Part shown: positions 1 through 64,000 of the stretch, piece by piece
How positions within the stretch are numbered: the first letter of the stretch is position 1
Layout of the letters: every line of letters starts with the position of its first letter
Assembly (NCBI GenBank): GCA_913051545.1
Contig: CAJXCD010000001.1
Span: 62,001-126,000, forward strand
Length of the DNA: 64,000 nt
Direction of reading: 5' to 3'
Source: an uncultured Chloroflexota bacterium
GTDB taxonomy: Bacteria; Chloroflexota; Dehalococcoidia; Lucifugimonadales; CAJXCD01
Notes under the pieces: generated by a model
Databases searched by the model: none
Told to the model about the DNA's origin: nothing
The model's input: the letters and a program-made list of their open reading frames with translations, nothing else
Position numbers and translations under genes: made by a program

Positions 1-591
1 GGCGCAGGTGTTGCTGGACTACAATCTATAGCCACTGCAAAACGACTTGGTGCGGTAATGTATGCTTTCGATGTACGGCCAGCTGTTGAAGAACAAGTCA
101 AAAGCCTCGGTGCTAATTTTATTAGCACCTCTATTTCAACTGAGGATGCTGAAGGCTCTGGAGGATACGCAAAAGAAATTAATGACGAAGAACAAAACAA
201 AGATAGGGAAATACTCCAGAATCACATTAAAGACATGGATTTTGTTATTTCAACCGCGGCAGTACCAGGTAAACGTGCTCCGTTACTTATTACAAGTGAT
301 ATGGTAAACAGTATGAGGCCAGGATCTGTGATAATTGACTTAGCAGCAGAAACCGGGGGAAACTGCGAACTGACACATCCTGGCGAAACGTACAATCATA
401 ATGAGGTTATAGTTTCAGGCCCATTAAACGTACCTAGCTCGATGCCATTACATGCTAGTCAATTATACTCACGAAATATCTATAACTTACTTATGCACAT
501 TATGAAAGAAGACAGTCTAGAAGTCGATTCAGAAGATGAGATTATTCTAAGCAGCCGCATAGCATACAAAGGGACTGTACTAAGAAAATGA
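1..591 (+). CDS. pntAA: NAD(P) transhydrogenase subunit alpha part 1, 3' portion
   Basis: C-terminal part of the soluble NAD(H)-binding domain I of the proton-translocating transhydrogenase, which transfers hydride between NADH and NADP+ at the membrane. The frame is open from base 1 and begins with the dinucleotide-binding turn GAGVAG, so the gene starts upstream of the window and the first ATG visible (58) is internal. The segment VVISTAAVPGKRAPLL lies in the downstream half and the alanine-dehydrogenase/PNT-like region TGGNCELTHPGE follows. About 196 residues are present of a usual 370-380. It is followed by pntAB and pntB, so the enzyme is the three-polypeptide type seen for example in Rhodospirillum. 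Identity is secure; only the N-terminus is missing. Confidence 0.95.
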   Translation, partial: GAGVAGLQSIATAKRLGAVMYAFDVRPAVEEQVKSLGANFISTSISTEDAEGSGGYAKEINDEEQNKDREILQNHIKDMDFVISTAAVPGKRAPLLITSDMVNSMRPGSVIIDLAAETGGNCELTHPGETYNHNEVIVSGPLNVPSSMPLHASQLYSRNIYNLLMHIMKEDSLEVDSEDEIILSSRIAYKGTVLRK

Positions 592-657
592 AATCTATGT
601 TGATAGTTTATACAATCAGGATCCTATAATACTAAATTTAATGGAGAATCTCGTTAA

Positions 658-957
658 GTGATAGAAAATACACTGCTTACACAAATATTTATCTTCGTCT
701 TAGCTGCATCTGCAGGCTTTGAGTTGATTACTAAAGTTCCACCGACTCTTCACACACCTCTTATGTCTAGCGCTAACGCAGTTTCAGGAATAACTCTCCT
801 AGGAGCTATTCTTGTGGCAGGACAACTCGGAGGTATAACTGCCACAATTCTCGGCCTTTTTGCAGTTATCCTATCCACAATAAATGTAGTGGGAGGATTT
901 ATGGTTACAGATAGAATGCTGGGCATGTTTAGGAAAGATAGAAGAAAACAGGAGTAG
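658..957 (+). CDS. pntAB: NAD(P) transhydrogenase subunit alpha part 2
   Basis: Small membrane subunit that supplies part of the proton channel (domain II). The protein has 99 residues and about three hydrophobic helices, ending in a basic tail (FRKDRRKQE). HTPLMSSANAVSGITLLGA is the conserved family core around residues 30-50. The start is GTG, with a GGAGA Shine-Dalgarno sequence at 643-647, ten bases upstream. It sits 66 bp after pntAA and 8 bp before pntB, consistent with co-transcription and equimolar assembly. Length and sequence match the family. Confidence 0.95.
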   Translation: MIENTLLTQIFIFVLAASAGFELITKVPPTLHTPLMSSANAVSGITLLGAILVAGQLGGITATILGLFAVILSTINVVGGFMVTDRMLGMFRKDRRKQE

Positions 958-965
958 AAACGGCA

Positions 966-2354
966 TTGAACACAGATAATTTAATTGGTGTAGCCTATTT
1001 AATAGCTACTTTACTCTTCATTATTGGACTAAAGCGATTTAACTCCCCTGCCACAGCGAGGTCTGGCAACTTCTTGTCATCCGCAGGCATGTTTATAGCC
1101 ATAATAGCTACGTTATATGACCAAAAAATAATAAACTATCAAACTATAGCTATAGGAATTGTAATAGGATCCGTAATTGGTGCATTGATGTCCAGAACAA
1201 TCCGAATGACCGCAATGCCTCAACTTGTAGCTATTTTCAACGGACTAGGGGGAGGAGCTTCAAGCATTGTTGCAGCGTCGGAATTTACAAGATTGTATAC
1301 CAAGTCTTCCATAGAACCTGCGGTTTCATTTTCCATAATGTTTGGCACCTTAATTGGACTAGTTACTCTATCCGGAAGTGTTGTCGCTTTCCTTAAACTA
1401 CAAGGGATTTTGCGTGGCCAACCAATCACATTCCCTCTTCAAAAAAGTGTGAGCACAGTACTGTTTATAGTTATACTAGCCGCAATTGTATATCTCATAC
1501 AATCATCATTTATGCCTCTCTACTTAGCATTGGTAATTGCTTGCTTGCTATTAGGGCTACTCCTCGTAATCCCAATTGGGGGAGCTGATATGCCAGTAGT
1601 CATATCTCTCCTTAACTCATACTCAGGTATCGCTGCTGCTGCTGCTGGTTTTATATTGGGCAATGTAATGCTAATAGTCGCAGGAGCGTTAGTAGGTGCG
1701 GCAGGAATAATTCTCACTCAAATCATGATAAAAGCTATGAATAGATCTCTCGCAAACGTAATGTTTGGTGCCTTTGGTGCATCTGATCAAAGCATTACAG
1801 CAGATATCTCGAGCAATAGTAAACCGATCCGGCAAACTACTGCTCAGGATGCTGCTGTAATGCTCGCCTACGCGAGATCTGCTATCTTTGTCCCAGGCTA
1901 TGGACTCGCCGTCTCACAAGCACAGCATCAACTCAAAGAACTTGGCACACTCATGGACCAAAGAGGTGTATCAGTAAAATACGCTATTCATCCAGTAGCC
2001 GGAAGGATGCCGGGCCACATGAACGTCCTTTTGGCTGAAGCTGAGGTGTCATATGACAAACTGTTCGACCTAGAACAGATTAACGACGAATTTAGCAATA
2101 CTGACGTTGTTCTAGTTATAGGTGCCAACGATGTTGTAAACCCAGACGCTAGAGATAATTCGACCAGTCCTCTATACGGGATGCCAATACTGGAAGTAGA
2201 CTTAGCACAACAAGTATTAGTACTAAAACGTAGCCTCAACCCAGGATTCGCTGGTATAGACAACGAACTCTTCTACAAAAGTAATACTTCCATGCTATTT
2301 GGTGATGCAAAAGCATCTCTGGGAACTTTGATTGAAGAGATTAAACAGGCATAA
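966..2354 (+). CDS. pntB: NAD(P) transhydrogenase subunit beta
   Basis: Membrane and NADP(H)-binding subunit (domains II and III), 462 residues, the usual family length. About nine membrane segments occupy the first 270 residues. The C-terminal domain III shows the NADP-binding features GYGLAVSQAQ, GRMPGHMNVLLAEA, VIGANDVVNP and YGMPILEVD, which are strongly conserved. The start codon is TTG, supported by AGGAG at the very end of pntAB, and the N-terminal sequence aligns directly with known PntB proteins. The enzyme probably supplies NADPH using the proton gradient, relevant to the NADPH-using glutamate synthase later in the window. Confidence 0.96.
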   Translation: MNTDNLIGVAYLIATLLFIIGLKRFNSPATARSGNFLSSAGMFIAIIATLYDQKIINYQTIAIGIVIGSVIGALMSRTIRMTAMPQLVAIFNGLGGGASSIVAASEFTRLYTKSSIEPAVSFSIMFGTLIGLVTLSGSVVAFLKLQGILRGQPITFPLQKSVSTVLFIVILAAIVYLIQSSFMPLYLALVIACLLLGLLLVIPIGGADMPVVISLLNSYSGIAAAAAGFILGNVMLIVAGALVGAAGIILTQIMIKAMNRSLANVMFGAFGASDQSITADISSNSKPIRQTTAQDAAVMLAYARSAIFVPGYGLAVSQAQHQLKELGTLMDQRGVSVKYAIHPVAGRMPGHMNVLLAEAEVSYDKLFDLEQINDEFSNTDVVLVIGANDVVNPDARDNSTSPLYGMPILEVDLAQQVLVLKRSLNPGFAGIDNELFYKSNTSMLFGDAKASLGTLIEEIKQA

Positions 2355-2399
2355 AATCCCTATCAATGGCAACAGATACCCTGAAGCAGATTCATAGGC

Positions 2400-3608
2400 T
2401 CAACGGTTAAATTTAGCGGCTTCATCTGAGCCACCGGTAGTATCTCCTTCACTATAAGAGTGTGCTCCTGTACCTGCTAGATGACCCCCTTGAACAATTA
2501 GATATTCATCCCTGATTCGATTCCCATTGAACCAATTTTCCAAAATTTCTCGAACACCAGCCGCATATCTCGCTTGGGCTGATAATGATGTGCCGGATGT
2601 ATGAGGTGTCATAGCGTGGTTAGGCATAGTGCGCCATATGTGATCGGTTGGAGCTGGCTGAGGGAACCAAACATCACCAGCGTACCCAGCCAATTGACCA
2701 GTTTCAAGCGCTTTCGCTACAGCGTTCTTATCGCATATTTTACCCCGAGCAGTATTTACTATGTATGAGCCTCTCCTCATTTTGCTAATTAATTTCTCGT
2801 CAAAAAGATGTTCTGTTTCTGGATGCAACGGACAATGGATACTCACAACATCACAAGCTTTGACCAATGATTCCACATCGGGGTGGAATGTTAGCCCAAG
2901 TTCATCTTCCTGCTCTATAGTAAGTCTATGTCTATCCGTATAGTGAAGGGAAACATCAAACGGGTACATTCGTTTTAGAACCGCCAAGCCGATACGGCCA
3001 GCAGCCACTACGCCCACACTCATTCCTTCAATGTCATAAGACCTAGAAACTGCGTCAGCAATATCCCATCGTCCTTCTACTACTAAACGGTATTGCGGGA
3101 TATAATCTCTAACCAAGGCCAATATTTGCATAACCGCATGCTCTGCCACACTAATGCTATTGCAATAGGTAACTTCACAAACCGTAATGTTATTGTCTAT
3201 CGCTGACTGAAGATCAACATGATCCGACCCTATCCCAGCAGTTATAGCTAATTTCAAATTACGGGATTTCTTGATACGATCTGCTGTTAGGTAAGCAGGC
3301 CAAAATGGCTGAGATATAACAACATCTGCGTCAATAAGTTCACGTTCAAAAGTAGAATCTACCCCATCCTTATCTGAAGTAATGACTAAATTATGCCCTA
3401 GACCCTCAACAAATTTCCTGAGTCCAAGCTCCCCTGACACTGACCCGAGCAACTCTCCTGGAACAAAATCTATCTTTCCCGGCGAGGGCATAGATTGACC
3501 ACCCGGGTACGAAGTTAGACTAGGGATTCCATCCCTTGCATACGTAGATGGATATCCATCTACAGGATCATCATAAAGCACACACAATATTTTCTGAGCC
3601 GTAGTCAT
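2400..3608 (-). CDS. fdh: NAD-dependent formate dehydrogenase (metal-free, D-2-hydroxyacid dehydrogenase type)
   Basis: Oxidises formate to CO2 with NAD+, without metal. I start it at the ATG preceded by GGAGG (complement of 3613-3617), giving 402 residues; the longer frame to 3722 lacks this and adds a non-family N-terminus. Key residues of Pseudomonas sp. 101 FDH are all present with a constant offset of four: Pro101-Phe102 (PFWPAYL), Asn150, Arg288 (NTARGK), Gln317 (PQPAP), His336-Thr-Ser338-Gly339 and the Rossmann turn AAGRIG at 202-207. Asp225 in HYTDRHRL is the known NAD+-selecting position. The C-terminal GTGAHSYSEG tail is characteristic. Neighbours are bdhA and aacS on the same strand. 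Specific function is well supported for sequence-only evidence; expected role is formate detoxification or NADH supply from C1 units. Confidence 0.93.
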   Translation of the reverse strand: MTTAQKILCVLYDDPVDGYPSTYARDGIPSLTSYPGGQSMPSPGKIDFVPGELLGSVSGELGLRKFVEGLGHNLVITSDKDGVDSTFERELIDADVVISQPFWPAYLTADRIKKSRNLKLAITAGIGSDHVDLQSAIDNNITVCEVTYCNSISVAEHAVMQILALVRDYIPQYRLVVEGRWDIADAVSRSYDIEGMSVGVVAAGRIGLAVLKRMYPFDVSLHYTDRHRLTIEQEDELGLTFHPDVESLVKACDVVSIHCPLHPETEHLFDEKLISKMRRGSYIVNTARGKICDKNAVAKALETGQLAGYAGDVWFPQPAPTDHIWRTMPNHAMTPHTSGTSLSAQARYAAGVREILENWFNGNRIRDEYLIVQGGHLAGTGAHSYSEGDTTGGSDEAAKFNR

Positions 3609-3638
3609 AATGCCTCCAAATGAATGATTACTATGAAA

Positions 3639-3647
3639 AGTATACCA
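3639..3647 (-). promoter_or_regulatory. Candidate extended -10 promoter of fdh
   Basis: On the minus strand the element reads TGGTATACT: a TG dinucleotide one base before a TATACT hexamer, the layout of an extended -10. It lies about 30 bp upstream of the fdh start and upstream of its GGAGG. No good -35 is visible, as is common for extended -10 promoters. Sequence-only inference. Confidence 0.4.
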
Positions 3648-3767
3648 TTGCCCACACATACAAAGTTGTACATCTACTGTCATAGTTTCATCTGGAGTAA
3701 AACGCTGGATAATGAAATACAACCTACGTCGAGGGATAATGTCGAGATATAAAATATATTGAGTAGC

Positions 3768-4541
3768 CTACCTAGCAGTCCAACCAGCATCTATGGAATA
3801 GGATGATCCCGTTATCAACCGCGCTTCTTCTGAAGCCAGGAATGAGGCTAATTTGGCAATGTCATCAGGATCTATAAGTTCTTTTATCGCTGCTGGGGCC
3901 AGCATGACCTTATCAACGACTTCATCTTTTTCAATACCGAGCGTTCTTGCCTGATCATCAATTTGGGCCTCTACAAGCGGTGTACGGGTATAGCCTGGGC
4001 AAATCGCATTCACTGTTATACCGTATTCACCCACTTCTAATGCCACAGATTTAGTTAAACCTACTAGACCGTGCTTTGCTGACACATATGCAGATTTAAA
4101 TGGACTCGCCACTAATCCGTGAATGGATGATATATTGATGATTCTGCCCCATCTGTTTTCCTTCATAGCGGGAATAAATTGCTTCGTAAGGAGAAACGGC
4201 GCTACTAACATAATGTGTATAAGTTTAACCCAAATATCATCTGGGAAAACATCCACTCCGTCAACGTGTTGTGTTCCCGCATTGTTTACAAGAATATCGA
4301 TTCTGCCAGCTATTTTTATTGCTTCTTCGGCTAGTTGTGATACGCTATTTTGATCAGAAAGATCGGCTTTTAAGAATTCCCCACCTACATTATTAGCAAC
4401 TTCTTCTCCTACGTCTCGAATGTCATTAATTAATACCCTAGCACCAGATGCAGCAAATTCGTGAGCGATTGACCGCCCTACACCACTACCTCCTCCTGTT
4501 ACGAGAACTGTCCTATTTCTCATCCGACTAACGGAATTCAT
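3768..4541 (-). CDS. bdhA: 3-hydroxybutyrate dehydrogenase (SDR family)
   Basis: Short-chain dehydrogenase, 257 residues, predicted to interconvert (R)-3-hydroxybutyrate and acetoacetate with NAD. It has the TGGGSGVG nucleotide-binding motif at 15-22, NNAG at 86-89, and the catalytic set Ser139, Tyr152 and Lys156 (YVSAK). The substrate-loop segment TPLVEAQIDDQARTLG followed by VMLAPAA, and the end ITGSSYSIDAGWTAR, are typical of the 3-hydroxybutyrate dehydrogenase subfamily rather than ketoacyl reductases. The start at 4541 has AGGTGA upstream; a second ATG at 4523 has none. It follows acetoacetyl-CoA synthetase by 10 bp, so the pair would turn 3-hydroxybutyrate into acetoacetyl-CoA. Substrate assignment rests on subfamily resemblance plus this neighbour. 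Confidence 0.87.
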   Translation of the reverse strand: MNSVSRMRNRTVLVTGGGSGVGRSIAHEFAASGARVLINDIRDVGEEVANNVGGEFLKADLSDQNSVSQLAEEAIKIAGRIDILVNNAGTQHVDGVDVFPDDIWVKLIHIMLVAPFLLTKQFIPAMKENRWGRIINISSIHGLVASPFKSAYVSAKHGLVGLTKSVALEVGEYGITVNAICPGYTRTPLVEAQIDDQARTLGIEKDEVVDKVMLAPAAIKELIDPDDIAKLASFLASEEARLITGSSYSIDAGWTAR

Positions 4542-4551
4542 ATTTGATCAC

Positions 4552-6531
4552 CTAGCTGTTTTCTTCCTCGGCAATACGAATGAATATTTCCATGGATTTT
4601 GGATTTTGCATTGACTCAAAACTAACGACGTCTTCAACATACAAGCCTTGCATTAGGCGTTTTACTGGTACTTCCATTTTTTTTCCATTCAAAGTGTATG
4701 GTACTTCAGGAATTGCAACGATATTGTCTGGCACATGGCGAGGAGACAAATGGGTTCGAAGTTGTTGATTGATACGATCTCGTAACGTTTCATCAAGCTG
4801 TCGTCCCAAGTTCAAAACAATAAATAAGAGTAACTTGCCATCAGTACCGGAACTGTCTATATATACAACAAGACTATCTTTTACCTCAGGTATATCTTCA
4901 ACAACAGTGTAAAACTCACTAGTACCCATCCTGACTCCTCCTCTGTTTAGAGTGGAATCTGAACGCCCTTGGATAACGCAACTTCCCCTAGCCGAAATTT
5001 TTATCCAATCACCGTGTCTCCATATGTTGGGATAAAGGTTGAAATAACTTTCTATATAACGACTTCCATCAGCGTCACCCCACAAACAAATTGGCATCGA
5101 TGGCATCGGAGAGGTAATAACAAGCTCCCCGACTTCTTCTATTACGGATTCAGCTTGCTCGTTGTAAGCCTCTACTGGTGCCCCTAAAAGTCTACAAGAT
5201 ATCTCCCCTTCATAGACAGGAAGTATCGGGCTTGATCCCACTATGCCTGTACAAATATCAGTCCCTCCACTGAATGAATTCAGTAATACGTCACGACTGA
5301 CACTTTCATACACCCATCTAAATCCGTCAGGCGATAACGGAGCACCTGTCGAGCCAACGCCTTTTATTTTCGAAAGGTCAAATTCTCGCCCTGGTTCCAA
5401 TCCGGCCTTCATAGAAGCGTGGATGTACGGAGCACTGGCACCGAAATAAGTCATCTCGGTATCCTGAGCAAAACGCCACAGAGATCTTAAATCAGGGTAT
5501 CCTGGGTTACCGTCGTATAGCAAAACGGTTGAACCCAGCTGAAGACCTCCAATAAGAAAATTCCACATCATCCATCCCGTACTTGTAAACCAGAAAAAAC
5601 GATCATTTTTTTTGATATCCAAGTGTAAAGATAAAGTCTTTAAATGCTCAAGTAATATCCCTCCATGGCCTTGGGTGATTGCTTTAGGCAATCCAGTCGT
5701 GCCCGAAGAATACAAAATCCAAAGAGGATGATCGAAAGGTACAGGCTCAAACACTAGATCTGCTGTGGAAGATACCATCTCATTCCAACTATACGTGTCA
5801 TCCAAAGCAGTGGATATTTCGTGTTCCTGAACAAGCGGCACCACTACGGTTGCTACCAGCGAGTCGAGGGATTTTTGAAGTGTAGATATGTGGTTACTAT
5901 TTTCGAAAATCTTCCCCCCATAAACATATCGATTGGCGGTTATCAACACATTAGGTTTAATTTGATTAAACCTATCGATTACGCTACGTGTGCCAAATTC
6001 TGGCGAGCAACTGGACCAGATGGCCCCGATACTGGCTGTAGCCAAAAAAGCTATGATCGCTTCAGGAATGTTCGGCAATAATCCTACTACGCGATCCCCC
6101 TTTTTCACTCCCAGCTCGCGCAAGCTAGCTGCGAAAGAGGCTGTATTAGTCCGCAGTTCATCGTATGACAATGTGATTGGTTGTCGAGATTCGGACCAAG
6201 CAACTATAGCTGCATTTTGTCCAGGATACCTCAAGGCATTGTTTGAATAGTTAAGTGTAGATCCAGGAAACCATTTCGATCCCGGCATAATCTGGTTATC
6301 AAGCACATCTTCCCCTCGCGAACCAATCACATCGAAAAAGTCCCATATCGAAGACCAGAATGACTCCAAATCTGTGACAGACCATTCCCAAAGTTCATTA
6401 TAGTTAGAAAAGTTCAGGCCACGTACACGCAGAAGCCAATGCATATACTCTGCCACGTTAGAATCTTCGATAAATTTTTCAGAAGGCTGCCACAGGAGAG
6501 GGGCATCTGAAACAGAACCTAATTCACCCAT
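4552..6531 (-). CDS. acsA: Acetoacetyl-CoA synthetase
   Basis: Adenylate-forming enzyme that activates acetoacetate to acetoacetyl-CoA with ATP. The protein has 659 residues, the usual length. It shows an N-terminal acetyl-CoA-synthetase-like cap (WFPGSTLNYSNNAL), the A3 phosphate-binding loop YSSGTTGLPK at 274-283, the acetoacetyl-CoA-synthetase sequence FSGGTDICTGIVG, the hinge region GRSDSTLNRGGVRMG, and a C-terminal LNGKKMEVPVK with the catalytic lysine. It is first in a tight pair with bdhA (10 bp gap), which fits ketone-body or polyhydroxybutyrate-derived carbon use. The ATG start is preceded by a GAGGA sequence about 11 bases upstream. An alternative short-chain acyl-CoA synthetase substrate is less likely given the subfamily motifs and neighbour. 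Confidence 0.92.
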   Translation of the reverse strand: MGELGSVSDAPLLWQPSEKFIEDSNVAEYMHWLLRVRGLNFSNYNELWEWSVTDLESFWSSIWDFFDVIGSRGEDVLDNQIMPGSKWFPGSTLNYSNNALRYPGQNAAIVAWSESRQPITLSYDELRTNTASFAASLRELGVKKGDRVVGLLPNIPEAIIAFLATASIGAIWSSCSPEFGTRSVIDRFNQIKPNVLITANRYVYGGKIFENSNHISTLQKSLDSLVATVVVPLVQEHEISTALDDTYSWNEMVSSTADLVFEPVPFDHPLWILYSSGTTGLPKAITQGHGGILLEHLKTLSLHLDIKKNDRFFWFTSTGWMMWNFLIGGLQLGSTVLLYDGNPGYPDLRSLWRFAQDTEMTYFGASAPYIHASMKAGLEPGREFDLSKIKGVGSTGAPLSPDGFRWVYESVSRDVLLNSFSGGTDICTGIVGSSPILPVYEGEISCRLLGAPVEAYNEQAESVIEEVGELVITSPMPSMPICLWGDADGSRYIESYFNLYPNIWRHGDWIKISARGSCVIQGRSDSTLNRGGVRMGTSEFYTVVEDIPEVKDSLVVYIDSSGTDGKLLLFIVLNLGRQLDETLRDRINQQLRTHLSPRHVPDNIVAIPEVPYTLNGKKMEVPVKRLMQGLYVEDVVSFESMQNPKSMEIFIRIAEEENS

Positions 6532-6635
6532 ACTAGTGATTAATCCTCTGCATAATTGCGCTTACTATAGAAACGGTAATCCCTATCCAATCTCAACCGA
6601 CATTCCATCAAGCTTGGTAAACATGTGTCTAAAAG

Positions 6636-7421
6636 CTATTCCTGGCGCGAAAAGGACCAAACTGATACGGAAAGTAGGGACAATCCTAACACTCCAATTA
6701 TAAGGGCGTCCTCTATAATACCCATCTTATACCCCATGACAGTAACTCCCAAACCAGCGTCACCACTTAGAAACACCTGGCGTATTGCATCTACTCCGTA
6801 CGTCAAAGGGTTTAATTTAGCTATCATTTGTAACCAAGGCGATACATTATCGACAGGGAAAAACACGCCAGACAGAAAAATAAGCGGGAAAATAAGCAAA
6901 TTCATAACCATCTGGAATCCTTGCTGAGAACGCATCCTTGTAGCAACAAAAATCCCCATACCCGAGAGCGAAAGAGACAACAAGAGTACAAGAAATATGT
7001 ATTTAACCACCATTAAAGCAGTCAAATGTATCCCTAGAAACGGTGCCAAAGTCAATAAAATTACACCCTGGAGCATCGCAGTCACAGATCCTCCAAGAGC
7101 CTTGCCAAGAACAATTCCAGACCGGCTTATAGGTGCAACCAAGATTTCTTTCAGAAATCCAAATTCTCGATCCCAGACTATAGACATACCAGAAAACATA
7201 GAAGACATGACCACCGTCATCGACAGAATTCCAGGATACATAAATTGAATAAAATCTACGCCTTCGGTCATTGGCCCGACTATCCGGTTGAATCCTGCTC
7301 CAAAAACAACAAGAAACATTATCGGAAAAGCAAATGAAGTCACCATCCTGGAACGCTCTTGTACAAATCTTAAAAGTTCCCTATAAGCAACGACCCATAT
7401 GCCTCTGTAGATTTCGTTCAT
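6636..7421 (-). CDS. ABC-2 type transporter permease (DrrB-like)
   Basis: Membrane half of a two-gene exporter, 261 residues with about six predicted transmembrane helices and the ABC-2 signature region FLSGVFFPVDNVSPWL followed by NPLTYGVDAIRQVFL near residues 190-215. This family exports lipids, drugs or polysaccharides; the substrate cannot be read from sequence. The N-terminus starts with a cytoplasmic amphipathic stretch (ELLRFVQERSRMVTSFAFP) typical of DrrB and NodJ-like permeases. The start lies 4 bp from the stop of the ATPase gene, indicating translational coupling. Confidence 0.88.
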   Translation of the reverse strand: MNEIYRGIWVVAYRELLRFVQERSRMVTSFAFPIMFLVVFGAGFNRIVGPMTEGVDFIQFMYPGILSMTVVMSSMFSGMSIVWDREFGFLKEILVAPISRSGIVLGKALGGSVTAMLQGVILLTLAPFLGIHLTALMVVKYIFLVLLLSLSLSGMGIFVATRMRSQQGFQMVMNLLIFPLIFLSGVFFPVDNVSPWLQMIAKLNPLTYGVDAIRQVFLSGDAGLGVTVMGYKMGIIEDALIIGVLGLSLLSVSVWSFSRQE

Positions 7422-7425
7422 GATT

Positions 7426-8397
7426 TTACCTATGCCTGTATTTAAAAGACTGTTTGAGTTGAGTTACTTCATCAACTTCTTCGTCCCGTATGTCTCGTCC
7501 TGTCAATTTTAGGAAAACATCTTCAAGCGTAGGCCTTCTAACGTTTATTGAAAGTAATTGCCCTTTAAATTTTCGTACAAATTCTGGCAAAAATTCATCG
7601 CCTCTAGGCACACTAAATATAACTAAATCATCCTGAACCTTCGTTTCAAGAGACCAGCTTTCAGCTAATTCCTTAACTGCATTTTCATTATCAGATGACT
7701 TAATAGCAACCAAGTCGCCTCCCACATCATCCTTTAATCTCTCAGGAGTATCTATGGCCACAATCCGTCCGTTATCTATAACAGCTATACGGTCGCAGTG
7801 CTCGGCTTCATCCATGTAATGGGTGGTCAAAAATATGGTTAGATTTTCATTTTTGCGAATATCTTTCACATAATCCCAAATATATCTACGTGTTTGTGGA
7901 TCTAATCCCAATGTAGGCTCATCCAAAAAAAGTACCCTGGGATGATGAATGAGTCCTCTTACTATTTCTAATCGGCGCTTCATGCCTCCTGAATATGTCC
8001 TGGTCTTTCCTTTCCTGCGATCCCATAAGTCGACTAGGTTAAGCAATTCTTTCATCCTTTGTAATCTCACGTCTCTGGGAACACCATATGCATATGCATG
8101 GAAAAGTAAATTTTGCTCCGCCGAAAGATATTCGTCCAGGGTAGATTCTTGAAATACAAGGCCGACTGATCTACGAACTTCGTTTCTTTGATTGACCACA
8201 TCGTAACCATTGACAGATGCAGAACCGCTGGAGGGACTCATAAGAGTACATAGCACATTAATGATAGTGGTTTTACCTGCACCATTGGGTCCCAAAAAAC
8301 CGAAAATCTCGCCCTCCGGGACATTAAAAGAAACATCTTTCACTGCCTCAGTGTCGCCAAATTTTTTACCAAGTCTATTCACCTGGATTGAATTCAT
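7426..8397 (-). CDS. ABC transporter ATP-binding protein (DrrA-like)
   Basis: Nucleotide-binding subunit of the exporter, about 323 residues. It contains Walker A GPNGAGKTT at 36-44, Q-loop VFQESTLDEYLSAEQNL, signature YSGGMKRRLEI, Walker B VLFLDEPTLGLDPQ and the switch histidine in TTHYMDEAEH. The extra C-terminal region ending PTLEDVFLKLTGRDIRDEE is the DrrA-family hallmark. I place the start at ATG 8397 because AAGGAG (complement of 8403-8408) lies five bases upstream; the GTG at 8403 overlaps that site. It runs divergently from the enolase-superfamily gene and overlaps nothing. Confidence 0.92.
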   Translation of the reverse strand: MNSIQVNRLGKKFGDTEAVKDVSFNVPEGEIFGFLGPNGAGKTTIINVLCTLMSPSSGSASVNGYDVVNQRNEVRRSVGLVFQESTLDEYLSAEQNLLFHAYAYGVPRDVRLQRMKELLNLVDLWDRRKGKTRTYSGGMKRRLEIVRGLIHHPRVLFLDEPTLGLDPQTRRYIWDYVKDIRKNENLTIFLTTHYMDEAEHCDRIAVIDNGRIVAIDTPERLKDDVGGDLVAIKSSDNENAVKELAESWSLETKVQDDLVIFSVPRGDEFLPEFVRKFKGQLLSINVRRPTLEDVFLKLTGRDIRDEEVDEVTQLKQSFKYRHR

Positions 8398-8518
8398 TAG
8401 CACTCCTTAGATTTGATTGTAGCTAAGTAATGAAACAGCCGTCAATTCAACCATAGTGTATACTCCACAAAGTCACCAATTTCCTCAATGTTTATAATTT
8501 TTCTGAGAGGTATCAGGA

Positions 8519-9658
8519 ATGAGAATTGTTGAAATTATTGCCTATCCTATCTCGTATCTAATAGCAGAGAAAGATCAGGTACGTCTAGGAATAGGTAAAG
8601 CTATAAAACGAGATGCGGTAATAGTCAAAGTGACTACAGAAAGCGGTTTAGTTGGTTACGGTGAATCCCACCACGGTCGTTCACCTGGAGCAATTGCACA
8701 CTTAACTAATACCACATTGCGTCAATTGGTAACTGGTATGGAAGCAACAGATGTGGTCGGAATTTGGAAACGAATCTACAAAATGCAATTGAGTAGTCAC
8801 GGAATGGGTTCTGCTACTTCAATGGCGATGAGCGGTATAGACCAAGCACTATGGGACATTAGGGGTAAAGCAGTAGGCTGGCCAATTTATCGGTTGCTAG
8901 GAGGATCCAACCGTCCTATCCCTGCTTATGCAGGTGGAGTAGCACTAGGCTTTGGTAGCCCAGAGTCCTTAGTGGATTCAGCTCATGAATTAATACAAAA
9001 AGGTTATAAATCCATAAAAATTAGAGTTGGAGACAAGGTAGAACGTGATTCAGATCGTATCCGCACTATACGAAAAAACATAGGGGATAAAATTTCGATT
9101 CTAACGGATGCTAACACCAACTATACTACCGCTGATGTTAGGTCGATACTACCAATCTTGGTTGATAATAAAGTGGATTGGCTAGAAGAACCATTTCCAC
9201 CACACGACTATAGGAGTTACCAGACTGCCGCTAATCTAAGTGCAATACCGTTAGCAGCAGGGGAAAATCACTACACCCGTTTCGAATTCAATCGATTGAT
9301 AGAAGACAAAGCCGTAACGATTATACAGCCAGATATATCAAAAACGGGAGGTCTAACAGAAGCTCTTCGAATCGCGTCCATAGCTTCAGCATACAAACTA
9401 CATATACACCCACATACATCAATGACTGGTATCAACATGGCCGCGACCATTCATTTCCTTTCAGCTATTGAAAATTCAGGCTATTTTGAAGCAGACGTTT
9501 CGAAGAACAATCTATTTCGAGATGAGTTGGTAACAAGCCCTTACTCGTTAGAAAAAGACGGAACTGTGCGACCAATTGATAAGCCTGGAATAGGAATAGA
9601 GGTGGACGAAGACTTTATTGCAAAACACCCGGTAATTGATGGTCCCATGTATGTTTAA
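8519..9658 (+). CDS. Mandelate racemase/muconate lactonizing enzyme family protein
   Basis: Enolase-superfamily enzyme, 379 residues, with an N-terminal capping domain and a TIM-like barrel. By alignment to mandelate racemase the metal ligands are Asp197 (LTDAN), Glu223 (WLEEP) and Glu249 (AGEN), with Asp272 (QPDISKTGG) and His299 (HPHTS) as the acid/base dyad. The second-strand motif is Lys167-x-Arg169 rather than the usual Lys-x-Lys. These enzymes abstract a proton alpha to a carboxylate, as dehydratases or racemases of acid sugars or related acids. The substrate is unknown. The gene stands alone on the plus strand between two minus-strand operons and is convergent with the next gene, separated by 40 bp. 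Confidence 0.87.
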   Translation: MRIVEIIAYPISYLIAEKDQVRLGIGKAIKRDAVIVKVTTESGLVGYGESHHGRSPGAIAHLTNTTLRQLVTGMEATDVVGIWKRIYKMQLSSHGMGSATSMAMSGIDQALWDIRGKAVGWPIYRLLGGSNRPIPAYAGGVALGFGSPESLVDSAHELIQKGYKSIKIRVGDKVERDSDRIRTIRKNIGDKISILTDANTNYTTADVRSILPILVDNKVDWLEEPFPPHDYRSYQTAANLSAIPLAAGENHYTRFEFNRLIEDKAVTIIQPDISKTGGLTEALRIASIASAYKLHIHPHTSMTGINMAATIHFLSAIENSGYFEADVSKNNLFRDELVTSPYSLEKDGTVRPIDKPGIGIEVDEDFIAKHPVIDGPMYV

Positions 9659-9698
9659 ACATATTTTAAATCCTTTGAACCCAAAAAGGCCTATACTA

Positions 9699-10325
9699 TC
9701 AATCGGGCAAATAATAGCTCCCTAAATTATCCAGTTCTGGATTCTTAGGAATAGCACCCTTGGAAGAAATGATGTCTACCCATGAAATTAAACGATCTTC
9801 AGGAATTGACCCTACCCAGCGGCTAACCACTATACCTGCATCATCTACGAAAAATGTTACTGGTAAACCTATCACTCCATATTCCACCGTTACACGTCCA
9901 TCGACATCTCTTCCGTTGGGGTAAGTTATTCCAAATTCTTCCAAATATTCTAAAGCCATAACTTCAGAATCTGGAATTATTGGCGTATCTATCCCTATAA
10001 AAATCACGTTGTTTTCACGGTATTTATTCCATGTATGCTCTAATCCTATAGCCTCATCTCGACATGGCTGGCACAGTGGGTTCCAAAAATTGATAACCAC
10101 CGAATTACCCACTAATTCAGACATAATGATCTCATCCCCACTGAAAAGCTGGAGCGTGAAATCAGGAGCAGTAGAACCCACTCTAGTAATCCCACTCATG
10201 CTAGTCACTGGCGATTTCGAAAAAATACCCCAGGACATTAACATTATGAAAATAATTACTGCGAACGTAATAAATCCGATTATTATCCAATGTAAGGAAC
10301 TCGTCACAACTTTAAAGCTCTCCAA
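9699..10325 (-). CDS. Membrane-anchored TlpA/ResA-like thioredoxin
   Basis: Thiol-disulfide oxidoreductase, 208 residues. An N-terminal helix around residues 13-33 (hydrophobic, beginning IIIGFITFAV) anchors it, and the rest should lie outside the membrane. The redox motif is Cys-Gln-Pro-Cys in NFWNPLCQPCRDEA, and the cis-proline region GLPVTFFVDDAG follows, both diagnostic of the TlpA/ResA branch. The start codon is TTG. It follows the sortase gene on the same strand with a 41 bp gap, so it may act on exported or wall-anchored proteins, but that link is only positional. The cytochrome c maturation role of ResA is possible but no cyt c genes are in the window. Confidence 0.85.
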   Translation of the reverse strand: MESFKVVTSSLHWIIIGFITFAVIIFIMLMSWGIFSKSPVTSMSGITRVGSTAPDFTLQLFSGDEIIMSELVGNSVVINFWNPLCQPCRDEAIGLEHTWNKYRENNVIFIGIDTPIIPDSEVMALEYLEEFGITYPNGRDVDGRVTVEYGVIGLPVTFFVDDAGIVVSRWVGSIPEDRLISWVDIISSKGAIPKNPELDNLGSYYLPD

Positions 10326-10366
10326 TACTCTATCTTGAGGGAAATTAATCGTACAAGAATTTAGAT

Positions 10367-11662
10367 TTAAATCTGTACCACATCAACAAGTGCTGCAGTG
10401 ACCAATAGTCTTTTGTCATAATGGAATCTGGGCCAGCATGTTACCAGCGTTATATCACGCAAACCTGAATCTGTGATGAATAAATCTTCACCTGCGACCC
10501 ATTTTGTTTCATATACTTGGTACACATATCTCAAATTGGCTGCCTCAATCACAACCTGAATCGTTTCTCCATTTTGAAGAAGGGATGGAATTTCAGGTAA
10601 CCTATGAAATACGTTACCTCCCCCCAATACAGGACTTTCTAAATGACCGAAATACCACCCTTGTCCTCTCGCCCCAGGGTACGCAGTCGTGGGAATATGA
10701 CCAACAATATGTGTAGGGTTCTCCCAAACTAACTCATCACCTCCAGAGACTAATTCCAAATCTCTAACACCAGAATCAACCCCAATTGTTGGAATTAATA
10801 ACCGCCTAGCAGGCTGAATTCCATCACTGACCCCCGAGAATTTTGATGACTCTAATTGCAAGTCAACTATATCAGCCATAGATACAGATACATCCAAAGA
10901 ACTAGGATCAGCAGAGTACCCTGTTCTAGAATTAAGCGAAGATCCCAAATTAGTGTTGCCAGATTGACCCTCACTATCCACTTGGCTTAGTACCGGAGAT
11001 TCAATCGCACCCTCAGATTCTGCAGATACTCCATTAGAACTTTCCTGATGTAATTCTTCTGCCTTCAGAATATCGTCTTCATTACTCGTTACAGCAAACG
11101 ACTCCTCATCTATATCTTTAGAGCTGAAATGTCTTCCCAGAGATGTATCAACATCTTGAGTAGCGACATGGGCTTCTTCACGTTGAGAATCTATAAAATC
11201 TGATGAATTTGACATTGCGGTTGCTGTAGGGTTGGACTCGGAAGAAGAATCTTGAACTGTTGTGATTTGCTGAATATTGTATCGATCTGCTACTTCTTTA
11301 TCATGTAAATCATCGACATCACTTGATAAGCCGTCTTGTTCAAGATCATCCTGCTCAATTATTAATTCTACCCTAATCGAAGCAAAGTCCTCAGGCGCTT
11401 CACTAACAGGGCTGGAAGATCCTGATTGGTTATAAAAAGATGGTTTCGTTTGGTCGCGTGCAACCTGTAAATAGGAATTGGAAGGTCTCTCCAGCGAATA
11501 GTTTAGCTCTTGAATTTTTGAATCAGTCCAAACTCCATACCCTACGTAAGCAGCGGACAATGCCAAGAAGACTGTCCCCATAGACAGCAGTACAGCACCT
11601 ATCATCGCTTTGTGGGAATAAGCCCTAAGACGGAAAATCCGTAAAGTTATAAATCCAAACAT
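10367..11662 (-). CDS. Sortase with long acidic, serine-rich linker
   Basis: Cysteine transpeptidase, 431 residues. A membrane anchor sits at about residues 18-43. Residues 45-285 form a low-complexity Ser/Asp/Glu-rich stalk, and the sortase fold occupies residues 285-431. Catalytic residues are visible: His340 (YFGHLESP), Cys409 (TLVTCWP) and Arg418 (DKRLLVTAA). TLxTC is the standard active-site motif, and the overall layout resembles class D/E or F sortases rather than SrtA, but class is uncertain. No substrate with an LPxTG-like sorting signal was found in the window, so its targets are elsewhere or use a different signal. It is downstream of the SelW-like gene (139 bp gap) and upstream of a TlpA-like gene. 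Confidence 0.83.
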   Translation of the reverse strand: MFGFITLRIFRLRAYSHKAMIGAVLLSMGTVFLALSAAYVGYGVWTDSKIQELNYSLERPSNSYLQVARDQTKPSFYNQSGSSSPVSEAPEDFASIRVELIIEQDDLEQDGLSSDVDDLHDKEVADRYNIQQITTVQDSSSESNPTATAMSNSSDFIDSQREEAHVATQDVDTSLGRHFSSKDIDEESFAVTSNEDDILKAEELHQESSNGVSAESEGAIESPVLSQVDSEGQSGNTNLGSSLNSRTGYSADPSSLDVSVSMADIVDLQLESSKFSGVSDGIQPARRLLIPTIGVDSGVRDLELVSGGDELVWENPTHIVGHIPTTAYPGARGQGWYFGHLESPVLGGGNVFHRLPEIPSLLQNGETIQVVIEAANLRYVYQVYETKWVAGEDLFITDSGLRDITLVTCWPRFHYDKRLLVTAALVDVVQI

Positions 11663-11801
11663 TTTGCTGTCTACAAATCATGTGCTGGCACCAGCCAGAA
11701 GAACATTCTATAGGCACCTATATTTTTCTATCTAAAAGAAGCTGTGGATTGATGCAGGTGAAAATTCATCGCATAGCAGTCAAATTACCCACACCTTCTA
11801 T

Positions 11802-12065
11802 TTATGCCGAAAGCCTCTCCTTTAAAACTGCTTTCATTTCCTTGACACGATCCAAATTCGGATGTCCACCCTCCTCTGCTTTGTCAAATATCTTGTCCCC
11901 GTCTATGAATACCTGCAATATACCGCTACCCCCAGGGGTTAGCCATATCGCAATATCACTACCACCTACAGCAAAAAACTCGTTGGCCATCCAGGCCGCC
12001 TCTGAGTGATACTCTCAAGGAACACAATACTTTATTTCGACGTTAATTTTACCTTCCATTACCAT
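11802..12065 (-). CDS. SelW/Rdx-family selenoprotein with in-frame TGA (CxxU)
   Basis: Small thioredoxin-like redox protein of the SelT/SelW/SelH (Rdx) family, 87 residues if the TGA at 12015-12017 is read as selenocysteine. The reading frame upstream of the TGA encodes VEIKYCVPU, placing the redox motif at Cys14-Val-Pro-Sec17, exactly where the family carries CxxC or CxxU. Downstream, PGGSGILQVFIDGDKIFDK and GGHPNLDRVKEM are the normal family core. An AGGAGG Shine-Dalgarno sequence (complement of 12072-12077) precedes a cluster of in-frame ATGs (12068, 12065, 12059); 12065 gives six-base spacing. A gene finder would report only a 62-residue fragment from 11990. Natural UGA decoding needs SelA, SelB, SelC and SelD, none of which is in the window. 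A nonsense mutation is possible but would have to hit precisely this codon. Confidence 0.78.
11978..12014 (-). promoter_or_regulatory. Candidate bacterial SECIS stem-loop after the TGA codon
   Basis: On the minus-strand RNA, 17 nt after the UGA, GGCC (11997-11994) can pair with GGCC (11988-11985) around a UGGAU loop. ACUC (12007-12004) can pair with GAGU (11981-11978) as an outer stem. The loop begins with U-G-G, and the distance fits known bacterial SECIS elements. The stems are only 4 bp each and an alternative GAGU/ACUC hairpin (12014-12004) competes, so structure is suggestive only. Confidence 0.45.
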
Positions 12066-12101
12066 CATAAGCCTCCTCGCTAAACATACTCACTCTACGA
12101 A

Positions 12102-12130
12102 AATCTAGCATTCTTCAACTTAAGTGTCAA
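12102..12130 (-). promoter_or_regulatory. Sigma-70-like promoter of the SelW-like gene
   Basis: Minus-strand TTGACA (12130-12125), a 17-bp spacer, then TAGATT (12107-12102). The start codon follows after about 36 bases that include AGGAGG. A perfect 10-bp palindrome, ATCTATAGAT, lies at 12134-12143 just upstream of the -35 and could be an operator. Consensus -35 and ideal spacing make this a good candidate. Confidence 0.55.
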
Positions 12131-12189
12131 CGAATCTATAGATCGAACAAATTCGTTCTTGAAAAAGGGGACAAAGGGCTAAAACATTT

Positions 12190-12210
12190 AAAAATCCATC
12201 AAATTAATGG
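12190..12210 (-). terminator. Weak candidate terminator after gltD
   Basis: On the minus strand CCAT and ATGG (12210-12207 and 12199-12196) flank a 7-nt loop and are followed by ATTTTTA. The stem is only 4 bp, so this is a weak rho-independent candidate. Position, 23 bases after the gltD stop and between operons, is right. Confidence 0.3.
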
Positions 12211-12232
12211 TGAGTTATAGAATAAATGATCA

Positions 12233-13681
12233 CTACAGTACTCGGCTAAGGCTAGTATCACCCATGAGATATTCATCTATTCCACGAGCAGCTTCACGAC
12301 CTTCTGCTAAAGCCCAAACTACCAATGATTGACCACGGGTCATGTCGCCAGCGGAAAACACACCCTCAATATTGGTCATTTTATTCTCGTCTGTTGCAAC
12401 GTTACCACGGGGGTCTAAATTTACTTCTAGTTGAGATATCAATCCCTCATGTTTGGGATGTAAAAATCCCATCGCTAACAAGACTAATTCTGCTTTTATT
12501 TCGAATTCGCTCTCTGGTATTTCCTTCATGGTAGGCCTCCCAGATAAATCTGGTTCGCCCCACTCAATCCTAACACCTCTAAGACCTGCTAATTGGCCTT
12601 TTTCTCCATAAAATGACTTCGTTAATATGCCGTAGTCTCTTATACCACCCTCTTCATGTGCCGGAGAAGATCTTAATACGGCTGGCCACTGAGGCCAAGG
12701 ATTACTAAAATCCCTCTCATTCGGTGGTTCAGACAGCAATTCATATTGGTAAACTACCTCTGCACCCTGACGGTGAGCTGTACCTAAGCAGTCCGCACCA
12801 GTATCTCCACCACCTAAAATAACTACCCTTTTCCCCTCCGCAGTTATGCGGGGATCGGTACCAATATTATGCCCTGAATTCAGCAAATTCTGCTGAGTCA
12901 GGTAATCCATGGCAAAATGAACTCCATTTAAATCTCTACCCTCAAGACTCAGGTCTCTTGGTATTGTAGACCCTCCTGTTAGACACACTGCATCGAAACT
13001 CTCCATTAGTTCCTTGGTGGGAAAATCTACACCTACGTCAGTGTCCGGACGAAAATCAATACCCTCTTGAAGCAATTGATCTACTCTTCTATCTACAACA
13101 TGCTTGTCAAGTTTAAAATCGGGGATGCCGAACCGTAATAACCCTCCTATCGAATTATTCCTTTCAAATACCGTTACTGAATGGCCTCGATAATTTAATT
13201 GCTGTGCAGCAGATAACCCGGCTGGACCAGAACCAACGATCGCTATATGTTTACCAGTTCGCATCTTGGGTGGATTAGGTACAATCCATCCTTCTTTCCA
13301 AGCACGATCCGATATAGCTTTTTCAATATGTTCGATAGCAACAGGATCTTGGTTAATAGATAACACACAAGAAGCTTCACACGGAGCAGGACATATGCGA
13401 CCAGTGAATTCAGGAAAGCTATTTGTCGCATGCAACGCTTCTAAAGCATCCTTCCATCGTCCTTTATACACTAGGTCATTCCAATCAGGAATCAAGTTCC
13501 CCAATGGACATCCACTATGGCAGAATGGCACTGAGCAATTCATGCAACGGGAACCCTGATTCTTAGCATCATCCTCAGTCCAATTTTCGTAAAATTCGTC
13601 AAAATCATGGACTCTAAGCGCTACTGGACGCTTAGAAGGTAGTTTTCTATCAAATTCCATGAAACCGGTTGGCTTCCCCAT
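12233..13681 (-). CDS. gltD: Glutamate synthase (NADPH) small subunit
   Basis: Beta subunit of GOGAT, 482 residues, which passes electrons from NADPH through FAD and iron-sulfur clusters to the large subunit. The N-terminal cluster-binding cysteines are Cys46, Cys49, Cys54 and Cys58, and a second set is at Cys97, Cys101 and Cys105. The FAD-binding GSGPAG lies at 150-155, the NADPH-binding GGGDTGADC is near residue 290, and the C-terminal FAD contact is GVFSAGDMTRGQSLVVWA. It begins 11 bp after gltB, so the two are co-transcribed. Length is normal for the family. Other GltD-like flavoproteins exist, but the adjacency to gltB settles the assignment. Confidence 0.95.
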   Translation of the reverse strand: MGKPTGFMEFDRKLPSKRPVALRVHDFDEFYENWTEDDAKNQGSRCMNCSVPFCHSGCPLGNLIPDWNDLVYKGRWKDALEALHATNSFPEFTGRICPAPCEASCVLSINQDPVAIEHIEKAISDRAWKEGWIVPNPPKMRTGKHIAIVGSGPAGLSAAQQLNYRGHSVTVFERNNSIGGLLRFGIPDFKLDKHVVDRRVDQLLQEGIDFRPDTDVGVDFPTKELMESFDAVCLTGGSTIPRDLSLEGRDLNGVHFAMDYLTQQNLLNSGHNIGTDPRITAEGKRVVILGGGDTGADCLGTAHRQGAEVVYQYELLSEPPNERDFSNPWPQWPAVLRSSPAHEEGGIRDYGILTKSFYGEKGQLAGLRGVRIEWGEPDLSGRPTMKEIPESEFEIKAELVLLAMGFLHPKHEGLISQLEVNLDPRGNVATDENKMTNIEGVFSAGDMTRGQSLVVWALAEGREAARGIDEYLMGDTSLSRVL

Positions 13682-13692
13682 TTAATCTGTCC

Positions 13693-16600
13693 TTATTTAG
13701 GGTCTATATCAGAAAGTCTCGTTTGCTGTCCTAGTACTCTTTTATAATCTCTGGGCATCACTTTTACAAATTTAGTGATCATGTCATTCCAAGAATCTAG
13801 TACCCTTCTGGCATTCGAACTGCCAGTACAACTATAATGGGCTTCTAATAATTGCCTGAGGTCACCACAATCTTTATCATTTATAACTGGCTCAAGATCT
13901 ACCATCTCAAGATTACATAAGGAACGGAATTTTGACTCCTCGTCTAATACGTAGGCTTCTCCTCCACTCATACCAGCTGCAAAATTACGGCCAGTTGGAC
14001 CTAATATGACCACTTTCCCCCGAGTCATGTATTCACATCCGTGATCACCAACTCCTTCCACAACTGCCTCAGCCCCACTATTGCGTACCGCAAAACGCTC
14101 ACCTGCTATACCACCAATAAATACCTTCCCTCCAGTTGCACCGTATAAAGCAACGTTACCAATTATTATATTTTCTTCAGGTACAAAGTCACATTTCTTG
14201 GACGCAGTAACTACAATCTTACCCCCTGATAAACCTTTACCAACATAGTCATTAGCGTCTCCTTCCAAATTTATGGACACTCCCCTTGTAAGAAATGCCC
14301 CAAAGCTCTGTCCTGCAGATCCTGATAGATTTATCGAAATTGTGTCTTCTGGCAGGCCTTGATCCCCATACCGCTTTGTGATTTCATGACTTAAAATTGC
14401 CCCAACGCTGCGATTAGAATTTTTTATGTCACAATTGATCTGAACAGTAGATTTATTCTCAAGTGCATCTATACTACGCGCAACAAATATGTGATCCAAG
14501 GCATCTTCAAGTCCGTGATTTTGATCTTCACAATGATACATAGATACTTCTCTTGGCACTTTCGGCATTTCTATAACATTCGATAGATCCAACCCCTTTG
14601 CTTTCCAGTGACTAATGGCTTCCCGTGTGTCTAACATATCCATTCGCCCAACCATATCGTCAACTTTTCGGAATCCCAATTCTGCCATGATTTGCCGAAG
14701 TTCTTCAGCTACAAAAAAGAGGTAATTAATTACGTGTTCTGGTTTACCATTGAATTTACTTCTAAGTTCAGGATCTTGCGTAGCTATTCCAACAGAACAC
14801 GTATTAAGATGGCATTTACGGAGCATGATACAGCCCATAACAATTAAAGGGGCGGTTGCAAACCCAAACTCTTCAGCCCCTAGCAGACATGCTATAGCTA
14901 CATCACGACCAGTTTTGAGTTGTCCATCAGTCTGCACCACTATCCTGCTACGGAGATCATTCATAACAAGCACTTGCTGAGTTTCTGCCACACCAAGTTC
15001 CCAAGGCAATCCCGCACTCTTAATAGAAGATTCAGGAGACGCCCCTGTACCACCACTATCTCCACTAATTAGAACAACGTCACCGTGACCTTTGGATACA
15101 CCCGCAGCTATTGTACCTACACCAGCCTCTGCAACTAGCTTTACATGTATTCTGGCTGAAGGGTTAGAATTCTTCAAATCGTGGATTAATTGTGCTAAGT
15201 CCTCGATGGAATAGATATCATGATGAGGAGGAGGTGATATTAACTCTACGCCAGGCGTGGAATTTCTAACACCACCAATATATTCATCGACTTTATGTCC
15301 CGGCAACTGCCCTCCTTCACCAGGCTTTGAGCCTTGCGCCATTTTTATTTGAAGGTCGGTTGCATTAGTGAGATAATTTGCCGTAACTCCGAAACGTCCG
15401 GACGCAACTTGCTTCATTGCACTGTTGCGAGAATCTCCGTTCTCATCTATAACGTAACGCGATAAATCTTCGCCTCCTTCCCCTGTATTACTTCTCGCTC
15501 CAATTCGGTTCATAGCTATTGCCATCGTTTCATGAGCCTCTCGACTTATCGAGCCCAAAGATACCGCACCGGTAGCAAACCTCTTCACGATATCCTTTGC
15601 TGGCTCCACTTCTTCAATTTCCACTGGAGTTTGATTCAATTTAAAATCTAGTAAACCCCTTATTGTGCAATTGTGACGATTGGCTGAATTAACCTGGGAT
15701 GAAAAATCTTCGAAAGAAGAGATGTCATTAGATTTCGATGCATATTGCAAACTAGCTATAGAATCAGGATTCCACATGTGGAACTCACCATCGTTCCTCC
15801 ATTGATATTGTCCTCCCGATTTAAGTTTTTGAACGCTACTAGAATTCATATCTGAATATGCGAAAGAATGTCTGCTTAAACTCTCGGATTCTATCTCCTC
15901 TATTCCTATGCCACCAATTCTGGAAGGAGTCCATGTGAAATATTTATCTATGAATTGTTGGTTCAAGCCAACAGCCTCAAATACCTGCGCACCTCTATAA
16001 CTTTGCAGCGTTGAAATACCCATTTTGGACATCACTTTAACGACTCCCTTATGGATAGCCTTAACGAATGCACTCTCGGCATCTAAATAAGTTAAATCAT
16101 CTACGCCGGTATAGTTCACTATTTCATTCAAAGTACTCAAGGCCAAGTACGCATTGACAGCTGAAGCACCATATCCAAAAAGTAAAGCAAAATGGGATAC
16201 ATCTCTGGGCTCCCCTGATTCAACAACTATACTAACCCTAGTTCTAACACCATGCCTTATTAGATGATGATGAACACCAGACGTGGCAAGAAGGCTAGGG
16301 ATAGGTACATTGCTAGAATTAACACCACGATCAGAAAGCACCAGTATAGAATATCCTTCTTCTATAGCTTTGACGGCGTCCTGGCAAAGAGATCCCATAG
16401 CCTCATCCAACGCACCTAAACCATCTTGTGGTTGAAAAATTGTACTGAGCGTCTTAGTTTTTATATTTCCTACACGTATATTCCGGATTTTTTCTAGATC
16501 TCCATTGGTTAAAATTGGTTCGTTTAATTTAAGCTGATTGCATTGATCAACAGTCTCTTCAAACAAATTACCTTCGGAGCCAATAAACGTTTCAACGGAG

Positions 16601-18243
16601 GTCACTAATTCCTCACGGATGCCATCTAGGGGAGGATTACTTACCTGAGCGAACAACTGCTTGAAATACCCAAAAAGTAAAGGCGATTGATCAGAAAGAA
16701 CCGCAAGAGGCGTGTCATTGCCCATAGACCCAACCGCTTCAACACCATCAGCTGCCATAGGCTCCAAAATTATTCTTATATCTTCCTCGGTATAACCAAA
16801 AGCTTTTTGGAGTTCTGCTATGTTAGGGAGATATACATGTTGACCGTTGCTGTGTTCTGGTATTTCGTCTATGAAAATTCTTTTTTTATCCAGCCACTTC
16901 CCATAGGGTCTTTGTGTAGAAATATCTCGTTTTATTTCCTCATCTTCTATAATCCTGCCCTGCTCTGTATCCAGCAAAAACATCCGGCCTGGCTGTATCC
17001 GCCACTTGTACAACACATCCTCTTCCGGTATATCTAAAACCCCTGTCTCCGAAGCCATTACAAGTAAACCGCTTTTTGTTACAGTATATCGACATGGCCT
17101 CAAGCCATTTCTATCTAATACAGCACAAATTTTTTCACCATCTGTGGATATCACCAAGGCCGGACCATCCCATGGTTCCATTAGCATTGAATGATATTCG
17201 TAAAAGTCTTTCTTTGCCTTATCCATCGGTACTTTGTCTGACCAAGCCTCTGGAATTAGCATCATCATAGTGTGTGGCAGCGATCTACCGGTGGCCATTA
17301 ATAACTCGACTGCATTGTCTAGTGAAGCGGTATCACTCTGCAGACCGTTAATTACAGGAATTACCTTATCAACTTCATCTTTGAGAATACTGGACTCGAA
17401 TCTTCCCTCCCTAGCATTCATCCAGTTGATATTACCCCTAAGAGTATTAATCTCCCCATTATGTATTAGGTATCTATATGGGTGTGCTAGCTCCCACGTA
17501 CCTAAAGTGTTAGTGCTAAATCTAGAATGAACCATAGCAAATGCACTTACCATAGAATCATCTGATAAGTCAGGATAAAATTTTTCTATCTGATTTGCCA
17601 AAACCAAGCCTTTATACACTATCTTCTTTGACGAGAGGCTACATATGTAAAATTCCGGTCCAAGCTCGATCCCTGATCGTAATACGGCTTGTTCTATTTG
17701 TTTACGGATTATGTATAGCCTAGTTTCAAGTTGCAAAACATCGGTATTCGAATCAGTTTTGCTAACAAAAAATTGCCGTATGACAGGCTGATTTCTGGAC
17801 GCAAGAGTCCCTATTAACTCCGGGCGAACAGGAACATCTCTCCAACCGAGAAATTGTAGGTCTTCTTCTACTACAATGTGATTAACTATATCTTCACACA
17901 AGCTGCGCTTAGCAGAATCAGTTGGGAGAAAAACCGTACCGACACCATATTTCCCAGGAAGAGGTAAATCTATTTTGGATTTTTTGCATTCTTGGTCAAA
18001 AAATTCATGCGGAATTTGAACCATAATTCCAGCCCCGTCACCCGTATCTGGATCTGCGCCACTGGCTCCTCTATGTCCAAGGTTTATAAGCACCTCAAGG
18101 CCTTGGTCAATCACTCTATGAGACTTTGAGCCATCTACATTTGCCACCAGTCCCACACCACAAGCTGAATGCTCAAAACTAGGATCATACAATCCTTGTT
18201 TTACAGGGACAGGAAGATTCGGAATTTTGTATTTGTTTATCAT
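13693..18243 (-). CDS. gltB: Glutamate synthase large subunit
   Basis: Alpha subunit of GOGAT, 1516 residues, converting glutamine plus 2-oxoglutarate to two glutamates. The N-terminal nucleophile Cys28 lies in HSACGVG, so a 27-residue propeptide should be removed. The glutaminase domain covers roughly residues 28-430, the central domain about 470-780, and the FMN/synthase domain about 840-1220, including the 3Fe-4S binding CIMLRKCHLNTCSVGIATQ. The right-handed beta-helix domain with repeated GG-rich turns (GNVALYGATGGKVFIGG) ends the protein. Order is glnA (21 bp upstream), gltB, gltD, one operon from the promoter at 19737-19765. Ferredoxin-type GOGAT is excluded by the gltD partner. Confidence 0.96.
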   Translation of the reverse strand: MINKYKIPNLPVPVKQGLYDPSFEHSACGVGLVANVDGSKSHRVIDQGLEVLINLGHRGASGADPDTGDGAGIMVQIPHEFFDQECKKSKIDLPLPGKYGVGTVFLPTDSAKRSLCEDIVNHIVVEEDLQFLGWRDVPVRPELIGTLASRNQPVIRQFFVSKTDSNTDVLQLETRLYIIRKQIEQAVLRSGIELGPEFYICSLSSKKIVYKGLVLANQIEKFYPDLSDDSMVSAFAMVHSRFSTNTLGTWELAHPYRYLIHNGEINTLRGNINWMNAREGRFESSILKDEVDKVIPVINGLQSDTASLDNAVELLMATGRSLPHTMMMLIPEAWSDKVPMDKAKKDFYEYHSMLMEPWDGPALVISTDGEKICAVLDRNGLRPCRYTVTKSGLLVMASETGVLDIPEEDVLYKWRIQPGRMFLLDTEQGRIIEDEEIKRDISTQRPYGKWLDKKRIFIDEIPEHSNGQHVYLPNIAELQKAFGYTEEDIRIILEPMAADGVEAVGSMGNDTPLAVLSDQSPLLFGYFKQLFAQVSNPPLDGIREELVTSVETFIGSEGNLFEETVDQCNQLKLNEPILTNGDLEKIRNIRVGNIKTKTLSTIFQPQDGLGALDEAMGSLCQDAVKAIEEGYSILVLSDRGVNSSNVPIPSLLATSGVHHHLIRHGVRTRVSIVVESGEPRDVSHFALLFGYGASAVNAYLALSTLNEIVNYTGVDDLTYLDAESAFVKAIHKGVVKVMSKMGISTLQSYRGAQVFEAVGLNQQFIDKYFTWTPSRIGGIGIEEIESESLSRHSFAYSDMNSSSVQKLKSGGQYQWRNDGEFHMWNPDSIASLQYASKSNDISSFEDFSSQVNSANRHNCTIRGLLDFKLNQTPVEIEEVEPAKDIVKRFATGAVSLGSISREAHETMAIAMNRIGARSNTGEGGEDLSRYVIDENGDSRNSAMKQVASGRFGVTANYLTNATDLQIKMAQGSKPGEGGQLPGHKVDEYIGGVRNSTPGVELISPPPHHDIYSIEDLAQLIHDLKNSNPSARIHVKLVAEAGVGTIAAGVSKGHGDVVLISGDSGGTGASPESSIKSAGLPWELGVAETQQVLVMNDLRSRIVVQTDGQLKTGRDVAIACLLGAEEFGFATAPLIVMGCIMLRKCHLNTCSVGIATQDPELRSKFNGKPEHVINYLFFVAEELRQIMAELGFRKVDDMVGRMDMLDTREAISHWKAKGLDLSNVIEMPKVPREVSMYHCEDQNHGLEDALDHIFVARSIDALENKSTVQINCDIKNSNRSVGAILSHEITKRYGDQGLPEDTISINLSGSAGQSFGAFLTRGVSINLEGDANDYVGKGLSGGKIVVTASKKCDFVPEENIIIGNVALYGATGGKVFIGGIAGERFAVRNSGAEAVVEGVGDHGCEYMTRGKVVILGPTGRNFAAGMSGGEAYVLDEESKFRSLCNLEMVDLEPVINDKDCGDLRQLLEAHYSCTGSSNARRVLDSWNDMITKFVKVMPRDYKRVLGQQTRLSDIDPK

Positions 18244-18264
18244 AAAATGTTTCGTGTTAATTAT

Positions 18265-19623
18265 CTAAAGAATAGGCAGATATTCTTTAGTCTCATAGTC
18301 TGTGACGTGCGAACTGTATCTTTCCCACTCAATCTGCTTGTTTTCTATGAAAGCCCCAAGGACACGTTTTCCCAATGCTTTGTTTACTAGCTCGCTTTCC
18401 TCTGTAAGCCTTATCGCTTCCCAGAGATTACCCGGCAGAGTACCAACTCCCATGGATTCTCTTTCATCTTTACTAAGCTTGTGAACATCAGTTTCTATAG
18501 GTGGAGAAAGCGGATATTCATTTTCTATCCCTTCAAGACCTGCTGCCAACATGACACTAAATGCCAAATACGGGTTACATGCCGGATCAGGAGCTCTATA
18601 TTCAATTCTTCTGGACATCTCACGTCCAGATTTAAACGCGGGCACCCTTACCAAATCAGCGTGGTTAACATTAGCCCATGACACATACACCGGTGCTTCA
18701 TAACCTAAATGATCACCATCCCCACTCCTAACCAATCGTTTATACGAATTCACCCATTGATTAGTAATTGAAGTGATCTCAGGTGCATGCTTCAAAAGAC
18801 CCGCCATGAAATGCCTGGCGATATCCGAAAGTTTATCCGAATCGCTTGGGTCATAGAAAGCATTTCTGTCACCTTCAAATAGGGACTGGTGAACATGCAT
18901 TCCGCTACCATTAACCCCATAAACTGGTTTGGGCATAAACGTAGCATAGCAACCATGATTCATGGCTATCTCTTTCACTACTAGTCTATAAGTCATCACT
19001 GTATCAGCCATGGTTAGCGCATCCGTGTGACGTAGATCTATCTCATGTTGACTAGCTGCTACCTCATGATGACTTGATTCTACTGGTATGCCTAGATCCT
19101 CCAACATTAAGACAGTTTCACGCCTCAGATCAGTAGCTAAATCCTGCGGAGTCTGATCAAAGTAGCCTCCTTCATCCAATGGTTCAGTGTCATTTGAATT
19201 CTTGAAATAAAAATATTCTATCTCTGGCCCCAGATAATATGTGTATCCAAGATCCGCTGCCCTCTTCACATTACGCTTTAAAACTGATCTAGGATCACTA
19301 TCGAAGGGATCTCCACTTGGAGTAAGAATATCGCAGAACATTCTCGCTACCGCGTTGGTTCTAGGCCTCCAAGGCAAGACACTGAACGTGGTAGGATCAG
19401 GCAAAGCATACATGTCACTTTCGCTAGACCGTGCAAACCCTTCAATAGAAGAACCATCGAAACCCATACCTCTTGTTAGGGCACTTTCAAGTTCCTCTAC
19501 AGTTACGGCAACTCCCTTTAAACTACCAAGAATGTCCGTAAACCATAATCGAATAAATTTGACGTCATTCTCTGCAGCCTTATGAAGGACATAATCTACT
19601 GCCTCAGAGTCTAGTTGAAACAT
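18265..19623 (-). CDS. glnA: Glutamine synthetase type I (GSI-alpha)
   Basis: ATP-dependent synthesis of glutamine from glutamate and ammonium; 452 residues, expected to form a dodecamer. Recognisable motifs are MGFDGSSIEGFAR near residue 52, the metal/glutamate site GPEIEYFYF near 128, the histidine region NGSGMHVHQSLF, and the ATP site KSGREMSRRIEYRAPDPA. The C-terminus ends VTDYETKEYLPIL with no adenylylation NLYDLP motif and no 25-residue insertion, the GSI-alpha form that is not controlled by adenylylation. First gene of the glnA-gltB-gltD operon. No clear Shine-Dalgarno precedes the ATG at 19623. Confidence 0.95.
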   Translation of the reverse strand: MFQLDSEAVDYVLHKAAENDVKFIRLWFTDILGSLKGVAVTVEELESALTRGMGFDGSSIEGFARSSESDMYALPDPTTFSVLPWRPRTNAVARMFCDILTPSGDPFDSDPRSVLKRNVKRAADLGYTYYLGPEIEYFYFKNSNDTEPLDEGGYFDQTPQDLATDLRRETVLMLEDLGIPVESSHHEVAASQHEIDLRHTDALTMADTVMTYRLVVKEIAMNHGCYATFMPKPVYGVNGSGMHVHQSLFEGDRNAFYDPSDSDKLSDIARHFMAGLLKHAPEITSITNQWVNSYKRLVRSGDGDHLGYEAPVYVSWANVNHADLVRVPAFKSGREMSRRIEYRAPDPACNPYLAFSVMLAAGLEGIENEYPLSPPIETDVHKLSKDERESMGVGTLPGNLWEAIRLTEESELVNKALGKRVLGAFIENKQIEWERYSSHVTDYETKEYLPIL

Positions 19624-19736
19624 AATCTACACGCGAGCTATTAATTGATTTTTAACCACAGTACAAATCCGTGAATGAGTGGAGGAAAACTTAGAAACAA
19701 TCGCGTAGCTAATTCGATAGCAGAATTGCCATGTCA

Positions 19737-19765
19737 AATATAGCAGTTTGTGAAAAAAGTGTCAA
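19737..19765 (-). promoter_or_regulatory. Sigma-70-like promoter of glnA-gltB-gltD
   Basis: Minus-strand TTGACA (19765-19760), a 17-bp spacer and TATATT (19742-19737). It leaves a leader of about 105 nt before glnA. It is one of the closest matches to the sigma-70 consensus that I found in the window. No sigma-54 GG-N10-GC element was seen. Confidence 0.65.
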
Positions 19766-19786
19766 ACATTCTCAAGTACAGACTCC

Positions 19787-19824
19787 AATAGAGAGACCTC
19801 CATCAAAATAAAGGCTTCTCTATT
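19787..19824. other. Imperfect inverted repeat between glnII and glnA
   Basis: AATAGAGAGACC (19787-19798) and GGCTTCTCTATT (19813-19824) form a 12-bp stem with two mismatches and a 14-nt loop. It lies 30 bases after the glnII stop and about 22 bp upstream of the glnA -35. No U-tract follows on the minus strand, so it may be a processing/terminating hairpin of glnII or an operator for glnA. Confidence 0.35.
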
Positions 19825-19853
19825 ATTTCCCACCACTCAACCTTCACTAAACT

Positions 19854-20852
19854 TTATCCACAAGTAGTCTGGATTAGCAATCTGGTAACTAAATACGGGT
19901 CCATATTGGACGCCGGACGACGATCTTCCAAATAACCCTTCTGATCCACTTCGACTTGCCATGGAATTCTTACTGAAGCGCCTCTGTCAGAAACTCCATA
20001 GTTAAATTGATCGATACGCTGAGTCTCATGGAGACCGGTTAACCTATTCTCGTTACCTGAACCATAATTGGATATATGCTCATCTATGTTATTACCTAAC
20101 GCTTCGCAAGCATCAATAATGGGTTGGTACGACTCTCGCATCGCTCTAGTAGAATAATTAGTATGACAACCAGCTCCATTCCAATCACCAGTAACGGGCT
20201 TGGGGTCAATTGAAACTGATACTTCAAACTCTTCAGCAATTCTGTGTAAAAGCCATCTTGCTACCCACAACTGATCCGACACTTCTAGAGGACCTAATGG
20301 ACCTATTTGAAATTCCCATTGTCCTGGCATCACTTCCGCATTTGTACCGGCAATACCGATACCTGCTTCAATACAAGCAGACGCATGTTCTTCGGAAATA
20401 TCTCGTCCATATATCAAGCCAGACCCCACGCCACAGTAATATGGTCCTTGAGGACCAGGGAACCCTCCTTCCGGAAATCCAAGAGGCTTAATTCTATCCG
20501 ATTCGAAAAGTGTGTATTCTTGTTCGATTCCAAACCATGCTTCCTGATCTGCAAATTTTTCAGCAACTTCAGCACAAGCTGCCCTGGTATTAGTTGGATG
20601 TGGAGTCATATCTGGAAGTAAAACTTCACACATAACCAACACATTATCCCCGCCTCTTATGGGGTCTGGACAGGAATACACTGGCCTCAAAACACAATCG
20701 GAATTTTCACCAGGAGCTTGATTAGTACTGGAGCCATCAAATCCCCATATCGGGTATTCACCTGTCCCATCTTCAAGCACTTTTGTTTTTGATCGCACTA
20801 ACGGAGTGGGCTCGGTACCGTCGACCCACATATACTCTGCTTTAAATGCCAT
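19854..20852 (-). CDS. glnII: Glutamine synthetase type II
   Basis: Eukaryote-type glutamine synthetase, 332 residues (GSII subunits are 330-370). The start AEYMWVDGTEPTPLVRSKTK and WGFDGSSTNQAPGENSDC are diagnostic, as are WFGIEQEYTLF, GQWEFQIGPLG, KPVTGDWNGAGCHTNYST and the latch region near NYGSGNENRLTGLHET. It carries out the same reaction as GlnA but in a smaller decameric enzyme. An AGGGGGG-type ribosome site lies about 9 bases before the ATG. It sits between the glnB-amt pair and the glnA operon, all on the minus strand. Bacterial GSII is patchily distributed (rhizobia, Frankia, Streptomyces), so transfer is possible. Confidence 0.95.
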   Translation of the reverse strand: MAFKAEYMWVDGTEPTPLVRSKTKVLEDGTGEYPIWGFDGSSTNQAPGENSDCVLRPVYSCPDPIRGGDNVLVMCEVLLPDMTPHPTNTRAACAEVAEKFADQEAWFGIEQEYTLFESDRIKPLGFPEGGFPGPQGPYYCGVGSGLIYGRDISEEHASACIEAGIGIAGTNAEVMPGQWEFQIGPLGPLEVSDQLWVARWLLHRIAEEFEVSVSIDPKPVTGDWNGAGCHTNYSTRAMRESYQPIIDACEALGNNIDEHISNYGSGNENRLTGLHETQRIDQFNYGVSDRGASVRIPWQVEVDQKGYLEDRRPASNMDPYLVTRLLIQTTCG

Positions 20853-20894
20853 ATCTTATACTTTCCCCCCTAGTATTATTTTCGTAAGTAATAC

Positions 20895-20937
20895 CTGTTA
20901 GATAACTATACACCCGAGTAGTCTAACAGACTTAGAC
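20895..20937 (-). promoter_or_regulatory. Leader with mutually exclusive hairpins, glnB-glnII
   Basis: In the minus-strand RNA three segments share pairing. GUCUAA (20937-20932) can pair with UUAGAC (20926-20921). The overlapping CUGUUAGA (20929-20922) can instead pair with UCUAACAG (20902-20895), a perfect 8-bp helix. The region lies between the glnB stop and the glnII start. Alternative pairing of this kind is the layout of attenuators, though no U-tract follows either hairpin. Function is inferred. Confidence 0.4.
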
Positions 20938-20946
20938 AAAATATCT

Positions 20947-21300
20947 CTATATAGCGCCTTCCCCACTCTCTCCCGTACGCACCCTGACAGCATCCACAAC
21001 ACTACTAATGAATATCTTACCATCCCCAATATCACCACTATCCGGCGTCCTGGCAGCATCTACTATCGCCTTTGTTATTTTCTCCTGCATTTCATCAGAA
21101 ATCACTGTTGTCAAAACGGTCTTTGGCACGGCGGACCTATTAGCTATTTGCCCTCCTCTGCCCGTAACGACCTTAACCCCTTGCTGTTGACCCTGACCCG
21201 TCACATTATGGTAGTGGAACCCGCTACACCCCGCATCCAGCAGAGCTTCAGTAACTTCCCCAACTCTCTCCGGTCTTATAATTGCTTCGATTTTAAGCAT
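20947..21300 (-). CDS. glnB: PII nitrogen regulatory protein, no T-loop tyrosine
   Basis: Trimeric signal protein that senses 2-oxoglutarate and ATP/ADP and typically gates Amt. I begin it at ATG 21300 (MLKIEAIIRPER), giving 117 residues; a TTG at 21321 is possible. The fold is recognisable from the N-terminus and the nucleotide-binding end GDIGDGKIFISSV and VRVRTGE. The T-loop (from GQGQQQGVKVVTG to NRSAVPK) is about three residues longer than in E. coli GlnB and has no tyrosine equivalent to Tyr51, so uridylylation control is not expected. It lies 41 bp after amt, the standard amt-glnK pairing, so glnK is an equally fair name. Confidence 0.9.
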   Translation of the reverse strand: MLKIEAIIRPERVGEVTEALLDAGCSGFHYHNVTGQGQQQGVKVVTGRGGQIANRSAVPKTVLTTVISDEMQEKITKAIVDAARTPDSGDIGDGKIFISSVVDAVRVRTGESGEGAI

Positions 21301-21341
21301 TTTTAACTCGCTTTCCTCCAAATTGATTGAGTTTGAAGATG

Positions 21342-22550
21342 TTAGTCAGCACCATCGTCTACAAACGCTCGTTCACCATGAGAAGAAAGGTCTAAACCTT
21401 GATCCTCATCAGTTTCGGACACACGCAACCCAAGCCCAGGAATCAGGTCAAGAATTTTCAGAATGATGAAGGTTGCTATAAATGAATACAGTATTGTCAC
21501 TATTACTGCGATAGCCTGGATACCTAATTGACCTACATTACCCTCAATCGCACCTGCTGTGTTGCCAATAGCCGCGACTGCAAAGATGCCTGTGGCTATC
21601 GCTCCCCAAATCCCACCGACCCCATGTATCGCAAAAACTTCAAGTGCATCGTCAAGGCCCGTCTTATGCCTAAGAAGTACCGCACCATAGCATATAGCTC
21701 CTGCACCGAACCCTATTGCAAGAGCGCCCATAACACCGGCTGACCCTGCTGCAGGGGTTATTGCAACCAACCCTGCCACTGCTCCTGACGCTACCCCAAC
21801 TGCACTCATTCTACCCGTTTGAATCTGAGACAATATGCCCCAAGTAAGTGCAGCTGTGGCTGCTGCTGTATTAGTAACTAATAATGCATTGACTGCCACA
21901 CCATGTGCCTTCAATCCAGAACCTGCATTAAATCCGAACCATCCGAACCAAAGCAATGCCGCGCCAAGTACAACGTATGGAACATTGTGCGATTCCAATC
22001 CAGGATTCTTGCGCTTGCCTACCAGTAATGCAGCGGCAATAGCCGCAACACCTGCATTAATGTGCACTACGGTGCCACCTGCAAAATCAAGAGCACCAAG
22101 CTTAAATAGCCATCCATCAGAATCCCATACCCAATGAGCTATCGGAGCATAAACAAAGGTAATCCATATGACCAAAAACACCATATACGTGGTGAATTTG
22201 AAACGCTCAACAAATGCTCCAGTTATGAGTGCAGGAGTGATAATAGCGAACATCATTTGAAATACAACGAACAACAGATCTGGAATCCCTTCTCCGTCAT
22301 TGATATCCATACCTGAGAGACCAATTTTACTAAAATCACCTATAAATTCTCCGGATCCTTCCAACGCAAAACTGTACCCCCACAATACCCATACGACACT
22401 TACGATAGCCATTGAAATAAACGAATACATTATTGTGCTAACAACGTTCCTGGCTCTAACTAATCCGCCGTAAAAGAGAGCCAGCCCAGGCGTCATTAGT
22501 AAAACCAAGGCTGACGCTGCTATCATCCATGCGATATGGCCCGAATCCAT
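21342..22550 (-). CDS. amt: Ammonium transporter
   Basis: Amt/MEP/Rh family channel with about eleven helices, 402 residues. The twin pore histidines are in GGTVVHINAG and VFAIHGVGGIWG, and the signature LFYGGLVRARNVVST is near the N-terminus. ATG 22550 is chosen because GGAGG lies eight bases upstream; the GTG at 22565 overlaps that site. The protein should import ammonium for GSI/GSII, with GlnB docking from the cytoplasm. The cytoplasmic tail is short and ends in an acidic stretch. Family membership is certain; affinity cannot be read. Confidence 0.95.
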   Translation of the reverse strand: MDSGHIAWMIAASALVLLMTPGLALFYGGLVRARNVVSTIMYSFISMAIVSVVWVLWGYSFALEGSGEFIGDFSKIGLSGMDINDGEGIPDLLFVVFQMMFAIITPALITGAFVERFKFTTYMVFLVIWITFVYAPIAHWVWDSDGWLFKLGALDFAGGTVVHINAGVAAIAAALLVGKRKNPGLESHNVPYVVLGAALLWFGWFGFNAGSGLKAHGVAVNALLVTNTAAATAALTWGILSQIQTGRMSAVGVASGAVAGLVAITPAAGSAGVMGALAIGFGAGAICYGAVLLRHKTGLDDALEVFAIHGVGGIWGAIATGIFAVAAIGNTAGAIEGNVGQLGIQAIAVIVTILYSFIATFIILKILDLIPGLGLRVSETDEDQGLDLSSHGERAFVDDGAD

Positions 22551-22803
22551 AGGTATTGCCTCCACTTTTTCTTATAATTCACATCTTAAACAGTAGCTCC
22601 CGATGATACGACCTTAATGTTTCAAAAATGTTAACCATATATAAATAATGTGTTTCTTCAAAAGAATTTTGGTGTTTCAGAAAGGGGAGATCTTAATCGT
22701 ATTTTCGCCTGACATCAGCATTTATGTAAAATTCAAAGCGTTGATTTGTAAATCAGCGATTAAATGCATGAATATCGTACAATATATACTTAGGAAATTA
22801 GGC

Positions 22804-23505
22804 ATGTATCCAGCATCGATCAAAATTGTAGCTGACCTAGAGAAATCCCTAACTTTGGATTTCCACGATAAAGTGCTTCTTGATCAAGCGCTCACACACA
22901 GTTCATACTTGAACGAAAACGATGGGAAATCTCAAAATTCCAACGAACGTCTAGAATTTCTAGGTGATTCGGTGTTGGGTTTGGTAATTGCCCGTCAGCT
23001 GTACAATCTCCACCCTGATTGGCAAGAAGGAACACTAACCGACGCCAAATCAATACTTGTTCGAGGAGATACCCTTGCTAAGGTCTCTATTAGACTAAAC
23101 CTCGGAAAATATTTATATCTAGGCAAGGGCGAAGAAATGACTGGAGGAAGAAATCGAGCTTCGAATCTAGCAGCATTATATGAAGCTATAATTGGAGCCA
23201 TTTTTTTGGACAAGGGATTTGACGCATCGGAAAAATTTGTATTAGACACACTGCAGCCAGAAATGGCTCAGTTGAGCCATAGAGAAACGTATAAAAACTC
23301 AAAATCGGAACTCCAAGAGAAAGTACAATCCCTCGGAATACCGCCACCTACATACAAAACAACTGAGACCTCCGGATCAAAACACAATCTAACGTTCATC
23401 GCAGAAGTTTACGTAAATGGACAAAAATCTGGGTCTGGGTCTGGGTCTAGTAAATCAAACGCAGAAATAAATGCGGCTATTGATGCGCTAAATAGACTAA
23501 CCTAA
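22804..23505 (+). CDS. rnc: Ribonuclease III
   Basis: Double-stranded RNA endonuclease for rRNA and mRNA processing. With ATG 22804, preceded by AGGA, it has 233 residues, the usual size; the longer frame from 22648 adds 52 atypical residues. The catalytic signature NERLEFLGDSV is near residue 47, the second metal-binding region is ALYEAIIGAIFLD, and the dsRNA-binding domain fills the last 70 residues. The dsRBD contains SGSGSGSS encoded by a hexanucleotide repeat. It is divergent from amt and convergent with glyA, with 6 bp between stops. Confidence 0.93.
   Translation: MYPASIKIVADLEKSLTLDFHDKVLLDQALTHSSYLNENDGKSQNSNERLEFLGDSVLGLVIARQLYNLHPDWQEGTLTDAKSILVRGDTLAKVSIRLNLGKYLYLGKGEEMTGGRNRASNLAALYEAIIGAIFLDKGFDASEKFVLDTLQPEMAQLSHRETYKNSKSELQEKVQSLGIPPPTYKTTETSGSKHNLTFIAEVYVNGQKSGSGSGSSKSNAEINAAIDALNRLT
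23428..23448 (+). repeat. Hexanucleotide repeat TCTGGG inside rnc
   Basis: Three and a half copies of TCTGGG in frame, encoding alternating Ser-Gly in the loop of the dsRNA-binding domain before its final helix. A slippage-prone tract in an essential-type gene; in-frame multiples of six keep the gene open. Confidence 0.85.
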
Positions 23506-23511
23506 ACATAT

Positions 23512-25041
23512 TCAACTTTGTGAAAAACTCTTCTGCAAGTACCCCAAATCCAACTCTGGATAGACGGGGAATTTTCCTAGTAATTGGGATACTGTACTTC
23601 GAGCCTCTCCGAGAGCTTCTGCTTCTATACGATATCGAGCTTTACTAAGTGAACCACTATTTTTACCTTTAATTATCTGTGATGGATGGGTATTAGATAG
23701 GATCAATTTGAGAGTAGATGCAATCTCCTTCATCTCAGAGCCACCCATCCCTAGACTGGTCAAGGCAGGAGTGCCAACACGAAGACCGCTGGTATACCAG
23801 GGTCCATTCATATCAAAAGGCAGTGTGTTTCGATTAAGTGTTATAGAAGCCTCCCTCACCGCCGATTCTGACTGACGTCCCGTTAGTCCAAATGAACTAA
23901 CGTCAAGAAGTAGTAGGTGGTTGTCAGTACCGCCAGTCACAACATTCAGTCCCTCATCCATACAACATTCTGCCAAAACCGCTGCATTTTTAATTACCTT
24001 GGAAGCATATACCTCAAACTCTCTAGAACTAGCTTCTTGAAAAGCTACCGCTTTCGCCGCCATGGCGTGAGGCAAAGGACCACCCAGAACCAAAGGGCAT
24101 CCCTTGTTTACATAATCTGCAAACTCTTGAGTACATAAAACCATCCCTCCTCTGGGACCCCTCAACGTCTTATGCGTTGTAGAAGTTACGACATCCGCAT
24201 GTGCTACAGGGTCATAGTCTCCATCAAAGACTTTACCTGCAACCAATCCAGAAAAGTGTGCCATATCGACCATAAACACAGCGCCAATTTCATCCGCGAT
24301 TTCTCTGAATATCCTGAAGTTTATTCGGCGGGGATATGCGCTATATCCAGCTAAAAGAATAAGCGGCTTAAACCTCTTGGCATGGTCTCTGATTTCATCA
24401 TAATCTATCAGGCCAGTATCTTGATTCACAGAATACGATTCTGCTTGAAACATTCTAGAAGATACATTGTGCCTGTATCCATGTGTTAGATGACCCCCCG
24501 AATAATAGTCCATCCCCAACAACCTTTGATTGCCAAGATTTTTTCTCAAATCTAACCATTCATTATTAGAAAGAGTACCTATATCACTTTTGTTTTTGTC
24601 ATCCATAAAGGGTTCTTGGACCCGTGCAGAAAGAATTGCCCAATATGCCACCATGTTTGCATCCGCCCCAGAATGAGGCTGCACATAAGCATGATCTGAG
24701 CCAAACAGAGAACATGCCAATTCGGCAGCATTACTTTCTACAGTGTCCACATTTTCACACCCCGCGTAGAAGCGGTGAAATGGGTATCCCTCAGCATATT
24801 TATCTGTAAACAAATTTCCATGAGCCAACTGAACCGCTAGAGAAGAATAATTTTCACTAGCAATCATTTTAAGATTGGCTCTTTGATCCGCCAATTCAGA
24901 TACTATTGACCTAGCGACCAATGGCGAAATAGAGTTCACCTGCTCAAGAGAAGACAAATAAGCAACAAATCCAGAATTGGGCACTTCGCCCTTTTTCGTC
25001 ATATCAACCAGATATTTTGCGAGATATTGAGATTCAGCCAT
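23512..25041 (-). CDS. glyA: Serine hydroxymethyltransferase, long form
   Basis: PLP enzyme interconverting serine and glycine with tetrahydrofolate. At 509 residues it is about 90 longer than E. coli GlyA. The PLP lysine is Lys291 in STTHKTLRGPRGG, with the conserved YAEGYPFHRFYAGCENVD and QPHSGADANMVAYWAIL upstream. Extra sequence lies at the N-terminus (about 40 residues) and between residues 143 and 175 (DDKNKSDIGTLSNNEW region). This long layout is known for chlamydial and several Chloroflexi/actinobacterial SHMTs. GGAGGG lies just before the ATG. It provides 5,10-methylene-THF and glycine. Confidence 0.94.
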   Translation of the reverse strand: MAESQYLAKYLVDMTKKGEVPNSGFVAYLSSLEQVNSISPLVARSIVSELADQRANLKMIASENYSSLAVQLAHGNLFTDKYAEGYPFHRFYAGCENVDTVESNAAELACSLFGSDHAYVQPHSGADANMVAYWAILSARVQEPFMDDKNKSDIGTLSNNEWLDLRKNLGNQRLLGMDYYSGGHLTHGYRHNVSSRMFQAESYSVNQDTGLIDYDEIRDHAKRFKPLILLAGYSAYPRRINFRIFREIADEIGAVFMVDMAHFSGLVAGKVFDGDYDPVAHADVVTSTTHKTLRGPRGGMVLCTQEFADYVNKGCPLVLGGPLPHAMAAKAVAFQEASSREFEVYASKVIKNAAVLAECCMDEGLNVVTGGTDNHLLLLDVSSFGLTGRQSESAVREASITLNRNTLPFDMNGPWYTSGLRVGTPALTSLGMGGSEMKEIASTLKLILSNTHPSQIIKGKNSGSLSKARYRIEAEALGEARSTVSQLLGKFPVYPELDLGYLQKSFSQS

Positions 25042-25257
25042 GCGGACCCTCCAAAAATTGGTGCATTATTCTTAGCTCATCAAAACAGTGAAGAAATTAT
25101 ACTACGTTGGTAATGACAAAAAGCAATTAGGGAATTTGACAATTAACTTGCCTAGCGTGTGTCAATATGATAGCTTGACGACCGAGTAACCTATGGATTA
25201 ACGATCTTTCTATAATGTCCTGCGTTGAATGTTCCAGTGTAATTATCTCCGCCGGGC

Positions 25258-25839
25258 ATGACTAGTGCCGAATCCGGTTCCTTAAATCAGTCCGCCAGAC
25301 GAATTGAGGGGATTATTTTGGTTGATAAAGACAAGATAATAACAGCTGTAAATATTCTGCTAGAAGCACTGGGAGATGACCCTTCAAGGGAAGGTTTGGT
25401 AGAAACTCCCAGCAGAGTTTCCAAAATGTATTCGGATCTTTTTGCAGGTCTATCCGAAGATCCTAGTGAAGTACTTAACACAGGTTTTGATGAAGGACAT
25501 AATGGGTTAGTTACTTTACAAGATCTTCCTTTTTCTTCCATGTGTGAACACCATTTACTTCCATTCATAGGTACAGCTACAATCTCATATTTACCTAATG
25601 GCCGCATACTAGGTGCCAGTAAGCTAGGCAGAGCACTTGACATACTTTCCAAAAGACCTCAGTTGCAAGAGAGGATCACTAGCCAGTTAGCAGAGTTAAT
25701 CCACTCCACTCTTCGACCCAAAGGTGTCAGCGTAACCCTTAGCGCTGAACATATGTGTATGTCTATCCGGGGAATCAAAAAACCTGGCACAAGATTAGTG
25801 ACATCTATCCAAAAGGGTGTCTTGAAAAATCAATCATAA
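25258..25839 (+). CDS. folE: GTP cyclohydrolase I
   Basis: Converts GTP to 7,8-dihydroneopterin triphosphate, first step to folates and pterins; 193 residues. Zinc/catalytic motifs are SMCEHHLLPF and SAEHMCMSIRGI, and EALGDDPSREGLVETPSRV is the family N-terminal signature. Two starts are possible: ATG 25258 lacks a ribosome-binding site, while TTG 25318 has GAGGGG at 25306-25311 and would give 173 residues beginning near VDKDKIITAV. I give the longer form and flag the shorter as well supported. It is divergent from glyA across 216 bp. Confidence 0.93.
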   Translation: MTSAESGSLNQSARRIEGIILVDKDKIITAVNILLEALGDDPSREGLVETPSRVSKMYSDLFAGLSEDPSEVLNTGFDEGHNGLVTLQDLPFSSMCEHHLLPFIGTATISYLPNGRILGASKLGRALDILSKRPQLQERITSQLAELIHSTLRPKGVSVTLSAEHMCMSIRGIKKPGTRLVTSIQKGVLKNQS

Positions 25840-25877
25840 ATATAAAACACTGACTCCAACAAACAGATTGATCAGTA

Positions 25878-26855
25878 ATGAATAACCTTGTGAAATTAAA
25901 TGATTTCCAAGAGTATGCTGTTGCCTGGGAAGATATAAAAGGTTCGTGTTTCACAAACGAACTTTTCATCACCCCGCTGTGGCAAGAGATTTGGTTCAAA
26001 TATTTTGGTGCTGATTCGGAACTACTTATTCTCAGCCTTCATGAAAACGACATTACGGTAGGTATAGCACCTCTAATAAACAAAAGTGGGTCCGTAACGT
26101 TTATAGGCGATACTGATCTCTGTGACTATTCTGACTTTATAGTAAGTAGAAACAAAAAAAATATTTTCTATGAGAAGTTGCTTCATTACCTACACGATAT
26201 AGAATGGCATTCTTTAGATCTTAAATCGATTCCTCAAGAATCCCCCACATTGGATTTTTTACCCAAGCTCGCTACTGATTTAGGGTATACCTATACCATA
26301 TCCAAAGAAAGTGCAGCGCCGATGACCGTCCTGCCTAACAATTGGGATGAATTTCTTTTAAATCTAAGTAAGAAAAGTCGTCATGAACTCAAAAGAAAGT
26401 TGCGGCGTATAGAGAATGCCGGATCAGTGAAACATATAAACTACACAGACCCCCTCGAAATACAAAGAAATATGGATGACTTTTTTAGATTGCATAAATC
26501 AAGCAGTGTCGCCAAATTAGAATTTATGTCGGGTGAAAAAGAAAATTTCTTCAGGGATGTTGCTAATGCATTATCTCAAAAAAATCATTTAATACTCTCC
26601 TTTCTAGAAATCGATGGTGTTCGAGTATCCTCTTGTATAATTTTCGACTATGGAGACACGCGCCTGCTGTATAATAGTGGTTATGACCCATCTTATTCGG
26701 AATTCAGTGTGGGCTTAGTAAATAAGTCTCTGGCCATTAAGGAAGCGATTCTAGCTGGCAAATCTCACTTTGATTTCCTGAGAGGTGCTGAACGGTATAA
26801 ATATGAATTAGGTGGGAAAGACAGGTTTGTTTTTACACTAACCATCCAAAGGTAA
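25878..26855 (+). CDS. FemAB/CelD-like GNAT acyltransferase
   Basis: 325 residues. The C-terminal half has the BioF2-like (CelD) acetyltransferase features: KSRHELKRKLRRIE near residue 170, an intervening FFRLHKSS, and the final SHFDFLRGAERYKYELGG that is typical of this GNAT subgroup. Such proteins are associated with polysaccharide, cell-envelope or lipid modification; the substrate here is unknown. It starts 38 bp after folE and precedes a GT4 glycosyltransferase and a CpsB-like phosphatase, which supports a surface-polymer role. An upstream Shine-Dalgarno sequence is not obvious. Confidence 0.75.
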   Translation: MNNLVKLNDFQEYAVAWEDIKGSCFTNELFITPLWQEIWFKYFGADSELLILSLHENDITVGIAPLINKSGSVTFIGDTDLCDYSDFIVSRNKKNIFYEKLLHYLHDIEWHSLDLKSIPQESPTLDFLPKLATDLGYTYTISKESAAPMTVLPNNWDEFLLNLSKKSRHELKRKLRRIENAGSVKHINYTDPLEIQRNMDDFFRLHKSSSVAKLEFMSGEKENFFRDVANALSQKNHLILSFLEIDGVRVSSCIIFDYGDTRLLYNSGYDPSYSEFSVGLVNKSLAIKEAILAGKSHFDFLRGAERYKYELGGKDRFVFTLTIQR

Positions 26856-26972
26856 TGCTTTAAGTAGATTGACACTAATATAATCTCTTTCATTCGCAGA
26901 TTACTGAATGGAATAAAAAAATATTCAAATTTGTAGCCAGAATATAGCAATAATATATAGCCACAGCGACAA

Positions 26973-28196
26973 ATGAAGAATTTAGCCTTTATAAGTATGC
27001 ATGCATGCCCCCTAGCTCGCCTTGGAGAAAAAGACAGCGGGGGCCTAAATGTGTATGTGCTGCAAACTGCTAAATACCTGAGTAATAGAGGGTACAACAT
27101 AGACATATTTACTAGGGCACACGATCCCCAAGATCAACACGTGATAAACGTAAGCGATGCAGTTCGCGTCATACATATAGAAGCAGGCTCTCATGAGTCT
27201 CTGAAAAGTGAATTACCTAGTTTAGTTTCTGATTTCCAAGAAAATTTAGAACTGTTTAAACTTGAATATAATTTAAATTATGAACTTATTCATTCTCACT
27301 ATTGGCTGTCAGGACAAGTCGGTTTATCTTTGAGTGAACGCTGGCAAATACCACATATTACCACCTTCCACACCCTAGCTTTAACCAAACTACAAGCCAG
27401 AATAGGAGAAATTGAACCTGCAATAAGAGAACTTACAGAATCCAAAATAGCACGAAATGCAGATGCAATTATCGTATCAACTTCCGAAGAAAAACATGCC
27501 CTGACAAGACTTTATAACGTGCATCCTGATCGGATCGAAGTGGTAACTGCAGGAGTAGATCTTGAGAGATTCCATCCTATTGACAAATATTTAGCTCGAA
27601 AGACCATCGAAATTTCCGAGTCCAATATAATTCTTTCTGTAGGAAGAATTGATCCATTGAAGGGCGTAGACATTTTGATTAAAGCAATCTCAATGATGGA
27701 TAATACGGCCGACACCAAGGTACTAATAGTCGGTGGAGAACCGGAATCAGGCAATGAGTTAAGTAAACTTATTAACCTCTCGAATAAGCTAGGACTCAAT
27801 GACATTCTTCGGTTCGAAGGGACCGTAAATCAGGATATGCTTCCGATTTATTACAGTGCATCAGATATATTTGTGATGCCTTCCTACTACGAAAGCTTTG
27901 GCCTAGTTGCCTTGGAAGCAATGGCTTGTGGTGTACCAGTAGTTGCCTCTAGAGTAGGTGGACCTAAATTATTAATTAACCAGGGAGGAAATGGATACTT
28001 AATTCCTTGGGTTTGCCCAGAACCATTTTCTGAAAAATTAGAGATATTGCTCTCTAACAAAATACTTAGGGAAAAAATGGCCAACGCATCCATATCTACA
28101 GCAAGAAATCTAGATTGGAACAATACGGTGAATAAATTATCTAACATCTATTGTTCACTCACTCCTAATAATAAATTAGATGTGATAGGGGCCTAA
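26973..28196 (+). CDS. GT4-family glycosyltransferase
   Basis: Retaining glycosyltransferase of two Rossmann domains (GT-B), 407 residues. The N-terminal acceptor domain begins ISMHACPLARLGEKDSGG, close to MshA/sucrose-phosphate-synthase types, with SHYWLSGQVG and TTFHTLALTK. The donor domain contains SVGRIDPLKGVDILIKA and the E-x7-E motif in YESFGLVALEAMACG. The best family guess is a D-inositol-3-phosphate glycosyltransferase (MshA)-like enzyme or a related retaining glycosyltransferase; mycothiol synthesis cannot be claimed without mshB/C. It sits between the FemAB-like and CpsB-like genes. Confidence 0.86.
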   Translation: MKNLAFISMHACPLARLGEKDSGGLNVYVLQTAKYLSNRGYNIDIFTRAHDPQDQHVINVSDAVRVIHIEAGSHESLKSELPSLVSDFQENLELFKLEYNLNYELIHSHYWLSGQVGLSLSERWQIPHITTFHTLALTKLQARIGEIEPAIRELTESKIARNADAIIVSTSEEKHALTRLYNVHPDRIEVVTAGVDLERFHPIDKYLARKTIEISESNIILSVGRIDPLKGVDILIKAISMMDNTADTKVLIVGGEPESGNELSKLINLSNKLGLNDILRFEGTVNQDMLPIYYSASDIFVMPSYYESFGLVALEAMACGVPVVASRVGGPKLLINQGGNGYLIPWVCPEPFSEKLEILLSNKILREKMANASISTARNLDWNNTVNKLSNIYCSLTPNNKLDVIGA

Positions 28197-28266
28197 CTAC
28201 ACATACACTATCAACTATAATGCGTCCCAATCCTTGATGTTTCCATTCTAAAGAAAGTATTTGCGA

Positions 28267-29049
28267 ATGTACTACGATTTGCATGCCCATATACTCCCCA
28301 ATGTAGATGATGGGCCTACAGAGATAGAAGATGCGCTCCAAATGGCCAAGATATCGGCAGATAATGGTACGAAAATAATTCTGGCTACCCCTCACCGTAA
28401 AGATGTGGCAGAAAAATCTTCAGTTTTACACATTAAAGAGCTAGCAAATTCCTTTAACTCCTTACTACAGGAAAACGGAATTAACCTACAATTGTTATTG
28501 GGGATGGAAAATCACTTGGACTTAGAGTTACCGGAGGACTTCTCGAATGGGAAAGCCTTACCAATTAATAACACAAAATATGCACTGGTAGAAATGCCCT
28601 TCTTTGGCCATCCCAATTATCTTGAAGAGGTGCTATTCCAAATTCAGCTTCAAGGCATCACTCCCATACTTGCACACCCAGAAAGGATAGAAGCAGTCCA
28701 ATTGAATCCAAGGCTACTTGTGAACTTCGTGGATAGAGGCATGCTTAGCCAAGTAACTGCAGGAAGTGTCGTTGGGCATTTCGGCGGGAATGTAAAGAAG
28801 CTCACATTGAAGCTACTTAAAATGGGACTAGTACACATATTGGCCTCTGACACACATTTCCATACCGGACCTAGGTCACCAATACTTATAGAGGGATTAC
28901 AAGCAGCAACATCAGTAATAGGACAAAAGAAAGCCTTAGCCATGATAACCACAACTCCAAAAGCAGTTTTAGAAGGGAATCCTGTGATCTTGCCACAAAT
29001 ACAAATTGACTCGCCAAAGCAAAGTTGGTGGAAAATGTGGAACAGATAG
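28267..29049 (+). CDS. PHP-domain tyrosine phosphatase, CpsB/YwqE-like
   Basis: Metal-dependent phosphatase of the PHP fold, 260 residues from ATG 28267 (a TTG at 28261 is also possible). The metal ligands are in DLHAHILPNVDDGP, the CpsB-family ATPH, the central LAHPERIEA, and ASDTHF near the C-terminus. CpsB/YwqE proteins dephosphorylate tyrosine kinases controlling capsule or exopolysaccharide length. No kinase gene is in the window. Its position after a GT4 enzyme supports a polysaccharide link. It converges on tmk with 4 bp between stops. Confidence 0.85.
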   Translation: MYYDLHAHILPNVDDGPTEIEDALQMAKISADNGTKIILATPHRKDVAEKSSVLHIKELANSFNSLLQENGINLQLLLGMENHLDLELPEDFSNGKALPINNTKYALVEMPFFGHPNYLEEVLFQIQLQGITPILAHPERIEAVQLNPRLLVNFVDRGMLSQVTAGSVVGHFGGNVKKLTLKLLKMGLVHILASDTHFHTGPRSPILIEGLQAATSVIGQKKALAMITTTPKAVLEGNPVILPQIQIDSPKQSWWKMWNR

Positions 29050-29053
29050 GTAT

Positions 29054-29752
29054 TTACATCTTAGACCCAATCCCTCTACTGTATAACGCGCGAGAAACAT
29101 GCTCCCACACTGTGTCAGCAATTTTTTCTGTGCTTCCCACGGCATTAATTACTCTCCATCGATCAGGATCTTTAGACGAAATTTCCAAATACCCATTCCG
29201 TACTTTTTCATGAAATTCAATGTTCTTTTTTTCAAAACGCTGAGTCCCTTGTGGATCAATTCTAGACCCCTGATTTGAATATTCCTCCCGTTGACCATCT
29301 TCATGATTAAAATTATGACGCACTCTATTCAATCCATTTGCTGGACTGCAATCCAGAAGAAAAGTAATATCAGGCTTGAGGCCTTCAGCAGCAAGGTCAT
29401 TAACAGAATTGAGTAATTCGAGCGGAATATCCCGCCCATACCCTTGGTATGCCACGGTGGAATCTATAAATCGATCTGCTATTACAATACAGTGAGGTCT
29501 AGTTAAAGCCGGTTTAATAACCTCATTAACTAGAATATTTCTAGAAGCCGCAAATAAGAACAATTCTGCAGGAGAAGGGACTTCATTTTCCCTCTCCATT
29601 TTCAACCATCTCCTTAAATACTCCCCCAGAGAAGTCGATCCAGGCTCATATACAGACACCACGTCAAAGCCATCGGCCTTAAGACGACTAGCGAGTTTGC
29701 CTACTTGGGTTGACTTCCCAGTACCTTCCCCACCTTCAAAAGAAACTAACAT
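29054..29752 (-). CDS. tmk: Thymidylate kinase
   Basis: Phosphorylates dTMP to dTDP; 232 residues. The P-loop GGEGTGKST is at residues 7-15, the DRF motif in VIADRFIDSTVAYQGYGR holds the substrate, and the lid region is rich in basic residues (NRVRHNFNHEDGQR). This lid is longer than average, adding about 15 residues. It lies 23 bp downstream of the R3H ATPase gene on the same strand, a single operon with pdxS-pdxT possible. Confidence 0.93.
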   Translation of the reverse strand: MLVSFEGGEGTGKSTQVGKLASRLKADGFDVVSVYEPGSTSLGEYLRRWLKMERENEVPSPAELFLFAASRNILVNEVIKPALTRPHCIVIADRFIDSTVAYQGYGRDIPLELLNSVNDLAAEGLKPDITFLLDCSPANGLNRVRHNFNHEDGQREEYSNQGSRIDPQGTQRFEKKNIEFHEKVRNGYLEISSKDPDRWRVINAVGSTEKIADTVWEHVSRALYSRGIGSKM

Positions 29753-29775
29753 ATGTTCTCTCTAAGCATGACATA

Positions 29776-31359
29776 TTATTGACGATAAATGGTCACATGT
29801 CGACTTGGTCCTTGCCCAGTGCTAGATGAAGAAAACCCATGCTTTTCTGCAACCTGATGTTGTAAACGACGGATATATGAACCTTGAGGATTAAGTCCAG
29901 CCATGGTATCCCCTCCGTCTACTTTTATAGCGGCTTTCTCTGCCTCTTTTATCGCCTTAGAAATTTCCCCTTCAGACACATATGACTTACGACCTGTAGA
30001 TAACGTCCTAAAAAATTGCTGAATCTGAGCTAATGTATTTTTTCTAAGCACATAAACAGGTTTCCCAATTTCTTCAGCTTGTACCAGAGCACGGGTCCTC
30101 CTCCTATAGAAATTCTTTGTTGTCAGCAATAAATCTGCATTCGCAATATCAGTAACCAATTCTATTGCATCTAAACCATTCTGAACCACCTGTTGAAGTT
30201 TTCCCTTATTTACTCCATATGGTAATATTCGAGTGGTCACAATCGAGTTATCAGCATTTCCACCACCCTTATCTACTTTAGCATTTAAGGCCCCGTCAAA
30301 AGAAAGAGATTTATCCATACCTTTATCGCCATTCGCGTCAAATAACCTAGTCTGCTGTTCTGGATAAGAGACCCGAACGTTCCCTGTGCTATCAATTGTT
30401 CTAAGTTCTGGTCTTGTTCCATAACCACGCAAAATAGAGTCTACTACCCTCGAAACATCCGAATGTACGGCCACACTACTCCATCCATGTATCTCTACAA
30501 GACTCTGAAAAGTTGGAGGTGACCTGCGTTCCAATATGGTTTTTTTAGTTCTGCGTCGACGAGCTTCTATATCACCAAGTGTAACGCTCTCAATTCCGCC
30601 AACTAGATCAGATAAGGTTGGGTTGAGTATCAGATTTTCGAGAGTATTACCATGAGCTGTAGCAACAAGCTGCACTCCTCTTTCAGCTATAGTACGTGCT
30701 GCATTTGCTTCCAATTCAGTACCTATTTCATCAATAATGATCACCTGAGGCATATGATTTTCAACGGCCTCTATCATCAAGGCATGTTGTGCTACGGGTG
30801 AAGGGACCTGCATACGACGAGCTTTCCCAATACCTGAATGGGGAATATCTCCATCGCCAGCTATTTCATTTGAAGTGTCTACAACCATTACCCTTTTACA
30901 CGCCTCGTCTGCCAAGACTCTAGCAACCTCTCTAAGCATCGTTGTTTTACCAACACCTGGCCTTCCAAGCAACAATACACTGTTACCTGACATTATCAGA
31001 TCTTTAACAATGTTTACCGTACCGTGAACTGCCCTCCCCACGCGGATCGTAAGCCCAATGATGTTATCGCCACGATTACGTATTGCTGAGATACGATGAA
31101 GAGTCCGTTCAATACCCGCCCTATTATCATCCCCAAAGTCACTTATACGTTGAGTTACATATTGAATATCTTCTGTGTTCACTTCTCTCGAAAGTAAAGT
31201 GATATTCTCGCCAAGAAATCTCGCCTCAGGTTCCCGTCCGAGATCTAAAATGATTTCTAAAAGTTCATCGTACCCACCGTGCTCATTAATAGCATCAACC
31301 ATACCATCCGGAAGCAATTCCAATATCAACCCTAGATCCATATCTACGAAATCATTCAT
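29776..31359 (-). CDS. SpoIIIAA/Ycf45-like AAA ATPase with C-terminal R3H domain
   Basis: 527-residue ATPase. The P-loop GRPGVGKTT is at 132-140, Walker B QVIIIDEIGTELEA near 208, and the segment VDTSNEIAGDGDIPH between them is the SpoIIIAA/Ycf45 signature. The C-terminal part (about 450-527) holds an R3H-type single-strand nucleic-acid-binding fold ending SRHVTIYRQ. A central linker of about 100 residues is low in similarity. Biochemical function in non-sporulating bacteria is unknown. It lies between pdxT and tmk on the minus strand, an arrangement without an obvious metabolic theme. Confidence 0.85.
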   Translation of the reverse strand: MNDFVDMDLGLILELLPDGMVDAINEHGGYDELLEIILDLGREPEARFLGENITLLSREVNTEDIQYVTQRISDFGDDNRAGIERTLHRISAIRNRGDNIIGLTIRVGRAVHGTVNIVKDLIMSGNSVLLLGRPGVGKTTMLREVARVLADEACKRVMVVDTSNEIAGDGDIPHSGIGKARRMQVPSPVAQHALMIEAVENHMPQVIIIDEIGTELEANAARTIAERGVQLVATAHGNTLENLILNPTLSDLVGGIESVTLGDIEARRRRTKKTILERRSPPTFQSLVEIHGWSSVAVHSDVSRVVDSILRGYGTRPELRTIDSTGNVRVSYPEQQTRLFDANGDKGMDKSLSFDGALNAKVDKGGGNADNSIVTTRILPYGVNKGKLQQVVQNGLDAIELVTDIANADLLLTTKNFYRRRTRALVQAEEIGKPVYVLRKNTLAQIQQFFRTLSTGRKSYVSEGEISKAIKEAEKAAIKVDGGDTMAGLNPQGSYIRRLQHQVAEKHGFSSSSTGQGPSRHVTIYRQ

Positions 31360-31454
31360 TTATCTATATCCTAATCCCCTATATACCCTAAATAGATGGT
31401 GAAACTAAATTTGATTAACATTAAAGAATCGGTAACAATTGCAGTTGTGGAAAA

Positions 31455-32036
31455 TCAGCCGGACCCCTCCACTATATCCATAAATAATCGATGTATTCGA
31501 TCATCATTCGTCAATTCAGGGTGAAAAGATGTAGCAAGGATATGTCCCTGCCTAACAGCCACAGGGAAACCATTTTCAATTGAAGCCAAAATTTTAACCA
31601 TCGCTCCACAATTTTTTACAATAGGAGCCCGGATGAATATAGCAGGGAACGGCGGACCCTGAACCCCAGCGATATCTATATCCAACTCAAAGCTATGAAT
31701 TTGACGTCCAAATGCGTTCCGGCTAACTTCAATATCCATCAAATTGAGTGGCGATGGGCGTGATTCCGTTAAACGATTTGCTAGTACAATCATACCGGCG
31801 CAGGTCCCCCACACTGGTAAGCCAGAGTTTACTTCATCAATCAACGTGTCCCTGAGCTGAAATTTATCTATCAGCTGAACTATTGTAGTACTCTCCCCGC
31901 CCGGAATAATTAAACCGTCTATCCCTGAAAGATGGCTTCTAACCCGAATCTCTCTGGAATTTACACCTAGCCTTAACAAAGCTTCCTTGTGTTCATGAAA
32001 ATCGCCTTGGATCGCAAGTACACCTACCGTAGGCAT
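31455..32036 (-). CDS. pdxT: PLP synthase glutaminase subunit
   Basis: Class I glutamine amidotransferase subunit that feeds ammonia to PdxS; 193 residues from ATG 32036. The nucleophile is Cys79 in VWGTCAGM and the catalytic His-x-Glu is in TSFHPELTNDD. The start begins PTVGVLAIQGDFHEH, the usual family N-terminus; the upstream GTG at 32045 would only add three residues. The start lies next to the pdxS stop at 32039, indicating translational coupling. Confidence 0.95.
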   Translation of the reverse strand: MPTVGVLAIQGDFHEHKEALLRLGVNSREIRVRSHLSGIDGLIIPGGESTTIVQLIDKFQLRDTLIDEVNSGLPVWGTCAGMIVLANRLTESRPSPLNLMDIEVSRNAFGRQIHSFELDIDIAGVQGPPFPAIFIRAPIVKNCGAMVKILASIENGFPVAVRQGHILATSFHPELTNDDRIHRLFMDIVEGSG

Positions 32037-32038
32037 GC

Positions 32039-32959
32039 CTACCACCCGCGCGACGCGAACTGCTCATCGGCCGAAATGGTATGAACATCCAACCCCGGCA
32101 TAGAATCCCCAAGACCTTTAGACAACTTAGCCAGTTCATCTGCATCTTCAAAATGGGTTGTTGCTCCAACGATTGCACTCGCCATAAGTTGAGGGTTTTC
32201 TGATTTAAATATCCCAGACCCAACAAACACTCCGTCCACACCTAACTGCATCATTAGCGCAGCATCAGCAGGAGATGCAATACCACCTGCCGCAAAATTA
32301 ACAACCGGCAATTTCCCTGTCCTATGAACTTCCTGAACAAGATCAAAAGGGGCGGACATATCCCTAGAAATCGCCATGAGTTCATCCTTATTCATTGTCT
32401 GTATACGCCTAATCTCCCCCATTACGGTACGAGCATGCCTTACCGCCTCAACAACATTCCCTGTTCCAGCTTCCCCTTTTGTACGTATCATAGACGCTCC
32501 TTCTCCAATGCGCCTTAAAGCTTCCCCTAAGTTTCGACATCCACACACAAAGGGCATTTTGAAAGAGTGTTTATCCACATGATTGTTTTCATCGGCCGGA
32601 GTGAGAACTTCAGATTCATCCACGTAATCAACACCCAAAGATTCTAATATTTGCGCCTCCACAAAATGGCCTATCCTGCATTTTGCCATCACGGGAATGC
32701 TTACTGCATCCATGATTTCAATGATTTTGGAGGGATCGGCCATTCGCGCAACCCCACCAGCTTTTCGAATATCCGAAGGAACTCTCTCAAGAGCCATTAC
32801 AGAAACAGCCCCCGCATCTTCCGCTATCTTGGCCTGATCAGCAGTTACGACGTCCATTATCACCCCACCCTTGAGCATTTGTGCTAAGCCAGCTTTCACC
32901 CGCCAAGTACCTGTCTTGGGAGAATTATTCGTGTCCTGAGATATGTGATCAATAGCCAT
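32039..32959 (-). CDS. pdxS: Pyridoxal 5'-phosphate synthase subunit
   Basis: TIM-barrel synthase that makes PLP from ribose 5-phosphate, glyceraldehyde 3-phosphate and ammonia (DXP-independent route); 306 residues. It has the phosphate-pocket and Schiff-base lysines: Lys93 in [14 protein letters not shown] (Lys81 in Bacillus), plus Asp36 in GGVIMDVV. The C-terminal [11 protein letters not shown] and the long variable tail agree with the family. GGAG lies before the ATG, and a promoter is seen at 33004-33033. The product serves GlyA and other PLP enzymes. Confidence 0.96.
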
Positions 32960-33003
32960 AAGATACTCCGATCCTAAATCCTATAATGAAGTAATAGGAG
33001 GTC

Positions 33004-33033
33004 ATTATAACGTTGCAAAGTTTGGTCTGGCAA
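33004..33033 (-). promoter_or_regulatory. Sigma-70-like promoter of pdxS-pdxT
   Basis: Minus-strand TTGCCA (33033-33028), an 18-bp spacer and a perfect TATAAT (33009-33004), about 45 bp upstream of the pdxS start. It lies inside a pair of direct repeats, listed separately. Confidence 0.6.
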
Positions 33034-33072
33034 TTTGCACCGTCTAATTTTTCAGTTTGATTTGCAAAGTTT
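33013..33072. repeat. 11-bp direct repeat around the pdxS promoter
   Basis: TTGCAAAGTTT occurs at 33013-33023 and again at 33062-33072, 49 bp apart. The first copy lies within the promoter spacer and the second upstream of the -35. Direct repeats at this position are the kind of site used by PdxR/MocR-type regulators, but no such regulator is in the window. Confidence 0.5.
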
Positions 33073-33239
33073 CTGATCTATAATTTCTCACGAGAATCAA
33101 CATGGATGGCTATACTAGAATTAGGGATTATGCAATCGCAAACCCGGTGAGAAGCACCTGCAACTTCGTGGAATTGTCAAATATTAATTGCTCAGAGAAA
33201 CGAAACCATTCAGATACATCTATGGGTATATAACAACCA

Positions 33240-33986
33240 TCAATCTGGTTTCCAAAATCTTTCTTCCTCAACTTTATACCCAAGTGGAATCATTCTATCC
33301 TTCACATCTTCAATCATTTCGGGATGTCCACACGCATAAATCAAAGTGTCACTGGGAATCAATTCTGATTTATCTACGAAGGATTCAACCAAAGTATTGA
33401 CTCGTCCACCTTCGCCTTCCCAGCCCTTATTACGACTTTCTGAAGGCCTGCTAACAGTTGGTACGAAATTGATTGTTTCTGAATGATCTGTAGCTAGTTT
33501 CATCAATTCGTCGTAGTATCCAAATTCGTCCTTATAACTCGCACCATGCAGCAGATAAAACTTATTATCGCTTTCTGGCATCCGATACAAAAAATCTCGT
33601 AAAATACTTACGTACGGAACCACTCCCGTTACTGTGGAGATAAATACGTGATTGGGAAAACTTGGCTTTAGGGTAAATATCCCTTTTGCCCTCGGCCGTA
33701 TTGTAACGGAATCCCCAGGTCTCAGATCCCAAAGTAACGGAGTTAACTGTCCTTCTGGTAAAGGTACCAATTCGACGAATAATTCAATTGAATCCTCATG
33801 TGGAGCAGAAACAATAGAATAAGCCCTTTCTATCCCACCGGCTCCAATCGTGCAATACTGCCCCGGTTTGAACGTAAACCCCACAGGCTTCTCAATCCAA
33901 ATAAGCCACAAGTCCTCCGTAAGATCTACACGTCGAAGTATTTTGGATTCAGTCAGTTTAACTTTTTTTCTTTGAAAATTATTCAA
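33240..33986 (-). CDS. FNR-type NAD(P)H:flavin/ferredoxin oxidoreductase
   Basis: FAD- and NAD(P)-binding reductase of the ferredoxin-NADP reductase family, 248 residues. The FAD-binding motif RAYSIVSAP is near residue 54, the nucleotide-binding STVTGVVPYVSIL near 118, and the C-terminus ends in the aromatic YKVEEERFWKPD expected for this family. The start is TTG with AGGA upstream. It is the last gene of the operon nuoE-like, nuoF-like, nuoG/FDH-like, FNR (30 bp gap), so it may couple the complex to NADP(H) or ferredoxin. The exact electron partner is not deducible. Confidence 0.85.
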   Translation of the reverse strand: MNNFQRKKVKLTESKILRRVDLTEDLWLIWIEKPVGFTFKPGQYCTIGAGGIERAYSIVSAPHEDSIELFVELVPLPEGQLTPLLWDLRPGDSVTIRPRAKGIFTLKPSFPNHVFISTVTGVVPYVSILRDFLYRMPESDNKFYLLHGASYKDEFGYYDELMKLATDHSETINFVPTVSRPSESRNKGWEGEGGRVNTLVESFVDKSELIPSDTLIYACGHPEMIEDVKDRMIPLGYKVEEERFWKPD

Positions 33987-34016
33987 TCTACCATTCCTGT
34001 TTAAACTATTGCTCGG

Positions 34017-36773
34017 TCAGGATGACGTTTTCTCCACTCGCACAGCAACTAAAGGTAATTCTTCCAGTTTTAAAATTGGATCAGGGTCTGTAGACTGGTC
34101 TAGTTCTGTGACTATTTCGCCAAATAAAGCTGTAGTATAGACTACTCCTTTGTGAGAACCTGTGAACTGTACCAACCCAGACAATCTTTGTCGTGAAGAA
34201 GAAATAATTTCGACCCTCTCTCCTTCTGTTATACCTAAATTACGAGCGTCGAGACTATTCATCTCCACCACCTCATCACGGGAAATAACATTTCTTTTAT
34301 CTTTCAAGCTCACTCCTGCTGGTCTTTGATCTTGGTGCAAAACCCTTCCTTTAGCAAGTACAAGCGGATAATCTGTGCCAGACAAGTCATCAGGACTATC
34401 TAATACTTCTATAGGAGACAAACGTGGCCTTTGATCGCCCCAGCCCCCCTCATACAAAGTCGGAGTTCCTGAATCTCCTTCTTCCAAACACGGCCACTGT
34501 ATACCATCATTTTTCAATCTATCGTAAGAAATACCTTTATATACATGTACAGAGTCACATATCTCTTGAAATACTTCCTCCGAGCTCGTATATGAAAATC
34601 CTTTTGCGCCCATACGATTTGCTATTTGGCTAATGATCCACCAGTCTGTTTCTTCATCCCCTTTCGGACCCAAAACAGGATTTAATATTTGGACACGCCG
34701 CTCCATATTAGTGTATGTCCCTTCTTTGTCAGCAAAAGTTGCCGACGGTAACACAACATCTGCGCGACGAGTTAATTCATTTTCGAACGTACTATGCACC
34801 ACCAAAAAGTCCAATAATTCCAGCGCATTAATAAAGTCACCGATTTCTCCGTTTGTAAAATTAGGACTATCACCAATAATCTGAAGAGATGTAATCTTCT
34901 TGCTTCGTATAGCGTTTTCCAACTGGTTAAGGCTATATCCTGGCTTCTCAGGTAAATCAACCTGCCAAATTTCTTGAAAACTGTTCCGAGCCTCAAAATC
35001 ATTTACCGAACGATACCCTGGCAGAAAATCAGGAACGCATCCTACATCCCTAGAGCCTTGTTCGTTAGCCCCTCCGAACAATGGATAAAGACCTGTTGAT
35101 GGCTTACCAACATTACCTGTGACCAAGGCCATGTTAACTAAAGCCTCTACGCAACTTTTCCTTGCGTTAGGTGTCAATGTTTCTAAAGCGTACAAAAATG
35201 CACTTGTAGAACTAGTAGCCAACATACGTGCAGCAGATTGTATTTCACTGCTAGCAATGCCAGTTATACTCTCAACCTTTATGAGATCAAGATTCCATAA
35301 ACTATTCTTTAACTGATCAACATTCTTACATGTCTCGGAAAGCATTTGGTGGTCGTCTAAAGATTCGTCAATTATTACTCTTATCATCCCTCCGATTAGA
35401 ACTGTTTCACTACCTGGCTTAGGTCTAAGCCAAATAGTAGCAAACCTAGTCAATTCGGTCTCCCTTTGGTCAATAACCACCAGATTAGATCCTGACTTTA
35501 CAGCTCTTTTCACTGGTATGGCCACAACATTCTGTGCCTCTGTAACATTACTGGACACCACCAAAATAGCACCCGATGATTCCAAATCCCAAATTCGATT
35601 GGTACCTGCCTGGTACCCTAACATGTCACCCATAACGGAGAATAACTCCGGACGAAGGGAAGAGGAAACATTGATATTATTGGTGCCCATAGCCACTCGC
35701 GCAAACTTCTGAGCGAGATAATTATCTTCATTTGTTCCTCGTGGAGATGCCAACACTCCAAACTTGTCACCCGTCTTCCCCGAAAGCATTTCTGCAGTAT
35801 AGTTAATAGCCTCATCCAAAGACGTCTCTTTATGTACGCCCTTCACTTTGACTAAAGGTTTTCTAAGCCTCTTTTTGTTGTTAACAAAATCCAACCCAAA
35901 TTTCCCTTTAAAACAAACCTGTCCTTTATTCGATTGTGAATGTATATCAGGTGTTGATCTTATCAAGCGGTCACGCTTATCAACTTCTAGATTCATTCGA
36001 CATCCGACCGGGCAGTGAGGACAAATACTAGGAACCGATTTGACTGCTTTATCCCACTTATGCTCACGCTCAACGAGTGCACCTGTCGGACAAACATCTA
36101 TGCAAGCACCGCAAAATTCGCAACCTGATTCCAACAAAGACGTGCCCTGTGATGTTCCTATCAAACTCCGACCAGCCCTATCCGTGAATGTCAACGCATT
36201 ATCCCCTCGAATTTCGTCGCAAGCACGTACACACCTACCACACACTATGCACAAATTTAAATCCATCTCCCAAAGAGGATCGTCAACGGCTTGAGGAAGA
36301 TGTCGATTGTTATAAGTAAGGGGGGTATCTAAATCCATTTCAAGATACCTAACTGTATCTTTAAGTTCACATCGCTCATTCTTCGGACATGTAACACATC
36401 TATCAGTTACAGAAACATGTCGTAAGCATATATCTGATGGTCCACACAGATCGATGCGGTGACAATTCAAACAACCGTGAGGGTGTTCAGATATGAGTAG
36501 ATCCATTACACCTTTACGCAAATCCCGTACATCAGAGGAATTAGTGTTAACAACCATGCCTTCCGCAACAGGAGTGGTACATGATGCAGGACTGCCCCTA
36601 ACTCCTTCTACTTCTACAACGCACATTCTACAGGCACCAAACGACTTCATCCCCGGGTAGTAACACAAGTACGGCACATACAACCCTGCATCTATGGCCG
36701 CTTGCAGAATATTTGCACCGGCATCTGCTTTTACATCAACACCGTCTATAGTTAGATTCACTTTGCTAGACAT
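34017..36773 (-). CDS. NuoG/formate-dehydrogenase-like molybdopterin oxidoreductase subunit, active-site residues replaced
   Basis: 918 residues. N-terminal [2Fe-2S] site Cys37, Cys48, Cys51, Cys65; His97-Cys101-Cys104-Cys110 matches the NuoG HxxxCxxCx5C cluster. A second CxxCx5C set (Cys126, Cys129, Cys135, with Cys116) follows immediately. A 2[4Fe-4S] ferredoxin pair lies at Cys175-185 and Cys218-228, and the molybdopterin-proximal cluster at Cys251, Cys254, Cys258, Cys287. The remainder is a molybdopterin-type domain, ending in a C-terminal Molydop-binding fold. Where E. coli FdhF has Sec140-His141, this protein has Arg374-Pro375, so formate oxidation by the standard mechanism is not expected. 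Closest role is an electron-transfer subunit in a NADH-linked complex; NuoG is a fair analogy. Confidence 0.85.
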   Translation of the reverse strand: MSSKVNLTIDGVDVKADAGANILQAAIDAGLYVPYLCYYPGMKSFGACRMCVVEVEGVRGSPASCTTPVAEGMVVNTNSSDVRDLRKGVMDLLISEHPHGCLNCHRIDLCGPSDICLRHVSVTDRCVTCPKNERCELKDTVRYLEMDLDTPLTYNNRHLPQAVDDPLWEMDLNLCIVCGRCVRACDEIRGDNALTFTDRAGRSLIGTSQGTSLLESGCEFCGACIDVCPTGALVEREHKWDKAVKSVPSICPHCPVGCRMNLEVDKRDRLIRSTPDIHSQSNKGQVCFKGKFGLDFVNNKKRLRKPLVKVKGVHKETSLDEAINYTAEMLSGKTGDKFGVLASPRGTNEDNYLAQKFARVAMGTNNINVSSSLRPELFSVMGDMLGYQAGTNRIWDLESSGAILVVSSNVTEAQNVVAIPVKRAVKSGSNLVVIDQRETELTRFATIWLRPKPGSETVLIGGMIRVIIDESLDDHQMLSETCKNVDQLKNSLWNLDLIKVESITGIASSEIQSAARMLATSSTSAFLYALETLTPNARKSCVEALVNMALVTGNVGKPSTGLYPLFGGANEQGSRDVGCVPDFLPGYRSVNDFEARNSFQEIWQVDLPEKPGYSLNQLENAIRSKKITSLQIIGDSPNFTNGEIGDFINALELLDFLVVHSTFENELTRRADVVLPSATFADKEGTYTNMERRVQILNPVLGPKGDEETDWWIISQIANRMGAKGFSYTSSEEVFQEICDSVHVYKGISYDRLKNDGIQWPCLEEGDSGTPTLYEGGWGDQRPRLSPIEVLDSPDDLSGTDYPLVLAKGRVLHQDQRPAGVSLKDKRNVISRDEVVEMNSLDARNLGITEGERVEIISSSRQRLSGLVQFTGSHKGVVYTTALFGEIVTELDQSTDPDPILKLEELPLVAVRVEKTSS

Positions 36774-36808
36774 CTATCACCTTAATCAAATTTTTTAGTG
36801 TAAGTATA

Positions 36809-38569
36809 TTATGTAATATCAACCTGTATTGGCACCTGTTTAACATTATAGTCATCTGCGAAAGGGCGTGTGTTTTTCGGTACGTTTATTACGCTCGGAC
36901 AAACGCCCGCCGGGCAAAGACCGTCCTCCAGATGAGCCTTGAATTCTTCTGGAAATGACTGTAAGGCTGAGCGAATAGGATTGAAACCAAGTTGACCATG
37001 TCCGCACAGCGACCCCGCCTGCATTGTCTTACCTACGCTCTCCATTAATTCTAAATCATCGGGACGTCCTTCAAAACGGCATATTCTTTCAATAAATTCC
37101 AACAAGTGCGTCATGCCAAGTCTACAAGGGAAACATTTTCCACAAGATTCATATTGACAAAATGCCACTAAACCTCGAGTGAAATCTACGGCACAGGTAT
37201 CCTCATCTGCTACTATTATGCCTCCTGAACCGAGAATAGCCCCCGCTTCAGCCATTTCCTCAAAATCTAAGTTTATCTCCATACTATCTGCCGGCAGTAC
37301 ACCACCCAAAGGCCCGCCAGTCTGGAGTAATTTAAGCTCCTTGCCATTAGGCACTCCACCGCCGATTTCATCAATGATTTGTCTAATTGTTATTCCCATA
37401 GGTACTTCGTAAAGACCTGGGTAGGTAATATTGCCACTTAAACACAGGATTGCCGTACCTTTACTGCGATTAACACCTATTTCAGAAAACCACTGACTCC
37501 CCTTAGACACAATTTCAGGGGCGTAAGAAAGAGTTTTAACATTATTAATATTAGTTGGTTTCCCCCATAACCCGGACATCGCAGGGAATGGTGGTCGAGA
37601 GCGCGGCATAGACCTTTTCCCTTCAATCGACTCCATTAACGCAGTCTCTTCCCCTGCAACATAAGAATCCCCTGTCAAAGATACTTCTATATCAAAACTG
37701 AACTTGGAACCGAGAATTTGGTCGCCCAACAGGCCAATTTCATAGGCCTGTCTAATTGCTTCCTCTGTCCTTTCTATAGGGCCTTCGTGACCGTGACGTA
37801 TGAAAACGAATCCCTTCGTCGCACCAGTTGCGTACCCAGCTATAATTAACCCTTCAAGCAACGTATGGGGATCACTTTCCAATATCCCCTTATCATTGTA
37901 AGCGCCCGGATCCCCTTCTTCACAATTGCATAGAATATACTTCGGAGGACCTGGTGATCGTACTAGAAAGCCCCACTTGACCCCAGTTGGAAACGCGGCG
38001 CCCCCCCTGCCTCGTAAGCCTGACTCCGTTATCTCCTTAATTACCTCTTCTGGATCCATGTTGAACAAAGCCTTATTTAATCCACTATAGCCACCGTTAC
38101 CGACATATTGAAGGATGTCTCCTGGAGCAATATGCCCTGCATTTCTTAGGGCAATCCTCTCCTGCAATTGAATCGAACGAAGTGTGCCCAATTCAGGCAG
38201 GCCTTCTATCGAATCACCTCCTGAATATGCTAGGGCATCCGCGCCAGGCGAGCTGTTGTTCTCTAGATAACCACTAACTAACCTAGGCACATCTTCAACC
38301 GATACATTATTGAAGAATACTCTAGGAGGACCATTATTAATAATATCAACCAAGGGTTCAGCTGAACAAATTCCCAGACACCCTACTTCATCAACGATAG
38401 CATCAATCCCACGAGACGAAATTTCTGACCTGAATGCATCAACAACTTCTCGTGCCCCTGATGCTAACCCACACATAGCAGTACCAATACGAATCCATGG
38501 TACTTTACCGGAGTTAAGGTCTTCCCACTGTTGGTCAGCTCTAATCTTTATTTCTGAAAAGCTTGTCAT
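36809..38569 (-). CDS. NuoF/HydB/FdsB-like NADH-binding diaphorase subunit
   Basis: 586 residues. An N-terminal thioredoxin-like [2Fe-2S] domain has Cys33, Cys64 and Cys68. The FMN/NADH domain has GRGGAAFPTG at 187-196, CNCEEGDPGAYNDKGILE and GEETALMESIEGKR. The C-terminal [4Fe-4S] site is SCGKCFPCR with the distal cysteine in GSLCGHGQLG. The fused N-terminal ferredoxin domain is typical of soluble diaphorase modules (NAD-hydrogenases, FdsB) rather than classical complex I NuoF. It lies 35 bp upstream of the large subunit and follows the NuoE-like gene. Membrane Nuo subunits are absent, so the complex is soluble or uses an unknown anchor. Confidence 0.92.
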   Translation of the reverse strand: MTSFSEIKIRADQQWEDLNSGKVPWIRIGTAMCGLASGAREVVDAFRSEISSRGIDAIVDEVGCLGICSAEPLVDIINNGPPRVFFNNVSVEDVPRLVSGYLENNSSPGADALAYSGGDSIEGLPELGTLRSIQLQERIALRNAGHIAPGDILQYVGNGGYSGLNKALFNMDPEEVIKEITESGLRGRGGAAFPTGVKWGFLVRSPGPPKYILCNCEEGDPGAYNDKGILESDPHTLLEGLIIAGYATGATKGFVFIRHGHEGPIERTEEAIRQAYEIGLLGDQILGSKFSFDIEVSLTGDSYVAGEETALMESIEGKRSMPRSRPPFPAMSGLWGKPTNINNVKTLSYAPEIVSKGSQWFSEIGVNRSKGTAILCLSGNITYPGLYEVPMGITIRQIIDEIGGGVPNGKELKLLQTGGPLGGVLPADSMEINLDFEEMAEAGAILGSGGIIVADEDTCAVDFTRGLVAFCQYESCGKCFPCRLGMTHLLEFIERICRFEGRPDDLELMESVGKTMQAGSLCGHGQLGFNPIRSALQSFPEEFKAHLEDGLCPAGVCPSVINVPKNTRPFADDYNVKQVPIQVDIT

Positions 38570-38625
38570 TCTAATATTTTTTGTTGTCTTCGACAGGTAT
38601 TAAACCTGTCACATTGATTATTTCG

Positions 38626-39108
38626 TTACACTTTATCATTGAAAATATCATGTATTTCCGCAGCAACACGCTCGGAATCAACACGCCCTTTGAGATCATG
38701 GTCTATGCTCACAACAGGTGCCTGAGCACACGCACCCAGACAAGTATTGTACCTTAGGGTCGCTCTCCTATCTGGGGTGTCTCCCTCACCTGAAATCCCT
38801 AGCAAAGACTGTATTTTTTGGATAACCTTAGTGGCTCCTAGTAGACTACAGGTAGGACCCCAACATACCTCAACAATGTGTGTGGCAGGTAATTCAAATC
38901 GAAAATTTTTGTAGAAAGAAGCAACGCCCCACACATCATTTACACTAGTCCTCATGAATGAAGCAGTTTCTTCAATTGCTTCGTCTGGCAAATATCCAAT
39001 CCTGTCTTGTATCGCCAACAAGGACGACAATACAGTAACGGTAGGATGCTTCTGAGTACTCAGAGCATCCTGTATAACCGAGTGGATTTCACCACTTGGA
39101 ACGGTCAA
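38626..39108 (-). CDS. NuoE-like [2Fe-2S] diaphorase subunit
   Basis: 160 residues, thioredoxin-like ferredoxin subunit of a NADH dehydrogenase or NAD-linked hydrogenase/formate dehydrogenase. The four cluster cysteines are Cys82 and Cys87 (CWGPTC) and Cys123 and Cys127 (CLGAC). The helix bundle at the N-terminus includes AIQDRIGYLPDEAIEE. The start is TTG with GAGGAG seven bases upstream. It is the first gene of the nuoE-nuoF-nuoG/FDH-FNR operon. Family assignment is firm. Confidence 0.93.
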   Translation of the reverse strand: MTVPSGEIHSVIQDALSTQKHPTVTVLSSLLAIQDRIGYLPDEAIEETASFMRTSVNDVWGVASFYKNFRFELPATHIVEVCWGPTCSLLGATKVIQKIQSLLGISGEGDTPDRRATLRYNTCLGACAQAPVVSIDHDLKGRVDSERVAAEIHDIFNDKV

Positions 39109-39192
39109 TAACGACTCCTCAAAAAATCAGGTAAAAACTTCGATAATGATAGCACAAGGAGATATGAGCAACAACTTCTGTATATGTATAAG

Positions 39193-40593
39193 TCATTCAA
39201 GGTCTTGACGTAACATTTGTGCCACAATTTTCCCCATACGCACACTATAATTTGTCCCCCTGTCCTCTGGATACACCTGCGTTGTATTCGCAAGGTACAA
39301 ACCCTTGACGGGAGTTCGGTGACTCGGAATAGATTGAGAATAATTCACGCCAACTATAGGTTGCGCCACATCGACCTTGTGATAATAGCTATCCTGAACC
39401 CAAGATGCCTTAAATAACGGATTGATCTTCTTTAAATGAGGGAGGTATTCTGACAACAGTTCATATTTTCTTAATTTATAGAGTCGGTTGCTAGTACTCA
39501 CATAATTTGACAAGTACACGATGTGCTTTCCCGCATAATGCCCCGAATCTATTAAATTAGTTTGCTCTATGACTCCAACGAAAGGGATTGAACGATCAGC
39601 AACATTGAGCCAGTACACATCCGATAAAGGCCTATCAAGAACCAATATAACTAATACAGCGGATAAATATTTAACTCCTGTGAGCTTTGATTTGTAACTT
39701 ACAGGTAAGTGTGGAGCCATCTTGGCAAAGGCACTAGAAGATACCGTAGAAACAACAGCATCGAACTGGCATTTGTTTTCCTTTGGTCTCACTACGGATC
39801 TTTGTTTAAGAGGATCTTCTACTGGACTTGATTTCAGGGGTTCAGGAGACGTCCAAGAAGATGGACTGGGACTCAGTTTCAATCCAATAAGTCCATTGTT
39901 AACTCCGGATTCAATTGCATCAACCGAAAACGAAGAACGTATTTCACCGCCCTGCTCTAATATCTTATCGGCTAAAACATCAAAAATCTCCCCAAAACTA
40001 CCTATCGGATAGACTAATTTCTCTCTTCCGAAAATCCCCTTACGAGAAGCAAACCTAGTATGCATCTTGCCCCATACCCAAGCCATTCCGACCTGTTGAT
40101 AATAATCGTCTCCAAATTTGCCTCTTAACATAGGCTCCCAAAATCTAGAATATACTTCTTTCCCGGCATTTTTTAGTATCCAATCCTCAGCGGTGACATT
40201 CTCAAATTGGTTCCAATCGTGCGTCCTTCTCAAACGAAGGGCGACTAGTCCAAGCCTGATACGGTCGAGAAAATTTAGTGGAGAGAACTTCAACAAATCA
40301 GATGCAGTAACAAAATCATGGATTCTACCATTACAAAATGTGCCAACTGTTGAATCTATGTAGCGTAATCGGTTTTCTAAACCTATTTCTCGTATTAGAT
40401 CCAGTATATAATTATCACCTGTGAAGAGGTGATGATAACCCCTTTCAAGACGAGCTCCATTCAATTCGAAAGTTGATGCCTGTCCACCAATAAATGGAGA
40501 CCTTTCGTACACAGTCACCTGGTGTCCAAATTTGCCTAATTCATAAGCAGCTGTTAGCCCAGCCGCACCAGCTCCAATTATTCCCACCTTCAT
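39193..40593 (-). CDS. FAD-dependent oxidoreductase (protoporphyrinogen/phytoene oxidase-like)
   Basis: Flavin amine-oxidase/desaturase-like protein, 466 residues. The N-terminal dinucleotide fold is GIIGAGAAGLTAAYEL followed by YERSPFIGGQAST. Its central helical part (WILKNAGKEVYSRFWEPML) and C-terminal RGTNYSVRMGK resemble FAD-dependent oxidoreductases found next to flippase-like and glycosyltransferase genes in Chloroflexi. The substrate is unknown: lipid desaturation, polyprenyl or sugar chemistry are guesses. Its ATG overlaps the stop of the upstream flippase-like gene by 4 bp, so they are coupled. Confidence 0.8.
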   Translation of the reverse strand: MKVGIIGAGAAGLTAAYELGKFGHQVTVYERSPFIGGQASTFELNGARLERGYHHLFTGDNYILDLIREIGLENRLRYIDSTVGTFCNGRIHDFVTASDLLKFSPLNFLDRIRLGLVALRLRRTHDWNQFENVTAEDWILKNAGKEVYSRFWEPMLRGKFGDDYYQQVGMAWVWGKMHTRFASRKGIFGREKLVYPIGSFGEIFDVLADKILEQGGEIRSSFSVDAIESGVNNGLIGLKLSPSPSSWTSPEPLKSSPVEDPLKQRSVVRPKENKCQFDAVVSTVSSSAFAKMAPHLPVSYKSKLTGVKYLSAVLVILVLDRPLSDVYWLNVADRSIPFVGVIEQTNLIDSGHYAGKHIVYLSNYVSTSNRLYKLRKYELLSEYLPHLKKINPLFKASWVQDSYYHKVDVAQPIVGVNYSQSIPSHRTPVKGLYLANTTQVYPEDRGTNYSVRMGKIVAQMLRQDLE

Positions 40594-41702
40594 GTCCGAT
40601 ATTCTCCATCATCTACAATATCAGCCTCTTGTATTTGTGCAGGTTTTGCTAAATCTAGACGGTTAGAAGGTAACAAACTGCCTAAATTTACATTCTGACC
40701 AATAAGAAGTGCCTGCCCTAAAAGAATAATTGGCAACATTAAAGCTGAATGAACAATTAGTACGTAGGCACCAGCCAAGGATCTGTCAATATCCAAATAT
40801 GGCAACAAGACTAACGTTTCCCTAGCTATAATTTCAAACAAGCCCAACCCTCCTGGAGCTGCTGGTATTGAACTGCCAATGTTAGCTATCGCTGTTACCA
40901 AAATTAGACCTAGAACCATTAACCAATAATTGTCATATAAATCTTGAAAACCGAAAGACAACGCTATTGATATAAATAACCCAACCTCGAATAACCAAAT
41001 GGGTACAGATAAAAGAAACACCTTCAGTAGCACAAATGGCTTACGTAATGGAATTAATGCGATTAGAATCCTATTTGACACCCCTATTATTCCAATACCG
41101 ACCCGACGAGGCAGTAACTTAGACAAGGTCATCGCGTAAGATTGCACTCGATCAGTATAAATAGAAAACACAATTAATATCCCAAAAACAACGATAAACG
41201 GCAAGCTCGTTATCGTTGCCAGAAAAGTCACATTGAGTCCCGACAATTCGCTTAATCCTTGAAATATCTCCTCCAAAGGCAGAAAAATCGACACTAATGA
41301 CACAAAAAACAGGAGTGTTAAAGCATCAAGCAATCTTTCAACGAATATAGTTGTAAAAACTGAAGCTGTACTTACTCTCTCTCTCTTAGCTAAATAATAG
41401 CTTCTTGCTAATTCTCCTATACGCATAGGTAGTATATTATTCGCCATATATCCTATGACAACGACTGGATACAATCTGGTAGCAGCAATCGACTTGATAT
41501 CAGAAAGTAAGCTCCTCCAACGTAAAGTACGGAACCAGATAGATACAAAATACAACACAATCGCAGGGACCATATACCAATAATTAGCAGATATAATCGA
41601 GTCAAACATGCGAGGAACATCAACTGTTAGCAGAAAGATGCCTATCAGTCCTACACTAAGTCCGAAGCCTATCCAAACGCGTTTGTTCGTCTCCAATAAC
41701 AA
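40590..41702 (-). CDS. UPF0104 / lysylphosphatidylglycerol-synthase-like flippase
   Basis: Integral membrane protein, 370 residues, about eight helices. Family motifs are YMANNILPMRIGELAR, followed by VFVERLLDALTLLFF, and the glycine/proline-rich SSIPAAPGGLGLFE near residue 280. The family contains MprF-type flippases without the synthase domain, predicted to move lipids or lipid-linked sugars. The start is TTG 41702. It overlaps the FAD oxidoreductase and follows the Agl23-like gene, supporting a polyprenyl-linked-sugar function. Confidence 0.82.
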   Translation of the reverse strand: MLLETNKRVWIGFGLSVGLIGIFLLTVDVPRMFDSIISANYWYMVPAIVLYFVSIWFRTLRWRSLLSDIKSIAATRLYPVVVIGYMANNILPMRIGELARSYYLAKRERVSTASVFTTIFVERLLDALTLLFFVSLVSIFLPLEEIFQGLSELSGLNVTFLATITSLPFIVVFGILIVFSIYTDRVQSYAMTLSKLLPRRVGIGIIGVSNRILIALIPLRKPFVLLKVFLLSVPIWLFEVGLFISIALSFGFQDLYDNYWLMVLGLILVTAIANIGSSIPAAPGGLGLFEIIARETLVLLPYLDIDRSLAGAYVLIVHSALMLPIILLGQALLIGQNVNLGSLLPSNRLDLAKPAQIQEADIVDDGEYRT

Positions 41703-41762
41703 TTCCTAGTGCCCTGAAAAATCGAATCTGAATTCGGGCTACTAAACTTTCCTTAATAATAT

Positions 41763-43946
41763 TTACGATGCTTCAAATTCAAGCTTTGAATCTTTAGAGA
41801 AATAGACGTATGAATCCTCACTGCCTAAATTCCATTCGAGTTCCCGATAAAGCACATAGTCTATTATCTCATTCCACACTTCCGGTTTTACAATTCCTCT
41901 TAGGAAGTTATTGAAAGACAACCCTTTATAATTTTCTGGGAACCACCATCTGTGCTTAATACGCTCCCCCTCCCGGAAATCCCCCTCCAGCATTTCTTTC
42001 ATTTTGTCGTGATGTTTGGAATGAATGATTAAAATATCCGTCTTGGGTGGTTTGGCCGTTGATGATTCTTCATAATTCAAATATGCGACTTCAGATTTGT
42101 TCCTCAAATACCACCACCACGGCCAATGAAAGCCGTGAGTACCATCTACTGTCACAGAAAGCCTCTTTGTCTGTTCATTTAAACTTACCTCATGGCTAAT
42201 GTACCGAGCTAGTCTAGCTATATCTGGAGAGGTTTGAGTATATACCATCATTTCAACAGGGACGTCACCGTGCTTGTACGTCACCGTCCATCCTGTCTGA
42301 ACACTCATCACAATCAGGACAGGAATTCCGAAAGCTGGCACTAGATATAAGGCATAAGACCTGCCCATATGAAGACATATTTTTATCGTGAAAAATAACA
42401 GGACTAAGAAAATTAAAGACAGGAATACATTAACAACAAATCCCACATCTCCCTGGAAGAGGGGGGTATATACTGACCACCAAAAAACGATCGGACAGAA
42501 AAATACTGTTATGCCCACCAATAACCAATCTCTAGTAACTACCCGAGGGAAATGAATCTCGCCGATCAACTCTCCTATATACTTGCCTGCCAGCACTATT
42601 AAAGGCACGGTTATATTTACAAGTAACCAAGGCATTTTTTCACTTGCAATCGTATAGATAATTAAAGTAACCCATGCCCAATACACAAGAAATCTGCCAA
42701 ATTCATCATTCTTACGCGAGTAGTAGACTGTTCCTGCGATAGCAATGAAAAATGGAAGGAATTCATAGAGAGGCGCAATTATTAGATAGTAATAAAAAGG
42801 TTGGTCCCCACGAGCTTCACCTTGCTGAACTAACCAGTATCCTAAAGATTGCCAAATTCCGGATCCGACACCTGCTATATTGGTTAAAAACGTGGAATAA
42901 AACAACACAAACATCACATAAAATATGGAGGCGTATTTCCACCACGCCGACCCCATCATCCGACTACCAATAATCCATGACGACCATACCAAAACGACGA
43001 CGATAACACTTGCTATAACAAGACCACCCTTAAGAGGTGCCCCCACAGCCCCAATAGACCAATCATCGTTAATTAGGACAATGCCAGACCAGTTCAACAG
43101 AATCGTGTTTTGTAAAATACCAAATAGTGATGCCCCCAGTGGCAAGGAGAGCGATAATAAGAACACAAAAAAATCTTTCTGCCTAACAAAACCTCCTTTT
43201 GGCGATCTGTCCGAAGAATAAACATCTCTAAACGCGAAACATATTTTTCCAATAGCTCCCGTAACACCTAACGTTTTTACATTTGAATTAGAATCCATCG
43301 ATCCTCTAAGTCTTTTATAAACTCCGACTACTAAAATAAATGCCAGATATTGACCCAAAATGAACGTCACCAAGTAAGCTGACTCTTTTGTAGCAAACAT
43401 AAGTGCCAACAGTGCTGATCCAATTAATAAATAACGCTGCTTCCCTTCATCAAGATATCGCCACAAGCATATGACTAATCCAAATGTCCAGACAGCCATA
43501 AGGATATCGTTTCTCGCAAATCTACTGAAATAGAGAAGCGTTGGTGAAAATACAAACATTCCCGATACAAATATAGCCCCCATCCTGCCCAATCTTTGAC
43601 GTAAAAAAATCGGCATAATTACCAAAACTGTTCCTGCAATAGCGTATAGTAAACGAGAGGTAAATTCACTATCACCTAGAAGGAAAAAAAGAGCTGCCTG
43701 TCCTTCCATCTGAAAAGGACCGTGCATCATAGGGTTTTGAGTATAACCATTCCCTATGGAAAGATTCCAAGCAAACCAAGCATGTAAACTTTCGTCATGG
43801 TGCATGGCCCTTGAGCCCAAATCCCACAATCGCATTAGCCCAGCCACGAGAGCAAATATAACGTAAGTGAAACATTCTGATCGGTTCCTAAACCCACTAG
43901 GCATTATTTCCACAAGAGTTTTTCGAATTCCTATGAGGTAAATCAT
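41763..43946 (-). CDS. Agl23-like flippase-associated GT-C membrane protein (TIGR03663 type)
   Basis: 727 residues, many transmembrane helices. An acidic catalytic-type motif near the N-terminus, HHDESLHAW, is followed by NPMMHGPFQMEG and FTSRLLYAIAG, hallmarks of the GT39/TIGR03663 group shared by Chloroflexi and archaea. The C-terminal soluble part includes DGTHGFHWPWWWYLR. In archaea such genes sit in glycoprotein or S-layer glycosylation loci. The substrate is unknown. Neighbour genes (DUF2298 upstream, flippase-like downstream) support transfer or handling of lipid-linked sugars. Confidence 0.83.
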   Translation of the reverse strand: MIYLIGIRKTLVEIMPSGFRNRSECFTYVIFALVAGLMRLWDLGSRAMHHDESLHAWFAWNLSIGNGYTQNPMMHGPFQMEGQAALFFLLGDSEFTSRLLYAIAGTVLVIMPIFLRQRLGRMGAIFVSGMFVFSPTLLYFSRFARNDILMAVWTFGLVICLWRYLDEGKQRYLLIGSALLALMFATKESAYLVTFILGQYLAFILVVGVYKRLRGSMDSNSNVKTLGVTGAIGKICFAFRDVYSSDRSPKGGFVRQKDFFVFLLSLSLPLGASLFGILQNTILLNWSGIVLINDDWSIGAVGAPLKGGLVIASVIVVVLVWSSWIIGSRMMGSAWWKYASIFYVMFVLFYSTFLTNIAGVGSGIWQSLGYWLVQQGEARGDQPFYYYLIIAPLYEFLPFFIAIAGTVYYSRKNDEFGRFLVYWAWVTLIIYTIASEKMPWLLVNITVPLIVLAGKYIGELIGEIHFPRVVTRDWLLVGITVFFCPIVFWWSVYTPLFQGDVGFVVNVFLSLIFLVLLFFTIKICLHMGRSYALYLVPAFGIPVLIVMSVQTGWTVTYKHGDVPVEMMVYTQTSPDIARLARYISHEVSLNEQTKRLSVTVDGTHGFHWPWWWYLRNKSEVAYLNYEESSTAKPPKTDILIIHSKHHDKMKEMLEGDFREGERIKHRWWFPENYKGLSFNNFLRGIVKPEVWNEIIDYVLYRELEWNLGSEDSYVYFSKDSKLEFEAS

Positions 43947-44000
43947 GATCTATAATCTCTTACACACAAGTCGCTGTATCCTAAGTCAAAATATCGACCC

Positions 44001-46388
44001 CTACGGCCTTACTCGATACAACAGCACATCTCCTGACTCAAAAATCTTATCCATAAATTCAGAGAATTTACTCAGCCCTGCTTGACCATAAACCTTCCTT
44101 TCACGATGCCCAATATAAACCAAATCTACTCCATATTTCCCCATGAGCATTTTCGCTTTTTCAATATCACTGGTAGTATATATTTCCATTACATCTTCAA
44201 TCCTTCCCTCATAAATCTCTCCACCCCCTCTCCACTGATTTTCGTGCCCTATCCATCCTAGAACAGTTGCGACACCCGTACTCCCAGAAATCCTGCTGTA
44301 ATCAGAATAGTCTATTATGTCCCTGGTATCACCATCTCCGTTAAGGTCCACTCCTGAAATTATTTCTTCCCCCACCGCTTCTAGTATCACAGAGTTTCTC
44401 ATAGCAATTTTTCTAACCTCTTTTATTGCTAAATACTCGCCTGGTGAGTATTTCTGTAAGTGATCGAGGCCATCAAGAGTAAAATCTTCTCTGAAAGGAA
44501 CACTTTTGCTCACTATCGCCGGGAACGGATAATACAACGCCAGGGTTAATAAAATCACTGCTGACAACGCCCAACCCTTCGCAAAGACCATTCTCCACCC
44601 AAAAGTCTCTTTGATTAATTTCTGCAAGTAGTATATTGCACAACCAGAAGCTATAGCTAGTAGAATCCAAGCCTGATAATACAACTTGAAAACCGTGTTC
44701 ATGCGTTCATTAGATCCGCCAAACGCATCATCAATATATAGCAGTTCAGGACCAATAATTAGTAGAAGGGAAATCGTGGATATTGCTACCGCAAAAAGGC
44801 TGCCTCGATCATTTTGCGTGAATTTTCCTAACCAAAGCGTAGTGTAAATTCCAATTCCAACTAAGACAGTGATTGGCAAAACGTGCAAGAATCTTGGAAT
44901 CAAAAGAGATGTGGAATCATTCTGCTCTAGGTAGATAAACGCCCATATAATATATGGTACCAGCGAAATGACACCAGCTATAATCCCAAGAATACCACTA
45001 CCTTCTCTAACGTTGGTCTTATAAAAAGAACTAACCACGAATGGCATTACTACCGCAAATAATGCTCCCCAAACAACAAAAAAATGAATAGGCCTAGTAA
45101 CGAAAGGCCCAGTCGCACCAATTCCTGATACTTGATTAGTGAAAGTGAAATAATAAGGAAGAAATAGAACCACAGCTACAATAATGGTGGGAAATCCCAG
45201 CCCAAACATTTCCTTAAAAAAACGTCTCTTCGTTCCAAATTCAGGATGTAAACTCCTCAAAATCAATACCCCGAAAAATACCGCAGAAAACACTGGCAGA
45301 TCCCACATATTCACAAATGCCAAAGCCCCCAACGACAACCCCATCAGAAATACTATGAAGTATATTTTTATGTACTTGTATGATATCTGAATGCGATTTA
45401 AATTTAACAAATTCAAACTCATGGCTAAAAACAACGTTACGAAAGGGATCGACATAACATGAGGATGAAGGTCTCCTAGCAAAAAGCTAAAAAATGGAAA
45501 TTCATGAATTGTGTAATCTACAACCGAAATCCCAACGTAAGAACCAATCACTCTCGTTGCACGCCACCACCACCAATTTTCTTGCGGAACGAAACCCCCT
45601 ACTTGTGCTGACGATCCTCCTAAACCTTCCACTCCTATCCATCCCCAAAACCCTTGTGTACCTATTTGATTGAATGCCAACAGCTCAAGAAAACCTTCAA
45701 GGTTTGCAGCGATAGTAACAAGTACGGCCGCAGAAACAGAAGATACGAACATGTATTTGATACGATTCGAATCAGTTCTAATCATATTTAATACTAGACC
45801 AAAAACACCTGACGCCGACAATGCAGGCAGTAATGCAAGTGACAGGTTATAAGCAACACTTGGTGATACCGATGTAAGCTTACTTATTACTCCCATCATC
45901 CAATATCCAAAATAATAATAACTAATAGAATGGCCACTTAACCATGGATCTACTGGCTGGCCAAGATATGTACGTATGGAAGCGTTCAGGAACGCAAAGT
46001 CCATTGGTTGCTCTGTGTGACTAATAGATGGATCATAACCTCGTAGCAACACCCATCCCAGGAACGTCACTAAAAACACCGCCTCACATGCGAATATTAT
46101 TTTGCGCTCTGCCCAAAAAAATTGGAGGAGTTCTACTCGACTAGACCATGAACGCCATAATGATGCAATAGCAATGACTAAAATCAATGCGAAAACAGTT
46201 ATCTGGGTGCTTGGTAGTAAATGCAAAACGCTTAAGATCCAAGAAAAATATGCACATATCAAAATCCCGAGTGGCTTGCTCAGACTATAACCTCGATCAC
46301 GCAGGCCTGGAAAAATATAGTGACACAGAGGTAGAACTGCTAATCCTGCTACTTCAACCGCTACGATCCAAATCAACACATCAAGCAT
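44001..46388 (-). CDS. DUF2298 / TIGR03662 (Chlor_Arch_YYY) membrane protein
   Basis: About 795 residues with many helices. It carries QPMDFAFLNASIRTYLGQPV and WLSGHSISYYYFGYWMMGV, then FSFLLGDLHPHVMSIPF, all typical of this Chloroflexi/archaea family. A soluble C-terminal segment includes AVGEEIISGVDLNGDGD and the final YGVDLVYIGHRERKVYG. ATG 46388 was chosen; GTG 46397 adds three residues. The family usually neighbours TIGR03663, as here, suggesting one glycosylation apparatus. Biochemical function is not established. Confidence 0.82.
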   Translation of the reverse strand: MLDVLIWIVAVEVAGLAVLPLCHYIFPGLRDRGYSLSKPLGILICAYFSWILSVLHLLPSTQITVFALILVIAIASLWRSWSSRVELLQFFWAERKIIFACEAVFLVTFLGWVLLRGYDPSISHTEQPMDFAFLNASIRTYLGQPVDPWLSGHSISYYYFGYWMMGVISKLTSVSPSVAYNLSLALLPALSASGVFGLVLNMIRTDSNRIKYMFVSSVSAAVLVTIAANLEGFLELLAFNQIGTQGFWGWIGVEGLGGSSAQVGGFVPQENWWWWRATRVIGSYVGISVVDYTIHEFPFFSFLLGDLHPHVMSIPFVTLFLAMSLNLLNLNRIQISYKYIKIYFIVFLMGLSLGALAFVNMWDLPVFSAVFFGVLILRSLHPEFGTKRRFFKEMFGLGFPTIIVAVVLFLPYYFTFTNQVSGIGATGPFVTRPIHFFVVWGALFAVVMPFVVSSFYKTNVREGSGILGIIAGVISLVPYIIWAFIYLEQNDSTSLLIPRFLHVLPITVLVGIGIYTTLWLGKFTQNDRGSLFAVAISTISLLLIIGPELLYIDDAFGGSNERMNTVFKLYYQAWILLAIASGCAIYYLQKLIKETFGWRMVFAKGWALSAVILLTLALYYPFPAIVSKSVPFREDFTLDGLDHLQKYSPGEYLAIKEVRKIAMRNSVILEAVGEEIISGVDLNGDGDTRDIIDYSDYSRISGSTGVATVLGWIGHENQWRGGGEIYEGRIEDVMEIYTTSDIEKAKMLMGKYGVDLVYIGHRERKVYGQAGLSKFSEFMDKIFESGDVLLYRVRP

Positions 46389-46553
46389 AGTTACCACTAC
46401 TAGACCTGAGAATTAGTTTGAACCTAAACGTGAGCCACAATTGGGTTAAGATCAGAATGTGTGTTACTCCATCGCTAATAATGGCGTCTTCTCGAACATA
46501 ATTAATATATACAGATTGTTGTATGCGGCCCAGCATGGTACCCCGTATAAACT

Positions 46554-47537
46554 CTATTCGGTAGCAAACAGGGCTTTAATAAATGTATCGGGGTTAAATA
46601 TTGCAACATCCTTGTGACTTTCACCATTTCCTACGTATAACACTGGGATATTCAGTTCATGTGCTATCGCCACAACCACCCCTCCTTTAGAAGTACCATC
46701 TAACTTAGTTAAGAAAACCCCGTTACAATTAAGCTTTTCAGCAAATGCCCTAGCCTGGGAAAGACCATTTTGACCGGTAGTAGCATCAATCGTAAGTATA
46801 GTTGCAATAGAAGTCTCCGCATGACCAGTCGAGAGTACTCTCTTAACTTTACTTAATTCTTCCATAAGATTGTTTTTTGTGTGCAACCTCCCTGCAGTAT
46901 CAATAATTACGACATCTACGCCCCTAGCTTTCCCAGCCTGAATAGCATCAAAGGCAACAGCACCAGGATCGGATCCTTCTTTATGGGATACCACATCAAC
47001 ACCAAGCCTGTGTCCCCAAATTCCCAACTGATCTATCGCAGCAGCTCTATATGTGTCAGCTGCCCCAATCAATATTTTTTTTCCGTGATCCTGATAAATG
47101 GAAATTAATTTTGCAATGCTAGTTGTCTTTCCGACTCCATTAACGCCAACAACCATTACTACTTCTTTCGAAATCATATCTTTGTCTCGATTCGATTCAG
47201 AGCTCACTTGTAAAATATTAACCATCTCTTGCTTGAGAATTTGCAACACTTTTTCGGAATCAACAATCCCTTCAGCTTCGATTCTATCCTTGAGAAGGGT
47301 AATGAGTCTTGTAGTAGCTAAAACTCCTACGTCTGCCGAAATCAGTAATTCTTCAACGTTATCCCAAGTATCCTGATCTAACGAATCACTTCTGAAAACA
47401 GAATGTATTTTCCCAAACCAACTGCCACGAGTTTTTGCGACAGCGCGTACAGTAGCTTCATAACCGTCTTCTTGAGAAAAATGCAAATCGCTAACCTCTA
47501 CTTTGGATTTTAAAATGGTGGAATTTCCTCTGGCCAA
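46554..47537 (-). CDS. ftsY: Signal recognition particle receptor FtsY
   Basis: SRP-receptor GTPase, 327 residues with a short N-terminal region, targeting nascent membrane proteins to the Sec/YidC machinery. The N-domain ends before the P-loop GVNGVGKTTSIAKL. The G-domain shows ADTYRAAAIDQL, IDTAGRLHTKNNLM (Walker B/DTAGR), TKLDGTSKGG and YVGNGESHKD. The start is TTG and no acidic A-domain is present. It runs towards the DUF2298 gene, with about 165 bp between the two. YidC is coded later in the window. Confidence 0.94.
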   Translation of the reverse strand: MARGNSTILKSKVEVSDLHFSQEDGYEATVRAVAKTRGSWFGKIHSVFRSDSLDQDTWDNVEELLISADVGVLATTRLITLLKDRIEAEGIVDSEKVLQILKQEMVNILQVSSESNRDKDMISKEVVMVVGVNGVGKTTSIAKLISIYQDHGKKILIGAADTYRAAAIDQLGIWGHRLGVDVVSHKEGSDPGAVAFDAIQAGKARGVDVVIIDTAGRLHTKNNLMEELSKVKRVLSTGHAETSIATILTIDATTGQNGLSQARAFAEKLNCNGVFLTKLDGTSKGGVVVAIAHELNIPVLYVGNGESHKDVAIFNPDTFIKALFATE

Positions 47538-47854
47538 TTATTGCTGAAAAGTTGTTCGGGTACTATTCCCCCAGAACCACAAAACAAATTACTTCTCAAG
47601 CTAAAAATAAACTCTCGATGAATAAACCTAGATGTTCGGTTAGAATTAATGCACAAGATAAGCTATACCAAACATACTAATATTTTTGTAAATGTAAGGA
47701 TCTCTCTTAACGTCTGATAGTTTTGTTTTATCATCCGATACCTGACTTGCATATATAGAGTGGCAAATCACTAAGACGTAAAGCTCAATTTACTGTATTA
47801 ATAGATCCATTGACGGAAAATTAATCCGTCCACGTGAATAACAAAGCCTATTGG
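47538..47854. other. 317-bp gene-free stretch upstream of ftsY
   Basis: No coding frame of convincing quality on either strand and no RNA gene recognised. It holds one hairpin, GACGGA (47812-47817) with TCCGTC (47825-47830) and a 7-nt loop, 25 bp downstream of the zinc-ribbon gene on the minus strand, possibly its terminator although no U-tract follows. Confidence 0.6.
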
Positions 47855-48067
47855 TTACCTAGGCCTAGGAGAATGAGCCGCTCCGCTTGCTATAGGCTCA
47901 TTAAGATAAACATCACCGTTACGAATTTTTATATTAAATCCACATTCAGGTTTACTGCATACCCAAGCCTTGTAATGAATAGGTGCCCCTTGCCCACCAA
48001 AATCAGACAGTGGCAACAAGCTCCCCACCCCACACGCCTGGCACACAGGCCAATTATCATTCCCCAC
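47855..48067 (-). CDS. Small zinc-ribbon-like protein
   Basis: 70 residues starting with GTG, strongly supported by GGGAGG eight bases upstream. Two cysteine pairs, CQAC near residue 9 and CSKPEC near residue 37, are spaced as in a zinc ribbon. The rest is short and polar with a Pro-Arg end. No specific family recognised. The excellent ribosome-binding site argues that it is a real gene. Confidence 0.7.
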   Translation of the reverse strand: MGNDNWPVCQACGVGSLLPLSDFGGQGAPIHYKAWVCSKPECGFNIKIRNGDVYLNEPIASGAAHSPRPR

Positions 48068-48290
48068 AGCTAAATCCTCCCATTATGCCCAGTTTAGGAA
48101 TCAAGGTGGGCAAGTATACCACTCTGATCAATTCCCCAACAAGTCCTAATGGTCATAAATTTGATTCCCGTTAAGCTTTACTTATACCATGCAGTAGTCC
48201 ACAAAAATAACTTAGATTTGTGTTCTGTAAATTGCCTACAAAAATCAACCTTAACGGTCAAAAAATTATAGGGAAGGATTCCAGAACCTA

Positions 48291-48548
48291 ATGTGCAAAA
48301 AAATTATCGACATGAAAGACATGATGTCGTTGTACGAAATCACCGATCAATTTGGTATTGATCGCGAATTAATAGAAGTACCTTTAGAAAAAGACGGCGA
48401 CGGGGCAATAAACATTCTTGATAATAATCGATTGCAAATAATTATACCTTCAAATATTTCCATCGATAGATGGTTAGCAACCTTAGAAAATACATTAATT
48501 CAGTTAGGTTTCTGCGTTGTCGAAGAGGAAAACGAATGGACAAAATAA
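48291..48548 (+). CDS. Small hypothetical protein
   Basis: 85 residues, acidic, no motif recognised. AAGGA lies about 12 bases before the ATG; other ATGs in frame at 48312 and 48321 are possible. The repeated hydrophobic pattern (LQIIIPSN, ENTLIQLGFCVVEEE) looks like a folded alpha/beta miniprotein. It faces the amidohydrolase convergently, 20 bp between stops. Confidence 0.5.
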   Translation: MCKKIIDMKDMMSLYEITDQFGIDRELIEVPLEKDGDGAINILDNNRLQIIIPSNISIDRWLATLENTLIQLGFCVVEEENEWTK

Positions 48549-48568
48549 AGATTGTTTGACAACATGAC

Positions 48569-49408
48569 TTATAGCCCCAGAAGCCTCGTAGCATTACCCC
48601 CTGTTATTAAATTTTTTTCGTGTTCCTCTAGATTTGATCCAGATATTTGGTCTAAAATACGACTTGGTTTTACCAAGGGATAATCACTCGCCATTAGGAC
48701 TTTATGTGCTCCAAGTATAGACACCACCGATTCAAATATTTCCGACCTATACAAAAATGGTGATGCAGCGGTATCAAAATATACGTTGGCAAGTACTTCT
48801 TCCACCTCAGGCATCAAGGAATAAAAGGGAAGCCCGCCACCCCAATGGGCACACACAATCGCAATTCCAGGACAATTTTGAATGAATTCCCATAGAACAC
48901 TTGGATAAGTTTTTCCCTTGCCTCCATACGTATGACCCACTGGTTCTGACGAATGCGTCGTCACAATAAGATCATGATATCTAACGGCTTCTAGGAATGA
49001 ACTCATTATTTTCCCATCAGTCAAATCAAAACCCTGGGTATCTGGATGTAGTTCACCTATCCCCTTAAGCCCAGCATTACTACACCTATCTATTTCCTTA
49101 GAACAATCGTCTCCCCACGCAGGATTAACGCCCGCAAACCCAACCAACCTACCATTGGACTTGGCGACCGCATCTATCAAATAGTCGTTTGAATCAACTG
49201 CTAATTTAGCATCATTCCAACCTATCCCCATAACCACTGACACATCTATATCTTCTTCATCCATCGATTGAATTAATTCCTGAAAGCTCACAATTCTTGC
49301 ATTAGGGTCATTAAATAACTCCCTGAACGTAGCATCTCGTTTAATACAAAGGTCCTTGTTATCTATAACCCACTCTGAAAATATGTGCGTATGAAAATCT
49401 ATAACCAA
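48569..49408 (-). CDS. Amidohydrolase-2 family (ACMSD-like) hydrolase
   Basis: TIM-barrel metal-dependent hydrolase/decarboxylase, 279 residues. Metal-binding histidines are His6 and His8 in DFHTH. Further motifs are THSSEPVGH near residue 150, CAHWGGG near 190 and ASDYP near 245, the latter supplying the catalytic Asp. The start codon is TTG with weak ribosome-binding signal. Substrate unknown; related proteins decarboxylate or hydrolyse aromatic or lactone acids. It follows two SDR genes on the same strand after an 87 bp gap. Confidence 0.85.
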   Translation of the reverse strand: MVIDFHTHIFSEWVIDNKDLCIKRDATFRELFNDPNARIVSFQELIQSMDEEDIDVSVVMGIGWNDAKLAVDSNDYLIDAVAKSNGRLVGFAGVNPAWGDDCSKEIDRCSNAGLKGIGELHPDTQGFDLTDGKIMSSFLEAVRYHDLIVTTHSSEPVGHTYGGKGKTYPSVLWEFIQNCPGIAIVCAHWGGGLPFYSLMPEVEEVLANVYFDTAASPFLYRSEIFESVVSILGAHKVLMASDYPLVKPSRILDQISGSNLEEHEKNLITGGNATRLLGL

Positions 49409-49495
49409 TTACAGTGTATCCATTTCTATATCTATTAATTTTGTCGGGTTGTTACAAAAGCCCGTGTAAGAAGTAAATCACGCCTTACAGTGATG

Positions 49496-50290
49496 CTACA
49501 TTGCCGTCATGCCACCATCTATAACAAGGTCCACTCCCGTTATGAAAGCTGATTCATCGGATGCGAGATACAAGATTCCGTAAGCTATTTCCTCCACAGT
49601 GCCCAATCGCCTCATGGGTACAGACTCTAAACGTCTACCAAGCGCTTCGCTAGTAAACGCGTCCTTTGTCATTGGAGTCAGAACAAATCCTGGATGCACC
49701 GCATTGAATCTAATCCCATATTTGGCACATTGAACTGCCAATGCCTTAGTGAGTGATCGTATAGCACCCTTTGCACCATGGTAAGGAGTGGATGAATCTG
49801 AACCTACTAACGCGGATATTGATCCTACATTGACTATCGAACCGCCTTTAGACCTACGCATTACAGGAACTGTATGTTTTGCTCCTAAAAATGCCGCTTT
49901 TGCATGTATTCCAATCTGCTGATCCCACATCTCAGGAGTTGTGTCTTCAACATTTGTCCTAACAGTATCACCTGCACAATTTACTAGAATATCGATTGTC
50001 CCATATCTAGATACCGTAGCCTCTACTACCTGTTTCCATCCAATATCGCTCGTGACATCAAGTTTTATAAATGATGCTTTCTTGCCAGAATCTGTAATTT
50101 GATTAGCTACAACTTGTCCCATCTTTTCGTTGATATCTGACACAACAACAGTTGCGCCTTCATCTGCAAACAAATGTGCTGTCGTTCCTCCAAAACCCAT
50201 CAGGCTGGAACGTATTCCAGTTGCCGCACCTGTAATAAGGGCAACCTTACCATCGAGTCGTTTCCTGCTATCCATATATAAATCCGACAT
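49496..50290 (-). CDS. SDR oxidoreductase with insertion in the glycine-rich loop (copy 1)
   Basis: 264 residues, short-chain dehydrogenase fold. The glycine motif normally reading TGxxxGxG is TGAATGIRSSLMGFGGTTA: seven residues are inserted between GI and GGTTA. It has NCAG instead of NNAG. The catalytic Ser, Tyr and Lys are present in NVGSIS and YHGAK, with normal spacing of 13 and 4. The end is FITGVDLVIDGGMTAM. It is a sister of the next gene, 52 bp apart and on the same strand. Substrate unknown. Confidence 0.85.
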   Translation of the reverse strand: MSDLYMDSRKRLDGKVALITGAATGIRSSLMGFGGTTAHLFADEGATVVVSDINEKMGQVVANQITDSGKKASFIKLDVTSDIGWKQVVEATVSRYGTIDILVNCAGDTVRTNVEDTTPEMWDQQIGIHAKAAFLGAKHTVPVMRRSKGGSIVNVGSISALVGSDSSTPYHGAKGAIRSLTKALAVQCAKYGIRFNAVHPGFVLTPMTKDAFTSEALGRRLESVPMRRLGTVEEIAYGILYLASDESAFITGVDLVIDGGMTAM

Positions 50291-50342
50291 TTCAGTGAAA
50301 AGGGCAGGTCGTTAATACTATTAGGGCTGTTCTATTCAATTA

Positions 50343-51113
50343 TTACCACGCTATCCTACCGCCATCAATCACTAGCTCAGCACCAGTAGCAAAAGATGCT
50401 TCATCAGAGGCAAAAAACAATATCCCATACCCAATTTCCTCTGGTCTAGCTAATCTACCCATCGGTACTGTTGCAAGTTTTGGGTCCAGAATATCCGGAT
50501 CTGAAAATGGATCAACTGTCATAGGAGTCATCCCCCAACCTGGATGGACCGAATTTGCCCGTATCCCATCTTTTGCATGCTGGACAGCAGTAGCTTTAGT
50601 GAAAGTTCTAACGGCACCTTTGGCAGCTGAATATACACTATCCCCAAGACTGCCAACGTTGCCGAAAACAGATGAAACATTAACTATAGATCCTCCACCC
50701 GCCTTCCGCATTTCTGGTATAGCATACTTCGTACCCAAAAATGTTCCTTTGGCCATAATGTCCATCTGTCTATTCCACGAATCAACACTTGTTTCCTCAA
50801 TAATAGAAGGGTCTCCTATGCCTGCATTGTTGACTAAAATATTCAGTTCGCCAAACTCTGAAGTGGCAACCTCTATTGCATTAATCCAATCGTGTTCACT
50901 TGTCACGTCCAGGTGAACATATTTTGCTGAACCTCCGCCATCTCTAATTTCAGATGCTGTTTTCTCCCCAATTTCGTCTTTTAAATCAGCTATGATTACA
51001 TTTGCCCCCTCCTTTGAAAATATTCGAGCTGTAGCTCCACCGTACCCCATTACCTCACCTTGCAACCCACTTGCCGCTCCCGTAACAATTGCCGTTTTTC
51101 CTTCAAGTCTCAT
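50343..51113 (-). CDS. SDR oxidoreductase with insertion in the glycine-rich loop (copy 2)
   Basis: 256 residues. The N-terminal loop reads TGAASGLQGEVMGYGGATA, the same seven-residue insertion as its neighbour. NNAG is intact (LVNNAGIGD) and the catalytic set is NVSS, YSAAK. The end is FATGAELVIDGGRIAW. GGAGGAG precedes the ATG. The two proteins are alike in length and motifs, so a tandem duplication is likely. Reaction unknown; the amidohydrolase downstream may share the pathway. Confidence 0.86.
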   Translation of the reverse strand: MRLEGKTAIVTGAASGLQGEVMGYGGATARIFSKEGANVIIADLKDEIGEKTASEIRDGGGSAKYVHLDVTSEHDWINAIEVATSEFGELNILVNNAGIGDPSIIEETSVDSWNRQMDIMAKGTFLGTKYAIPEMRKAGGGSIVNVSSVFGNVGSLGDSVYSAAKGAVRTFTKATAVQHAKDGIRANSVHPGWGMTPMTVDPFSDPDILDPKLATVPMGRLARPEEIGYGILFFASDEASFATGAELVIDGGRIAW

Positions 51114-51201
51114 CCTACTCCTCCGTTGAATTTAATATGGTCTGATCGGGATTATACCGTACAAGCAATCTATTTTTCAGTCATTTAATCTACTCGAGGT
51201 A

Positions 51202-51231
51202 TTGATCGATCACTGGATTGGCCAATACAAT
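51202..51231 (+). promoter_or_regulatory. Possible serS promoter
   Basis: TTGATC (51202-51207), an 18-bp spacer and TACAAT (51226-51231). The -10 is a 5-of-6 match, the -35 only 4 of 6. It would leave a leader of about 130 nt before serS; no T-box element was recognised in it. Confidence 0.35.
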
Positions 51232-51369
51232 ATCCATGGTTTTTGATGCAGAGTTTTAAGTTTGTTCGTTCGTATACCTGTTATCAAGCCTGCCCAAAAA
51301 GGTCGCTTGGAGTTATACTTTGCATAAAACCACTAATAATTATGACAATTTATTCAGGAGAAAAACCTG

Positions 51370-52629
51370 GTGATTGGTATCGAATTTATACGTAATAACG
51401 CCGATCTAGTAAGGAGATCTGCTGAGAAAAGGGGAGACTGCGTACCTGTAGATCAGATCCTTAACCTAGACGAGAGGCGGAGATCTGGAATTGTGAAAGC
51501 TGATAAGCTGCGTGCTCAACGTAACGAAGTTAGCCGCCAAATTGGCAACACCAAGGATCATTCTAAGACATTAATCGATGAAATGAAACGTGTTGGAACC
51601 GAGATAAAATCTCTCGAATCCAAACTGTCTGAAATTGAAGAAGATCTACATTCCCTATTATTATCGATTCCCAACATACCCGATAACGATGTTCCAATAG
51701 GAAAAGATGATTCTGACAACATCATTGTTAGAACATCTAAAGATCTTCCCACTTTCGGTTTTGAACCTCGTCCTCACTGGGAAATAGGTGAAAATCTGAA
51801 TATAATAGACTTCAAACGAGGGGCAAAAATTTCTGGATCTCGGTTCTACATACTAAAGGGAAAAGGAGCTCAACTGCAACGATCCCTTATTCAATGGATG
51901 ATAAACCTCCACACCTCTGAACACGGATATACAGAACTTTACTTGCCAAATTTAGTTACTAGATCAACCGCCACAGGCAGTGGACAGTTACCAAAATTTG
52001 CTGACACTATGTATCATGATCAAGAGGACGACTTGTGGATGATCCCAACAGCTGAAATGCCTATAGCCAATTTGTATAGCAACGAAATTATAGATCGTGA
52101 TTTTATACCAATGGATTACGTCGCACACACACCTTGCTTTCGACGTGAAAAGGCTTCTGCTGGCAGAGAAACTCGCGGCATAAAAAGAGGACATCAATTC
52201 GAAAAAGTGGAAATGTTTAAAATTGTTGAGCCTGAAAAATCACCTGAGGCACTAAGTAAATTAGTAGCTGATGCTGAAGCTGTTTGCTCCCTTCTAGGTA
52301 TTCCTCATCGTGTAAAACTTCAGTGTACCGGAGATTTATCCTCGACATCAGTCAAAACATATGATGTCGAGCTTTGGGCACCAGGGAGCAATGATTGGCT
52401 AGAAGTTAGTTCTTGTTCAAACTGCACCGATTTTCAGGCTAGACGAGCAAATATAAGATACAGGCCAGACACTGATTCAAAACCACAATTTCCACATACA
52501 TTGAATGGGTCAGGGCTGGGCATTCCAAGAACACTGATTGCAATATTAGAAAATGGACAGCAACTTGACGGTTCTGTTGTAATACCGGAAGTACTTCATA
52601 AATACACCGGATTCGATCAGATAAATTAA
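51370..52629 (+). CDS. serS: Seryl-tRNA synthetase
   Basis: Class II synthetase, 419 residues. An N-terminal coiled-coil arm (about residues 35-100) precedes the catalytic domain with motif 2 FRREKASAGRETRGIKRGHQ and motif 3 GSGLGIPRTLIAILEN. The start is GTG with AGGAG nine bases upstream. It is alone on the plus strand, followed 44 bp later by the cupin gene. Confidence 0.96.
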   Translation: MIGIEFIRNNADLVRRSAEKRGDCVPVDQILNLDERRRSGIVKADKLRAQRNEVSRQIGNTKDHSKTLIDEMKRVGTEIKSLESKLSEIEEDLHSLLLSIPNIPDNDVPIGKDDSDNIIVRTSKDLPTFGFEPRPHWEIGENLNIIDFKRGAKISGSRFYILKGKGAQLQRSLIQWMINLHTSEHGYTELYLPNLVTRSTATGSGQLPKFADTMYHDQEDDLWMIPTAEMPIANLYSNEIIDRDFIPMDYVAHTPCFRREKASAGRETRGIKRGHQFEKVEMFKIVEPEKSPEALSKLVADAEAVCSLLGIPHRVKLQCTGDLSSTSVKTYDVELWAPGSNDWLEVSSCSNCTDFQARRANIRYRPDTDSKPQFPHTLNGSGLGIPRTLIAILENGQQLDGSVVIPEVLHKYTGFDQIN

Positions 52630-52673
52630 TATCACCAGGGTTAGATCTAAATAATCATTATAAGGAGATACAT

Positions 52674-53042
52674 ATGGTAATTAGAAATTGGACAGAATGC
52701 CAACCTCACGTCGGGCATGAAAACATACTCATCCACTACATACTGAGCCCAAAAGGTACTGATGGCAAAACTGAAGATGAAGCACCTCTGCAAGGTAACT
52801 GGAGCCTGACAAGGCATTCTATACAACCTGGCAAACAAGGTGATTTTCATACGCACCCATCCGGAACTGTTGAGCATGTATTCTATGTCACTGCAGGACG
52901 AGGCCAAATAAAACTTGACGATACGCTCCACGACATCAAACAAGGGGATGCGATCCACGTACCAACTGGTGTTGGCCATCAGAATTTTAATACTGGTGAC
53001 GACTGGCTAGACCTTCTTGTAATAACTGCTAAAGTCGAGTAG
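52674..53042 (+). CDS. Cupin-domain protein
   Basis: 122 residues, one beta-barrel. The metal site appears as His59, His61, Glu67 and His102, in FHTHPSGTVEH and GVGHQNF. A near-ideal AAGGAG lies seven bases before the ATG. Cupins of this sort bind small molecules or act as dioxygenases or isomerases; no function is deducible. It converges with the MetE-like gene, 11 bp between stops. Confidence 0.82.
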   Translation: MVIRNWTECQPHVGHENILIHYILSPKGTDGKTEDEAPLQGNWSLTRHSIQPGKQGDFHTHPSGTVEHVFYVTAGRGQIKLDDTLHDIKQGDAIHVPTGVGHQNFNTGDDWLDLLVITAKVE

Positions 53043-53053
53043 TACGGTCAGGA

Positions 53054-54121
53054 TTATCCATATTTTTCACGAAGCCGACGGGAGGCCTCAGCCTCATTTT
53101 TGAGTTTCATGTACGCTTCGTCTAATGGGATGTCCCATCCTTTTGCTGGAGCAAACCCACAGTCTGGATTAAGACTGATTCTGTCTCCGGACACGTGCTT
53201 CATGGCCATTTCTACACGACCCATGATTTCATCCGGAGTGTCTATGTGCTCAAATCTACAATCTACCGACCCAAGACCTATTAGAGAATCTTCTGGTAAT
53301 TCTTTCAATATTGCTATGTCGCCAGCAGCAGGAATACTAAATTCCATGACGTATTGATCCACCTTTATCTTCTTCATTGTATCGATAATTGGATTATATC
53401 CACCCTCTGCACCCCATCCTCCACGACCCCAGTTTCTCCTACATAAATGCAAAGCTGTAACAACCTGATCTATTCCCTCAACCACATCGTTTATTTTGTC
53501 AGCCGCCAAATCCATTTCATATTGAGGGTTTTCGAACGTCGAGCGGACTTTGGGGTCAACTAAAACGCATAGGTGAGGCTCATCTATTTGAATAACAGTT
53601 ACGCCTGTGTCTCTAACGGCTATTATCTCATCCCTCAAAATTGGTACCAAGGCTTCGATAAACTCATCACGCGTTTTGTAAGCCTTGGATGACACTTCAG
53701 AATGCCACAGGCGAACACCGAGCAGATATGGAGACGGTATGCACACTTTGGTAAATTTGTCGGTAGACTCCACAAGAAATTTCGCTTCCTCTGCAATAAG
53801 TCCTGGTCGACGAATTTCTAGAGGTTCTACAACCGACATTCCCCAAGACCCAGGCAGAGAATTCTGTTCAAAACTACCTGTGATATCAGCAATTATATGT
53901 GTGTAGGCATGCCGACGCCATTCGCCATCGCTTACCAGATCCAGTCCGGCTGTCTCTTGCATCCTAATTGCGTACTTTACAGCGTCGTCCATTTGAGAAG
54001 ATTGTGCTGACTCAGCTGAATCAACACCTGAAAATGATGGTAATAAATCTTGGATAGAAAGTGGTCTGGGCAAACTACCCACAACTCCAGCAACAAATGG
54101 GACTTCATGCATTGTTGTCAT
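53054..54121 (-). CDS. Short MetE-like (cobalamin-independent methionine synthase C-domain) methyltransferase
   Basis: 355 residues, the UROD/MetE-type barrel. The zinc ligands of the MetE C-domain are conserved: His225 and Cys227 (LHLCRRN), Glu260 (VMEFS), Cys321 (NPDCGFAP). The IDEP motif is near residue 180. The N-terminal half of full MetE is absent, so it is a core-type enzyme such as those found in archaea and many bacteria. It may transfer methyl groups to homocysteine or another thiol; methyl donor unknown. AGGTG lies just before the ATG. Confidence 0.82.
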   Translation of the reverse strand: MTTMHEVPFVAGVVGSLPRPLSIQDLLPSFSGVDSAESAQSSQMDDAVKYAIRMQETAGLDLVSDGEWRRHAYTHIIADITGSFEQNSLPGSWGMSVVEPLEIRRPGLIAEEAKFLVESTDKFTKVCIPSPYLLGVRLWHSEVSSKAYKTRDEFIEALVPILRDEIIAVRDTGVTVIQIDEPHLCVLVDPKVRSTFENPQYEMDLAADKINDVVEGIDQVVTALHLCRRNWGRGGWGAEGGYNPIIDTMKKIKVDQYVMEFSIPAAGDIAILKELPEDSLIGLGSVDCRFEHIDTPDEIMGRVEMAMKHVSGDRISLNPDCGFAPAKGWDIPLDEAYMKLKNEAEASRRLREKYG

Positions 54122-54201
54122 TCTTGCACCTCAAAACTGTGCTTGCATAGGGAAATAGATAGGATTTAACGACTCATTCAATAATCCTGCTGATAAGTGA
54201 T

Positions 54202-54855
54202 TTAATAGCTCTCCCTTTGGTCAGACAGCTGTACTACGACATGTCGGCTTTCCCTTTCACCTTCACTTATCGTTGAAACTTCAGGATGATCAGCCAACGC
54301 CATATGAACTGCTCGGCGCTCATTTGGAGGCATAGGCTCCATATGTATAGATCGACCTGTAGCAAACACCCTACCCGCAACTTTCGTGGCTAGGTTACTT
54401 AACGATTCGTAACGCCTACTCTGGTATCCGGCGACATCTAATAACAAATTTGCTCTACTTTCTAGCTTTCTTGAAGTCATAAAGCTTACTAAGAACTGCA
54501 TTGCCCTAAGAGTTTCCCCTCGACGACCTATGAGTAATCCAGAATCATCTCCATCTATGTCATAAACTGGGCCACCAACGCTTTCATTTTCAGCTTGTTT
54601 CAAACTTACAGATACAGACACTCCCATTTTAGATATGAGCGAGTTGATTATATCGGTAGACACTGTAACCTGATCATTAGGCGTATCTAGAACAGTGACC
54701 TTCACTTTAGCAGGCTCACTTCCTATACCTAGGATTCCTTCCTTGCCCCTGCTAACGACGTCTACCTCTACCTCCCCGCGGTCTACGCCTAGTTCCTTTA
54801 GAGCGATTTCGATTGCCTCGTCGACCGTCTTTGCTGTCATTACTCTGGTTTTCAT
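54202..54855 (-). CDS. jag: Jag/KhpB-like RNA-binding protein (KH and R3H domains)
   Basis: 217 residues. The Jag N-terminal domain MTAKTVDEAIEIALKELG is followed by a KH-like domain with GLLIGRRGETLRAMQ near residue 108 and an R3H domain near the C-terminus with PNERRAVHMALAD. Role: RNA binding, cell-division and envelope control. The start ATG 54855 is preceded by GAGGAGG nine bases upstream, a site that lies inside the yidC coding sequence. It overlaps yidC by 104 bp in another frame. Last gene of the rpmH-jag run. Confidence 0.93.
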   Translation of the reverse strand: MKTRVMTAKTVDEAIEIALKELGVDRGEVEVDVVSRGKEGILGIGSEPAKVKVTVLDTPNDQVTVSTDIINSLISKMGVSVSVSLKQAENESVGGPVYDIDGDDSGLLIGRRGETLRAMQFLVSFMTSRKLESRANLLLDVAGYQSRRYESLSNLATKVAGRVFATGRSIHMEPMPPNERRAVHMALADHPEVSTISEGERESRHVVVQLSDQRESY

Positions 54856-55687
54856 CCTTAATTTCCTCCTCTATAGCAGGCTCTTGAAGGTTGCGAGATG
54901 GGTTTACTTCAGCAGGACCTTCGCTAGACTTGCCTCCGAAAGACAACAACTTAGCCAACGGGCCCCAACCGGTAGTAAATCCTTGAATAATTATCCCTAT
55001 GATATTGGACATAATCCAGTACAAAGCAAGCCCTGCTTCGAACTGAAATGTGAATACTCCAAACATTATAGGCATCATCCACAGCATCATTCTATTAGTA
55101 GATTCTTGTTGCGGAGAAGTTGCTGGCATTGAGGACATTTTTTGCATAAGCCACATCGACCCACCCACTAAAATTGGTAAGAGTGGCGCTGCAGGGTTGT
55201 TGATCGAAAATTCAGCCAAATTAAGCCATAGAAAAGTGCCATCTAGTGGCACCGCTGTATTGACTGGATAAAGCCATGAATACAAACTTTCAGAAAGATC
55301 TACAAGTCGTTCTGGCGTAGACGGAAGAGTTCTCCTAAGGGCCCAGAAAAGACCTATAAATATAGGCATTTGTATAATCATAGGCCCAAGACACCCTAAA
55401 GGACTAACACCCTCTTCTCTATATAATTTCATCGTCTCTTGAGAGGCACGAGCTCTATCATTTTTGTAGCGATCTTGAATATCTTTCATTCTTGGCTGTA
55501 ATTTAGACATGGCTCGCATCTGCCTGCTTTGCTTCAATGACAGAGGAATCATTGCTAAACGAACAAGTATAGTGAATGAAATTATCGCCAGCCCAAAGTT
55601 GCCAAAAAATAAGTAGTACAATAAAACCAGACTGTTGACCATCGGCTTAATGATGGCTTCGTCCCAAACTAGAGATATAAACTCCAC
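54752..55687 (-). CDS. yidC: Membrane protein insertase YidC
   Basis: 311 residues, single-piece Oxa1/YidC type without the large periplasmic domain. The insertase arginine is in FTILVRLAMIPL, the first cytoplasmic coiled hairpin in SRQMRAMSKLQPRMK, and the core ends with ALYWIMSNIIGIIIQG. The C-terminal tail is long and strongly basic, rich in Arg, Gly and Lys, consistent with ribosome binding; its codons overlap the jag start. GTG start with AAGGA upstream. It is preceded by the PQQ-propeller gene and followed by jag. Confidence 0.94.
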   Translation of the reverse strand: MEFISLVWDEAIIKPMVNSLVLLYYLFFGNFGLAIISFTILVRLAMIPLSLKQSRQMRAMSKLQPRMKDIQDRYKNDRARASQETMKLYREEGVSPLGCLGPMIIQMPIFIGLFWALRRTLPSTPERLVDLSESLYSWLYPVNTAVPLDGTFLWLNLAEFSINNPAAPLLPILVGGSMWLMQKMSSMPATSPQQESTNRMMLWMMPIMFGVFTFQFEAGLALYWIMSNIIGIIIQGFTTGWGPLAKLLSFGGKSSEGPAEVNPSRNLQEPAIEEEIKDENQSNDSKDGRRGNRNRSKGTRRRPRGGRGRRR

Positions 55688-55715
55688 AAATAGTTCCTTC
55701 CAGCCCTAACGGACT

Positions 55716-56927
55716 CTATCCACAACGCCAACGCTCAACTGCTAGTCGCGAATCATCTTGATTCGATTCAAAATCTGTTGCATGGAGCCACCCTCCTTTA
55801 AAATTCCCTGTGGGATTCACAAAGAGTTGGCGTATGGAATTACCCACAGGAAAATAAATAGTGTTACCTACTGCACTGAGTGACGCCCTGAGAGAAGAAT
55901 CTATATCACATCGGTCTTCGAACCTTCCGTCCAGTAGGCGAGCCAAATATACTCCTCCATCCCTAGAAGGAACTGCTATGAAGTCTCCAACAATTACAGG
56001 CGATCCTATGATTGGTCCTTCTGTTTCCAGAGGTCTTTCCCACACTGGATTCAGAGAGTCTAGACTCAAGGCGTATAAGCTACCATTAAGCGACGGTATA
56101 AATATGGTTTCACCATCTGTGATCGGAGTACCCCAATACCAACCTTTGCCACCTTCAAATCGTGAAATTTCTTTCCCTGTAAGCCCATCAATTGAATAAA
56201 ATATTCCATCGAACGAACCAATATAAACTCTTCCGTCAAATAATACTGCCGTAGAGGTTATCGCTCCCCCAACCCGAAAATCCCATATCTTATTGCCTGT
56301 GTTTAAATTGATCGCATAGAAGACATGGTCTTGAGATCCAAAATACACTATTCCGTTATCAACTACCGGAGTAGACCAAACTTTATTTCCTGTTGAAAAT
56401 ACCCATTTTTCAGTTAAATCCTCACTAGACAAAGCATACAAATTCCCATCCGAGGATCCTATAAGCAAGTTTCCGCCTGCCACATATGGACCTCCAACAA
56501 TATGATCCCCATCACCTATCCGTTCTTCCAACAACAACTCGCCATCCAAAGTTAGGACATATATATAACCATCGTATCCACCTACGTACAGCCTATCCTC
56601 AAAGATGACCGGCGTGCCATATATAGTAGCTCTGTCTGTCTGTTCTGCATTATGACCCATATCTTTAAGATTAAATGTCCACAATTGTTCACCAGGCCCT
56701 AAGTCATACTGTGAAGTTATAGAATCTCCTTCTAGTATATTTATAGCTTTCATCTCACCTTGAGCAGTGCCAACATAAATCGTGTCCTTATCTTGGTTTA
56801 TCAATCCACCTGACCAACCCTGAGGAACCGCTATTCCAGCACACCCACCCGCGGCAATTACTAGAATTAGCAACATCAACACCCAAAATAAATTTCCTGA
56901 ATTTACATTTCTAGAATGGGAATTCAT
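55716..56927 (-). CDS. PQQ-repeat beta-propeller lipoprotein between yidD and yidC
   Basis: About 403 residues from ATG 56927. The N-terminus is a signal/lipobox segment (VIAAGGCAG) with Cys about residue 30, so it should be an anchored extracellular lipoprotein. The body is made of repeated PQQ-like blades (VYFGSQDHVFYAINLNTG, VYIGSFDGIFYSIDGLTG, LIGSSDGNLYALSSEDL), seven or eight in all, resembling BamB. Because BamB works with outer-membrane insertion, its role here next to YidC, possibly in a monoderm, is unclear. It sits 28 bp upstream of yidC. Confidence 0.82.
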   Translation of the reverse strand: MNSHSRNVNSGNLFWVLMLLILVIAAGGCAGIAVPQGWSGGLINQDKDTIYVGTAQGEMKAINILEGDSITSQYDLGPGEQLWTFNLKDMGHNAEQTDRATIYGTPVIFEDRLYVGGYDGYIYVLTLDGELLLEERIGDGDHIVGGPYVAGGNLLIGSSDGNLYALSSEDLTEKWVFSTGNKVWSTPVVDNGIVYFGSQDHVFYAINLNTGNKIWDFRVGGAITSTAVLFDGRVYIGSFDGIFYSIDGLTGKEISRFEGGKGWYWGTPITDGETIFIPSLNGSLYALSLDSLNPVWERPLETEGPIIGSPVIVGDFIAVPSRDGGVYLARLLDGRFEDRCDIDSSLRASLSAVGNTIYFPVGNSIRQLFVNPTGNFKGGWLHATDFESNQDDSRLAVERWRCG

Positions 56928-56975
56928 TATTTCTATTCGTGCCTGCCTTTTCTGATATAAATACAACTGTCATCT

Positions 56976-57173
56976 CTAAGGCACAGGATCATACCCTGTG
57001 GTCCCGAAAGGTCGACATCTTAACAATCGCTTCATCCCAATTACGGAACCTTTGTACAAGCCATATTTTTTTATAGCCCCCTCCATATACTGAGAACAGG
57101 AAGGAACATAGCGACATACGCCTCCCATATAAGGAGAAATAATCGATCGATACAGACGTATAGAGTAAAGCAC
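56976..57173 (-). CDS. yidD: Membrane protein insertion efficiency factor YidD
   Basis: 65 residues starting with GTG; the start signal is weak. It shows the family pattern RLYRSIISPYMGG, CRYVPSCSQYMEGAI and RLLRCRPFGTTGYDPVP, with the conserved cysteine pair. It lies after rnpA in the classical order, assisting YidC-dependent insertion. Short but unmistakable. Confidence 0.92.
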   Translation of the reverse strand: MLYSIRLYRSIISPYMGGVCRYVPSCSQYMEGAIKKYGLYKGSVIGMKRLLRCRPFGTTGYDPVP

Positions 57174-57208
57174 AATGATACTAATTTATTTGCCCTAATA
57201 TTTGAATT

Positions 57209-57544
57209 CTAGGATAACAGTACACCTGCACGCTTGAGAAGAGTTGTAGCTGAAGCGTTTAGCTTAATAAAATCCACTTTAACAGCATCTTGCCGAGCTA
57301 TAACAACCAAATCCCAACCCTGAATTAAAACCGAGCCTCTAAACACTTCCCTTAACATTCTTTTAATTCTATTCCGTTGGACGGCGTTGCCGACACGCCT
57401 ACTAACCGACAGTCCCACACGAGTGTTGTCTACAGCATTTTGGAGCGCCAATAACACCAAAAGTCTATCCGAGTAACTACGCCCCATACGACGCACGGCC
57501 AGAAAATCGTCAGCCTTAGTGAGACGACGAGTCTTTTCCATCAT
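57209..57544 (-). CDS. rnpA: Ribonuclease P protein component
   Basis: 111 residues, the protein of RNase P that matures tRNA 5' ends. The family motif RNRIKRMLREVFR is near residue 75, preceded by VGLSVSRRVGNAVQ. It lies 28 bp after rpmH, the standard order. Length normal. Confidence 0.94.
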   Translation of the reverse strand: MMEKTRRLTKADDFLAVRRMGRSYSDRLLVLLALQNAVDNTRVGLSVSRRVGNAVQRNRIKRMLREVFRGSVLIQGWDLVVIARQDAVKVDFIKLNASATTLLKRAGVLLS

Positions 57545-57572
57545 TCATTAGAAACACCTACAAGAGACTGAG

Positions 57573-57710
57573 TCAAACGGTAAGCCGACTCCTGCCCTTG
57601 AATATCCGGCGCTTCAACACTCTCCTGCCGCCAGCCGTACTCATCCTAGATCTGAAACCATGCACACGACTTCTGCGACGCTTTTTAGGTTGATATGTTC
57701 GTTTAGGCAT
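57573..57710 (-). CDS. rpmH: Ribosomal protein L34
   Basis: 45-residue basic protein, missing from simple ORF lists because of its size. It begins [18 protein letters not shown], then [15 protein letters not shown] and ends in RLTV, the L34 pattern. ATG at 57710, preceded by GGAG. First gene of the rpmH-rnpA-yidD-PQQ-yidC-jag run, with a strong promoter 23 bp upstream. Confidence 0.95.
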
Positions 57711-57732
57711 CTTAAATTAACTCCGACAATTG

Positions 57733-57762
57733 ATTATACTCAGCTTAAAAAACTAGTGTCAA
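57733..57762 (-). promoter_or_regulatory. Strong sigma-70-like promoter of rpmH operon
   Basis: Minus-strand TTGACA (57762-57757), an 18-bp spacer and TATAAT (57738-57733), both perfect hexamers. The expected start lies close to the rpmH ribosome-binding site, so the leader is short. It is the best consensus promoter of the window. Confidence 0.75.
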
Positions 57763-57794
57763 TTATATTTAATGCTCAACTATCTCTGAACCTT

Positions 57795-57842
57795 ACTATA
57801 AGCATTACAAAGGACTATAAGCATTACAAGGGACTATAAGCA
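57795..57842. repeat. 19-bp tandem repeat upstream of rpmH promoter
   Basis: ACTATAAGCATTACAAAGG (57795-57813) is repeated with one change (57814-57832) and partly a third time (57833-57842). It lies 32 bp upstream of the rpmH -35 and 48 bp downstream of the rph stop. Confidence 0.85.
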
Positions 57843-57890
57843 GAAATTATAACCCATAGGGAAGTGGTATTCCCACTGGTCAAACAGGAT

Positions 57891-58616
57891 CTATTTCAAA
57901 TCCTGAATAACGCTAGCTTGAACTTCGAAGAGTTCTCTTATACCTTTTTCAGCCACTTCAAGCACTTTACCTAAAGCGTCTCTTGAAAAAGTTACACCCT
58001 CTGCAGTCCCTTGAATTTCAACAAATTCTCCTGCATCCGTCATTACAATATTAAAATCAGCATCGGCATTAGAATCTTCCTCATAATTAAGATCCAGTAG
58101 AATCTCACCATCAATAATTCCAACGCTGATAGATGCTATAGCGGATGTAAATGGGCTTGAGGACAAATCACCTCTATTTATTAGTGTCTTAACCGCTTGC
58201 TGTAATGCCACATATGAACCTGTTATTGCTGCTGTACGGGTCCCTCCATCAGCCTGCAAAACATCACAATCCACCATAAGAGTACGCTCTCCAAGATTAC
58301 TGAGGTCAACCGCTGCTCTCAGTGATCTTCCTATAAGCCGTTGAATTTCTTGCGTTCGTCCCTTCAGCCCTTTGCCCCTACCTTCCCTTTGATTTCTAGT
58401 ATGGGTAGCTCGTGGCAGCATACCGTACTCAGCTGTTACCCACCCTGTACCAGTCCCTTGCATAAATGGGGGAACCCCATCGCCCACACTAACTGCACAA
58501 ACCACGCTAGTGCTGCCAGACTCAATTTGAACTGAACCCTCAGCATATGGTTGGACTCCAAGCGATATGGACACATCTCTGACTTCATCGAACGCGCGAC
58601 CATCGATTCTAACCAA
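57891..58616 (-). CDS. rph: Ribonuclease PH
   Basis: Phosphorolytic 3' exonuclease trimming tRNA, 241 residues. The N-terminal RIDGRAFDEVRDVSISLG and the core MLPRATHTRNQREGRGKGLKGRTQEIQRLIGR are family hallmarks, as is DCDVLQADGGTRTAAITGSY. The start is TTG with GGGGAGG seven bases upstream. Lies upstream of the rpmH operon; both process or make tRNA/ribosomal parts. Confidence 0.95.
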   Translation of the reverse strand: MVRIDGRAFDEVRDVSISLGVQPYAEGSVQIESGSTSVVCAVSVGDGVPPFMQGTGTGWVTAEYGMLPRATHTRNQREGRGKGLKGRTQEIQRLIGRSLRAAVDLSNLGERTLMVDCDVLQADGGTRTAAITGSYVALQQAVKTLINRGDLSSSPFTSAIASISVGIIDGEILLDLNYEEDSNADADFNIVMTDAGEFVEIQGTAEGVTFSRDALGKVLEVAEKGIRELFEVQASVIQDLK

Positions 58617-58693
58617 TTCTACGCCTCCCCTAAATTACCTACCGAGTATAGCATCATGTATTGGATAACAAATATTGGATACGCCTTGAAAAT

Positions 58694-59245
58694 TTATGAC
58701 TTACTTCGAATTTGGCCATCGAGGTAAAGACGTAACATCGCTTCATTGGCAACGTTAAACTTACGAACTTGATTTCCATCTCCGTCTATTATGTAAGTTG
58801 TCGGCAATTCTGTAACACCATAGGTTATCGTTATATCTCCTTCTTCATCTACACCTAACCGATATGTAACGCCTACCTCATTGGCAAAACTTGTTGCCGC
58901 ATCCTCTGTATCCCCTACTGCGATGCCCACAAAAATAACCCCTCTATCCTGATATTCTAGAGAGACTGTCTCAAATGCTGGCATCTCCCAACGACACGGG
59001 ACGCAATAGGATCCCCAGAAGTTCAATACAACCACACTTCCCTTAAAATCAGATAGCTGAAAAATATCACCGCTAAATAATGTGAGATCAAAATCAGGGG
59101 CGGCGCGTAGCGATGAGGATCCTGTATATACCGTACTGTCTCCATTCGGAGAACCCATATCTTCATTCGAAGATGGTGTAAAATTCATGCCGCAACCAAG
59201 TACTATACACATCACTATACATGCAAATGATCCTGTGTATCTCAT
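58694..59245 (-). CDS. TlpA/ResA-like thioredoxin lipoprotein
   Basis: 183 residues. Signal peptide with lipobox VLGC and Cys at about residue 18, so it is anchored by lipid rather than by a helix. Redox motif CVPC in NFWGSYCVPCRWEM near residue 77, cis-Pro region ELPTTYIIDGDGN. Thiol-disulfide exchange outside the cytoplasm. Second such protein in the window; no partner gene adjacent. Confidence 0.85.
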   Translation of the reverse strand: MRYTGSFACIVMCIVLGCGMNFTPSSNEDMGSPNGDSTVYTGSSSLRAAPDFDLTLFSGDIFQLSDFKGSVVVLNFWGSYCVPCRWEMPAFETVSLEYQDRGVIFVGIAVGDTEDAATSFANEVGVTYRLGVDEEGDITITYGVTELPTTYIIDGDGNQVRKFNVANEAMLRLYLDGQIRSKS

Positions 59246-59384
59246 TCCGAACTAAACATCCTCCTTACTAACTACTGAAGTGAATTATAATAGAAAGTAT
59301 ATACTCAATTAATTATCTTATGTGCATAATGTACTTCGGTACAATTATCAATCTACTTTAGTGCAAATCAATCAAATATAAGTT

Positions 59385-59434
59385 GGAGATTAGGAGAGAT
59401 CTCCTTGACCGGTTTTTAAACACAAAACTATAAT
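59385..59434 (+). promoter_or_regulatory. pheS-pheT promoter with abutting inverted repeat
   Basis: TTGACC (59405-59410), an 18-bp spacer and TATAAT (59429-59434), 41 bp before the pheS start. An inverted repeat, GGAGAT (59385-59390) and ATCTCC (59399-59404), ends exactly at the -35. It may be an operator. Ribosome-binding GGAG lies nine bases before the ATG. Confidence 0.6.
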
Positions 59435-59474
59435 AGAATCACCGCCGAATTACACACACTGGAGCGTAGTCTGT

Positions 59475-60530
59475 ATGGCCTCAAAAAATAGCGTTGCCAT
59501 AATAAATGAAATTCAGAGAAAAGCTCTCGCTGATTTAGCATCAGTTTCGTCTATTTATGAACTTCAACAATGGAAAGTTTTCTACTTGGGTCGAAACGGA
59601 AAACTAACGTCAATTCTTCGCAACTTAAGAACTCTAGCACCCGAAGACAGGCGCAACTCCGGCATAGCAGGAAATCAAGCGAAACTATTATTGGAAGAAG
59701 AATTCAACTCGAGAGTGATGGAGGTCGAAAAATCTAGTATTTCTTCAAAAACTTCTGAGGATTCGATTGACGTGACAATGCCAGGAAGACCATTCCCCAG
59801 CGGAGGCTTACACGTCATCACTCAAACTCTCAGAGAGGTATGTGGCATTTTCACTTCAATGGGATTCTCGGTTGCGGAGGGTCCTGAAATCGAGTGGGAT
59901 CATTATAACTTTGAAGCCCTTAATATCCCTAAAGATCACCCTGCCCGAGACATGTGGAATACGTTGTGGGTTGACTTCACAGACGAGGAAGGAAATCACC
60001 CTATGCTACTGCGCACCCACACATCTCCCATGCAGGCTAGGATTATGGAAAATAACACTCCCCCTGTAAGAGTAGTTATACCCGGTAAATGCTATAGGTT
60101 TGAAGCCACAGACGCGACTCACGAATGGCATTTTTATCAGATTGAAGGCCTAGCAATAGACAAGGGAATTACCTTTGCAGATCTAAAAGGCACTCTGTAT
60201 GAATTTGCTCGTAGATTCTTTGGAGAAGAACGGAGAGTACGATTCAGATGCGACTATTTTCCTTTTGTTGAACCAGGAGTGGACATGTCTATTGATTGTT
60301 TTAGATGTGATGGGCAAGGATGCAAGGTCTGTAGAAATACAGGGTGGATCGAAATTCTTGGTGCCGGAATGGTACACCCAAAAGTTCTTGCCGGTTTCGG
60401 ATGTGACCCTAAAGAATACACAGGATTTGCATTTGGGATGGGTCCGGAAAGGATAACAATGCTTAGGCACGGCATAGAAGACATTCGGCATTTTTATACT
60501 AATGATTTAAGATTCTTAGAGCAATTTTAG
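59475..60530 (+). CDS. pheS: Phenylalanyl-tRNA synthetase alpha subunit
   Basis: 351 residues, class II catalytic subunit. An N-terminal coiled coil is followed by motif 2 near RTHTSPMQARIME and CYRFEATDATHEWHFYQIEG, with motif 3 GFAFGMGPERITMLRHGI at the end. A zinc-finger-like DCFRCDGQGCKVCRNTGW is inserted around residue 275, as in Thermus-type and many bacterial PheS. Co-transcribed with pheT, gap 49 bp. Confidence 0.96.
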   Translation: MASKNSVAIINEIQRKALADLASVSSIYELQQWKVFYLGRNGKLTSILRNLRTLAPEDRRNSGIAGNQAKLLLEEEFNSRVMEVEKSSISSKTSEDSIDVTMPGRPFPSGGLHVITQTLREVCGIFTSMGFSVAEGPEIEWDHYNFEALNIPKDHPARDMWNTLWVDFTDEEGNHPMLLRTHTSPMQARIMENNTPPVRVVIPGKCYRFEATDATHEWHFYQIEGLAIDKGITFADLKGTLYEFARRFFGEERRVRFRCDYFPFVEPGVDMSIDCFRCDGQGCKVCRNTGWIEILGAGMVHPKVLAGFGCDPKEYTGFAFGMGPERITMLRHGIEDIRHFYTNDLRFLEQF

Positions 60531-60579
60531 TCAACTACGTATCCATTTTGATAAACATAATAACAAGAGGTAATCAGCA

Positions 60580-63015
60580 GTGCTAGTTCCTATGTCGTGG
60601 ATAAAAAAATATGTGCAGGTAAATATCCCTGTCAAAGAATTAGCGCATCTCCTAACAATGGCTGGGACTGAAGTAGGAAGCGTAACGCACATTGGTCAAG
60701 ATTGGCCAAAAGAAAAAATCGTTATAGGTAGTGTGCTGTCTGTGGAGCCACATCCAAATGCTGACAGGTTAACCCTACCCACTATTGATTTAGGTAACGA
60801 TGAAGTAGTCAAAGTTGTGTGCGGTGCACCCAACATTGCCGCGGGTCAAAAAATAGCGTTCGCCAAGGAAGGAGCACCTCTTGTCAATGTCCGGTCAGGA
60901 AAATTGGAACCACTCAAAACCGCAACAATTCGAGGAATAGTGTCTGCTGGCATGGTTTGCTCTGAGCAAGAACTAGGCCTAAGTGACAATCATGAGGGGA
61001 TACTAATCCTAGACGACGACGCCACAGTAGGAGCCCCGTTGGTTGATTATATCGGAGACTCCATTCTGGATCTGGAGTTAACCCCGAATAGGCCCGACTG
61101 CCTCTCAATACTAGGCGTAGCTCACGAAATTGGAGCACTTACAGAGCAAGAAGTATCTGAACCAACTTCTAAATACCGAGAGGCAGAAGACGAAATTCAA
61201 GACAAAGTAGATATTGAGATTTCCGATCCATCCCTCTGTAATCGATATTCGGCAACTCTACTAACTGGGATTCAAGTAGGACCCTCCCCTAAATGGCTAC
61301 AAAATGCACTTTCTTTGGCAGGACAACGAACTATAAACAATGTTGTAGATGCCACGAACTATGTAATGCTGGAATACGGCCAACCTATACATGCATTTGA
61401 CTTCGATAAGATTAGAGATAAAACTGTAGTTGTCAGGACTGCTCATGATGGTGAAAAAATGCTCAGCCTTGACGGGGACAATCTCACACTAAAGCCCAAT
61501 ATGCTCGTAATATCCGATTCCAAGACTCCTATCGCACTGGCGGGGATAATTGGAGGTAAAAATACCAGTGTGACGAACAAAACGTCTACGATTTTAGTCG
61601 AGGCGGCCAATTTCGATGCGTCTAGTGTTCGGCGCACACGCACGGAACTTGGCATAAACACCGAGGCATCTTACAGATTCGAACGTGGCCCACGCCAAGA
61701 ACTGGTACCTATCGCACTGCATCGTGTTACTAAAATGATCCTAGATATCGCAGGCGGACAAGCCAAAAGAAATATCATGGATTTGTATCCCAGCCCAAAG
61801 CAGGTTCCTGCCGTGAGTATCTCCTCTGACCATATCAAGGCTGTACTCGGAGTAACATTAGATATTGACAGTGTGAAAAATACGCTCATCAATCTAGGCT
61901 TCCGCCAATCTACGGACGGCAAACCAAACAACCTTACGCTAAAAATGGAAGTTCCTTACTGGAGATCAGATATATCTATGGAAGAAGATCTTATTGAGGA
62001 AGTTGCACGTATAAAAGGCTACGACAGTATTCCAACTACGATGCCTTCAACTCCAATTCCCCACCATAAACCACAACCATTCATACAATTCCGAGAAACA
62101 TTGAGAGACCAGTTTGTATCAGCAGGTATGCAAGAAATTATCTCTTATTCTGCAACGTCTCTGAATTCTTTGAAAACAGCTAAATCTTATTATGATAATA
62201 AGCCTCCTATTAAGATATCTAATCCTATTAGTAGCGAACTTGAATATATGCGTACAACCCTACGGAGTGGCGTGCTAGAGACGCTTTCTTATAATCATCG
62301 TAATTCAAGAGGGAAAGGGATAAAAATATTTGAAATAGGTCGAGTCTATCTTCCTAAAACAAAAGGTGAGAAATTCAATCTTCCAGAAGAAACAGAAATG
62401 TTGGTGGGGGCCATAACCGGACCTAGATCACCTGTAACATGGCTAGCCCCTGAAGAAAAGTTTGATTTCTATGATGCAAAAGGCCTCCTAGAATCAGTAT
62501 TTAGTGGTTTCAGCCTTGATAGCGTATATCAAACATCTGAAGATCCTTTAATGCACCCCGGGAAAACAGCTCGTATTCTATGTGGCTCAATTCCAATTGG
62601 CGTCGTAGGTGAAATACAGGCTAGTCTCCTTAATGATTTAGAACTGCATGATGACCCCGTTATACTATTCGAGTTTAACCTTAAATCTCTTTTCCAAAAC
62701 ATTCGGAGTACAGATTTTACCTATTCGAGTATTAGTAAATTCCCAGACTCTGAACGAGACCTGGCATTACTAATAGACTCCACAATATCTTCTGATGATG
62801 TACAAATTGTTATCAATAGACACAAACTTGTCAGCACCAGTACAGCCTTTGATCTGTATACTGGCTCTGGGATTCCCGCGCACAAAAAATCCCTCGCGTT
62901 CAGAATAGTGTTCCAATCATCCAAAGCGACGCTCACAACAGCACAAATCGACAAAGCGCAACAAGATATAATGAATCAGCTCAAACGTGAATTCGGGGCA
63001 GAGCTCCGAGAATAG
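60580..63015 (+). CDS. pheT: Phenylalanyl-tRNA synthetase beta subunit
   Basis: 811 residues. N-terminal LVPMSWIKKYVQV start, tRNA-binding (OB) domain about 40-150 (VVCGAPNIAAGQ), B3/4 editing domain, B5 domain with AVLGVTLDIDSVKNTLINLGF, the catalytic-like core and the C-terminal ferredoxin-fold anticodon domain (ISKFPDSERDLALLID). GTG start with AGAGG upstream. Length and order are standard. Confidence 0.96.
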   Translation: MLVPMSWIKKYVQVNIPVKELAHLLTMAGTEVGSVTHIGQDWPKEKIVIGSVLSVEPHPNADRLTLPTIDLGNDEVVKVVCGAPNIAAGQKIAFAKEGAPLVNVRSGKLEPLKTATIRGIVSAGMVCSEQELGLSDNHEGILILDDDATVGAPLVDYIGDSILDLELTPNRPDCLSILGVAHEIGALTEQEVSEPTSKYREAEDEIQDKVDIEISDPSLCNRYSATLLTGIQVGPSPKWLQNALSLAGQRTINNVVDATNYVMLEYGQPIHAFDFDKIRDKTVVVRTAHDGEKMLSLDGDNLTLKPNMLVISDSKTPIALAGIIGGKNTSVTNKTSTILVEAANFDASSVRRTRTELGINTEASYRFERGPRQELVPIALHRVTKMILDIAGGQAKRNIMDLYPSPKQVPAVSISSDHIKAVLGVTLDIDSVKNTLINLGFRQSTDGKPNNLTLKMEVPYWRSDISMEEDLIEEVARIKGYDSIPTTMPSTPIPHHKPQPFIQFRETLRDQFVSAGMQEIISYSATSLNSLKTAKSYYDNKPPIKISNPISSELEYMRTTLRSGVLETLSYNHRNSRGKGIKIFEIGRVYLPKTKGEKFNLPEETEMLVGAITGPRSPVTWLAPEEKFDFYDAKGLLESVFSGFSLDSVYQTSEDPLMHPGKTARILCGSIPIGVVGEIQASLLNDLELHDDPVILFEFNLKSLFQNIRSTDFTYSSISKFPDSERDLALLIDSTISSDDVQIVINRHKLVSTSTAFDLYTGSGIPAHKKSLAFRIVFQSSKATLTTAQIDKAQQDIMNQLKREFGAELRE

Positions 63016-63021
63016 TATCTT

Positions 63022-64000
63022 ATGTTTAACAATGTAATACCTGACGATATTAAACCCGCATTCCCAAATCCAATTACAGGAAACGGAGTTCGCCCAAAAC
63101 TACTTGAGATTTTGGGTTTGGAAAATATTCCCGATCCTGAAGACGTGAACTTCACTGTTGTTGATTCCGGGACAGAACCAGAAGGAATAATCTGGTCTGC
63201 TGTAACTTATCTCAATTCCTTAGGGGAATCGGTGCCTGGAATCATAATGCTACCTGAAGGAAAAACATCTACAGCTTTACCAGGAATTGTATGTGTTCCT
63301 GGAACCGGTGGGTCTGCTGAAGAAGTTGCGGATCAGCGATTCGAACCCACACCGCCTAACGGTGAAGTTCTAGGCTTCGGACGCGAACTTGCAAGGAGGG
63401 GATATGCAGTAATGGCTATATCCATCAAAGGATGTTATGGAAGACCTTCCCTTCCAGGTCGATCTGAGCAGGAAAATAAATATCTGGAAGTATACGGTCG
63501 TCCTCTTATGGGTATCTTCGTTGAAGAAACCTTGAAAGCGACAAATGTTCTTGCTTCTTTAGAGCAAGTAGATTCTAATCGAATAGGAATCACTGGAATG
63601 TCATTGGGTGGACTGGCTACGTGGTACCCTATGGCATGCGATCCTCGAATACGCGTAGGAGTTCCTATCTGTGGTGGTATTGGAAGTATAGCAAGGAACA
63701 TACATGAAGGCCTGAGCGATCGCTCTAGTTCAGCTATATTCCCACCGCATATGTTGCGTTATTTTGACCACCCAGAAATTGTCGCTTCGTGTATTGCACC
63801 AAGGCCATTCATGACGGTGATACCTACCATGGATGAAGATATGCCCAAATCAGGCGCGGACCTGCTGATACGTGAAGTCGCTCCAATCTATTCATCTCTA
63901 GGTGTGCCAGATCATTTCAAAGTTTACCAACCAGAAGGCAACCATCGCTTTCTAATCGAATACTTCGAATGGGCAGTCTCCTGGTTCAACCGATTTCTCT
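63022..64000 (+). CDS. Alpha/beta-hydrolase (dienelactone-hydrolase/acetyl-esterase-like), cut by window end
   Basis: Open from ATG 63022 to the end of the window, 326 codons so far. The nucleophile elbow is GMSLGG near residue 196, the expected acid lies in PTMDEDMP and the histidine in GNHRF close to the window end, so most of the domain is present. The stretch PGIVCVPGTGGS near residue 97 fits an oxyanion strand. The start lies 6 bp after pheT, possibly co-transcribed. Family is clear; substrate is unknown. Confidence 0.82.
   Translation, partial: MFNNVIPDDIKPAFPNPITGNGVRPKLLEILGLENIPDPEDVNFTVVDSGTEPEGIIWSAVTYLNSLGESVPGIIMLPEGKTSTALPGIVCVPGTGGSAEEVADQRFEPTPPNGEVLGFGRELARRGYAVMAISIKGCYGRPSLPGRSEQENKYLEVYGRPLMGIFVEETLKATNVLASLEQVDSNRIGITGMSLGGLATWYPMACDPRIRVGVPICGGIGSIARNIHEGLSDRSSSAIFPPHMLRYFDHPEIVASCIAPRPFMTVIPTMDEDMPKSGADLLIREVAPIYSSLGVPDHFKVYQPEGNHRFLIEYFEWAVSWFNRFL

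Follow-up and report, generated by a model that had tools for sequence, protein, structure and literature searches.

A short Rdx-family gene on the minus strand of the window (the whole 64,000-nucleotide stretch of Chloroflexota DNA analysed, in whose positions window coordinates are given) is interrupted by one in-frame TGA, and the question is whether this codon stands for selenocysteine (Sec) or marks a damaged gene. Judged from the sequence, the gene, at 11802-12065, very probably encodes a small thioredoxin-fold, SelW-like redox protein of the Rdx family in which UGA 12017-12015 is decoded as Sec. This reading, already proposed in the initial annotation, is supported because TGA and Cys share one column among the homologues, because selection acts on both sides of the codon, because a SECIS-like hairpin behind it covaries at wobble positions, because selA, selB and selD are present, and because SelD has a TGA of its own.

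Translated from ATG 12068, the frame reads MMVMEGKINVEIKYCVP-TGA-EYHSEAAWMANEFF...RLSA-TAA, the TAA stop lying at 11804-11802. Its only internal TGA closes the motif Cys-Val-Pro-TGA (codons 12026-12015, with TGT 12024-12026 for the Cys), and the read-through product, MMVMEGKINVEIKYCVPUEYHSEAAWMANEFFAVGGSDIAIWLTPGGSGILQVFIDGDKIFDKAEEGGHPNLDRVKEMKAVLKERLSA, has a CxxU motif, CVPU, near its N-terminus. The initial annotation had described this frame, with TGA at the second redox position after Cys14, leaving the minus strand unstated, and the description holds. Three in-frame ATGs (12068, 12065 and 12059) follow a Shine-Dalgarno AGGAGG (12077-12072): the second is favored by its spacing of 6 nt and makes the Cys residue 14, and the third is slightly favored by the alignment of homologues. 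The promoter claimed in the initial annotation, TTGACA-17-TAGATT with a TG before the -10 element (12102-12130, minus strand), is a weak candidate, as 1.7 comparable sites are expected by chance in the stretch. A plain ORF finder, as had been foreseen, reports 62 aa (11990-11802) and loses the redox center.

On the same strand, gltB and gltD precede the SelW-like gene, and gltD, the glutamate synthase small subunit (12233-13681, minus strand; Pfam and tblastn), is also found near the SelW gene by tblastn in two related genomes, G300 and G305, which may simply reflect conserved gene order. Two genes from the SelW gene, also on the minus strand, 9699-10325 encodes a thioredoxin-like protein of the AhpC/TSA type, whose CxxC motif reads NPLCQPC. 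The minus-strand gene at 10367-11662 encodes a 431-aa protein that has, by our reading, a membrane segment at the N-terminus, then a long stretch of low complexity, and at the C-terminus a sortase domain (Pfam E 1.3e-13); the host is presumed to be a Chloroflexota bacterium. No convincing second selenoprotein emerged when the whole window was scanned for further frames interrupted by TGA.

The read-through protein is a member of the Rdx, or SelT-SelW-SelH, family: it matches Pfam Rdx (PF10262) with E=1.1e-14 and 54.8 bits (cut-off 22.6) and TIGR02174 CXXU_selWTH with 40.4 bits (cut-off 34.2), and presumably it has a redox role. Another Rdx gene of this genome, on contig C3, is of the CxxC form, with Cys at both places (YCTQC).

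Decoding of the UGA would call for a complete Sec apparatus, and the earlier expectation that the genome encodes SelABCD was borne out for selA (C2:63240-64574, 526.8 bits), selB (contig C5, 339.2 bits with its C-terminal piece) and selD (C3:95668-96591, L026, 380.9 bits), all above the curated cut-offs, and not for selC, the gene of tRNA-Sec, which was not found in the draft (92.4% completeness, 31 contigs). This selD contains one TGA, in the active-site motif NCAGU, so that a second gene in the genome needs Sec decoding. There are in fact two different selD genes, G000:C3:95668-96591 (L026) and G000:C31:5-814 (L027), each with an in-frame TGA in a CAGU motif; L027, truncated on a contig of 3.2 kb, may stem from contamination or from a second strain.

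The search for selC was negative by several routes. The best matches to Rfam RF01852 in the draft were mostly Ser and Leu tRNAs according to ARAGORN, a model built from the tRNA-Sec of 13 relatives gave nothing comparable in this genome, and an Rfam scan at E<=1 over the 20 kb around selA, selB and selD gave no tRNA-Sec. The relatives-based model found a strong tRNA-Sec in 18 of the 19 relatives searched, and tRNA-Sec with the anticodon TCA occurs in relatives. In the relatives that were read, selC often directly follows the thioredoxin gene trxA, and no close match to this neighbor occurs in the draft either; the best thioredoxin match, a 275-aa protein at 43% identity, is not the trxA ortholog. 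Because the draft is incomplete, nearly all relatives have selC, and its usual neighbor is missing too, its absence is most likely due to a gap in the assembly, and selC presumably exists in the unsequenced part of the genome. There is a slim chance that Sec is decoded with a tRNA too divergent for both Rfam and the own-order model. The initial annotation had named the absence of selB, selC or selD from a complete genome as one result that would speak against Sec, and this is not the situation found, the draft being incomplete, selC being nearly universal among the relatives, and its frequent neighbor trxA being missing as well.

Gene order around selC was also considered. G296 has the order speD-speB-nifS-hyp-trxA-selC, and speD-speB of the present genome stands at the end of contig C26; this synteny was dropped as evidence for a gap, as C26 continues into two tRNA-like sequences and not into nifS. 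A nifS-like cysteine desulfurase, a thioredoxin and selC occur together, in that order, at L160 (G296), L158 (G300), L161 (G298) and L076 (G125), possibly as a selenium or sulfur supply cluster.

The failure to find either selC or the adjacent trxA is also what would be seen if UGA had formerly been decoded as Sec in the lineage and selC had recently been lost from this species, leaving the gene and the machinery as relics. Such a loss is very unlikely: selA, selB and selD are intact, SelD keeps a TGA in its own active site and would itself be broken if selC were lost, and in a draft of this completeness and fragmentation the missing trxA neighbor points to a gap.

Among 294 genomes of the class, 109 gave matches to the SelW-like protein, and many of the best matches contain exactly one TGA within the match. 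As the initial annotation had suggested, homologues were aligned around this codon: about 40 of those fetched from the class have TGA at exactly the Sec codon (YC-x-x-TGA), and six from the same order (L047, L050, L051, L052, L053 and L054) have TGC or TGT there. The nearest homologue, in G300, shares 71% identity over 86 aa and has its TGA at this very codon, so that the TGA-containing frame is not a chance one; two public MAGs, one of Dehalococcoidia and one of Chloroflexota, are 61-62% identical and keep the TGA. After the TGA, pN is 0.18-0.27 against a pS of about 0.7-1.05, and the picture before it is similar, which indicates purifying selection on both sides. A TGA in a column where homologues have Cys, with conservation continuing beyond it, is the pattern of a selenoprotein gene. 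Two genomes, G014 and G050, have only Cys forms, as expected because both selA and tRNA-Sec are absent there; no selA match was obtained in three genomes with the TGA form, G212, G196 and G137 (drafts, 78-92% completeness). One genome, G230, has a Sec copy and a Cys copy of the gene next to each other (L041, G230:C1:121945-122512), possibly after duplication and a Sec-to-Cys change. No relatives of the protein were found in the viral contigs searched.

The sequence behind the UGA can form the predicted hairpin GGCC-UGGAU-GGCC (11985-11997, minus strand; apical loop 11993-11989), which begins 17 nt after the UGA and has its loop 21 nt after it. The published bacterial SECIS model (PMC13188914) has a loop of 3-9 nt with a G within the first two positions, a stem of 4-16 bp, a UGA-loop distance of 16-37 nt and an MFE of -7.5 or lower. 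With its 5-nt loop UGGAU, G at position 2, 4 bp and 21 nt, and with an MFE of -7.9 for the 24-nt region and -9.3 for the extended hairpin, the putative element agrees with this model. Of 43 TGA genes, 33 stay within the strict energy and loop limits of the model; the other 10, the genome's own SelD (L026) among them, do not. Because coding for GCN-TGG-ATG-GCN alone favors some pairing, each sequence was compared with 500 synonymous recodings; only 0.8% of them were as stable as the hairpin of this genome, and 24 of 26 Sec homologues had a hairpin that ranked within the most stable 5%, vs 2 of 7 Cys homologues, in which the stem is mostly broken. Across the 26 distinct Sec sequences, with the first base of the UGA as 0, pair 20-32, which joins two third codon positions, is C-G in 10, T-A in 5, A-T in 4 and G-C in 3, and pair 23-29 is C-G in 17 and T-A in 5; related sequences are counted together here, so that the numbers do not stand for independent events.

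These observations bear on the possibility that the gene is a pseudogene, namely an Rdx gene whose TGA stems from a nonsense mutation or from an error in sequencing, with which the missing selC would be in keeping. It is most improbable, since dozens of separate genomes of one class share this TGA, the gene is otherwise undamaged, selection persists downstream of the TGA, and the hairpin shows covariation; a frameshift reading was rejected on the same grounds. Recoding of UGA to Trp or Gly throughout the genome, or a UGA suppressor, would account for an internal TGA and is next to impossible, given that the column is Cys where it is not TGA, that the large neighboring ORFs (table 11) are uninterrupted by TGA, that Sec genes are present, and that in the relatives no UGA-reading tRNA other than that for Sec is indicated.

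If the UGA is read as Sec, as we infer that it is in the cell, SelD would make selenophosphate as in other bacteria, SelA would convert Ser-tRNA(Sec) to Sec-tRNA(Sec), and SelB would bind the hairpin just after the UGA and deliver the Sec-tRNA(Sec). In the finished protein, the CxxU pair would alternate between its reduced state and a selenenylsulfide. Within this class of Chloroflexota, SelW-like selenoproteins are widespread, and plain gene calling truncates their genes with loss of the redox motif. Furthermore, the exchange of Sec for Cys can be studied here in a clean natural series, with homologues of both kinds and with SECIS stems that covary and have mostly disappeared from the Cys forms.

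The gene adds a member to an already known kind of protein. The solved Rdx structures 2OJL, 2FA8, 2OKA and 2OBK match its product in sequence over about residues 4-76, and SelW-like CxxU proteins outnumbered all other selenoproteins in the metagenomes of the Sargasso Sea and GOS (PMC1088965, PMC2398784). A literature search of partial coverage found no description of SelW-like selenoproteins in this class. Like the marine bacterial proteins (PMC1088965, PMC2398784), that of the window combines the Rdx/SelW fold family, a CxxU motif and an in-frame UGA with a bacterial SECIS-like element after the Sec codon; unlike them, it comes from a Dehalococcoidia-related genome and adjoins gltBD. The eukaryotic SelW, SelT and SelH proteins have the CxxU redox motif and membership in TIGR02174 in common with it, but their SECIS lies in the 3' UTR, whereas the putative SECIS of the Chloroflexota gene lies inside the coding sequence, just after the UGA.
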